Below are positions 1-37,709 of a stretch of 37,709 nt of DNA, one piece after another. The position numbers and the translations under genes were made by a program. Position 1 is the first letter of the stretch, and every line of letters starts with the position of its first letter. The stretch is from Leptolyngbyaceae cyanobacterium RM1_406_9 (GTDB taxonomy: Bacteria; Cyanobacteriota; Cyanobacteriia; Elainellales; Elainellaceae). The stretch spans positions 1 through 37,709 of the forward strand of contig JAAUQZ010000016.1 in assembly GCA_012033355.1 (NCBI GenBank). The letters run 5' to 3'. The notes beneath the pieces are model-generated. The model was not told where the DNA came from. It made no database searches and was given only the letters and a program-made list of their open reading frames with translations.

Positions 1-1036
1 GTTTTGGTTTTTTGTTTCTCTTGCTCCAGGTTAGAGGCGTTCAAAATTTGCCAGTACAGCCCCAACACTCGACGGGCTTGGGGCCTGTCTTTTAGCAGCG
101 ATCGCGAATTGTTCGCAGATGTTCAGGTTCGTCTTGCCTTTCCCAGTAGTTGATAATGTGAGCATAAACCAGTCTTTGCACCCAGCAGGCTTCCTCTTCA
201 AAAGGAATGGGGAGGCGATTGCCGTGCAAATCTTTAAAGGGATAATCGCTCTGCCTATCGTAGGCTGCCAAAACGATCTGACAGAGCTTCTGGGTAAGCA
301 GCGGTTGTCCACCCGTCCAGTATAGAATTTGCGCCAAAACTGCTTGAGGATTGTCAACAGCTCTCTTGAACCCTTTAATCAGCGGCATTGCTTCTCGCAG
401 TTGAAATCCTTTTAGCTCGATTGCGCGACCAAGATTAAATGGTGTTTGTGTTTTGTCGGCAATCAAATCTGAAGGGGTTGCCACGCCCAACAGAGCAAAG
501 CTGAGCCGCTTAAAGGCAGGCTGTTCGGCTCGTTTGTTGTAGCAAGCCCGGATAAATGCAAAAAAATCGTCAGTTGGAAATTTCAAGCTTAAAACACTGT
601 CAATTTCATCAATAAAAATCACAATGCTAGAGTCGATCGCCTGCAACAGAACGGTTTCAACAAACTCACTGAGGCGTTGAACGGGAGAAAGGTGAGTGCG
701 ATCGCGCCACCAAATACGCAAATCTATTTGAAGCTGAAAACTGCTGACTAGAGAACCCACAATGGATGCGTACCACTGATCTAGTGTCACCTGTTGAATG
801 CCAATCGCCGTCAGGTCAACCGCTCCACAGCAAACGCCCACAGCCCGCAGGCGACGAATGGTTTGCACTCGCAGGGAAGATTTGCCCATCTGTCGAGCGT
901 TGAGGATGTAGCAAAACTCACCTTCAAGTAGCGCTTGATATAGCTCTCTATCAGCAGCCCGCCAGATATAGCTGGGTGCATTTGGGGAAAGCGCTCCTCC
1001 TACTTGGAATTGAAAAGTTGGACGCACAGTAGACAT
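1..1036 (-). pseudogene. AAA_35 (AAA-like) P-loop ATPase, frameshifted and cut by window edge
   Basis: This is a P-loop NTPase of the cyanobacterial AAA-like (AAA_35) family, probably a signalling or regulatory ATPase. Walker A is NARQMGKSS at about residues 46-54 and Walker B is IVIFIDEID at about 138-146. The main frame stops at 92 after ...RTIRDRC. One frame over, bases 98 down to 3 stay open and read LLKDRPQARRVLGLYWQIL, which is the normal family continuation. One C is missing after GCGATCGC near 98. The 3' part lies outside the window; relatives often carry WD40, CHASE2 or other sensor domains after this point, which is family knowledge and not seen here. It starts 18 bases after the upstream AAA gene, so both are likely one minus-strand operon. 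It is either a true pseudogene or an intact gene with a sequencing error. Family call is firm; its function is unknown. Confidence 0.85.
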
Positions 1037-1054
1037 AGTGTGTGCAGCGCTGCA

Positions 1055-2377
1055 TCAGGTAATCGCTAAAGCTAGCTTAAAATATCGAGCATACAGTTCA
1101 CATCTGGGCGAAACCCTTTGATTTTGCACCCGCACCACCCCTAAGTTCTGTAGCTTCAATGCCTGGATCGGCTCTACCTCAAGCGGTGAAGGAGATAGGA
1201 CAACACGCTGCAAGTCTGCTAAGAGTTCTGGATATCGCTTAAGCCGCCATAGCTGCTGTTGCAAGTGACTTCCATAAATGCCGTCTTCGGCGATCGCGGT
1301 CTTAATTAACTCATCTAGCGTAACTTCTTCATTGCTCAAATGATATAGCGCCAGCTGAATCAGATAAGGATTGCCACCTACCAGCGCCATCAATTGTTCA
1401 ATCTCACCCGCCTTCCATCTCAGACCGTGCCGCTCGGACAAATCTTGCACCTGCTTAGGCGTAAATTCTGGCAACTCAACCGATAGCCCAACGTTAAAAG
1501 GAGACTGATTTACCGGGAGCGAAATGCAAACCTCTGTAGAATGCACAATGATAATTCGCAGCTTTTGCCAGAGGACACTGCCACCGTCCCCATACCTGCT
1601 CTTTTCATACCAGGCTCTCAGCAACCCCAGGAAGTCAGCGGTAATCTCAGGATAATGGAACACTTCATCAACCTCGTCTAGCGCCAAGACAAGATCGCTA
1701 TCAATTTCTTTGAGGAGATAATTCTCAAAATAATGAGTTGCATTGTAGTTGCTGCCAAAAATATCGTCCCAATATTCTGATATGCGTTTGGGTAAACCGA
1801 GTTGAGAAGAGGCGATCGCGCAAAGCCACCGAAGAAGCCGATCTAGCTCTAGAAAAACTTGAGTATCAGCAAGCTGAAAACTCAGCGTCACAGTACGGAT
1901 ATTTTGCTCCCTTGCCTGTTGCAACACTCTAGCCATCAGAGAAGTTTTGCCCATTTGCTTAGGTGCTTTAATCCGAATCAGCGCTCCTGGTTGCACAATT
2001 GCCTCATAGCAAAGTGACTCTACGGGCGGTCGCTCCACATACAGCAGAGAATCCAAAGGAATTTGCCCGCCGAGTACAATCCTTTCCCGATTGACAAGGG
2101 GTAAAGAATCGATTGTCTCTGCATAATCGCTATCGATTAGGGTTAAATTGAAAGACTTAAAGAAGGACTCTAGAGTTTGCTTATCAACAGGAAACTTACG
2201 TCGCTGTACTTTAGTAATTGTATTCGAGCTTAAATGAGTAATCTTACTCAGTTCTTCCAAAGTGTAAAGTTCCCCTGCATTCCCCTGCATCTCCATCTTT
2301 CGCTTAGCTTGCTGTAAGCGCTGCCACCCTTGACCTGAAATAATAACGCCACGCTTACGTTTGGAAGGGGTTTTCAT
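1055..2377 (-). CDS. HTH + AAA_35 ATPase (vWA-MoxR-associated type N-terminus)
   Basis: This 440-aa protein begins with a basic segment and a helix-turn-helix-like region (about residues 30-80, including LEELSKITHLSSNTITKVQRR). That region resembles the N-terminal HTH domain described in vWA-MoxR-associated cyanobacterial proteins. An AAA-like P-loop domain follows, with Walker A KAPKQMGKTS (137-146) and Walker B LVLALDEVDEVF (229-240). The C-terminal part, about 330-440, looks like a winged-helix/lid region. No membrane segment is visible. It probably couples nucleotide hydrolysis to a regulatory or conflict-type response, but the partner is unknown. It lies 18 bases upstream of a second AAA_35 gene on the same strand, and the two are likely co-transcribed. 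The HTH could bind DNA or serve only as an adaptor. Confidence 0.85.
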   Translation of the reverse strand: MKTPSKRKRGVIISGQGWQRLQQAKRKMEMQGNAGELYTLEELSKITHLSSNTITKVQRRKFPVDKQTLESFFKSFNLTLIDSDYAETIDSLPLVNRERIVLGGQIPLDSLLYVERPPVESLCYEAIVQPGALIRIKAPKQMGKTSLMARVLQQAREQNIRTVTLSFQLADTQVFLELDRLLRWLCAIASSQLGLPKRISEYWDDIFGSNYNATHYFENYLLKEIDSDLVLALDEVDEVFHYPEITADFLGLLRAWYEKSRYGDGGSVLWQKLRIIIVHSTEVCISLPVNQSPFNVGLSVELPEFTPKQVQDLSERHGLRWKAGEIEQLMALVGGNPYLIQLALYHLSNEEVTLDELIKTAIAEDGIYGSHLQQQLWRLKRYPELLADLQRVVLSPSPLEVEPIQALKLQNLGVVRVQNQRVSPRCELYARYFKLALAIT

Positions 2378-2486
2378 CGTAGTGCAATTCGACTTTCTTA
2401 GCTAAAAAGAAGTTTTACGCTCAGTTATAAACAAGAGTTAGGAGCATTGCTTACCACTATTAAAAGTTTTTGTGTTTTAAGCAGTT

Positions 2487-3485
2487 CTAGCCACAAAGCT
2501 CTGCAAAGAAGTATCGCATTGACCGAGCATAGGGATATAGAATTTGAATCTGTTCTGGTTGCATCCGAGCTATGAGTTCTTCAATCAACAGTTGAGTACC
2601 CTGGTTGACTAGCTCCCAGGTTACGTCAATAGCTGGAAAAACCATGACACATAGGGGAACTAATTCTTCTTCTATCGATGCTACACTGCCCTCAAGAATG
2701 CAGAGCAAGAGATATCCTTGAAACATCTGAATATCTCTAATCGTGGACGCAGTAACGCCTGGTTCATTCAGTCCTCCACGCCGACTTTGGTGATTAGGAT
2801 TAAGCTGTACCATACCGCGAAAAACCGTTTTCGCAATATCTTTACTCTGAGGCAACATTTGTCGAACTAACTCCAAATAGGGCGATTCTACTGAGTGTTC
2901 CGCTGCGGCATCACAAATACGTTTCCAGGGAATACAGACTTGCTCTTCTAGAAATCTAAAGTAAGGAGATAGCAATATCTGCTCTACAGGAGTTAATTGT
3001 CCCAGCAAAAACTGGGTACTAAAGTGAAATTGAGTACTCAAGAAGCCAATGGTTCTTGGATCTTTTGCGGTGAGGTGCTGAACTCGAAGGTCATGTAGCG
3101 CTGGCTCAAGATTTGCTGAAAGTTTTTCGATCGCTTGAAGACCAATCGATGGCATCAACACAAAAGATGAAAGTGGCAGTGAATGTTGCTCATAAAATTC
3201 CGTTGTTTGCTTGTAGAGTTGTGTTGCAGAAATTGCAATGCGCTGGGCATCACTAAGGTTGACCACATTGGGTACATAGGAAAAAAGCGTATTGGTTTGT
3301 ATGCCTGCTCGTTCACAGCTTACCTGTAGCGATCGCATCAACCGCTCAACTGTTTTGCGTCGCCCTACAGAAGAAGAAGCATCTACGATCTGCATGATTG
3401 CATTCTGCGCGATTTCAGCAGAAAATGCCGACAGGTCGGTTGTGTAACGTGAGGCCCAGAGCTTAGTCAGGATTCTTTCCTGCAT
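2487..3485 (-). CDS. Uncharacterised 332-aa protein upstream of AAA_35 pair
   Basis: I do not recognise the family. The protein is soluble-looking and mostly alpha-helical, without a signal peptide, transmembrane run, P-loop or other clear catalytic motif. A charged and polar stretch around residues 220-245 (LNPNHQSRRGGLNEPG) may be a loop. Codon use and HIP1 content match the neighbours, so nothing marks it as recently acquired. It ends 109 bases before the HTH-AAA gene on the same strand, so it could be the first gene of a three-gene unit or be transcribed alone. The ATG at 3485 fits the reading frame, but I see no strong ribosome binding site. Its place next to two AAA_35 ATPases is the only clue to its role. 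Confidence 0.75.
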   Translation of the reverse strand: MQERILTKLWASRYTTDLSAFSAEIAQNAIMQIVDASSSVGRRKTVERLMRSLQVSCERAGIQTNTLFSYVPNVVNLSDAQRIAISATQLYKQTTEFYEQHSLPLSSFVLMPSIGLQAIEKLSANLEPALHDLRVQHLTAKDPRTIGFLSTQFHFSTQFLLGQLTPVEQILLSPYFRFLEEQVCIPWKRICDAAAEHSVESPYLELVRQMLPQSKDIAKTVFRGMVQLNPNHQSRRGGLNEPGVTASTIRDIQMFQGYLLLCILEGSVASIEEELVPLCVMVFPAIDVTWELVNQGTQLLIEELIARMQPEQIQILYPYARSMRYFFAELCG

Positions 3486-4161
3486 AGAGAAATGGCTGGT
3501 TCCAGGAGTAAAGTACTCAAAAGACGCACCATTTGAGTCATTTGCTTAGGATTGAATAGGGGAGTGTTTTAATGGTTATGCAATCCTCCTTTGGGCTGAA
3601 TTGTAACACAGCGTTTGCAGTGCAATACACACGAAGCATATGCTTGGGGTAACCCTTCTAATAACGCCCTGAAAGTACGAGTAACCTTCTAAAGATGATG
3701 TTGTTGCGGCTTAAATTGCGGAGTTAATTTAGGATTTTTGCTTAACAGAGAATGCTCCATTAGCTGTCGCTAAGCTACGACAACAGCTACTTAAGTTAGG
3801 ACAAAAGAAAAAGAAGATAAGACAAAATTCTCTTTGCACAAATTGGTAAAAGAGCTAAATCAAATCAACGGAGTCTTCCAAATTTCAGCTTAAGCAGAAT
3901 AAATTTTTATTAAGATAAGCCTTGAAAAGGATCGGTATCATCCTAATTTTCAGGATTTTTAGGGTATTAAGTGAATGTATTGCCTCCAGTAGGTGAGTAG
4001 AATTGGGGAATTCAAACAAAGCTTGAAGGATAGCAACGTAGCTAGGGATGCTTCAAACCTTCTCTAAAGCGGTTTGTTTGGCGGAACCCTGGGAAAGCTT
4101 GGGTCAGAAATCAATAAAATTTCTTTCGACTAATTAATTTGTAGCTATCTAACCGCCCAAG
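3486..4161. other. Divergent intergenic region, 676 bases
   Basis: This gap separates the minus-strand 332-aa gene from the plus-strand kinase gene and must hold both promoters. It is AT-rich. An imperfect hairpin TAGCTGTCG...CGACAACAGCTA spans 3761-3792. Close to the kinase start, short pairs AAACC/GGTTT and ACCC/GGGT around 4050-4110 could form a structured leader. I see no supported ORF. No -35/-10 pair is convincing by eye. Confidence 0.4.
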
Positions 4162-6105
<1,944 letters not shown>

Positions 6106-6159
6106 TGTAAATTTTTGGGTCGCTATCACAGCCCAGAAAACCTAGCTTAGGGATGCAAG

Positions 6160-7111
6160 ATGAACAGCTTTGGTCAGATTCGTGTAGGGGTAATTAAATC
6201 GACCGTCGTACTTGTTTCCTCAATTGGCGTTGGCCTGGGTCAAGTCGCTTCTGCTGAAGATTTGACGGTAGCTAGCTTTAACGTAGAGTCGGGTGGGGCT
6301 GACCCGGTGGTGATTGCAACTGAACAAATGGCCCCCTGAATGGCGTAGATATTTGGGGACTATCTGAGGTCCAAAACAAGCTTGGGTTGAAGCCCTAGAA
6401 ACCGGAGCGGAGGCGGGTGAAGCTGCTGGCTTTGACTCAATTCTAGGCACAACGGGTGGGGGCGATCGCCTTGCCGTCCTCTACGACAGCAGCTTGCTAG
6501 AAGCCATTCGCTATGAAGAGTTGGACGAAATTAACTTTGGTGGTAACGTCCGCGCTGCTCTGGTTGTCCAATTTCGCCTGCGGCAGACGGGCGAGGAGTT
6601 TCTGTTTATGGTGAATCATCTTTATCGCACTGAAACGGAACAGCGACATGAACAGGCTCAGCTACTCAATGCCTGGGTACAGGAACAGTCTCTTCCTGTT
6701 GTTGCCGTTGGGGACTACAACTTTGATTTTGATGTAGTGGATGGCGATCAGGGCGATCGCGATGAGGGGTTTGATTTGTTTACTCAAAATGAAGCTTTCG
6801 TCTGGATTCGTCCAAACAACCTGGTCGCAACTTTTTGCAGTACCCAATACAACAGCATTTTAGACTTCGTATTTGTCGCTAATGCCGCTAAAAATTGGGC
6901 GGTAAAGTCCTCTGAGGTGCTGTTTGCCGACCCCGCCTCAAACTATTGCCCCGACGACGACACAACCAGCGATCACCGTCCCATTGCAGCAACGTTTCAA
7001 TTGCCGCAGTCAGGTCAATCTACTGGAGAAACCACTTCAGCCCAGCCCATGAGTTTGCTTCAGCAAGTGCTTCAGGCGATCGTTAGTCTAGTTAAAAGCC
7101 TGCAATCGTAG
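6160..7111 (+). pseudogene. Secreted endonuclease/exonuclease/phosphatase family protein, two frameshifts
   Basis: Reading from ATG 6160 gives a signal peptide (about 32 residues, ending VASA) followed by LTVASFNVES, the first motif of the endonuclease/exonuclease/phosphatase (EEP) fold. The frame breaks in a C run at 6331-6336 (MAP then TGA). The next frame gives NGVDIWGLSEVQN and breaks again near 6377. The third frame, the listed 205-aa ORF, carries VNHLYR, VVAVGDYNFDF, ILDFVFV and TSDHRPIAATF, which are the core metal and catalytic motifs of the fold. Restoring one C at each site rebuilds a single protein of about 317 aa. Proteins of this kind act outside the cytoplasm on nucleic acids or phosphoesters; the exact substrate is unknown. 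It is a pseudogene, or an intact gene with two sequencing errors. Confidence 0.85.
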
Positions 7112-7138
7112 CTATCAGATTTGTAGAGATTGATTTGA

Positions 7139-7181
7139 TTTTTGTGTAAATGCGGGCAAAATGCCCGCATTTACACAAAAA
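7139..7181. repeat. Long near-perfect hairpin between convergent genes
   Basis: Arms of 19 bases, from TTTTTGTGTAAATG to CATTTACACAAAAA, surround GGGC-aaaat-GCCC. The structure sits between the plus-strand EEP gene and the minus-strand 69-aa gene, where a bidirectional terminator would be expected. The T tract lies in the 5' arm and is paired, so it is not a standard intrinsic terminator on either strand. It could instead stabilise mRNA 3' ends. Confidence 0.75.
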
Positions 7182-7219
7182 CCTGAATGCAATCGAGTTT
7201 GAGTTAGTTAAAACAAGTG

Positions 7220-7429
7220 CTAGCCCACTGGAATCAGGTCAAACTCGCGAATTTTAAGCTTAATTTCGTCACCTGTATCTAGCTCTACAGTATAAGCAGC
7301 GCCCCACAATAGGGTTACATCTGGATGACGCACAATCACCCCAGTTCTACCATTCAGGTGATGGGGTTTGAGTAACCTGTTAATCTGAATCTTGACGCGA
7401 TCGCCTCGCCTAAATCTTGGAGTATCCAT
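7220..7429 (-). CDS. Small SH3/KOW-like protein, 69 aa
   Basis: The protein begins MDTPRFRRGDRVKI and contains LNGRTGVIVRHPD, a pattern of short beta strands and a conserved Gly as in KOW or other SH3-like barrels. The rest, YTVELDTGDEIKLKIREFDLI, completes a small beta-barrel. There is no signal peptide or membrane segment. Small proteins of this kind are widespread in cyanobacteria and mostly uncharacterised; RNA or protein binding is possible but not shown. It is convergent with the EEP gene, with the 7139 hairpin between their ends. It is divergent from the DUF3598 gene and shares a promoter region of about 130 bases with it. Confidence 0.7.
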   Translation of the reverse strand: MDTPRFRRGDRVKIQINRLLKPHHLNGRTGVIVRHPDVTLLWGAAYTVELDTGDEIKLKIREFDLIPVG

Positions 7430-7557
7430 ATCAACTGCTACTCAACCTTAAAACAAGCCGTAAATTACTAAAGCTACCTCAAAGTATTACGAACATAGTG
7501 ATGAAAGTCCTCTACCAGATGTCGGCTTTCTTCTGTCTCTCTGGAGGGTGATTCTCT

Positions 7558-8394
7558 GTGACTCAACCAACCCGCTCTCAATGGAATAGTCTGCTGTGCA
7601 ATTTAGGAGATTGGCGCGGTTCGTTTACCCGACTCTCTCCTCAAGGAGTCCTGAAAGAAGATATTCCCACTCAAGTAACGCTGGAAGGCTTAAACCAAAA
7701 TCAAACCGTTCGCCAAGTCGTGCGACATTTCTCAGCCGAGACGGGTGAAGTGGTGCAGGAGAAGGTACTAGAGTACAGTTCCCTTAGCCGCAGTACGCTG
7801 TTTTTTGAGGAGGGTGCTTTTTCTCAAGGGTCGATTCAGTTTGCGCCATTTTCCCAATTTGGAGCAGAGTTGGGGTTTATTCAGGGCGATCGCCGTTTGC
7901 GTCTGGTACAGCTTTTTGATACGCACAGTAATCTCTCTAGCCTGACGCTGATTCGTGAACATCGGGCTGGCACTGACGCGGCAGAACGCCCCGCTTTAAC
8001 GGTCGAACAGTTGGTTGGAGAATGGGTAGGGGAGGCGATCACGCTGTATGCCGATTGGCGATCGCCTGACCACTACACAACTCGTCTGCTCGTCCAAAAG
8101 CAGGGCGATCGCTTACACCAAAAACTGACCGCTCCTAACTTAGAACTGGCTTCAACCGCACAAATTCAGCAAAACCTACTGCTGTTTCAGGAAACTCATC
8201 CAACCCAGGTGCTTTTGCTATCTGATGGAGCTTCTTCCAATACGCCGCTGACGGTTCCCAGGGGCAAACCCTTTTTTCTAGAAGCGGGGTGGCTCGTCCA
8301 ATCCGACTTGCGCCAACGCCTGATCCGCAGTTATGACCTTCAGGGCGGCTGGGTTAGCCTCACGCTAGTCACAGAACACAAAAACGTGTCCTAA
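7558..8394 (+). CDS. DUF3598 family protein (lipocalin-like)
   Basis: This 278-aa soluble protein matches the cyanobacterial DUF3598 pattern. It opens with SQWNSLLCNLGDWRGSFTRLSPQG and contains two repeated beta-rich halves: residues about 1-130, and about 145-278 beginning VEQLVGEWVGEAITLY. Members have lipocalin-like folds distantly related to phycobilin lyases of the CpcS type, but no reaction is established for this group. The start is GTG at 7558, chosen because GGAGG lies about 10 bases upstream and the first motif follows at once. No signal peptide is present, so it is cytoplasmic. It is a single gene facing the minus-strand membrane protein, with a small hairpin between the two stops. 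Confidence 0.8.
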   Translation: MTQPTRSQWNSLLCNLGDWRGSFTRLSPQGVLKEDIPTQVTLEGLNQNQTVRQVVRHFSAETGEVVQEKVLEYSSLSRSTLFFEEGAFSQGSIQFAPFSQFGAELGFIQGDRRLRLVQLFDTHSNLSSLTLIREHRAGTDAAERPALTVEQLVGEWVGEAITLYADWRSPDHYTTRLLVQKQGDRLHQKLTAPNLELASTAQIQQNLLLFQETHPTQVLLLSDGASSNTPLTVPRGKPFFLEAGWLVQSDLRQRLIRSYDLQGGWVSLTLVTEHKNVS

Positions 8395-8407
8395 GGTATG
8401 CGCGTAG

Positions 8408-8429
8408 CGCTACAAAAAGTTTTGTAGCG
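8408..8429. terminator. Hairpin between convergent genes
   Basis: A perfect 10-bp inverted repeat, CGCTACAAAA-ag-TTTTGTAGCG, fills the 40-base gap between two convergent genes. The position suits a bidirectional terminator, but there is no free T tract after the stem on either strand, so activity is inferred from position only. Confidence 0.5.
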
Positions 8430-8434
8430 AGGTG

Positions 8435-8911
8435 TTAATTTCGTCGCTCTAGAGCCGCTTTAACGTTTGGTCTACTTAGAAAAACGATAGTCAAGATGGG
8501 ATAAATCAACCCTACTAAGCTGCCGATTACGCCTCCAATAATGCCTCCTATAGCAGCCGGATCGCCTGATTCAAGCCCGCTAGAAAAAGCTCCAACTACA
8601 AGAATCATGCTCAAAACGCCAAGCGCAATAGAAATATAGGAATAAATTATTGACCCTGACCGTCCCCAGGTTTTTTTCATCAACAGCCCAATCCCCAAAA
8701 TCAGCAATGCCAGAGACAGCAATGGGGAAAGCCATGTGGAGAGCCTAATCCAACTGATTGTTAGAGGACTCGCCCCAAAATTCTCGAATATTTGAATTGA
8801 TTGATCCAAGTTGAGCAAACTAAGCGGACTAGTAACCAGTCCAAAACTGCCAAAAACAATGTTCAAAATTCCAAATACTTTCACCGAACTCGGAACAGTC
8901 TGACCTTCCAT
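8435..8911 (-). CDS. Four-helix membrane protein, 158 aa, unknown function
   Basis: The sequence holds four hydrophobic stretches: around residues 10-30 (VFGILNIVFGSFGLV), 55-75 (LSPLLSLALLILGIGLL), 85-110 (IYSYISIALGVLSMILVVGAF) and 120-148 (IGGIIGGVIGSLVGLIYPILTIVFL). A short polar N-terminus and a basic C-terminal end (NVKAALERRN) suggest both ends are cytoplasmic. The overall pattern, KVFGILNIVFG at the start and a last helix followed by RPNVKAAL, is common in small bacterial membrane proteins of no known role. It is transcribed toward the DUF3598 gene and away from the small ORF at 8998; nothing in the surroundings gives a pathway. Confidence 0.75.
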   Translation of the reverse strand: MEGQTVPSSVKVFGILNIVFGSFGLVTSPLSLLNLDQSIQIFENFGASPLTISWIRLSTWLSPLLSLALLILGIGLLMKKTWGRSGSIIYSYISIALGVLSMILVVGAFSSGLESGDPAAIGGIIGGVIGSLVGLIYPILTIVFLSRPNVKAALERRN

Positions 8912-8997
8912 CGCTCTATCCCCTCGTCTTCTGACCTGAGTGATTAGCCCTGCGCGATCGCAATTTCAGCAAAATAGCTGAGAAGAATAACAGCTAC

Positions 8998-9279
8998 TTG
9001 GTTCATTCTAGATTCACGATGTCGCCTGGAACTGCAAGTCGAATGCGTAAATCTTCTGCCAAACCGCTACAGCAAAATCCTTTCCTGACCTATCGAGATC
9101 CCAAAACTGGGCGCTGGCTGGTCGTCAAACCGCAGCAGCAGGTTAACTTTTCCAACTACACAATATCAATTAAGTTTGATGCGGCCGTTGGAAAGGCAAA
9201 GGCTGTTCTTTTAAGGTCTTCGGTTGATAGCTTATACCGAATTGCCAGCGAGAAAAGGTTGACTAGTTCTTCGGCATAA
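8998..9279 (+). CDS. Small conserved-looking ORF with an antisense-derived tail
   Basis: The track start is TTG 8998; ATG 9019 (MSPGTASRMRKS) is an alternative that I slightly prefer. The segment NPFLTYRDPKTGRWLVVKP resembles a short cyanobacterial protein of unknown role and supports real coding in the first half. From about codon 55 the ORF runs antisense to the relic of a flavin oxidoreductase (9156-9341) and looks non-native. Adding one T to the TTTT run near 9150 would end the protein soon afterwards at an in-frame TAA close to 9168. The given 3' end may therefore be an artefact of another -1 error or of gene loss next door. No motif gives a function. Confidence 0.45.
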   Translation: MVHSRFTMSPGTASRMRKSSAKPLQQNPFLTYRDPKTGRWLVVKPQQQVNFSNYTISIKFDAAVGKAKAVLLRSSVDSLYRIASEKRLTSSSA

Positions 9280-9341
9280 GAGCCTAGCAGGTGCGCTCCT
9301 AGAATGCGATCGCTCTGTCGAGAGTAGTAATGTTCAGCTTG
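9156..9341 (-). pseudogene. C-terminal relic of a pyridine nucleotide-disulfide oxidoreductase
   Basis: Read on the minus strand, this stretch gives YSRQSDRILGAHLLG, then SYAEELVNLFSLAIR and DLKRTAFAFPTAASNL, and stops at TAG (9156-9158). That is the dimerisation domain end of the glutathione reductase/dihydrolipoamide dehydrogenase/mercuric reductase superfamily. About 60 codons remain; the FAD and NAD(P)H domains are absent. It begins directly after the WD40 gene's stop codon, in the same frame, so the upstream part was probably lost when the WD40 gene came to lie here. It is too short for the ORF track and has no start of its own. The family call is strong; the exact enzyme cannot be told. 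Confidence 0.8.
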
Positions 9342-11249
9342 TTATTGCCAAAGCCGAATTGTTCTATCTTTGCTGCTGCTGATCAGGGTCTTTCCGTCGG
9401 GGCTGAAGTCCAGGGAAATTACCCAGTCTGAGTGACCCGCTAGCGTATTTACAAGTTCTCCGGTTTGCAGATTCCAAACGCGAACTGTTTTGTCGAGGCT
9501 GCCACTGGCGGCCGTTTTTCCAGAGGGGCTAATGGCGACAGTGACAACCTGTTCTGAATGTCCAGATAGCGTCTGGGAGAGTTCTCCGGTCTGGTAGTCC
9601 CAAATTTTGACGGTTTGATCCCAACTGCCGCTGATCAGGGTCTTTCCATTGGGGCTGAGGTCGATTGACCGGACGGCATTGGAGTGTCCTTTGAGGGTGC
9701 GTAATTCTTTCCCCGTCTGCAAATCCCAAATTTTGATGCTTTTGTCGCTGCTGCTGGTGGCGAAGGTGCGATTATCAGGGGCGATCGCCGCTGACCAAAC
9801 TGTGCCGGAGTGTCCGGCGATCGTTTGTTGCAGGTCGTAAGTCTGCAAATCCCAAATTTTGACTGTGCCACTGTAGTCACCGCTGACAAACCTGTTGCCG
9901 TCAGGACTGATTGCAACCGTCCAAATTGGACTCAGGTGCCCTGAGAGCGTTCCACGCAGTTCACCCGTTTGCAAATTCCAAATTTTGATCTTGCCATCAC
10001 CACCACCGCTAACTAGGGTTTGATTGTCGGGGCTAATGGCAACTGCTCGGATTGCGTCTGAGTGTCCCGAAAAAGAGCGAAGAACTTTACCGCTGTAGAT
10101 ATCCCAGAGCTTGATGTCGCTGTCGTAACTGCCGCTAACCAGAGTTTGACCATTGGGGCTAACAGCAACTGCCCAAATGGTATCTGACACTTGACCCAGA
10201 AAATTTGTCAACGAAAAATCTGGTTCTGGGAATGCTTCTTGAGGCTCAACTGGCTTGGGAGATATCGCGAATGGCAGCCCGTAATAGTAAGCTCCAAGCG
10301 CTAGACCAATTAAAACCCCAATACCAAACATTACCAGTGGAGAGCGATGTCGTCTGGAGCGACGGGGCAAAATTTCTGCTTCTTCAGTCGGTTGCGCCCA
10401 AGTCAGCAATTTCGGAGATTGGGACAGGTCGAGTGATTTTTTTGCAGACGTTAAACCTGAGTTATCTTCAGCAGTAGCGATGGCTGCACTCTCTAGTACG
10501 GTTTGGAGAGACTGCTGAATATCTTGCCCTGACGGATCAGAAAGGGGCGATCGCCCCGTTGCTGAGGAAGCCGTATCCTGCAACCCCGGCAGTGTTATCA
10601 CGATACTCAGACTCTCCTCAACATCGGGTTCAGGAGCAGCAACGCAATTCCGGTTTTCCTTGACATCGGACTCAGGAGCAACACAACTCTGGCTCTCTTC
10701 AACCTCAGATTTGGAAGGAGGGAGGTTAGGTAAGGATTGTAGCAACTCCACTAGCCCTACTGAGTTAAACGCCCCGTGTTCTGGACGGCGTTCTTGCTGT
10801 GGACTTTTCAGATAGACATATTCTGCCTCTACTTTGTGAAGCTGAGTGGCAGCATCGATCCGGAAATCTTCCAAACAAGCTCCAGTCCAATGGGTTGCCG
10901 TAAAGTCTGCTCCTCCCGCTCGGACTTTTGTTAAATCAGCGTGGACAAAATTGGCTTCGCTGAATTTAGCATCGCTTAAGTTTGCATCTCTAAGATTGGC
11001 AGCATTCAAGTTTGCGCCATTCGCATAAACACCAGTCAAATTTGCCCCTGATAAATCTGCGCCTTTAAGATTTGCCCCAATTAAGCAGGCTCGGCTGAGG
11101 TTGCACCCCCTCAAGTCAGCTTCACTTAAATCTGCCTCAAAAAGATACGCTCGGCTGAGATCTGGCTTGACCGCAGAGTTTTCCTGTCTCCAGCGATTCC
11201 AGACTTCTATTCCTTGCTCAATCAACGCGAGGTAGTCGTTGTCTGTCAC
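9342..11249 (-). CDS. Pentapeptide-repeat / TM / seven-blade WD40 protein
   Basis: From GTG 11249 the protein has 635 residues. The N-terminal region holds at least 15 pentapeptide units (A(D/N)LxxA, such as LKGADLSGANL, about residues 30-125). A low-complexity acidic linker of about 150 residues contains three imperfect copies of a VEESQSCVAPE-like unit. One transmembrane helix (about 310-330) is preceded by RRSRRHR. Seven WD40 repeats then form a complete propeller, each ending IKIWD or similar, the last IRLWQ. Basic residues before the helix suggest the pentapeptide part is cytoplasmic and the propeller outside, which is an inference. I chose GTG 11249 over the track start at 11294 because AGGAGGT lies 7 bases upstream. 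It likely acts as a protein-binding scaffold. Confidence 0.88.
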   Translation of the reverse strand: MTDNDYLALIEQGIEVWNRWRQENSAVKPDLSRAYLFEADLSEADLRGCNLSRACLIGANLKGADLSGANLTGVYANGANLNAANLRDANLSDAKFSEANFVHADLTKVRAGGADFTATHWTGACLEDFRIDAATQLHKVEAEYVYLKSPQQERRPEHGAFNSVGLVELLQSLPNLPPSKSEVEESQSCVAPESDVKENRNCVAAPEPDVEESLSIVITLPGLQDTASSATGRSPLSDPSGQDIQQSLQTVLESAAIATAEDNSGLTSAKKSLDLSQSPKLLTWAQPTEEAEILPRRSRRHRSPLVMFGIGVLIGLALGAYYYGLPFAISPKPVEPQEAFPEPDFSLTNFLGQVSDTIWAVAVSPNGQTLVSGSYDSDIKLWDIYSGKVLRSFSGHSDAIRAVAISPDNQTLVSGGGDGKIKIWNLQTGELRGTLSGHLSPIWTVAISPDGNRFVSGDYSGTVKIWDLQTYDLQQTIAGHSGTVWSAAIAPDNRTFATSSSDKSIKIWDLQTGKELRTLKGHSNAVRSIDLSPNGKTLISGSWDQTVKIWDYQTGELSQTLSGHSEQVVTVAISPSGKTAASGSLDKTVRVWNLQTGELVNTLAGHSDWVISLDFSPDGKTLISSSKDRTIRLWQ

Positions 11250-11256
11250 AGTACGC

Positions 11257-11263
11257 ACCTCCT
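11257..11263 (-). promoter_or_regulatory. Ribosome binding site deciding the WD40 gene start
   Basis: AGGAGGT on the minus strand lies 7 bases before GTG 11249. It makes GTG the likely start and excludes the 15 extra residues in the ORF track. Confidence 0.8.
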
Positions 11264-11439
11264 GGTGAATTGAAAGCGAAGGCACTGCACACAAATGTTA
11301 CGAAACGGGCAGCCCCAAAAGATTCATCATTCAGCAAACTCAGTAGATGCTAGATGGTAGACGTACTCACGCTACGGTTGTTCATCTGTTGGCTATTCTC
11401 TGCCAAATGGGATGCCGATGCCAACCCCTACCTATCCTC

Positions 11440-11482
11440 AGGAGAAAAGGGGGGCAGTTTTCACCTACCCCCTTTTTCTCCT
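11440..11482. terminator. Imperfect hairpin with purine and pyrimidine arms
   Basis: AGGAGAAAAGGGGG pairs with CCCCCTTTTTCTCCT around a loop of about 13 bases, with one bulged T. It lies downstream of the minus-strand csbD-like gene and upstream of the WD40 gene. A second inverted repeat, GCCCGAC (11514-11520) and GTCGGGC (11554-11560), lies between it and the csbD-like stop. Either could end csbD transcription. Function is inferred from position. Confidence 0.4.
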
Positions 11483-11643
11483 AGCCTAAGTAATTCACAC
11501 TACAACAATTAAAGCCCGACCTTGATACATAGCAGTCAGCTCAATGCATCAGAGTCGGGCATTTAAGATGAGGTAAAAGGGTCGCTTTCTTACAGAGACC
11601 CAGCACATTTTTGCATCAGCTAACTAAATCGATGCCTCAGAAA

Positions 11644-11832
11644 TTAAGCTCTGTCGATCACATCTTTTGCTGCATCTTTAACGTCTTCTACGGCGTGCAT
11701 CGCTGCTGCCTGACTTTGCTTATCCTGTCCTTCTACTTTGTCCTTAGGATCACCTGTCACGTCACCGATTGCTTCCTGAACCTTGCCTTCGACGTTCTTT
11801 GCAATAGCTTTGGCTCTATCTTCAATACTCAC
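11644..11832 (-). CDS. CsbD family stress protein
   Basis: This 62-aa hydrophilic protein carries the CsbD signature: NVEGKVQEAIGDVTGDPKDKVEGQ, followed by an Ala-rich amphipathic helix (AVEDVKDAAKDVIDRA). CsbD-like proteins are small, helical and often induced by general stress; no biochemical activity is established. The start is GTG 11832 with AAGGAGA about 6 bases upstream, which decides between this strand and the overlapping plus-strand ORF. It stands alone. Upstream lies a hairpin, CAGGCGA-cga-TCGCCTG (12030-12046), and the terminator of the sugar transferase gene; downstream are two inverted repeats that may end its transcript. Confidence 0.9.
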   Translation of the reverse strand: MSIEDRAKAIAKNVEGKVQEAIGDVTGDPKDKVEGQDKQSQAAAMHAVEDVKDAAKDVIDRA

Positions 11833-12090
11833 GTTCTTTCTCCTTAGATAATGTAAGCCTATCCGTTTGATTTGAAAGGTAACACTTTAAGCAAAGAGAA
11901 CACATCGTTCCGCAGGTAGACTGGTTACATCAGTCGAGGGAGGTATTTCTATGAATTTTAATCTCTGCCTACCAAGTGATGCTGGACATACGTATTCCCC
12001 TACGCGACAAAGGGCTTAAGCTCCTTGTTCAGGCGACGATCGCCTGGTTCTAACCATCTCGACAGTTGCCATAAAATTGGAACAAAGAAA

Positions 12091-12106
12091 GGGGGCATTA
12101 GCCCCC
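12091..12106 (-). terminator. Intrinsic terminator of the sugar transferase gene
   Basis: On the minus strand GGGGGC-taat-GCCCCC is followed by TTTCTTTGTT, a standard GC stem with a T-rich tail. It lies 64 bases after the stop of the sugar transferase gene and is in the correct orientation for it. Confidence 0.75.
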
Positions 12107-12169
12107 GCCTGCAATCTACTCATCCAAATTTAAGTTTGGGATAGAGAATGAATTAAATTTAGAACTGTT

Positions 12170-12847
12170 TTAGAAGGCTCCTACTCGTGCGAAAACCACA
12201 TAGAGCGTTCTTAAGATCACAAACAGATCATAAGAGGGAGTCCAACGGCTTTGGTAACGTAAGTCTAAATCTACAATCTGCTCGAAATCTTCGATGGCCG
12301 ACCGACCGTTGACTTGCCACTCACCTGTGATGCCTGGTTTGACGTTGAGCCGCTGCCAATGGCGATCGCTATACTGAGACACCTCATCAACAGTAGGAGG
12401 ACGAGTTCCAACCAGGCTCATATCGCCCATCAGCACGTTCCAAAACTGAGGCAGTTCATCCAGGCTAGTTTTACGTAAGAACTTCCCAACTTTGGTAATG
12501 CGAGGATCTTGACGATTTTTAAAGATTAGCCCTTTGGCTTCGTTCTTAATTTGCGCCTTTAGCTCATCTGCGTTTGTCACCATTGAGCGGAATTTAACCA
12601 GGTGAAACACCTGCCCTCTCAAGCCACAGCGCTTTTGGATAAAGAAGATTGGTCCAGGATTATCGAGCTTGATGGCGATCGCGATGGGCACAAGCACCAG
12701 AGAGAGGAGCATTAATCCGACCAGGCTCCCAACTATGTCAAGTACCCGCTTAGAGCTGGAGTTTACAGAAGGGTGCAGAGAACTGCCGAGGGTCAACGTT
12801 TGAGAATGGGGGGAGTTGGCGATCGCGGGTGAAAAAGTAGATTGCAT
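12170..12847 (-). CDS. Initiating undecaprenyl-phosphate sugar phosphotransferase
   Basis: This 225-aa protein is a short (monotopic) bacterial sugar transferase of the WcaJ/PglC type. It transfers a sugar-phosphate from a nucleotide sugar to undecaprenyl phosphate at the inner membrane and so starts a polysaccharide repeat unit. After a variable polar N-terminus of about 34 residues comes the membrane re-entrant helix (VGLMLLSLVLVPIAIAIKL). The family motifs follow: PGPIFFIQKR, KFRSM, the catalytic Asp-Glu in TSLDELPQ, MSLVGTRPP and PGITGEWQVNGRS. The long multi-helix N-terminus of WbaP-like enzymes is absent. It is transcribed away from the main exopolysaccharide run, with a 1.28-kb gap between them, and probably serves that locus. 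The first sugar cannot be told from sequence. Confidence 0.93.
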   Translation of the reverse strand: MQSTFSPAIANSPHSQTLTLGSSLHPSVNSSSKRVLDIVGSLVGLMLLSLVLVPIAIAIKLDNPGPIFFIQKRCGLRGQVFHLVKFRSMVTNADELKAQIKNEAKGLIFKNRQDPRITKVGKFLRKTSLDELPQFWNVLMGDMSLVGTRPPTVDEVSQYSDRHWQRLNVKPGITGEWQVNGRSAIEDFEQIVDLDLRYQSRWTPSYDLFVILRTLYVVFARVGAF

Positions 12848-14131
12848 AATTTTCCTTACTATCGCTGGCGTATTCAGGAGATAAAGCGTGTATTTACGCA
12901 GGTTTAATTACCTAAAACATATATTCACTTCTTCAAAGGCAGAACGCATCTGGAATGGGCTTAGCCAAAACTTTATTGCTAAATCCATATTCTCCGGTTT
13001 GTTTAAATTATTTATGAAGCGAAAGAAAAATCCGGATTTCACTGCCTTTAGGTAGATGTTTGTAGAGCATCAAGCAAATAGTCGAAGCGGCCTTTAACTT
13101 TTCGAGTAGGCTCCGAGTTAGCTATACTTTGTGCGACAAAATTGTCTCTACCCTAAGAGAGATAATAGGTTCTCCTCTTTTGGATAGCAGATGGCAGGAT
13201 CTGGTGGGAAAAACTATTTGGCGATCGCTTATAATCTACCCAAAGATAGAAGTCAGAAAAAAGATAAATTTTTCAACCCGGACTTTACTCTATTAACTTT
13301 TTATACTTGTATCTTTTAGAACAGGAAAAGTAAGGTTTTCTAAGGAAACTCACAGAATTTTAGTTGCAGAATCAGAGATTAAGTTCTTGAGTAACTTAAA
13401 AGCGATACATTCTGACTACTGTGTACCTGTCGTTGATTTGTGAAGTGAATGTGAGCCTTCAGTGAAGTTACGCAGGATTGTTGATTAAGCAATGGAAACT
13501 GTGCGATATTCTCTCCCATGTCTTCTTAAGGCTGTGCGTAGATACACTTATGACTGGTTTGCTCTACGGCTGGTTCAGATAAATCTTTGACTTCATCAGC
13601 TTAAGGTTAGAGCAGGAAAGTTTATTAGAGTGTTTTCTACATATGTGCAAAAGCAATTTGAGAACACATTAGACAAAACTTAAAGGTTTTTAAGACTCAT
13701 GATTTCGTTCCCCAGCGACTCTTAGTGAAAGGGTTCCAGAATCTTCTTCACCAATCTGTAAGTGGTCAAGAAGCGAGGAAAAGGGTGACGATGCTATCTT
13801 CATGACTCCTTGGGTTAATTAGGCTTTTCTTAAACTAGCTGTCTTTAAGGATTCGGTTTGGAGGAATCATTCTCTCAAGCCATCTCTAAAGGTTTGTAGA
13901 GCATTGATTCTACAAGTAGTTTTGATGAGCTTATTTATGAGAACCTAAAGTTAGGTTCTCATAAATAAGCTCTTGGCGTTTTTCTTAACTCTATTTGATC
14001 GAATTTTTTCCTCGCTTCTTTAAATTTGAGTCATTAGGATGAGACATTTAGGCGAGAGAAGGATATTTAATTTTAGAAGAAATTTGAATAGTAAAGAGTG
14101 CGATTGTGAGGTCAAAAGGGGTAGATTTTAG
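12848..14131. other. 1.28-kb non-coding gap upstream of exopolysaccharide genes
   Basis: This AT-rich region separates the sugar transferase from the plus-strand exopolysaccharide genes and must contain both promoters. No ORF is convincing; the longest I noticed is 42 codons from ATG 13191 and has no family features. TATACT near 13123 could be a -10 box. The main visible structure is the perfect palindrome at 13927-13972. The length leaves room for a long 5' leader or a small RNA gene, but I cannot identify one. Confidence 0.4.
13927..13972. repeat. Perfect 22-bp inverted repeat with 2-base centre
   Basis: GAGCTTATTTATGAG...CTCATAAATAAGCTC forms 22 paired bases on each side of AG. A fairly T-rich tail (TTGGCGTTTTT) follows on the plus strand. 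It could end a leader transcript or a small RNA before the exopolysaccharide genes, or bind a dimeric protein. The sequence fact is certain; its role is not. Confidence 0.8.
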
Positions 14132-14947
14132 ATGACGGAAGAGGTAAAAATTCTAAACCTGTCTATTAGCAATTTGTCTAGGCAAGAATTGCTAAATCAG
14201 TTGAAATTAGGCATTGTTTTTACACCAAATGTAGACCATTTGATTAAGCTGCAAAATGATCCAGAATTTCTCAAGGTTTATGCCGTTGCTCACTATAAGA
14301 TTTGCGACAGTACAATTCTGTTGTTAGCATCAAAGTTTTTAGGTTGTCCTATTAAGGAAAAGATTTCTGGCTCTGATTTCTTTCCTGCATTTTATGAATA
14401 TCACAAGAAAAATCGAGACGTTAAGATCTTTCTGCTAGGAGCCTCTGCTGGAGTTGCTAGCAAAGCACAAAGCAACATTAACCAAAGAATAGGTAGACAA
14501 ATTGTTGTAGGTTCATATTCTCCCTCTTTTGGCTTTGAGAGGAATGAGGTGGAATGTCAGGAGATTGTGGACATTATCAACCGCTCAGGGGCAACCGTTT
14601 TGGCAGTAGGAGTAGGTGCGCCCAAGCAGGAAAAATGGATTTGTAAGTATAAAGATCAACTACCAAATATCAAGATATTCTTGGCGATCGGAGCAACAAT
14701 TGATTTTGAGGCGGGGCATAAGCGTAGGGCACCTAAGTGGATGAGTGAGGTTGGCTTTGAATGGCTCTATCGACTTATTTCAGAACCGAGAAGGCTGTGG
14801 AAGCGCTATCTGGTGGATGACATTTATTTCTTTTGGTTAATTTTGCAGCAAAGATTCAATTTTTACAAATTTCCAACTGTTTTAGGGCTAGAGAAGGACC
14901 AGTACAAATCTTCAAAGCAAACCAGTAATATCTCCGCCAAAGTTTAG
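14132..14947 (+). CDS. WecG/TagA/CpsF family glycosyltransferase
   Basis: This 271-aa enzyme belongs to the GT26 family, which transfers an N-acetyl-hexosaminuronic acid or similar sugar onto a lipid-linked acceptor at the inner membrane face. Family motifs are in order: VFTPNVDHL (about 29-37), CDSTIL (59-64, usually Asp-Gly), GSDFFPAF, FLLGASAGVA, GVGAPKQEKW (about 160-169), IGATIDFEAG, RAPKWM and GFEWLYRLISEPRRLWKRYL near the C-terminus. That last basic amphipathic region is the membrane-docking part of TagA-like enzymes. Its length is typical. It is the first plus-strand gene of the exopolysaccharide run, and the next gene starts 16 bases after its stop, so they are likely one operon. AAGGGG about 11 bases before the ATG may serve as ribosome binding site. 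Confidence 0.93.
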   Translation: MTEEVKILNLSISNLSRQELLNQLKLGIVFTPNVDHLIKLQNDPEFLKVYAVAHYKICDSTILLLASKFLGCPIKEKISGSDFFPAFYEYHKKNRDVKIFLLGASAGVASKAQSNINQRIGRQIVVGSYSPSFGFERNEVECQEIVDIINRSGATVLAVGVGAPKQEKWICKYKDQLPNIKIFLAIGATIDFEAGHKRRAPKWMSEVGFEWLYRLISEPRRLWKRYLVDDIYFFWLILQQRFNFYKFPTVLGLEKDQYKSSKQTSNISAKV

Positions 14948-14963
14948 TTTTGTGAGGGCAATT

Positions 14964-16649
14964 ATGAATCATCCTGTTATCGCTATTGGGCTTGATGCCG
15001 CAGATCCATCACTGATTGAAGCTTGGATGTCGCAGGGACATTTGAAGACGTTGAAACAGTTACGCGATCGCGGCCTCTACACCCGCCTTAAAACCTTCGA
15101 TTATTACCGCGCAGAAACACCCTGGACAACTTTTTTGACGGGTATTTCTCCTGAAAACACGGGCTACTGGGCACCCGTAAAATTTCATGAGGGCACGTAT
15201 GAAGCGAAGGAAATTGAGGCTTACGATTTCTTGGAACACCAGCCCTTCTATGCTTTAGGAGATGACTATAAAGTTGCGGTATTTGATATGCCGCAGTCTA
15301 CTCTTTCTGAACGGGTCAATGGTTTGCAGGTTTTAGCTTGGGGGGCACATTCACCCCTTACGCCTAGCCATTCCAAGCCCGCAGATTTACTAGCAGAACT
15401 GACGCAAAAACACGGCGAACATCCGCGATTGCGAAACGATCATGCAAGCTGCATGAATGTAGCTGCATTAAAACGACTGCAAGCTGACATTCAGGTAGGA
15501 ATTGCCCGTCGTGCCGTAATCTGTCAGGATCTGTTGCAGCGCCAGCCCTGGGATTTGTTTCTCACTATTTTTGGAGAAACGCACTCTGCAGGTCACTATC
15601 TCTGGCACTTGAGCCAACCCAGCCATCCGCTGTATGAAATCTATAGAGATCAGGTTTCTGGCGACCCGCTGCTGGAAGTGTTTGAAGCGGTAGACGAGGC
15701 GATCGCCCAAATCCTATCAAAAGCGCCAAAAGATGCTCAGGTAGTCGTCTTTGCGGCACATGGCATGGGGGACAACGTGATGGACTTGCCCAGCATGGTG
15801 TTTTTGCCAGAACTGCTCTATCGGTTTAACTTTGGCAAACCTGCTCTTGCTGATGGACAGCTTGGCGCTCCACCCTCACAACCGATTACCAAAGGACGGG
15901 TCGAGCGAGGTTGGATTGGTGCCGTGTGGGGCTTAAAGCACGATGCCAATCGACTGAGAAGCTGGCTACGGCAAAAACTGCCCAATAAACTGTTCAGATA
16001 CATAGAGCCGCTATTTGGCAAAGACCAGCAGCCCGATCTGGTTTCCCCTTTCAAATTAATTGAGCAGGGCGACTCACTATTTTTTCAGCCTGCGGTTTGG
16101 TACAGGCCGTTTTGGTCACAGATGCGGGCATTTGCACTGCCCAGCTACTCTGAAGGCTACATTCGCATCAACCTAAAGGGGCGTGAGCCAGCGGGCATGG
16201 TTGACCCATCCGAGTATGAAGCGCTGTGTGATGAATTGAGTCAGCTTCTCTACAACCTGAAAGATGCACATACAGGGCAGCCAATGGTGAAGCAAATTGT
16301 GCGGACGCGCCAGCACCCAGACCAGCGTGACCCCAAATTGCCTGATGCCGATCTGGTGATTATCTGGCAAGAAGAGTACGTCACTGATGTTGTAGATAGT
16401 CCTGAATTGGGACGAGTTGGGCCCGTTCCCTACAGCCGTACCGGAAGCCACCGCAGCGATGGATTTCTGCTCGCGCAGGGTCCAGAAATTGAACCCGGTT
16501 CTAGTGCGCCAGAAGGTCATGCGCTAGACCTGGCCCCAACCGTTTTGAGCCTGATGGGTGCATCGATCCCTCCCCATTTTGAGGGAAGACCGCTGGTTGA
16601 AACGCTGGATTTTGGCTCAGTAACGTCACCTTCATTCATCTACCACTAG
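14964..16649 (+). CDS. Alkaline-phosphatase-superfamily phosphodiesterase/transferase
   Basis: This 561-aa protein has the type I phosphodiesterase/nucleotide pyrophosphatase core: metal-site Asp in IGLDAAD (9-13), nucleophile region ETPWTTFLTG (51-60, a Thr), GETHSAGH (204-211), AHGMGDN (265-271) and GSHRSDGF near the C-terminus. The usual SDHG is replaced by AHGMG, a variant I believe occurs in a subgroup of this superfamily. No signal peptide or membrane helix is seen, so it may act in the cytoplasm. In an exopolysaccharide locus it may hydrolyse or transfer a phospho- or related group on an intermediate; the substrate is unknown. I chose ATG 14964 because GAGGG lies about 7 bases upstream and IAIGLD follows; the track starts at GTG 14952. 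A truncated copy of its N-terminus follows at 16663. Confidence 0.85.
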   Translation: MNHPVIAIGLDAADPSLIEAWMSQGHLKTLKQLRDRGLYTRLKTFDYYRAETPWTTFLTGISPENTGYWAPVKFHEGTYEAKEIEAYDFLEHQPFYALGDDYKVAVFDMPQSTLSERVNGLQVLAWGAHSPLTPSHSKPADLLAELTQKHGEHPRLRNDHASCMNVAALKRLQADIQVGIARRAVICQDLLQRQPWDLFLTIFGETHSAGHYLWHLSQPSHPLYEIYRDQVSGDPLLEVFEAVDEAIAQILSKAPKDAQVVVFAAHGMGDNVMDLPSMVFLPELLYRFNFGKPALADGQLGAPPSQPITKGRVERGWIGAVWGLKHDANRLRSWLRQKLPNKLFRYIEPLFGKDQQPDLVSPFKLIEQGDSLFFQPAVWYRPFWSQMRAFALPSYSEGYIRINLKGREPAGMVDPSEYEALCDELSQLLYNLKDAHTGQPMVKQIVRTRQHPDQRDPKLPDADLVIIWQEEYVTDVVDSPELGRVGPVPYSRTGSHRSDGFLLAQGPEIEPGSSAPEGHALDLAPTVLSLMGASIPPHFEGRPLVETLDFGSVTSPSFIYH

Positions 16650-16662
16650 GCAAGAGGAGCAA

Positions 16663-16839
16663 ATGATGAAGCATATGGTTATTGCGATTGGTTTAGATTC
16701 GGCAGATCCGGTTTTGTTGGAGCAATGGATGTCTCAGGGGCATCTGAAAAAACTGCGACAGTTTCGGCAGCAAGGGGCATATGGGCGGCTAGTCGCCCCG
16801 ATCGAATTTGCTCTAGTTAACGACTTTGGTACGTTCTGA
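16663..16839 (+). pseudogene. 58-codon N-terminal relic copy of the upstream phosphatase gene
   Basis: This ORF is missing from the track because of its size. It reads MMKHMVIAIGLDSADPVLLE and then WMSQGHLKKLRQFRQQGAYGRL. Over the first 42 positions after the second Met I count about 29 identities with the start of the preceding phosphatase-superfamily protein. The similarity then ends, and a short unrelated tail runs to TGA. The nucleophile and all later metal sites are absent, so it cannot be an enzyme. It keeps a good ribosome binding site (GAGGAG) and its stop overlaps the next ATG as TGATG. It may therefore now work only as a leader peptide that couples translation to the GT4 gene. It arose by tandem duplication and deletion. 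Confidence 0.85.
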
Positions 16840-18245
16840 TGAAAACGATTCAAGCTGTCGCTCGATATTTCCCAGAAAAGTGTGGTGGTATTCATATTCA
16901 CCTGAGCGAACTGCTGCCTGTACTAAAGTCCCTCGGCGTGGAGAGCAAGGTTGCAGCATCGCAGGATTTACCAACCGAAGATCACTACACCTATCGAGAT
17001 ACAGAGGTTTACCGCTATCCGGTGTTTCCACAGCCTAAGTCTGAGCCAAATCATGGGGCGATCGCTCACGGTGGGTTCGATCGCTTTGCCCAATGGCTTA
17101 AATCCCAGCAGGCAGATGTGTATCACCAGCACCAGTGGACTCCCAAATGTGGCTTACCCCATCTGCGTTTAGCTAAAGAACTGGGAATGGCAACGGTGGT
17201 GTCAGTGCGCTTGCCTCAGCCGATTTGTCAGCGTCAAACCATGATGCTGTATGGGGAAACAGCCTGTGACGGCAAAATTGACCAGGTGCGCTGTAGCCGC
17301 TGCTGTGGGGTTTCGCCTCATTTGCCGCCTGCAATGCTCAAGGGATTGAGCCATACGCCAATGCCGATCAGCGTGGCAGCGGCGGGTGTGCTGCGGCGGC
17401 TTAACTCAGGCAGCATTCGATCGGTCGCAGAAGCCACCTTGCGACCGATCGCCATTCCTACGTTTGTGGTGGCGCGTCAGTATGGGCTACAGGAAATGGC
17501 GCAGTTTGCCGATCGCATTATTGTTATGAGCGAGTGGGTACGGCAGGCGCTACTGGTCAACGGCATTCCTGAGGAAAAGCTATTTTTACTGCGTCACGGC
17601 ATTTCGGATACGTTTGCTCAGCAGAAAGTGGCTCATGTGAGGGGCGATCGCCTGCGAGTTGGCTTTTTAGGACGCTGGGCACACGACAAAGGCATTCACA
17701 TTTTGGTGGAAGCAGTCAAGCGGCTACCCGAAGATTTTCCGATTGAGCTAATTTTGCACGGTGTACCGCAAGATGCTGCCTATCGAGAACGCATTACTGC
17801 CCGAATTGACAACGATCCACGCATTCGCGTTACCCAAGAACTGTCGAGATCAGAATTGCCTCAGGCGCTAGCGGGCTTTGATGTGCTGGCAGTTCCTTCA
17901 CAGTGGCTAGAAACGGGTCCCGTTGTGGTGCTGGAGGCTCATGCACACGGTTTGCCTGTGATGGGTTCTGACCTGGGCGGTATTGCGGAAAAGGTGAAGC
18001 ACGGCGTAGATGGGCTGCTGGTTGCGGCTGGCGATCCGGCTGCTTGGGCAGATGCTTTTGCGCGACTGGCGCTGGATGAAGACTACTTAAATCAGCTACA
18101 AGCCGGAATTCAGCCTGTCCGCACGATCAGCATGGAGGCGGCAGAGTCGCTGATGGTTTACCAGAGCGTACTGGTCAAACAGTCTACGGTGGGCAATCCC
18201 TGGACTGAAGCAACTCCGATGGAAGCAGGTGTGGGAGTGCTTTAA
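16839..18245 (+). CDS. GT4 family glycosyltransferase with cysteine-rich insert
   Basis: This 468-aa enzyme has a two-domain GT-B layout. The N-terminal acceptor domain begins with the Gly-rich loop PEKCGGIHIHLSEL (12-25) and contains YHQHQW. The C-terminal donor domain has VGFLGRWAHDKGIHILVEAV, VPSQWLETGPVVVLEAHAHGLPV (the EX7E-like site) and SDLGGIAEKV. Between them a segment with C130, C143, C152, C155 and C156 (Cx12Cx8CxxCC) looks like a metal or Fe-S binding insert found in a subset of GT4 enzymes; this is inferred from spacing. It transfers a sugar to a lipid-linked intermediate in the cytoplasm. Its ATG overlaps the TGA of the 58-codon relic, so its translation is probably coupled to that ORF. 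The sugar is unknown. Confidence 0.9.
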   Translation: MKTIQAVARYFPEKCGGIHIHLSELLPVLKSLGVESKVAASQDLPTEDHYTYRDTEVYRYPVFPQPKSEPNHGAIAHGGFDRFAQWLKSQQADVYHQHQWTPKCGLPHLRLAKELGMATVVSVRLPQPICQRQTMMLYGETACDGKIDQVRCSRCCGVSPHLPPAMLKGLSHTPMPISVAAAGVLRRLNSGSIRSVAEATLRPIAIPTFVVARQYGLQEMAQFADRIIVMSEWVRQALLVNGIPEEKLFLLRHGISDTFAQQKVAHVRGDRLRVGFLGRWAHDKGIHILVEAVKRLPEDFPIELILHGVPQDAAYRERITARIDNDPRIRVTQELSRSELPQALAGFDVLAVPSQWLETGPVVVLEAHAHGLPVMGSDLGGIAEKVKHGVDGLLVAAGDPAAWADAFARLALDEDYLNQLQAGIQPVRTISMEAAESLMVYQSVLVKQSTVGNPWTEATPMEAGVGVL

Positions 18246-18321
18246 GCCTGGGGGAAGCCCATTTCAGGCAGCTTTGATCGGATATGTCTGCATAGTCTAA
18301 TTTCTTAGCCAGGTGAATTTC

Positions 18322-19413
18322 ATGATTAAGGGTTTAAGGTTTTCGATATTTACGTCTATCGCAATGGCAGCAATAGCAGCGATTCCGTCGATTAGTTGGG
18401 CGCTGCCGCTGTCACCGGGCGATCGCATTCGGATTTCGGTTCCGGCTGACGATGCCATTCCTGAAACCTATCGTTTCAGCGGCATCTACGAAGTCAATTT
18501 GGACGGAACGCTGCAAGTCCCCTTCTTAGAGCCAATGCCAGCGGCAGGCTTAGAGGTGGCTCAAGTACAGCAGCAGCTAACAGAATCTTTGGTTAGCGGC
18601 GGCTTATTTCAACCTCAGTTTCTTCAGGTGACGGCTCAAGTAGTGGACTGGGGACCCGTGCAGGTGACAGTCGCAGGCGCAACCTTTGAACCGGGACGCA
18701 TTCTCGTCACCGACCAAACTCCCTCCGAATCTGCACCCCGCGAGATAGTGATTGAGGAGGCTGAGAATGAACCTTTCATCATTTCAGGGGAATATCCGGT
18801 TGGGCGCTACCTGACGGCAGTGCTGCGACGAGCAGGGGGACTCACCCCCAAAGCCGACATTGAAAACATTCGCCTGATTCGCGGCGATCAAGAAAAGGTG
18901 GTGGATTTGTCGGGTGTGCTAAGTGGCGAACCCGTTGAAGATATTCCGCTGATTGCGGGCGATCAGATTGTGGTGCCGGAGTTGACCCAGATTCAGCCGG
19001 AACTAGTGCGCCCTTCGCAGGTGACACCTTCAGCGATCGCCATTTTCCTCTCTAACCAAACTGACCCCGGCAGCGGCGGTGGCAATGGTGACGTAACTCA
19101 GGTTGCCTATGGTTCCCGCTTTTCTCAGGCAGTGGTGGCGGCTCAGTGTGCTGGGGGAACGCGATCGACCAATGCCAACCGCCGCGTCACGCTGATTCAA
19201 ACCAACCGCTCCACCGGACAAACCGAAGTTTTTGACCGCAAAGTAGAAGACCTGCTGCGAAATTCCAACGACACCGAGATCAACCCCTACCTCATGCCTG
19301 AAGACAGTATTGTTTGCTATGACTCAGCCGTGACTAACACATCGGGCGTACTCGACTTCATCGGTAACATCCTCAACCCGTTTAGAACCCTTCGCTCAAT
19401 CTTCTTTAACTAA
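18322..19413 (+). CDS. Wza-like polysaccharide export protein (OPX)
   Basis: From ATG 18322 this 363-aa protein has a signal peptide (MIKGLRFSIFTSIAMAAIA..., cleavage likely after SWA near residue 27). The Poly_export domain follows (LSPGDRIRISVPADD ... YEVNLDGTLQVPFLEP) and then SLBB-like beta-grasp segments (ISGEYPVGRYLTAVLRRAGG and a second one, about 230-320). A hydrophobic end, VLDFIGNILNPFRTLRSIFF, could dock at the outer membrane. OPX proteins form the periplasmic and outer-membrane channel for exported polysaccharide. No lipobox Cys is seen after the signal peptide. I prefer ATG 18322 to GTG 18313 because AGGTGA lies 7 bases before the ATG. The co-polymerase gene follows 139 bases later. 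Confidence 0.9.
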   Translation: MIKGLRFSIFTSIAMAAIAAIPSISWALPLSPGDRIRISVPADDAIPETYRFSGIYEVNLDGTLQVPFLEPMPAAGLEVAQVQQQLTESLVSGGLFQPQFLQVTAQVVDWGPVQVTVAGATFEPGRILVTDQTPSESAPREIVIEEAENEPFIISGEYPVGRYLTAVLRRAGGLTPKADIENIRLIRGDQEKVVDLSGVLSGEPVEDIPLIAGDQIVVPELTQIQPELVRPSQVTPSAIAIFLSNQTDPGSGGGNGDVTQVAYGSRFSQAVVAAQCAGGTRSTNANRRVTLIQTNRSTGQTEVFDRKVEDLLRNSNDTEINPYLMPEDSIVCYDSAVTNTSGVLDFIGNILNPFRTLRSIFFN

Positions 19414-19446
19414 GCAAAAGAAGGAAATTGAACTTTACTTCTTTGG

Positions 19447-19467
19447 GAATGGGCATCTTGCCCGTTC
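19447..19467. repeat. Short GGGCA...TGCCC hairpin
   Basis: GAATGGGCA-tct-TGCCCGTTC forms a 9-bp stem with one G-T pair between the export and co-polymerase genes. The GGGCA/TGCCC core is shared with the hairpin at 7139-7181, and GGGCAAGATGCCC-like hairpins are common dispersed elements in filamentous cyanobacteria (recalled, not searched). It may trim or stabilise the operon mRNA. Confidence 0.6.
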
Positions 19468-19552
19468 AAGCAGGTGAGGACACCCACTCCAAATTTCTTC
19501 GATTCAAGCCCCCAACCTTCGATTAAACCTCTAGCCAAATTGGGTTTAACCT

Positions 19553-21106
19553 ATGACTACATCTCCTGCAATTCCTATTTACAGCCCCGAACGTTCTACT
19601 TCTCAGGGGCGCTGGCTGCGCTATCTGCTGCTAGGGCTGGCAGCTAATGCACTACTTTGGGGACTGGCGTTTGCTTACTTAAAGCTGGCAAAACCAGACT
19701 ACGCTAGCAGATGGGCGATCGCCCTCCCCTCTGCGGGCACCACCACCCGCGTTGCCCTGCCTGATATTGGTGACACCACCTCTGAGGTGCGATCGCCCTA
19801 CAACAACCCTGACATTCAAGACCCCCGCGAAAACTACAAATTCATCCTTACCAGCGGCTCTGTGATTCAAGCGGCTGCCGAAAAAGTTGGGCTAACCAGA
19901 GATGAATTTGGTACACCCCAGGTGCAAATCGTCGATAACACGACGTTGATTTCAGTGACGATGGAAGGCGATTCACCCGAACTGGCTCAGCGCAAGTCTG
20001 AAGCCCTCTATGAAGCTCTCGAAGAAAGCCTCAGCCGCCTTCGAGTTCAGGAAGTTTCACAAAAGAATGCAGGCGTTCAGACCGCTTTAACAAACGCTCA
20101 GGCAAAACTAGAGCTAGCTCAAAACGAACTATCAGAGTTTAAGGCTGCATCAGGCCTAAGCTCAAACGTGCAAATTGACCAGATTTCCACCAATTTAGAA
20201 GAACTGCGCCGCGAACGCGCCCTGATTGTCGCTCAGCAGCAGCAGTCCAACGCCCGCCTGGGGCAGCTTTCTGGCAACTTGAACATTTCTCCCCAGCAGG
20301 CCGCAGAGGCCTTTAGTCTGAGTGCCGACCAGCTTTTCCAGAGGAACTTGCTCGACTACAGCGAAGCCAGTGCTGCTCTGAATGTTCTGTCCAACCAGTT
20401 TGGCCCTAACCATCCGGTGATTGTGCGGGAGCGCACTCGTCAGGAAGCCGCCAGAACTGCCATGCTCCAGCGGGGCAGCACGATTTTAGGGCGACCTGTT
20501 AACCAAACGACTCTGGCACAACTCAATCTGGGTGACGGTGAGCAGCGCTCCTCAGCGCGGGAAAACCTGTTCCAGCAAACCGTTTCTGCTCAGGTCGATC
20601 GCCAGGGATTAGCAGCCCAAGCCGCAGAACTCGATCGCCAAATTGCTCAGCTTGAAGGCAGGTTGCGCCAGATGACTCAGTACGGCTCCAGACTAGAAGC
20701 ACTGTCTCGTGATGTGGCGATCGCCGAAGCCGTTTTCTCCTCCACGATTGCGCGATTAGATTTGAGCCAGTCTGACATCTACGGTTCCTACCCGCAGATT
20801 CAACTGATCAACGAACCCAGCCTACCCGCCTCAGCCGCTTCTCCCCGCACCGAACTGGTTCTCCTGGGTACAGCAGTCGGTTCCCTGCTGATCACAATGG
20901 GCATCATTGCACTCTGGCTCAGACCTCGCAGACCGCTAGCAGATGCGACCACTGCCGCAGGACAACCCTCTCAACCTCTAACCCCCCAGCCTTACATCGA
21001 CATTGAAACTTTGCGAGCATTACTGGCTCCTAAACCACAGGAGTTGAATGGGTCAACTAAAACCCCTTCCCCAGAGATCTCAATCGTCAAAGCTGAAGAC
21101 AAATAG
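19553..21106 (+). CDS. Wzz/Wzc-like polysaccharide co-polymerase without kinase domain
   Basis: This 517-aa inner-membrane protein has TM1 at about 23-45 and TM2 at about 435-456, followed by RPRRP. A long periplasmic part lies between them. After a beta-rich Wzz head it forms extended coiled coils (about 150-240 and 320-400, rich in Gln, Ala, Leu and Arg). A final motif, YPQIQLINEPSLPASAASPRTE, is the Pro-rich segment seen before TM2 in GumC/Wzc proteins. The C-terminal tail of about 55 residues has no P-loop and no Tyr cluster, so the BY-kinase is absent; a separate kinase may lie elsewhere. The protein controls chain length and links polymerase to the OPX channel. The ATG has only a weak ribosome binding site. 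Confidence 0.9.
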   Translation: MTTSPAIPIYSPERSTSQGRWLRYLLLGLAANALLWGLAFAYLKLAKPDYASRWAIALPSAGTTTRVALPDIGDTTSEVRSPYNNPDIQDPRENYKFILTSGSVIQAAAEKVGLTRDEFGTPQVQIVDNTTLISVTMEGDSPELAQRKSEALYEALEESLSRLRVQEVSQKNAGVQTALTNAQAKLELAQNELSEFKAASGLSSNVQIDQISTNLEELRRERALIVAQQQQSNARLGQLSGNLNISPQQAAEAFSLSADQLFQRNLLDYSEASAALNVLSNQFGPNHPVIVRERTRQEAARTAMLQRGSTILGRPVNQTTLAQLNLGDGEQRSSARENLFQQTVSAQVDRQGLAAQAAELDRQIAQLEGRLRQMTQYGSRLEALSRDVAIAEAVFSSTIARLDLSQSDIYGSYPQIQLINEPSLPASAASPRTELVLLGTAVGSLLITMGIIALWLRPRRPLADATTAAGQPSQPLTPQPYIDIETLRALLAPKPQELNGSTKTPSPEISIVKAEDK

Positions 21107-21127
21107 TTAGTGATCCATTAACCGATT

Positions 21128-21149
21128 ACCAATGACCAATGACCAATGA
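21128..21149 (+). repeat. Three tandem copies of ACCAATG
   Basis: ACCAATG is repeated three times in direct tandem just before the polymerase start; one copy supplies a possible ATG. Such heptamer repeats are typical short tandem repeats of filamentous cyanobacteria. They replace the usual ribosome binding site position, so the exact start of the next gene is uncertain. Confidence 0.75.
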
Positions 21150-22437
21150 AACCCCAAAACTTTGAAGAAACCGTAATTTGGTACTACATTATCGGCAGTC
21201 TGGGGCTGTATTTTGTTGGAGCTTTATTTGTTACGGGTCCAGCCCTGGCCTGGCTCCTGGCACTTTACTTGATCAAACGGCTCTGGCAGCAAACAGATGC
21301 GACTCCTGAAAACCAAAGAATTTCAATTCCACCAGGAGTTTGGGTGTGGATTGGGGCAATGCTGGTGATTGGATTGGCTCTAGTCATCGGACATATTAAC
21401 TTCGGTTACGATGATGTCAAAATTATCAAATCATTTATCAATTTCTTCCTGCGAACCTGGGCGTTGCTAGCCCTGTTCCCGCTGATTGGTTGCCTCAACA
21501 TTCGACCACAACTGCTCTACCGAGCAATTTGTATCTTGTGTCTGCAATGTTTGATTCTGGTTCCAATTGCTTACCTTTTAAGTACAACGGGTATCGAAAC
21601 ACCTCTATATAACGTTTCGCTACTGGCTAAAATCGGCGGCAACAGTGAACGTTTTTACAACGTCAGCTTATTTTCAAGACAGCAAGGTGAAGTTCGTCTG
21701 CTTATCTTTGCTCCCTGGGCACCTGCGCTAGCATTTGCAGGCAACATTTATTTTTGTCTGGCTAGCCAAGATTCTGATAAAAAATGGCGCTGGATTGGAA
21801 TGGTTTCTAGCGCAATTATGATTTGGGGTTCGGCTTCTCGATTGGGTTTACTTTGCCTGATCAGTTTGCCGTTTTGAAGGCGATCGCCACTCATTTAAGC
21901 CGTCCAAGTGTACAAATCCTGGCCGGAATTTCTAGCTTTGCAGCAGGTCTTTTTGGACCTCAGCTTATTGGTTATGCGAGAGACTTCAAAGACTATTTTG
22001 ATAGTCAAAGAGCATCTTCCTCCAACCTGCGTGAGCTTTTACAAAGAATGGCACTCTACCAATGGCAAGAAGCTCCTATATGGGGGCATGGCATCAAAGC
22101 TCCACGCGGACCAGCAGTCACAAACTTTATGCCCGTTGGTAGCCATCACACCTGGCTAGGGCTGCTTTATGTGCATGGAATTGTTGGCTTTATTGCCTTA
22201 GCCCTCGCGATGTTGTACAGCTTCATAGAACTGCTAATTAAAGCTCAAAAGAGTAAAGCTGCTCAAACAGGGCTAGCTGTACTTTTAGTTTTAATTCTCT
22301 TTTCATTAGGTGAAAATCTAGAAACTCTAGCCTACCTTTATTGGCCAGGTTTGTTAATGCTAGGCATTGCTTTTAAAGAACCATTTCCGGCGCTTTTTGC
22401 TCACTTCAAGCCGCAGTTCAATCAATCTCAGGCTTGA
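21146..22437 (+). pseudogene. Wzy/O-antigen-ligase-like polymerase, frameshifted
   Basis: Two overlapping ORFs (21146-21877 and 21823-22437) form one polytopic membrane protein of about 430 aa. The first has about seven hydrophobic helices and ends ...GLLCLISLPF; the second continues LKAIATHLSRPSVQ, then the polymerase-type loop GHGIKAP...SHHTWLGLLYVHGIVGF and two or three more helices. Adding one T to the TTTT run near 21870 joins them as LPF-LKAIA. Wzy and WaaL-type proteins polymerise or ligate lipid-linked repeat units on the periplasmic side of the inner membrane. Position after the co-polymerase and before the flippase supports the polymerase role. It is a single gene with a sequencing error, or a recently broken polymerase; in the latter case the locus would need another. 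Confidence 0.85.
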
Positions 22438-22438
22438 A

Positions 22439-22478
22439 CTTTTGTAGGAAGTGAATGATCATTCACTTCCTACAAAAG
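22439..22478. repeat. Perfect 40-base palindrome
   Basis: CTTTTGTAGGAAGTGAATGA is followed directly by its reverse complement, with no spacer. It starts two bases after the polymerase stop codon (TGA 22435-22437). No T tract follows, so it is not a standard intrinsic terminator. It could be an mRNA processing or stability hairpin, or the recognition site of a dimeric protein. Confidence 0.85.
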
Positions 22479-22516
22479 ATGAAAAATTTAATTTCTAGAT
22501 TGTAGAGGTTTAAGTA

Positions 22517-23488
22517 ATGACAACTGTTTCTGTGATTGTTCCAGCTTACAATGCTGAAAAAACCATATTTGAAACGATTCAATCTATCCGAGCACAAACT
22601 TTTTCTGACTTTGAACTAATTGTGATTAATGACGGATCAAATGATCGCACTGTTGAACTACTCAGCACAATTAATGATTCCCGACTTAAAGTCTTTTCCT
22701 ACGAAAATGGCGGATTGCCTGTAGCGCGAAATCGCGGTATTCAGAGAGCTACAGGAGAATTTATCACATTCATCGATGCCGATGATTTGTGGAAACCTCA
22801 TAAGTTAGAGGCTCAGCTTCAAGCACTGCAAGAATATCCAGAAGCAGGAGTTGCCTATAGCTGGACAGCTTTTATTGACGAAAACAGCAGCTTTCTTTAT
22901 GCCTGGGAGCCACTTTACTGGCAAGGAAATGTTTATCCTAAGATGCTAATTCGTAACTTTATTTCTAGCGGGTCAAACATTTTAGCTCGCAGACAGTTTA
23001 TTCAAGCAGCAGGAGAGTTTGACCCTAACTTAAAGTCTGTTGAGGACTGGGACTATTACCTTCGTTTAGCAGCTTTATGTCCCTTTTCTGTAGTTCCTGA
23101 ATATCATATTCTTTATCGTCGTTCAACTCAGTCAATGACTTCCAAAGTTGATGTGATGGAGAAGGCTAACTTAACAGTGATTGAAAGAGCGTTTCAGGCT
23201 GCTCCCTTAGAACTTCAATACTTAAAGAATCAAAGCTTAGCGAATGCTTATCGATATTTGGCAAAACAGTGTTTATTTAATGGAAGCGATCGCCAAGAAG
23301 TCCAGCAAGCACAGCAAAAGCTATTCAAAGCCATTCAACTATCTCCCAAAATTCTACTTAAACGAGAAACGTTACGTTTAATCATTAAGTTGCTAACTGT
23401 AAAGTTTCTACCTCAAAAAGCTGCTCGCCGCTTCATTCAGTTTCTAGGAAAGAACTTTCCAATGGTGTCAGTATCAAAAGCAAATTGA
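22517..23488 (+). CDS. GT2 family glycosyltransferase
   Basis: This 323-aa enzyme has a GT-A fold: VSVIVPAYNAEKTI at the start, VINDGSNDRT (about 36-45), the donor-binding Asp motif FIDADDLW (about 85-92), and the acceptor-site region SVEDWDYYLRLA (about 175-186). The C-terminal 100 residues are helical and basic, probably for membrane association. Such enzymes add one sugar to the lipid-linked repeat unit in the cytoplasm; donor and linkage cannot be read from sequence. AGAGGT about 7 bases before the ATG supports the start. It lies between polymerase and flippase. Base composition is a little more AT-rich than in the neighbouring early genes, as in the flippase that follows. Confidence 0.9.
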   Translation: MTTVSVIVPAYNAEKTIFETIQSIRAQTFSDFELIVINDGSNDRTVELLSTINDSRLKVFSYENGGLPVARNRGIQRATGEFITFIDADDLWKPHKLEAQLQALQEYPEAGVAYSWTAFIDENSSFLYAWEPLYWQGNVYPKMLIRNFISSGSNILARRQFIQAAGEFDPNLKSVEDWDYYLRLAALCPFSVVPEYHILYRRSTQSMTSKVDVMEKANLTVIERAFQAAPLELQYLKNQSLANAYRYLAKQCLFNGSDRQEVQQAQQKLFKAIQLSPKILLKRETLRLIIKLLTVKFLPQKAARRFIQFLGKNFPMVSVSKAN

Positions 23489-23544
23489 ACATAAGAACTT
23501 ATCATTTTTCTATTGTTTTTTGATGTCGCAATCGGAGTATTTGT

Positions 23545-24948
23545 GTGAGTTTCGTTAGACAGTTCAGTATTGGAGTGAAACGAAAAGTCTACCAATCTAG
23601 CTTTCGGAAACGGTTGCTTAATTCCTCTGTACCCGTCAAGCAATCCGCAGGTAAACCTACCTCACCTTCACAGTTTGAAAGCGTTAGACAGTTTGTTCTC
23701 AAGAAAATAATTAACAACGATTTTACTCGCAACTTAGGTTGGTTGAGTGTTGCCCAAGCAGCAATTCGAGTTTCTCGTCTAGCAGCAACAGTAATTTTAC
23801 CTCGCTTTTTAACACCTCATGACTACGGTTTAGCGGCACTAGTTTTAACCACATACGAATTTACTCAAACGTTTACTAAAATTGGCATTTTTGCCAAAGT
23901 TATTCAATCTGATGACGAGAATTTGGAAAGCATCGCAATTGGTGCGTATTGGTTAAACTGGCTAGTTTACGCAGGCTTATTTCTAATTCAATGTATCGCA
24001 GCATTTCCGATCGCCTGGTTTTATCAAGATAATCAATTAATTTTGCCAATTTGTGTTCTGGCTCTGACGCTGCTAGTGAGTCCTATTGGGCGCGTACAGT
24101 CTGCTTTAATTCAGAGAGAAAATCGATTTAAGACGATCGCCATTGCCCAAGCATCACGCTATGGAACAGCAAACATTTTAACCGCAGTATTTGCCTTTAT
24201 GGGAATGGGAATGTGGGCAATTGTGTTACCTAGACTCCTGGCAGCGCCCATTGAATTCATTATCTATTTAATGAATCACTCCTGGCGGCCTACAAAAGGA
24301 TTTACTACCGAAAAATGGAGAATTATCTTTAACTTTGGCTTGAATATTCTTGGAGTTAATCTACTAAAAACCCTAAGGGAAAACTTGGATTATTTGCTGG
24401 TTGGTCGGTTTCTGGGAGTTACACAGTTAGGAACCTACTACTTTGCTTACAATGCAGGATTAGGAATCAGCTTGACAATTATTCAATCAATTACAACAGC
24501 TTTATATCCACATTTATGTAAACTGCGATCGCACTTCAAAGAATTCAAAAAAGGCTACTTCAAAAGTCTCAAAACAATCGGAGCTATTATTACCTCATTT
24601 GTTTTGCTACAGTCAGGTCTTGCGCCCTTTTATGTCCCCATACTGTTTGGTGAAAAGTGGATACCTGCGATTCCTATTTTGATTTTGATTTGTCTATCTG
24701 CAATTCCCCGCTCCTTTGATTCGGCCGCCTTTAGCTTATTAGCAGCGGTTGATGAAACCCGTCTTGGGTTGATTGGTAATGTCTTGTTTACAGCCATTTT
24801 TGCAGCCAGCATTTTGATTGGCGTTCGATGGGGAATTGTCGGTGTGGCGATCGCTGTTCTCTTAGCTCATGCCATCTTTATTCCGCTTTATACAGCTTGG
24901 GCAACTCGCTATGTTTTTGCTAAGCAGCAGGCGCTCAGCCAAGCATAA
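23545..24948 (+). CDS. Wzx-type oligosaccharide flippase
   Basis: This 467-aa polytopic protein belongs to the MOP/MATE-like polysaccharide transporter group. After about 60 polar and basic residues (a longer N-terminus than usual), 11-12 hydrophobic helices follow. Family-like segments include RLAATVILPRFLTPHDYGLAAL (about 78-99), GRVQSALIQRENRF (about 182-195), DYLLVGRFLGVTQLGTYYFAYN (about 283-304) and a late FYVPILFGEKW. It moves the finished lipid-linked repeat unit across the inner membrane for Wzy. The start is GTG 23545 without a strong ribosome binding site; an internal Met start beyond the polar region is possible. Its position between GT2 genes in an operon with polymerase and co-polymerase fits the pathway. 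Confidence 0.92.
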   Translation: MSFVRQFSIGVKRKVYQSSFRKRLLNSSVPVKQSAGKPTSPSQFESVRQFVLKKIINNDFTRNLGWLSVAQAAIRVSRLAATVILPRFLTPHDYGLAALVLTTYEFTQTFTKIGIFAKVIQSDDENLESIAIGAYWLNWLVYAGLFLIQCIAAFPIAWFYQDNQLILPICVLALTLLVSPIGRVQSALIQRENRFKTIAIAQASRYGTANILTAVFAFMGMGMWAIVLPRLLAAPIEFIIYLMNHSWRPTKGFTTEKWRIIFNFGLNILGVNLLKTLRENLDYLLVGRFLGVTQLGTYYFAYNAGLGISLTIIQSITTALYPHLCKLRSHFKEFKKGYFKSLKTIGAIITSFVLLQSGLAPFYVPILFGEKWIPAIPILILICLSAIPRSFDSAAFSLLAAVDETRLGLIGNVLFTAIFAASILIGVRWGIVGVAIAVLLAHAIFIPLYTAWATRYVFAKQQALSQA

Positions 24949-24962
24949 ACTGCTGTCATATT

Positions 24963-24970
24963 AAGGAGGT
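24963..24970 (+). promoter_or_regulatory. Strong ribosome binding site
   Basis: AAGGAGGT lies 6 bases before ATG 24977 and only 3 before GTG 24974, so ATG 24977 is the more likely start of the next gene. Confidence 0.75.
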
Positions 24971-24976
24971 TTTGTG

Positions 24977-26047
24977 ATGAAGGTATCTGTGATCGTTCCG
25001 GTTTATGGGGTTGAGAAGTACATTGCTGAAACCGTGCGATCGCTATTAGAGCAGACCTATCAGAACTTTGAAATAATTTTGATTGACGACGCTTCTCCCG
25101 ATCGCAGTATCGAGATTTGTCAGCAATTTTCAGATCCGCGCATGAAGATTATTCATCAGCAAAATCGAGGCTTAGCAGGTGCCCGAAATACGGGAATTCG
25201 CCATGCCGAAGGAGATTACATTGCCTTTCTAGATGGTGACGATCTGTGGCTACCCGAAAAATTAGCGAAACACGTTGAGCATTTAGAAGCTTCCCCAGAG
25301 GTAGGTGTTAGCTTCAGTCGCTCTGCGCTAATTGACTCTGCCGGAAATTCTTTGAACACCTACCTGATGCCAAAATTGGCGAATATTACAGTAGAAGATT
25401 TATTTCGCAGCAACCCTATTGGCAATGGCTCCGCTGCTGTAATTCGGCGTGAAGTGTTTGAAGCCATTCAGTTCCAAGACAACCTTTATGGAACGGTAGA
25501 AAAATTTTATTTTGACGATCACTTTCGGCGTTCAGAAGACATCGAATGCTGGCTAAGAATTGCGATTCAAACACCCTGGAAAATTGAAGGAGTTCCTGAA
25601 CCTCTAACGCTCTATCGAGTAAATGCAGAAGGACTTTCTGCTAACTTACTTAAACAACTAGAGTCCTGGCAGCAAGTACTCGAAAAAGTTCGTTCCTATG
25701 CACCCGAACTAATAGAAAAATGGGGAAACTTAGGAATGGCCTATCGATTGCGTTATCTCGCTCGAACGGCAGTTCGGCTTAAAGATGGAGAGATAGCGGT
25801 GAGTTTGATGCACCGAGCGATCGCCACTTCCAAACAAATTTTATTAGAAGAACCGCGCCGCACTTTAAGGATTTGGTTTGCTGCATACTTGCTTTACCTG
25901 TTACCTCAATCGTTTTATGCTCAACTTGAAAACTCTGCGGCAAAAGCAGTCGGCTTAATTCAAGAGCGCCGTATTCAAAAAGAACAAATTCAACAGGCAG
26001 CCTCGAATGGCACTGACTTAGGAGGGCAAGATTTGCGACTTCTTTGA
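24977..26047 (+). CDS. GT2 family glycosyltransferase (tandem paralogue 1)
   Basis: This 356-aa GT-A enzyme begins VSVIVPVYGVEKYIAETV. It has LIDDASPDRS, the DXD-like FLDGDDLWLPEKL (about 83-95) and an acceptor-site motif, SEDIECWLRIA. The C-terminal part is helical with a hydrophobic stretch around residues 300-318 (WFAAYLLYLLPQSFYAQL). The next gene is clearly its paralogue: shared strings include GDGSAA-like IGNGSAAV, IQTPWKIEG, SWQQV/SWEQV and LPQS(F/L)YAQ over the full length. The two probably add sugars at successive or similar positions. The strong ribosome binding site favours ATG 24977. A hairpin encloses the stop codon in its loop. Confidence 0.9.
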   Translation: MKVSVIVPVYGVEKYIAETVRSLLEQTYQNFEIILIDDASPDRSIEICQQFSDPRMKIIHQQNRGLAGARNTGIRHAEGDYIAFLDGDDLWLPEKLAKHVEHLEASPEVGVSFSRSALIDSAGNSLNTYLMPKLANITVEDLFRSNPIGNGSAAVIRREVFEAIQFQDNLYGTVEKFYFDDHFRRSEDIECWLRIAIQTPWKIEGVPEPLTLYRVNAEGLSANLLKQLESWQQVLEKVRSYAPELIEKWGNLGMAYRLRYLARTAVRLKDGEIAVSLMHRAIATSKQILLEEPRRTLRIWFAAYLLYLLPQSFYAQLENSAAKAVGLIQERRIQKEQIQQAASNGTDLGGQDLRLL

Positions 26048-26054
26048 GAAGTCG
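26036..26054 (+). repeat. Hairpin with stop codon in the loop
   Basis: CGACTTCT-ttg-AGAAGTCG forms 8 perfect pairs, and the TGA stop of the GT2 gene falls at the loop and 3' arm. No T tract follows directly. It may slow termination or cap the mRNA end between the two GT2 paralogues. Confidence 0.6.
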
Positions 26055-26130
26055 TAGATCTGAGTGCTTCACTTTTACTTGTTTCAATACTATTCAGGCA
26101 GCCTCCTTATAACTTAACCAGGCTTAAACC

Positions 26131-27162
26131 ATGAAAAAAGTATCGGTCATTGTTCCTGTTTACAAGGTCGAGCAGTATATTGCTGCAACTGTTCAATCTG
26201 TTTTAGATCAGACTTACTCTAACTTTGAGCTACTGATTGTTGATGATGGTTCTCCCGACCAAAGCGTTAGCATTTGTCAACAGTTTCAAGATCCTCGTAT
26301 TCAGGTTATTCGTCAGTCTAATCAAGGTGCAAATGCAGCTAGAAATGCAGGCATTCGAGTTGCTCAAGGTGACTTTATTGCATTTCTGGATGGAGACGAT
26401 GTATGGCTACCCCAAAAGTTAGAAAAACACGTTGAGCATCTTGAAAACTCACCGGATGTTGGCGTTAGTTTTAGCCGTTCTGCATTTATTGACGAGCAGG
26501 GCAACGCTTTAGGTATTTACCAAATGCCCAGATTAAAAGACATCGAAATTTCTCATTTAATTTGTCGCAATCCAATTGGCAATGGGTCAGCGGCCGTGCT
26601 GCGACAAGAGGCGATCGCTGCCATCAGATTTGAAGATAATCTGCACGGCGTTATCCAGAATTTCTATTGGGATGAGCGGCTTCAAGGTTCCCAAGACCTC
26701 GACTTCTGGTTTCGGATCGCGATTCAAACGCCCTGGAAAATTGAAGGAATTCCTAACTCTCTAACACTTTACCGGGTAAACTCAGCCGGAATTTCAGCCA
26801 ACTTGATGAAAAAGCAAGATTCCTGGGAGCAGGTGATTGAAAAAACCCGGTCCTATGCGCCAGAAATCGTCGCCCAGTGGGAAAATCCTGCTAGAGCCTA
26901 TCATTTGAGATATTTAGCCCGCAGAGCCGTGACGCTGCAACTGAGGAGCGATGCTGTCACGCTGCTGCACCAGGCGATCAAGACTCACTGGCGAATTGTA
27001 ATTGACGAACCGCGCCGCACGCTGATTACCGCTGCAGCTGCCTATTTGCTGTGGCTTTTGCCACAGTCGCTCTACGCTCAAATGGAAACGCTAGCGCTGA
27101 AAATTACGGGTGCGACTCAAAAGCGACGAATTCAGCAAGACCAAACTGGGCAACTCGCATGA
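26131..27162 (+). CDS. GT2 family glycosyltransferase (tandem paralogue 2)
   Basis: This 343-aa enzyme starts VSVIVPVYKVEQYIAATV. It carries LIVDDGSPDQS, FIAFLDGDDVWLPQKL (about 83-98), SQDLDFWFRIA and the same C-terminal helical region as its neighbour (AAAYLLWLLPQSLYAQM). Differences are spread evenly along the sequence, which suggests an old tandem duplication with later change of acceptor or donor use. The ATG fits the conserved start; the upstream CCTCCTTAT is not a ribosome site on this strand, and no strong one is seen. Its TGA overlaps the ATG of the GH5 relic (ATGA), so the two are translationally coupled. The sugar is unknown. Confidence 0.9.
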   Translation: MKKVSVIVPVYKVEQYIAATVQSVLDQTYSNFELLIVDDGSPDQSVSICQQFQDPRIQVIRQSNQGANAARNAGIRVAQGDFIAFLDGDDVWLPQKLEKHVEHLENSPDVGVSFSRSAFIDEQGNALGIYQMPRLKDIEISHLICRNPIGNGSAAVLRQEAIAAIRFEDNLHGVIQNFYWDERLQGSQDLDFWFRIAIQTPWKIEGIPNSLTLYRVNSAGISANLMKKQDSWEQVIEKTRSYAPEIVAQWENPARAYHLRYLARRAVTLQLRSDAVTLLHQAIKTHWRIVIDEPRRTLITAAAAYLLWLLPQSLYAQMETLALKITGATQKRRIQQDQTGQLA

Positions 27163-27605
27163 AGCGAAGATTTTGGATTTTGTTTAACATCGGCTTATTT
27201 GCAGCGCTGCTTTTATCGCTTCAGATGACGCGATCGCTAGGTGTACAGTCCCGAATGGAGATCGCTGCTATCCTGCCCGACATTGAAAACGAGACGGCTC
27301 GAAACTGGCTGATGGACTACGGCGAAGAGCAGTGGAATATCGCCAAACTAGAGGAAAGCCTTCAGCGGGCGGCAGAATGGGGGCGATCGCACCAGGTACA
27401 CGTTAACTGCAATGAATTTGGCGTTTATCGTCGGGCTGCACCCGCAGAGGGAAGAGGAGCATGGTTGCGGGATGTGCGATCGCTGCTGGAGCAATATCAA
27501 ATTGGCTGGAGCATGTGGGAATATGATGCTGGCTTTGGAGTGATTCGCCGCACCGATGGGGAGCCTTTACCCGATCCCGTTGTGGTGAAGGCGCTTTTTG
27601 ATTAA
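27159..27605 (+). pseudogene. GH5 glycosidase with catalytic barrel mostly deleted
   Basis: From ATG 27159 the 148-aa product has an N-terminal signal or anchor (RRFWILFNIGLFAALLLSLQM) followed almost at once by the C-terminal part of a family 5 glycoside hydrolase. That part includes the segment before strand 7, CNEFGVY with the nucleophile-type Glu (E86), and IGWSMWEYDAGFGVI near the end. About 200 residues of the barrel, including the acid/base Glu, are missing, yet the frame is open from signal to end. It therefore looks like an in-frame internal deletion. It cannot be a normal glycosidase; a sugar-binding or purely relic role is possible. An intact relative would trim or degrade the polysaccharide in the periplasm. 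The track start at 27051 lies inside the GT2 gene and is wrong. Confidence 0.8.
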
Positions 27606-27846
27606 TTGATTAATTGAATGAATACCCGTTGGACGATAGACAAACTAAGATCTAGGATCTGCATACCTGGTAAAACTGCCTTGCCAGATTTAATAACCAG
27701 GTTCTATGTCCAGCAGGAGGATCGGGTTAAAACGGGCGGTGAATCGCAAAGCTTGTCATGAGCAATTGGCTTCATCCCTCATCCCTCCTGCCATTTGACT
27801 CGGTTGAATCACAAATCAAATTAACAGTACGAGTGATAGCGTCGTG

Positions 27847-28059
27847 ATGGATCAAGATCCTTTGATTGCGTATCGGTGGGAAGACTTTACCCAGTTGGCT
27901 TCAATTTTGCTCCTGGTTGGGCTGGTTGGGGCAGTAACCGTTCTCAAGAATAGCTTTGAGGGGAGTTTCTTTATTGAAGCGACTCTGTTTGTGGTTTTGC
28001 TGACCTCTGGAGCATTTGCAATTATGGCGATGGCAATTTTCTTAGGAAACGTGCCTTAA
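27847..28059 (+). CDS. Small two-helix membrane protein, 70 aa
   Basis: After a polar start (MDQDPLIAYRWEDFTQ) come two hydrophobic helices: ASILLLVGLVGAVTVL and ATLFVVLLTSGAFAIMAMAIFL. I do not recognise the family. ATG 27847 is one codon after GTG 27844; neither has a clear ribosome site. The 240-base gap before it holds only short repeats (AGATC-tag-GATCT near 27648, CCTGGT...ACCAGG near 27666-27706). It converges with the 847-aa gene, with 13 bases between stops. It could be an accessory of the export machinery, but that rests only on location. Confidence 0.6.
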   Translation: MDQDPLIAYRWEDFTQLASILLLVGLVGAVTVLKNSFEGSFFIEATLFVVLLTSGAFAIMAMAIFLGNVP

Positions 28060-28072
28060 GCAGTCCAGCTTG

Positions 28073-30616
28073 CTACTCAAACCGCTGATTTTGGGCTGAC
28101 CAGCGTTGCAGTCCGTAAGTTCGTCCATTGCTGACTAATAGAGCCGTTGTGCCGTCGCCGGGGTTAGCGATCGCCACCAAAAATTGAGTCGCTTCAGTAC
28201 TCAACTCGCTGTAGATCAGTTGTCCCTGTGCCGAAAAAATCAGCGTTCGAGTCGCCTCCTGATTTGCTGCCTGAGCGCTAGCCGTAACATAGCTAGAAGC
28301 TTCTAACAGGCTGGGCTTAAAGGTGAATACGGACTCAAGTTGCCCCTCTCCCGTCAGATCGACCAGTTCTACCGACCATTGCCCCACCTCTTGCAGCAAG
28401 CTTGTTGTGTCTGCCAGTGCGGCTTGAACCTGGTCTGCCTGCTGCAACTCCCGCCACAGGTTTACCGCTAGTGCTGCTGCCAAATCGGGCTGTTGTTGGC
28501 TCAACTGGCTCAGCGTCAGGACGTTCCCCGTCTCCAACCAACTGACAGTGGATAGAGTCATAGCGAGCAGGGGAAGCTCAGCGGGTAAATTTCCACTGGG
28601 TGCAGGTGAACCTGCTGCTAGCAGTTGCAGTTCGCCGCCACTCACACGAGCCGCTTTGACTGTTGCTTCAATGGTTTGAGGCTGCCCGTCGGCTGACCAA
28701 ACCAGGATTTGAATGGGGGAATTGTTTGTCAGCCCCAACAGACTCCACAGCCGCAGGGCCGCTCCGGTAGAAGGGAGATTCAGGTCGGTGAAGGGCGATC
28801 GCCGCCAGCGCTGCCCATCATGAAAATTAGCTAGTTGAATCCGATACCAAACTTGTTGCCCCGTTAAAGCCAGTGGGCTATCCACCTGGGGGCGCAGCCA
28901 ATCTGCCGCATTGATGCTAGAAACCTGAGTTGCAGAGCCGATCATGCGGCTGTCATGGCTAGCTGTGATGGTCGGTGCCGATTGGGGATCAACCAGATTC
29001 AGCACTTGCTGGACGCGGGTGTTGGTGTCTGGAGTTGGGTTTTGCTGACGCAACCAGGCGATCGCAGCAGCGCGATCGCGCTGAGCCGCCAACACTAAAG
29101 CGCCCCAAATCTGCACGTCAGGCTGGTTACGGTTCACCTGGAGGGCAGCATTCACCCGTCGCCAAATCCGGTCAGAGTCAACCGCTAACAGACTCGACAA
29201 ATCATAACCGTTGCGAATAGTAGTTTGCAGCAGTTGCAGCGCATTGCCCCAGCGGCCGTCGATTAGCTGTGCCAAAATTTGCTGACTGGGGCTGGCCCAG
29301 TCGCGCTCTGCCTGGGCTTTGGTGGCGTTGGCATGGAGCGAGATCAGGTCTAGCTGAGCCTGGGCCGCGGCTGACCAGTTTGCCGCATCGATTTGTTGCT
29401 TGAGCGATTCCAGGGTTCGCCGTGCCGCCGACCACAGCCCACTTCGCGCTAAAACCAATCCATCTTCAAAAGTTTGGCGGTCGAGGGCGGCTTGTTCCAG
29501 CAAAATTGGCTCCAGGCGAATCGGCTCCGTAGAGGATTGCAGCGTTTCCACCTGATAGACCTTAAAGCTTGGCTCTAGCCCGACGGTTTGATTGACAATC
29601 AGTTCCGCTGCTTCGCTGCCCGTAATTTGCTGCCATGCAGGAAGTTTTCCGGCGGGGCTTGTCCATTCCACCAGCGCGTAGAGTTGGGCGATCGCTGGGT
29701 CATAGCGCACCACTTGCCCGTAGACGATGCGAGTGCTGCCCCGCATCCGCTCGCCGCTGAGATGTAGCCAAATTCCTGGCTCTGTAGCATTTCCCTCAAT
29801 CAGAGTGACCGTGCTGAGGGGCAAGATGCGATTGGAACCAGGAACGGCGGTTGGGGAAGTTACAAACGGAGCAAGCACAAAAAATTCCTCAGGCCCGCTT
29901 ACCGACATTCGGCTGATTAGTTGAAAGGAGCCAGGACGCAGCCCTTCCCTTGCCACCAGCGGTCGATAAATTCTGATTTCAATGAGCTTGCCGCAGCCAG
30001 ACGAAACAGAGGCGATCGCCCCCTTCCCGCCACAGGGGTCAGATTCCGCCAAAATGGGAATCAACAAATCTTGGGGTAAGCCCGTTGTTGCCGGAAGATA
30101 CAGCGGTGTCCCCAGCGATCGCCCTGTTTCCGTTGCTTCTGCCTCAATTTCAGCCAGCGTTTGAATGACTTCTCGTTGAAGCGCCTGACGATTCCACTCT
30201 GGCATCATCCAGCTTAGCCATCGGACTGAACCAGGATTGATAATAAGCTGCACGGCCAACCAGCCGCCGCCCGCAACGGTTCCTGCCATGCCCAGCAAAA
30301 TCAAAAGAATCAGCAAGGCAGACTTGAACCTCGCTCCTCGCTTTGGTTTAGGCGCAACTATGACATTAATTTTGGCAAGGCTGCCTGCATCCTCTAACGC
30401 CTCGTCCAGGGCTTCGTCCCAGTCTGGCTCGTCTGCTTGGGGCGATCGCGATTTCCTTTGAGATTTCCTGGACTGAGCCGATACCAGCACATTCACCTTG
30501 ACCGGACGGGGGGAGCGATCGCCCCTCTGTTGACTTCCCGCTTGGACAGGAGAAACGGGCAGATGTTTTGCCGATTGCCCGTTTGAGGATGAATTTAAGT
30601 CGTGCGATCGCTTCAC
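28073..30616 (-). CDS. Large single-pass membrane protein of unknown function, 847 aa
   Basis: The first 95 residues are polar, low-complexity and basic, and contain two similar short motifs: VKVNVLVSAQ (about 39-48) and AKINVIVAPK (about 81-90). One helix (about 99-124) then anchors the protein. The remaining 720 residues should be periplasmic, since the N-terminal side of the helix is strongly basic. This part is rich in beta and helical segments, with a middle region (about 380-530) of TPR-like helices (LEQAALDRQTFEDGLVLARSG...). Its end, GDGTTALLVSNGRTYGLQRW, resembles a beta-propeller or FG-GAP-like strand set. I do not recognise a named family. It interrupts the exopolysaccharide gene run on the opposite strand, next to a GT4 gene 21 bases downstream of that gene's promoter-distal end. 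Confidence 0.75.
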   Translation of the reverse strand: MKRSHDLNSSSNGQSAKHLPVSPVQAGSQQRGDRSPRPVKVNVLVSAQSRKSQRKSRSPQADEPDWDEALDEALEDAGSLAKINVIVAPKPKRGARFKSALLILLILLGMAGTVAGGGWLAVQLIINPGSVRWLSWMMPEWNRQALQREVIQTLAEIEAEATETGRSLGTPLYLPATTGLPQDLLIPILAESDPCGGKGAIASVSSGCGKLIEIRIYRPLVAREGLRPGSFQLISRMSVSGPEEFFVLAPFVTSPTAVPGSNRILPLSTVTLIEGNATEPGIWLHLSGERMRGSTRIVYGQVVRYDPAIAQLYALVEWTSPAGKLPAWQQITGSEAAELIVNQTVGLEPSFKVYQVETLQSSTEPIRLEPILLEQAALDRQTFEDGLVLARSGLWSAARRTLESLKQQIDAANWSAAAQAQLDLISLHANATKAQAERDWASPSQQILAQLIDGRWGNALQLLQTTIRNGYDLSSLLAVDSDRIWRRVNAALQVNRNQPDVQIWGALVLAAQRDRAAAIAWLRQQNPTPDTNTRVQQVLNLVDPQSAPTITASHDSRMIGSATQVSSINAADWLRPQVDSPLALTGQQVWYRIQLANFHDGQRWRRSPFTDLNLPSTGAALRLWSLLGLTNNSPIQILVWSADGQPQTIEATVKAARVSGGELQLLAAGSPAPSGNLPAELPLLAMTLSTVSWLETGNVLTLSQLSQQQPDLAAALAVNLWRELQQADQVQAALADTTSLLQEVGQWSVELVDLTGEGQLESVFTFKPSLLEASSYVTASAQAANQEATRTLIFSAQGQLIYSELSTEATQFLVAIANPGDGTTALLVSNGRTYGLQRWSAQNQRFE

Positions 30617-30637
30617 TATCCAAAATGTAGTAAATTG

Positions 30638-31852
30638 CTATTCTTCAAGGATTGCCTGTTCATAGCGCTGTCCGGCTCGTTCCCAAGTATAGGTGTTCTC
30701 GATGAGCGATCGGCCATTTTGAGACAATTGACCGCGCAATTCTGGATTTTCAAACAACTGGCTAACGGCGTTGACGTATTCCTCCACCTGGTTTGCCCGT
30801 AGAGCGGTTAGGGGATCGTTTGGGCCGTCTACTGCTAGCCCTTCTAAGCCGCGATCGCTTCCCACTACAGGAACTCCAGCCGCCATTGCTTCCAGGGTTT
30901 TGTTTTTGATCCCAAAGCCCGTTCGCATCGGCACAACACAGACCGTTGCCCGATGCAGGTATTCTGCCATCGAAGGAACTTTTCCTGTAACCGTGATGCC
31001 AGGGCGATCGCCCAACCGCTGCACCTGCGGCACGGGACGGGACCCCACTAGCTCAAGCGTGACATCCGGGTAGCGAGTTTGGATTTTGGGAAACACTTCC
31101 TGGCTAAAAAAGCAAGCCGCATCAATGTTAGGGGTGTTGTCCATCGCGCCAATGAAAATCAGCCGATGACCTGCGGGATTGGCAGCACGATAGGGAAAGG
31201 CAGAAAAGTCTACCCCGTTGGGGATCACGGCAATTGGAGTGTTTGGGCTAAACCGCTGAAGCTGCTCCCGGTCGTCCTCGGTGGTTGCCACAATGGTAGA
31301 AAATTTGCCGCAGTACTGCCGTTCATAGCGATGCAGCAGCGGCAAGTTGAGGCGATCGCGCAGCCAATTTTCAGAAGTGCCTGTCTCAAGCTGATTTTTG
31401 CAGGTGCCGTAAACTGAACTGTGGATGTTGACAACGGTGCGAAGCCGCGATCGCCATTCTGGTTTAATGTAAATCTCATTCACACTGTGTTCACAGGTTA
31501 CAGCAGCAAATTTATCCGCCTGAACCGCCTGATTTACCCAACTCTGGATTTCAGGCGAATAGATTGAGAGAACGCTGGGCGGCGTTCCCTCGGTTAGAAA
31601 GGTCCCGAAGCGCTTTAACTTGCCACCGATGCTTTGCCCAGCAGTGGCTTGAGGGCGCGGAAAAACGACCAATTCTGCAACCGTCTGCCGCAGTTCCTCT
31701 ATCTCAGAGTCAGTTACATCCGAGGAGCGCTGTGTTATCAGGGTGATGTCGTGACGCTGGCTCAGATACTTCATCAAGTTAAACGTCCTCACCTGAGTTC
31801 CTCCCCGCGTGGGCGGATAGGGAAACGTTGCAGAGAGCATCAGAATCTTCAT
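30638..31852 (-). CDS. GT4 family glycosyltransferase
   Basis: From ATG 31852 this 404-aa GT-B enzyme begins MKILMLSATFPYPPTRGGTQVR, the usual N-terminal Gly-rich acceptor loop. The donor domain has IAVIPNGVDFSAFP, RLIFIGAMDNTPNIDA, VVPMRTGFGIKNKTLEAMAAGVPVVGS (the EX7E-type site) and GLEGL. No membrane segment is present. It should add a sugar to a lipid-linked intermediate on the cytoplasmic face. I chose the ATG at 31852 because the motif starts there; the longer track ORF (from 31984) adds unrelated residues that overlap the divergent GT39 gene. No strong ribosome binding site precedes it. It follows no other gene closely, and the 847-aa gene starts 21 bases after its stop, so both may be co-transcribed. 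Confidence 0.9.
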   Translation of the reverse strand: MKILMLSATFPYPPTRGGTQVRTFNLMKYLSQRHDITLITQRSSDVTDSEIEELRQTVAELVVFPRPQATAGQSIGGKLKRFGTFLTEGTPPSVLSIYSPEIQSWVNQAVQADKFAAVTCEHSVNEIYIKPEWRSRLRTVVNIHSSVYGTCKNQLETGTSENWLRDRLNLPLLHRYERQYCGKFSTIVATTEDDREQLQRFSPNTPIAVIPNGVDFSAFPYRAANPAGHRLIFIGAMDNTPNIDAACFFSQEVFPKIQTRYPDVTLELVGSRPVPQVQRLGDRPGITVTGKVPSMAEYLHRATVCVVPMRTGFGIKNKTLEAMAAGVPVVGSDRGLEGLAVDGPNDPLTALRANQVEEYVNAVSQLFENPELRGQLSQNGRSLIENTYTWERAGQRYEQAILEE

Positions 31853-31969
31853 CAGGGGAATTCTTGGAATAAATATCAGTTTTACCAGGGCAATCGTAGC
31901 TAATCGTAGCGGTTGAGGCACCTGTGTAAAGAGCGGTGAACAGCCATGCTTTAGAAATTCAAACCTTCT

Positions 31970-33547
31970 ATGAGTGAAATTCAACTGGGCGCGATCGCCC
32001 TCCTGGGTCTAGGCATCTTCTTCCGAGGCACGGCTTTAGGACAGAAACTCTACTGGTACGACGAAGCCTTTACGTCCTTACGCATCTCAGGCTACAGCGA
32101 AGCGGACGTGATGCAGCAGGCATTTCACGGCGAGGAAATTACCCCACAGGAGTTGCTGAAATTTCAGCATCCCAACGCTGAAAAAGGGCTTTGGGGCACG
32201 GTTCAAGGGCTAGCTCAGGAAGAGCCGCAGCATCCGCCGCTCTACTACACGGTGGTTCGGCTGTGGGCGCAAACGGTAGGCAGTTCGGCAGCCACAGTAA
32301 GAAGTTTGTCCGTCATTTTTAGTTTGCTAGTCTTTCCCTGCCTCTACTGGCTTTGCCTGGAGCTATTTGGCTCAACGGACGTGGCTTGGCTGGCGATCGC
32401 CCTGGTTGCCGTTTCGCCGCTGCACGTCGTCTTTGCCCAAGAAGCCAGACAGTACAGCCTGTGGACGGCTTTAATTTTGGCAGCCAGCGCCGCGTTGCTC
32501 TATGCCCTGCGGGTAGATACTTTTGCAAGCTGGGCAATCTATGCGGTGACGCTTTCGCTGGGGCTGTACACGTTTCTGTTTTCGGGACTGGTGGCGATCG
32601 GTCATGGAATTTACGTAATTGGGGTGGAGCAGTTTCGCTGGACTACAGTTTTGGCGCACTATCTGATTGCTTCAACGGTTGGGCTCATTGCTTTTCTGCC
32701 CTGGATTTGGGCGATCGCCACCCGTCGCAGTTCCCTGCAAACAACAACTGCCTGGTCCACTCGCCCGTCTAGCTGGAAGGCGATCGTTAGGGTTTGGGCA
32801 CTGAATCTGAGGCGCATTTTTTTCGACGCAGACTTTAAACTTGACTCTCAGCTTGCTTATAGAGTCAGCATCGCAGGTGTCTACGCCTTTGTAATGTCGC
32901 TAGAAATCGGTGCAATTTATTGGCTCTGGCAATTTACTGCACTTCGGGTTTGGCTGTTTGTTTTCACCCTGATTGGCACGACCGCTTTCACTATTCTGCT
33001 GCCAGATTTGCTCCTGGGTGGACAGCGCTCGACTGCGACCCGCTACGCGATTCCTTGCTACCTGGGCATTCAGATTGCGATCGCCTTTTGCCTGGTGAAT
33101 CTACTCTCCAACGCTTTCGGCTCGTGGCAGTCGATTTTAGGGTGGGTGGCTCTGGCAGGGGCGATCGCCCTCAGTATCCTCTCTTGCAGCATTGGCGCTA
33201 GAACCCCAATCGGCTGGAATAAGGTAATCAGCTACTACAATCCGCCCATTGCCGATATCATCAATCAATCTCCACACCCCTTGCTGATTGCCAACACCTC
33301 AATGGGAGTAGGTGAAATTTTGTCTTTAAGCCGCTTACTTGCCTCAAACGTGACGCTGCAACTGCTCGTCGATTCATCTGTACCGCAAATTCGAGCGGGC
33401 TTTAGCGATGTTTTTCTAATGACTTATTCGCAGTCATGGCGATCGCAGATTGCAGCACAACAGCAGGCTTTGGTGCAACCCGCCTATCAAGAACGGGGCA
33501 AAACCTGGCTTTGGCAACTGATTTGGCAACTGAACAGTCAAAACTAG
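31970..33547 (+). CDS. GT39-type (ArnT/PMT-like) membrane glycosyltransferase
   Basis: This 525-aa protein has about 11 hydrophobic helices. The key acidic pair D31-E32 sits in YWYDEAFTSLRISG after the first helix, as in the first periplasmic loop of PMT_2/ArnT-type enzymes. HPPLYYTVVRLW (about 88-99) and VAVSPLHVVFAQEARQYSLWT (about 145-165) are further family segments. These GT-C enzymes use polyprenyl-phosphate sugars and act on the periplasmic side, so this one may add a side-chain sugar after export or modify another envelope molecule. A C-terminal soluble domain of about 110 residues is present. It is divergent from the GT4 gene, with 117 bases of shared promoter region. Confidence 0.88.
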   Translation: MSEIQLGAIALLGLGIFFRGTALGQKLYWYDEAFTSLRISGYSEADVMQQAFHGEEITPQELLKFQHPNAEKGLWGTVQGLAQEEPQHPPLYYTVVRLWAQTVGSSAATVRSLSVIFSLLVFPCLYWLCLELFGSTDVAWLAIALVAVSPLHVVFAQEARQYSLWTALILAASAALLYALRVDTFASWAIYAVTLSLGLYTFLFSGLVAIGHGIYVIGVEQFRWTTVLAHYLIASTVGLIAFLPWIWAIATRRSSLQTTTAWSTRPSSWKAIVRVWALNLRRIFFDADFKLDSQLAYRVSIAGVYAFVMSLEIGAIYWLWQFTALRVWLFVFTLIGTTAFTILLPDLLLGGQRSTATRYAIPCYLGIQIAIAFCLVNLLSNAFGSWQSILGWVALAGAIALSILSCSIGARTPIGWNKVISYYNPPIADIINQSPHPLLIANTSMGVGEILSLSRLLASNVTLQLLVDSSVPQIRAGFSDVFLMTYSQSWRSQIAAQQQALVQPAYQERGKTWLWQLIWQLNSQN

Positions 33548-33642
33548 CCATAAAGCTGCTCATACGGAAGCTGCTTCATGGGCACAATATTTTTTAACTG
33601 AATCAACTCCGCTCAATCAACTGAATACATAAAAATTAGTTT

Positions 33643-34644
33643 ATGCAATCGCGTGGCATTTACACATTGGCAAATGATCGGGTCTATGACCAACTCATTG
33701 CCCTGCTAAACAGCATCGAAGCAAATGTTGATTCAGATGTACCCGTTCTCGTTATTCCTTTTGATCAGCACATTGAAAGGATTGTTCAAGAGATAAATTT
33801 CAGACCCAATGTAAAACTCTTTCAAAACTGGTACTCCATTCAACGGTGGGAGAAATTTGCTCAGCAGGTTTGGGCAGTTCATCCAATTGCTCAATCCAAA
33901 TGGTTTACTGCTTTGCCAACAAAGAACATAGGGTTACATCGAAAGTTTGTTACCTTTGATGGCCCGTTTGATCAGTTTGTGTTTTACGACGCAGACAGTC
34001 TTGCAATGAAACCGCTCGATGATATTTTTGAGAAACTCAATACCTACGATTTTGTATTTAACGATTGGGAACATCAAAAACCAGTAGGCAAAACAGCACT
34101 TGACCTAACTTTAGTCAGTCAAACAGGTTACTCTGACGAAATTGAAGTTAGAACTAAGCTACACTGCTCTAGTTTCTTTGGCTCAAAACGAGAAATTTTT
34201 GCAGAAAAAGAGCTATTCGTTTTACAACAACGGTTGATTGAACAGCGGGAAATAAATTGGATCCCTCGCTGGTGGGACGATGCTTTTCTGTTTAACTATT
34301 TGACCTTGAGAAGCGATCGCCCCCAATTTAACTTCACCCTCAGTTCTGACGTGCAGGAACGAACTGGAAACTGTGCCGATGCTGATCCCTTCGTGAACAT
34401 CAATAATGTTCTTTATAACGAGCAGGGCTTAAAGCCAATTCATCGATTGCACTACATGAACTATTCCTCAGAAGACTTTGCTCGTCTCAGCCGAGGAGAG
34501 GACGCTAACATCCGTTACAAAGAGATTTTTCTGCACTATCGTTTTTTGAAACAGCCCGCCCAGAAGCCAAAACACCTAAAATCTCCCAACTTTTCAAGTC
34601 AAGCAGTTCGCTATCTTCGCAGGATTGCTGATAAATTGAGTTAG
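33643..34644 (+). CDS. GT8-like / Npun_R2821-type putative glycosyltransferase
   Basis: This 333-aa soluble protein begins RGIYTLANDRVYDQLIALLNSI and has the motif FVFYDADSLAMKPLDDIF (about 113-130), a DXD site like those of GT8 glycosyltransferases. WWDDAFLFNYL (about 209-219) and a late HRLHYMNY supply candidate catalytic and metal-binding residues. I recall this as a cyanobacterial family carried in databases under Npun_R2821/Npun_R2822, sometimes wrongly labelled methionine synthase; I cannot check it here. It should act in the cytoplasm on the repeat unit. It converges with the rhamnosyltransferase-like gene; only 6 bases separate the stops and no hairpin is visible there. Confidence 0.75.
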   Translation: MQSRGIYTLANDRVYDQLIALLNSIEANVDSDVPVLVIPFDQHIERIVQEINFRPNVKLFQNWYSIQRWEKFAQQVWAVHPIAQSKWFTALPTKNIGLHRKFVTFDGPFDQFVFYDADSLAMKPLDDIFEKLNTYDFVFNDWEHQKPVGKTALDLTLVSQTGYSDEIEVRTKLHCSSFFGSKREIFAEKELFVLQQRLIEQREINWIPRWWDDAFLFNYLTLRSDRPQFNFTLSSDVQERTGNCADADPFVNINNVLYNEQGLKPIHRLHYMNYSSEDFARLSRGEDANIRYKEIFLHYRFLKQPAQKPKHLKSPNFSSQAVRYLRRIADKLS

Positions 34645-34650
34645 ATCGTT

Positions 34651-35559
34651 CTACCGATATGCCTGATTGGACACATTAAATTTAATCCTTCTCAAAACGC
34701 GCACTGTAGAAGGAGAAATAATATTAGAAATCTTTCTTATCTTAACTTTCGCCGTATCCCACTCTTTTTTGCTCCTTAAGACGCTATAGATTTCTGCTGC
34801 TATCCCTTTGAAAATTTTGAGCTTATTGCTCTTCGGGAAATCTAGATCGACTGCAAAATTTGAGCCAAGCCGATTGACGGGTTGCCATGCAGCGCTGACA
34901 TCAAAGTTAGTCCGAACGTTGTTCCCATGAGCGACCATTAACCAGAGTGGCTCAGCAACAATTTGGCAGTTACTATACTTATTAACTTGAGTATGACCAT
35001 ATTCAAGGACTGTTTTAAACTCATCGTTGTAAAACTCAATTAAGGAGTAAAACGGTGAGGTTAACCATTCTCTCAGATAAAGCTTTTGTTCATTGATACG
35101 GTATAAATAGCCAAACAAGAAGTTAATGAATTCAAACTCTTGCTGTCTAAATTGGGCTTGCACTAGCTGCAAAAAATCTTTTGAAATTGCATCGTCACTA
35201 TCTAAGCTAGTCGTGATTAGGTATTTGCACTCTTCATTGGTGTGTTCCCTGATAACTCGCCTAACTGAATCTAATAGCGTCTCTCTGCTCTCTACATAAA
35301 CAGGAACAAGCTGAACGCTCGAACGGTATTTTTCAACTTTCTCTTTGAACTGAGCAGGCAAGGCTGCATCTAGAAGCATTAACCAAACGAAGTCTTTGTT
35401 ATTCTGCGCTTTAACCGATGGAAGGCAAATTTGCTCAAATAGAGCAAACCTCCGATTGAGAAACTCTGGATCGTTGCGATCGCTTCTAGGACGCGAAATC
35501 TGCCAGTCTACATTCATCCGAGTGATGACAAAGTGCCTAAACTCCTTCTGCGTCTGCAT
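34651..35559 (-). CDS. Putative rhamnosyltransferase (PF11316-like)
   Basis: This 302-aa protein starts EFRHFVITRMNVDWQ and contains FALFEQICLPSVKAQNNKDFVWLMLLD and TTSLDSDDAISKDFL (about 117-131). The Asp-rich LDSDD is the likely nucleotide-sugar and metal site of a GT-A fold. The order matches the putative rhamnosyl transferase family. No membrane helix or signal is present, and the basic C-terminus (VRVLRRIKFNV) may touch the membrane. ATG 35559 has GAGGTGA about 6 bases upstream, which supports it. It is encoded opposite to its neighbours, so it has its own promoter in the 297-base gap before the next gene. The donor being dTDP-rhamnose is a family inference. Confidence 0.8.
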   Translation of the reverse strand: MQTQKEFRHFVITRMNVDWQISRPRSDRNDPEFLNRRFALFEQICLPSVKAQNNKDFVWLMLLDAALPAQFKEKVEKYRSSVQLVPVYVESRETLLDSVRRVIREHTNEECKYLITTSLDSDDAISKDFLQLVQAQFRQQEFEFINFLFGYLYRINEQKLYLREWLTSPFYSLIEFYNDEFKTVLEYGHTQVNKYSNCQIVAEPLWLMVAHGNNVRTNFDVSAAWQPVNRLGSNFAVDLDFPKSNKLKIFKGIAAEIYSVLRSKKEWDTAKVKIRKISNIISPSTVRVLRRIKFNVSNQAYR

Positions 35560-35770
35560 TAGTCACCTCATCATCTCAATTGGGAAAGCCGCTCATCTCA
35601 CCAAAAGTTTAAAATCATAGCCTTTTGCCACCCCATCAGAAGGTAATTAATATCTGCTAAGACAAAATCCCCATTAAGGAGGATTTCTCGCTACGGCTAG
35701 AAGTTTGGAGAAACTGTAGGTTAGGCACCGCTCATCCCTTTCAGTCCAGTAGCTGTCATATTCGACGAAT

Positions 35771-35798
35771 AAACTCTGTTTCTGTTCCTACAGAGTTT
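35771..35798 (+). terminator. Hairpin with T-rich 3' arm upstream of GT2 gene
   Basis: AAACTCTGT-ttctgttcct-ACAGAGTTT is a 9-bp perfect stem ending in T residues. It lies in the divergent gap (35560-35855) before the last GT2 gene and could act as an attenuator or terminator of a leader. The rest of this gap is AT-rich and shows no ORF. Confidence 0.45.
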
Positions 35799-35876
35799 TC
35801 TAGCGACAGAGTAAAAATTTTTGCTCATCCGATTGGCTAATATACATTAGGAACTTTGCGGTTGTTTACGATTCAA

Positions 35877-36823
35877 ATGCCTAAAGTTAGTGTTTGCATT
35901 CCCACCTACAATCGAGAAAGCCTGCTGCCGATCGCCATTCAAAGCGTCCTTCAGCAGACTCTCCAGGATTTTGAGCTAATTATCTGTGACGATGGCTCAA
36001 CTGACAGCACGGCTGAGATCGTGACTGAAATCAACGACAGCAGAATCTGCTATATCCGCCATGCTCAAAACATTGGCAAAAGTAACAATATGCGCTCTGG
36101 CTTTGAAGCGGCTACAGGCGAGTACTTTGTCAAATTCGATGATGACGATCGCCTCACCCCTGACTTTCTAGCAAAAACTGCGGCAATTCTAGACGAACAG
36201 CCTGATGTTGACTTTGTTGGCACCGATCACTGGGTAATTGATATTAATAACGTGCGCGACCAGCAGGTGACAGATGACAATTCCCGTAAGTGGGGGCGCA
36301 CGAATTTAGCTGCTGGAGTCATTCCAAACTTGCTAGAGGTTGCATTTGTACAGCAAAGTTTGCAAATTGGTGCAACGCTATTTCGGCGACAAGTGTTAGC
36401 AGAACTGGGGTATATGCGCCCTAACATTCAAAATTGCGAAGACAATGATTTACTGGTGCGTTTGGCGCTAGCTGGTAAGAAAGGCTATTACTTGCCAGAA
36501 CGCTTAATGGAATATCGCTTTCATGCTCAGCAACAGGGTATTGGACGAGCAATTCCTTACTTAAAGGACAAAATTCAATATCTAGAGAATTTTCAGTTTG
36601 AGTCAGAGCAATTGGAGCAAATTAGCGATCGCGTCTTGCTGAATCTCAACTTCTTCTGGGATTGCGTCTTATCGAAGTAGGAGAAACACAGGCTGGAAAA
36701 GCACTAGTTCGCGTTGGTCAATCTGCTTCACGCTCTAAAGCTTTTGTCGGACTGGCTCTATCTTTTCTGCCTATGGTTCTAAGAAAGCCTACATTTAACC
36801 TGTTAAGACAAGTTCAATCGTGA
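35877..36823 (+). pseudogene. GT2 family glycosyltransferase, C-terminus in another frame
   Basis: The GT-A domain reads MPKVSVCIPTYNRESLLP, ICDDGSTDST, VKFDDDDRLTPDFL and NCEDNDLLVRLAL, a complete GT2 catalytic core. The listed ORF stops at 36680. One frame over, the sequence continues without a break as RLIEVGETQAGKALVR, then SKAFVGLALSFLPMVLRKPT, and ends at TGA 36821. Adding one G to the GGG run near 36661 joins the parts as FFW-G-LRLIEV into about 315 aa, a normal GT2 length. I prefer ATG 35877 to TTG 35856 because the fold starts there, although no good ribosome site is seen. The core is intact, so even the short form might work. It is a sequencing error or a recent frameshift. Confidence 0.85.
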
Positions 36824-36839
36824 AAATTGACTAACGCTA

Positions 36840-36930
36840 AAGCGGGCTAACGTTCCCGGTCAGCGGCTGTCAGTGACCTCTGCACTCACACCAGCAGCCC
36901 AATTCAGTCCGCTGCAACAGCGTTGTTGTG
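36840..36930 (-). other. attC-like imperfect palindrome
   Basis: On the minus strand AACAACG-ctgttg-CAGCGG is followed about 45 bases later by CCGCTG-accggga-ACGTTAGCC. These inverted outer (AACG/CGTT) and inner (CAGCGG/CCGCTG) boxes with short unequal spacers resemble integron attC sites; ACGTTAGCC fits the conserved GTTRRRY box with one mismatch. It lies just after the stop of the 78-aa ORF in the same orientation, as in a gene cassette. No integrase is present. This is a pattern call only. Confidence 0.4.
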
Positions 36931-36942
36931 CTGCTATCGCTG

Positions 36943-37179
36943 CTAACCAACTGACAACAACGCCTCTTCTACAGGTTTTGGCACTTCGATCGGGTAAAAC
37001 CGGTTTGCAGAAAAGGCATAATCTTCGCCACTTTCATCAATGATCCGAATCAGCCCGTTTGCACTTGCTTCTTCGTCAAGAATCACTCGATATATCTTGC
37101 CAACTTCCAATGATGCTTTGTAGCCTTCATTATTCAGGCACACCGCAAACTGATTTGCTTGGCTTTGTTCGGCTTTCAT
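36943..37179 (-). CDS. Small conserved-looking protein, 78 aa
   Basis: The protein holds CLNNEGYKASLEVGKIYRVI, then GLIRIIDESGEDYAFSANRFYPIEVP and ends EEALLSVG. I recognise this pattern as a small, widespread bacterial and cyanobacterial family without assigned function: a compact beta-rich domain with the motif E-GYEASLE...IDESGEDY. No signal or membrane segment is seen. It is followed at once by the attC-like structure and preceded by the IS4-type transposase region, so it may sit in mobile or cassette-like DNA. Members of this kind often lie in scattered positions, which fits; a toxin or antitoxin role is not supported by what I can see. Confidence 0.75.
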   Translation of the reverse strand: MKAEQSQANQFAVCLNNEGYKASLEVGKIYRVILDEEASANGLIRIIDESGEDYAFSANRFYPIEVPKPVEEALLSVG

Positions 37180-37270
37180 AGTCAGTCTAGAAACAGTAGC
37201 TTGAGCTTGAACTCTTTTTTGCCGATGCCATGAGCTTCATACCCTGGTTGACTGACAAAACTGTTTGGGG

Positions 37271-37709
37271 ATGAAAGACAAGCTAGAAGGGAAGGAGAGC
37301 TTGATTTATGCTGGGAAGTTACCACACCTAACAGCAAAAACAATGGCTCCCACTTCCCGACTCCATAATGCGTTGAATGATTTTCTGCGTCAATGTGAGA
37401 TTGTGTGGCTCGATGCTCGTCATCTGCAAACGCTTTGCTGGATGATGATTGGCATGATTCAAAGTCAAACCGTACATCTCAATGGCTTTGGCGTATACGT
37501 CGTCAGTCGTGCGCAAGTTGCCCAGTCTCATCAAAGACGATTTCGACGATGGTTGTCGAATCGAAGAATTGATGTGGTTTCTGCTCATCATGCGCTCGTC
37601 GGGCAAGCCGTGTCTCAATGGAAACAGGAACGACTGTATCTGAGCCTCGATACCACCCTGGTGTGGAATTGTTTCTGTATCGTCTGGGTGGGGGTAGTCT
37701 ATCGGGGCA
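37271..37709 (+). mobile_element. IS4-type transposase, 3' part outside window
   Basis: The frame is open from ATG 37271 to the window end (146 codons) and was not in the track because it has no stop. It reads LPHLTAKTMAPTSRLHNALN, then LRQCEIVWLDARHLQTLCWM, then QWKQERLYLSLDTTLVWN and WVGVVYRG. This is the N-terminal part of a common cyanobacterial IS4-like DDE transposase. D127 in LSLDTT is the first catalytic Asp; the second Asp and the Glu lie beyond the edge. In LVWNCFCIVWVGVVYRG the Cys and Trp stand where I would expect Arg (CGT to TGT, CGG to TGG), so the copy may be decaying. The left inverted repeat cannot be fixed; it should lie between 37180 and 37270. Confidence 0.8.

Follow-up and report, generated by a model that had tools for sequence, protein, structure and literature searches.

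A short open frame ending on a glycosyltransferase start in a Leptolyngbyaceae cyanobacterium is the stump of a lost phosphatase-family gene and may be an incidental translational leader

Does a short open frame that ends on the start codon of a glycosyltransferase gene act as a translational leader for that gene, and has it been kept for this purpose? The question arises in a stretch of 37,709 nucleotides from Leptolyngbyaceae cyanobacterium RM1_406_9 (contig JAAUQZ010000016.1), referred to here as the window, where the frame is part of a cyanobacterial sugar-polymer gene cluster. The frame (16663..16839, + strand; peptide MMKHMVIAIGLDSADPVLLEQWMSQGHLKKLRQFRQQGAYGRLVAPIEFALVNDFGTF) is located between an intact phosphatase/phosphodiesterase-family gene, Pase1 (14964..16649, + strand), and the gene to which it would be coupled, the glycosyltransferase gene GT4 (16839..18245, + strand; 468 aa; Pfam Glyco_trans_1_4 / Glycos_transf_1). 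The original prediction described it as a truncated copy of the phosphatase N-terminus, retained with its own ribosome site and overlapping the GT4 start. The physical elements of this description were all found in the DNA. The frame has 58 codons and 0 internal stops, and it is preceded by a Shine-Dalgarno (SD)-like GAGGAG (16654..16659, + strand) situated 3 nt from a first ATG (16663) and 6 nt from a second one (16666). It finishes in a TGATG (16837..16841, + strand) in which the stop TGA (16837-16839) and the ATG of GT4 (from 16839) have one base in common, the upstream stop overlapping the downstream start as in TGATG gene pairs.

Comparison of the relic with the N-terminus of the adjacent Pase1 revealed 67-71% amino acid identity over the ~43 N-terminal codons, a level that indicates homology and not chance. 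Two genomes of the same genus were available for comparison, Cyanobacteria bacterium FACHB-471 (G001) and the MAG Leptolyngbyaceae SM1_4_3 (G002), both with GT4 orthologues at 91-92% amino acid identity. The gene order in FACHB-471 is WecG, Pase1, Pase2, an 88-nt spacer and GT4, colinear with the window on both flanks; its Pase1 orthologue is 91% identical in amino acids to that of the window, and the additional gene between Pase1 and GT4, Pase2, is full-length (locus L033, 2919-4583; 554 aa). The segment of the relic from the second ATG to ~16797 corresponds to the N-terminus of Pase2, with 84-86% amino acid and 89% nucleotide identity to L033 2919-3047. A partial duplication of Pase1 was ruled out by these values (61% nucleotide identity to Pase1 vs 89% to the Pase2 of the sister genome). 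The proposal of a truncated phosphatase copy was thus right about the relic status of the frame and wrong about its source, since amino acid identity is 66% to the upstream phosphatase vs 84-86% to Pase2. A Pase2 homologue (66-68% amino acid identity) also ends 110-114 nt upstream of GT4 in Argonema antarcticum (L042) and in an uncultured cyanobacterium (L043). The presence of Pase2 ahead of GT4 in these two loci and in FACHB-471 indicates that the intact Pase2-GT4 order is ancestral and that the window lost Pase2. Comparison with the syntenic intact orthologue shows the relic to be the 5′ stump of a separate, ancestral and once full-length phosphatase/phosphodiesterase-family gene.

Pfam family PF01663 matched both Pase1 (3.5e-14), a paralogue of the gene from which the relic derives, and the Pase2 of FACHB-471 (2.5e-12). 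The relic itself had no Pfam match at E ≤ 1, PF01663 (phosphodiesterase / nucleotide pyrophosphatase) included, and the search for PDB relatives of Pase2 gave none at E ≤ 1e-3. Family and order searches for more genus members with orthologues above 90% yielded FACHB-471 and SM1_4_3 only, and a further genome, G003, at 61% and with no adjacent phosphatase.

The distance from the Pase2 ATG to the GT4 ATG is 1753 nt in FACHB-471 vs 173 nt in the window, which is thus shorter by a net ~1580 nt. Pase2 breaks off at its 5′ breakpoint after codon 43-44, and no clear homology is seen again until TTTGG(T)ACGTTCTGATG on the 3′ side. The Pase2 remnant is separated from the pre-GT4 spacer by ~27 nt of unclear origin (16798..16824, + strand), which contain CTCTAGTTAA; this element resembles the last Pase2 codons (L V K), a resemblance that is not significant (P 0.16 for the junction sequence vs the Pase2 3′ end, and P 0.89 vs the FACHB-471 spacer). 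A net deletion of ~1.58 kb, possibly in two steps, took out Pase2 from codon ~45 to its end, and with it the catalytic part, the Pase2 stop and the hairpin-bearing intercistronic spacer, all of them missing from the window. The Pase2 ribosome site and the first 43-44 codons were thereby fused to the last ~15 nt preceding GT4, in a frame ending on a TGATG that already stood there. Also absent from the relic is the block E51..W54-T55..F57-L58-T59-G60 of the active-site region, which varies little or not at all among 31 homologues, together with all that lies downstream of it, so that enzyme activity is not expected of the relic.

The genome is a draft assembly of 404 contigs, 83% complete, in which no intact Pase2 was found elsewhere, and in such an assembly the deletion might be an artefact created by a false join. 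We regard this as highly improbable: the junction is in the interior of the contig and flanked by colinear sequence, the relic carries its own substitutions relative to FACHB-471, the separate MAG SM1_4_3 is also without Pase2 at the same place, and the N-termini of Pase1 and Pase2 are too different (only ~58-61% nucleotide identity) to have been collapsed.

Comparison of the relic with intact Pase2 gave a dN of 0.094, a dS of 0.234 and a ratio of 0.40 (44 codons, one comparator), vs dN/dS values of 0.04-0.08 for the neighbours Pase1, WecG and GT4 in the same genome pair. The contrast in N:S between the relic and its neighbours was significant (Fisher P = 0.005), again on 44 codons and one comparator. 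It has to be noted that the dS of the relic (0.23) is unexpectedly low relative to that of the neighbours (0.58-1.4). Two residues well conserved in the family, P4 and N29, are altered in the relic. These data fit a relaxation of amino-acid constraint on the remaining codons, as estimated from those 44 codons and a single comparator. A function for the 58-aa peptide as a small protein is very improbable: ~43 N-terminal residues are kept, with the invariant GLD (9-11) followed by ADP (13-15), but the peptide has no family match, it lacks the conserved T/W block, its constraint is relaxed, and the equivalent ORF of SM1_4_3 encodes an unrelated peptide, MMKPRLLGIQSSSPFSLPYFGAF. Having lost the catalytic region and with its constraint relaxed, the peptide would probably be non-functional.

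The absence of stops was given weight in the original prediction, on the argument that a fragment of no use should decay. This argument did not hold. The relic differs from intact Pase2 at ~15 of 132 nt, and a simulated 58-codon frame receiving 8-15 random substitutions stays open with P 0.72-0.56. With so few substitutions, the frame would in the majority of cases stay open even if selection were absent, and openness as a sign of selection was discarded. The same TGATG pentamer is found ahead of GT4 in FACHB-471, where it is non-coding and the frame is open for 4 codons only; the TGATG is, on this comparison, older than the deletion. The chance that a random join ends on it is ~1/3 per deletion if the acceptor tail is open in frame; if the join is made to the last 60-85 nt of the FACHB-471 spacer, it is 0.05-0.08. 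Neither the open frame of the relic nor its TGATG ending is beyond chance, and nothing indicates that the fragment as such has been retained for some function.

A second remnant was found in SM1_4_3, which lost even more of Pase2 than the window did. Its ORF has 23 codons (L004 1113-1184) and also ends on TGATG. Inside this remnant, ACAGGAGCAAATGATGAAGC is followed by only ~20 nt that resemble Pase2 with an apparent 1-nt loss, then by a C/T-rich stretch and by TTTTGGTGCGTTCTGATG; comparison of its tail with the FACHB-471 spacer gave P = 0.08. The SD and the ATGATG are kept, with ACAGGAG at the place where the window has GAGGAG and FACHB-471 only AAGAAC. The peptides of the 58-codon and 23-codon remnants are unrelated, and what they have in common is the start and the TGATG end, in n = 2 genomes and with a chance of ~0.1-0.3: the joint chance of both remnants being in frame is ~0.1 if they are independent and ~0.3 if they go back to one event. 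The in-frame ending in SM1_4_3 is a mild hint against pure chance, and the two remnants, with their common ribosome site, start and overlapping stop, constitute the best evidence for a leader role, drawn from only two cases. In favour of the original prediction, SM1_4_3 has the SD, the ATGATG and the in-frame TGATG around a different and more eroded interior. The GT4 of FACHB-471 has no leader.

Regarding the signals for coupling, the predicted anti-SD duplex at the relic/Pase2 start was -8.2 kcal/mol in the window and -6.6 kcal/mol in SM1_4_3, vs -3.7 kcal/mol for the intact Pase2 of FACHB-471. The GT4 start is without SD in the three genomes (predicted anti-SD duplex of -2.8 kcal/mol), and no SD for GT4 was found inside the 3′ end of the relic (...GACTTTGGTACGTTCTGATG), where the best anti-SD duplex was -2.8 kcal/mol. 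In all three relatives that keep Pase2, the Pase2-GT4 spacer is 88-114 nt long and contains a stable hairpin (L033 4584-4671, z -2.7; L042 5890-6000, z -5.3; L043 2216-2329, z -2.9), so termination-reinitiation is not expected there. The hairpin sequence in FACHB-471 is unrelated to that in L042 and L043. The window and SM1_4_3 have neither spacer nor hairpin, and their frames overlap by 1 nt, a geometry in which genes are usually coupled. In E. coli and H. volcanii, gene pairs with a TGATG or ATGA overlap are as a rule coupled (PMC6728339). At a spacing of ~20 nt almost no coupling remains (PMC10666635), and in the UAAUG of phage GA it works without a downstream SD (PMC9955659).

Given that the relic has a strong SD, that GT4 lacks one and that the two overlap by 1 nt, termination-reinitiation from the relic to GT4 would be physically plausible, and to this extent the idea of a leader was supported. 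Ribosomes would very probably still load at GAGGAG-ATGATG; they would then read the 58 codons, halt at the UGA and could restart on the overlapping AUG, thus adding to the translation of GT4. This coupling may be weak, as there is no SD near the GT4 start within the relic and, for most of the E. coli pairs examined, reinitiation fell by 60-90% once the internal SD was removed (PMC6728339). In cyanobacteria, overlapping gene pairs make up less than 10%, and an SD for the second gene is present in only ~40% of them and is not obligatory (PMC6728339). A GT4 start gated by structure and opened by translation of the leader was ruled out, with no unusual folding at this place in the window or in SM1_4_3. 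No sigma-70-like match for an internal GT4 promoter was found in 16300-17000, and a terminator search of the same interval gave one terminator-like match, on the minus strand and at chance level. We put at about even the chances that the coupling is an incidental by-product of the Pase2 deletion rather than a selected device, with a stump that would be translated and ribosomes that would pass from it to GT4; this is the likeliest of the readings considered.

The relic may also have no effect on GT4: the same remnant would then be inert, and the translation of GT4 would start on its own and without an SD, as it does in FACHB-471. We consider this possible but rather unlikely. GT4 may not depend on the relic, given that it starts without SD or overlap in FACHB-471 and in the Argonema-type relatives, and the same SD-less start sequence occurs in FACHB-471 with no overlapping ORF. 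Furthermore, the SD is used for de novo initiation in ≤ ~20% of leading genes in cyanobacteria (PMC6728339), chance is enough to account for the open frame, the TGATG was present before the deletion and the structure predicted around the start of GT4 has no unusual stability (z +0.8). On the contrary side, a strong SD and an ATGATG stand 5′ of a frame that ends exactly on the GT4 start, and overlapping pairs were almost always coupled in the two species tested (PMC6728339).

Selection for a leader appears unlikely. In that case, the ribosome site, the ATGATG and the in-frame TGATG would have been kept or re-established after the loss of Pase2 to boost or set the output of GT4, the peptide sequence being irrelevant. 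Consistent with it, the SM1_4_3 ORF keeps AGGAGCAAATGATGAAG and the TGATG end despite the loss of almost all of Pase2 and a frame change of ~1 nt near codon 3, both genomes with a relic have a stronger SD than FACHB-471 with its intact gene, and the pre-GT4 hairpin is absent from both of them. In addition, distant GT4 homologues (42-46%) from another cyanobacterial family have a conserved upstream ORF of ~72 aa overlapping by ATGA, which shows that genes of this type can be overlapped by a small ORF. However, there are only two genomes, each in frame with a chance of ~1/3 given an open acceptor (jointly ~0.1-0.3), and too few substitutions have accumulated for maintenance to become apparent.

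In terms of known systems, bacterial pseudogene fragments left after internal deletion have in common with the relic the 5′ stump and the intact orthologue that a sister genome carries at the corresponding place; nothing essential differs, and the only unusual feature of the relic is its in-frame ending on the start of the next gene. In the engineered bicistronic design, a short SD-led leader cistron overlaps the gene of interest. A short leader ending on the next start codon is common to this design and to the relic, whose translation would be presumed, but the engineered leader bears a second SD for the downstream gene and the relic does not. Overlapping stop/start pairs of the TGATG/ATGA type (Huber et al. 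2019, PMC6728339; 2023, PMC10666635) resemble the relic in the 1-nt TGATG overlap, the co-directional arrangement and the upstream ribosome site; they differ from it in that the upstream frame of the relic pair is a gene stump and not a partner subunit, no SD is present in its 3′ end and its coupling is predicted only. The coat/lysis UAAUG of RNA phage GA (PMC9955659) likewise has an SD-less downstream start sharing bases with the upstream stop, after an upstream ORF of more than 5 codons, but both genes of the phage pair are functional, as demonstrated by experiment. No direct precedent for a gene remnant serving as translational leader was found in the literature searched.

It is improbable, in our judgement, that the loss of Pase2 created a new leader, the 58- and 23-codon remnants keeping a strong SD and TGATG because coupling replaced the uncoupled, hairpin-separated arrangement. 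If this were true, the locus would be a clear case of a coupled start arising in one step from gene loss, in which two uncoupled genes, separated by 88-114 nt and a hairpin, gave way to a 1-nt overlap led by the ribosome site of the lost gene. The intact, 58-codon and 23-codon states are present in three genomes of one genus, and their effect on the glycosyltransferase is thus directly comparable. If the remnants are only debris, they serve as a warning that function cannot be concluded from a short frame being open, having an SD and ending in TGATG.

Several additional observations were made. The ~72-aa conserved ORF (e.g. MVRAAHNRFNLPTQRILDRILELRQLNRHEHLHLASLLLANHRLSPDERQQINQIFDQIQSGRIKLVDEGFSPT) upstream of distant GT4 homologues (about 41-46%) occurs at six loci in six genomes of another cyanobacterial family (L050, L054 and L055, at about 1250-1504; L052, L053 and L056, on the reverse strand); its stop overlaps the GT4 start by ATGA, and it had no Pfam match above cutoff. 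The C-terminus of Pase1 in the window (16600-16649) is shifted by an apparent 1-nt insertion, reading ETLDFGSVTSPSFIYH vs ETLILAK in FACHB-471, and as a result the Pase1 stop is now only 13 nt 5′ of the relic start. Pase1 is 97.7% identical to that of SM1_4_3 (14973-16649 vs L004 9-1073), whereas GT4 is only 92% identical (16839-18245 vs L004 1184-2608); this abrupt rise in divergence over ~200 nt may correspond to a recombination edge near the relic. Finally, a near-perfect 25-nt inverted repeat with no loop spacing (TTGAACTTTTGTAGGAAGTGAATGA / TCATTCACTTCCTACAAAAGATGAA) was observed between ORFs at 22434-22483.
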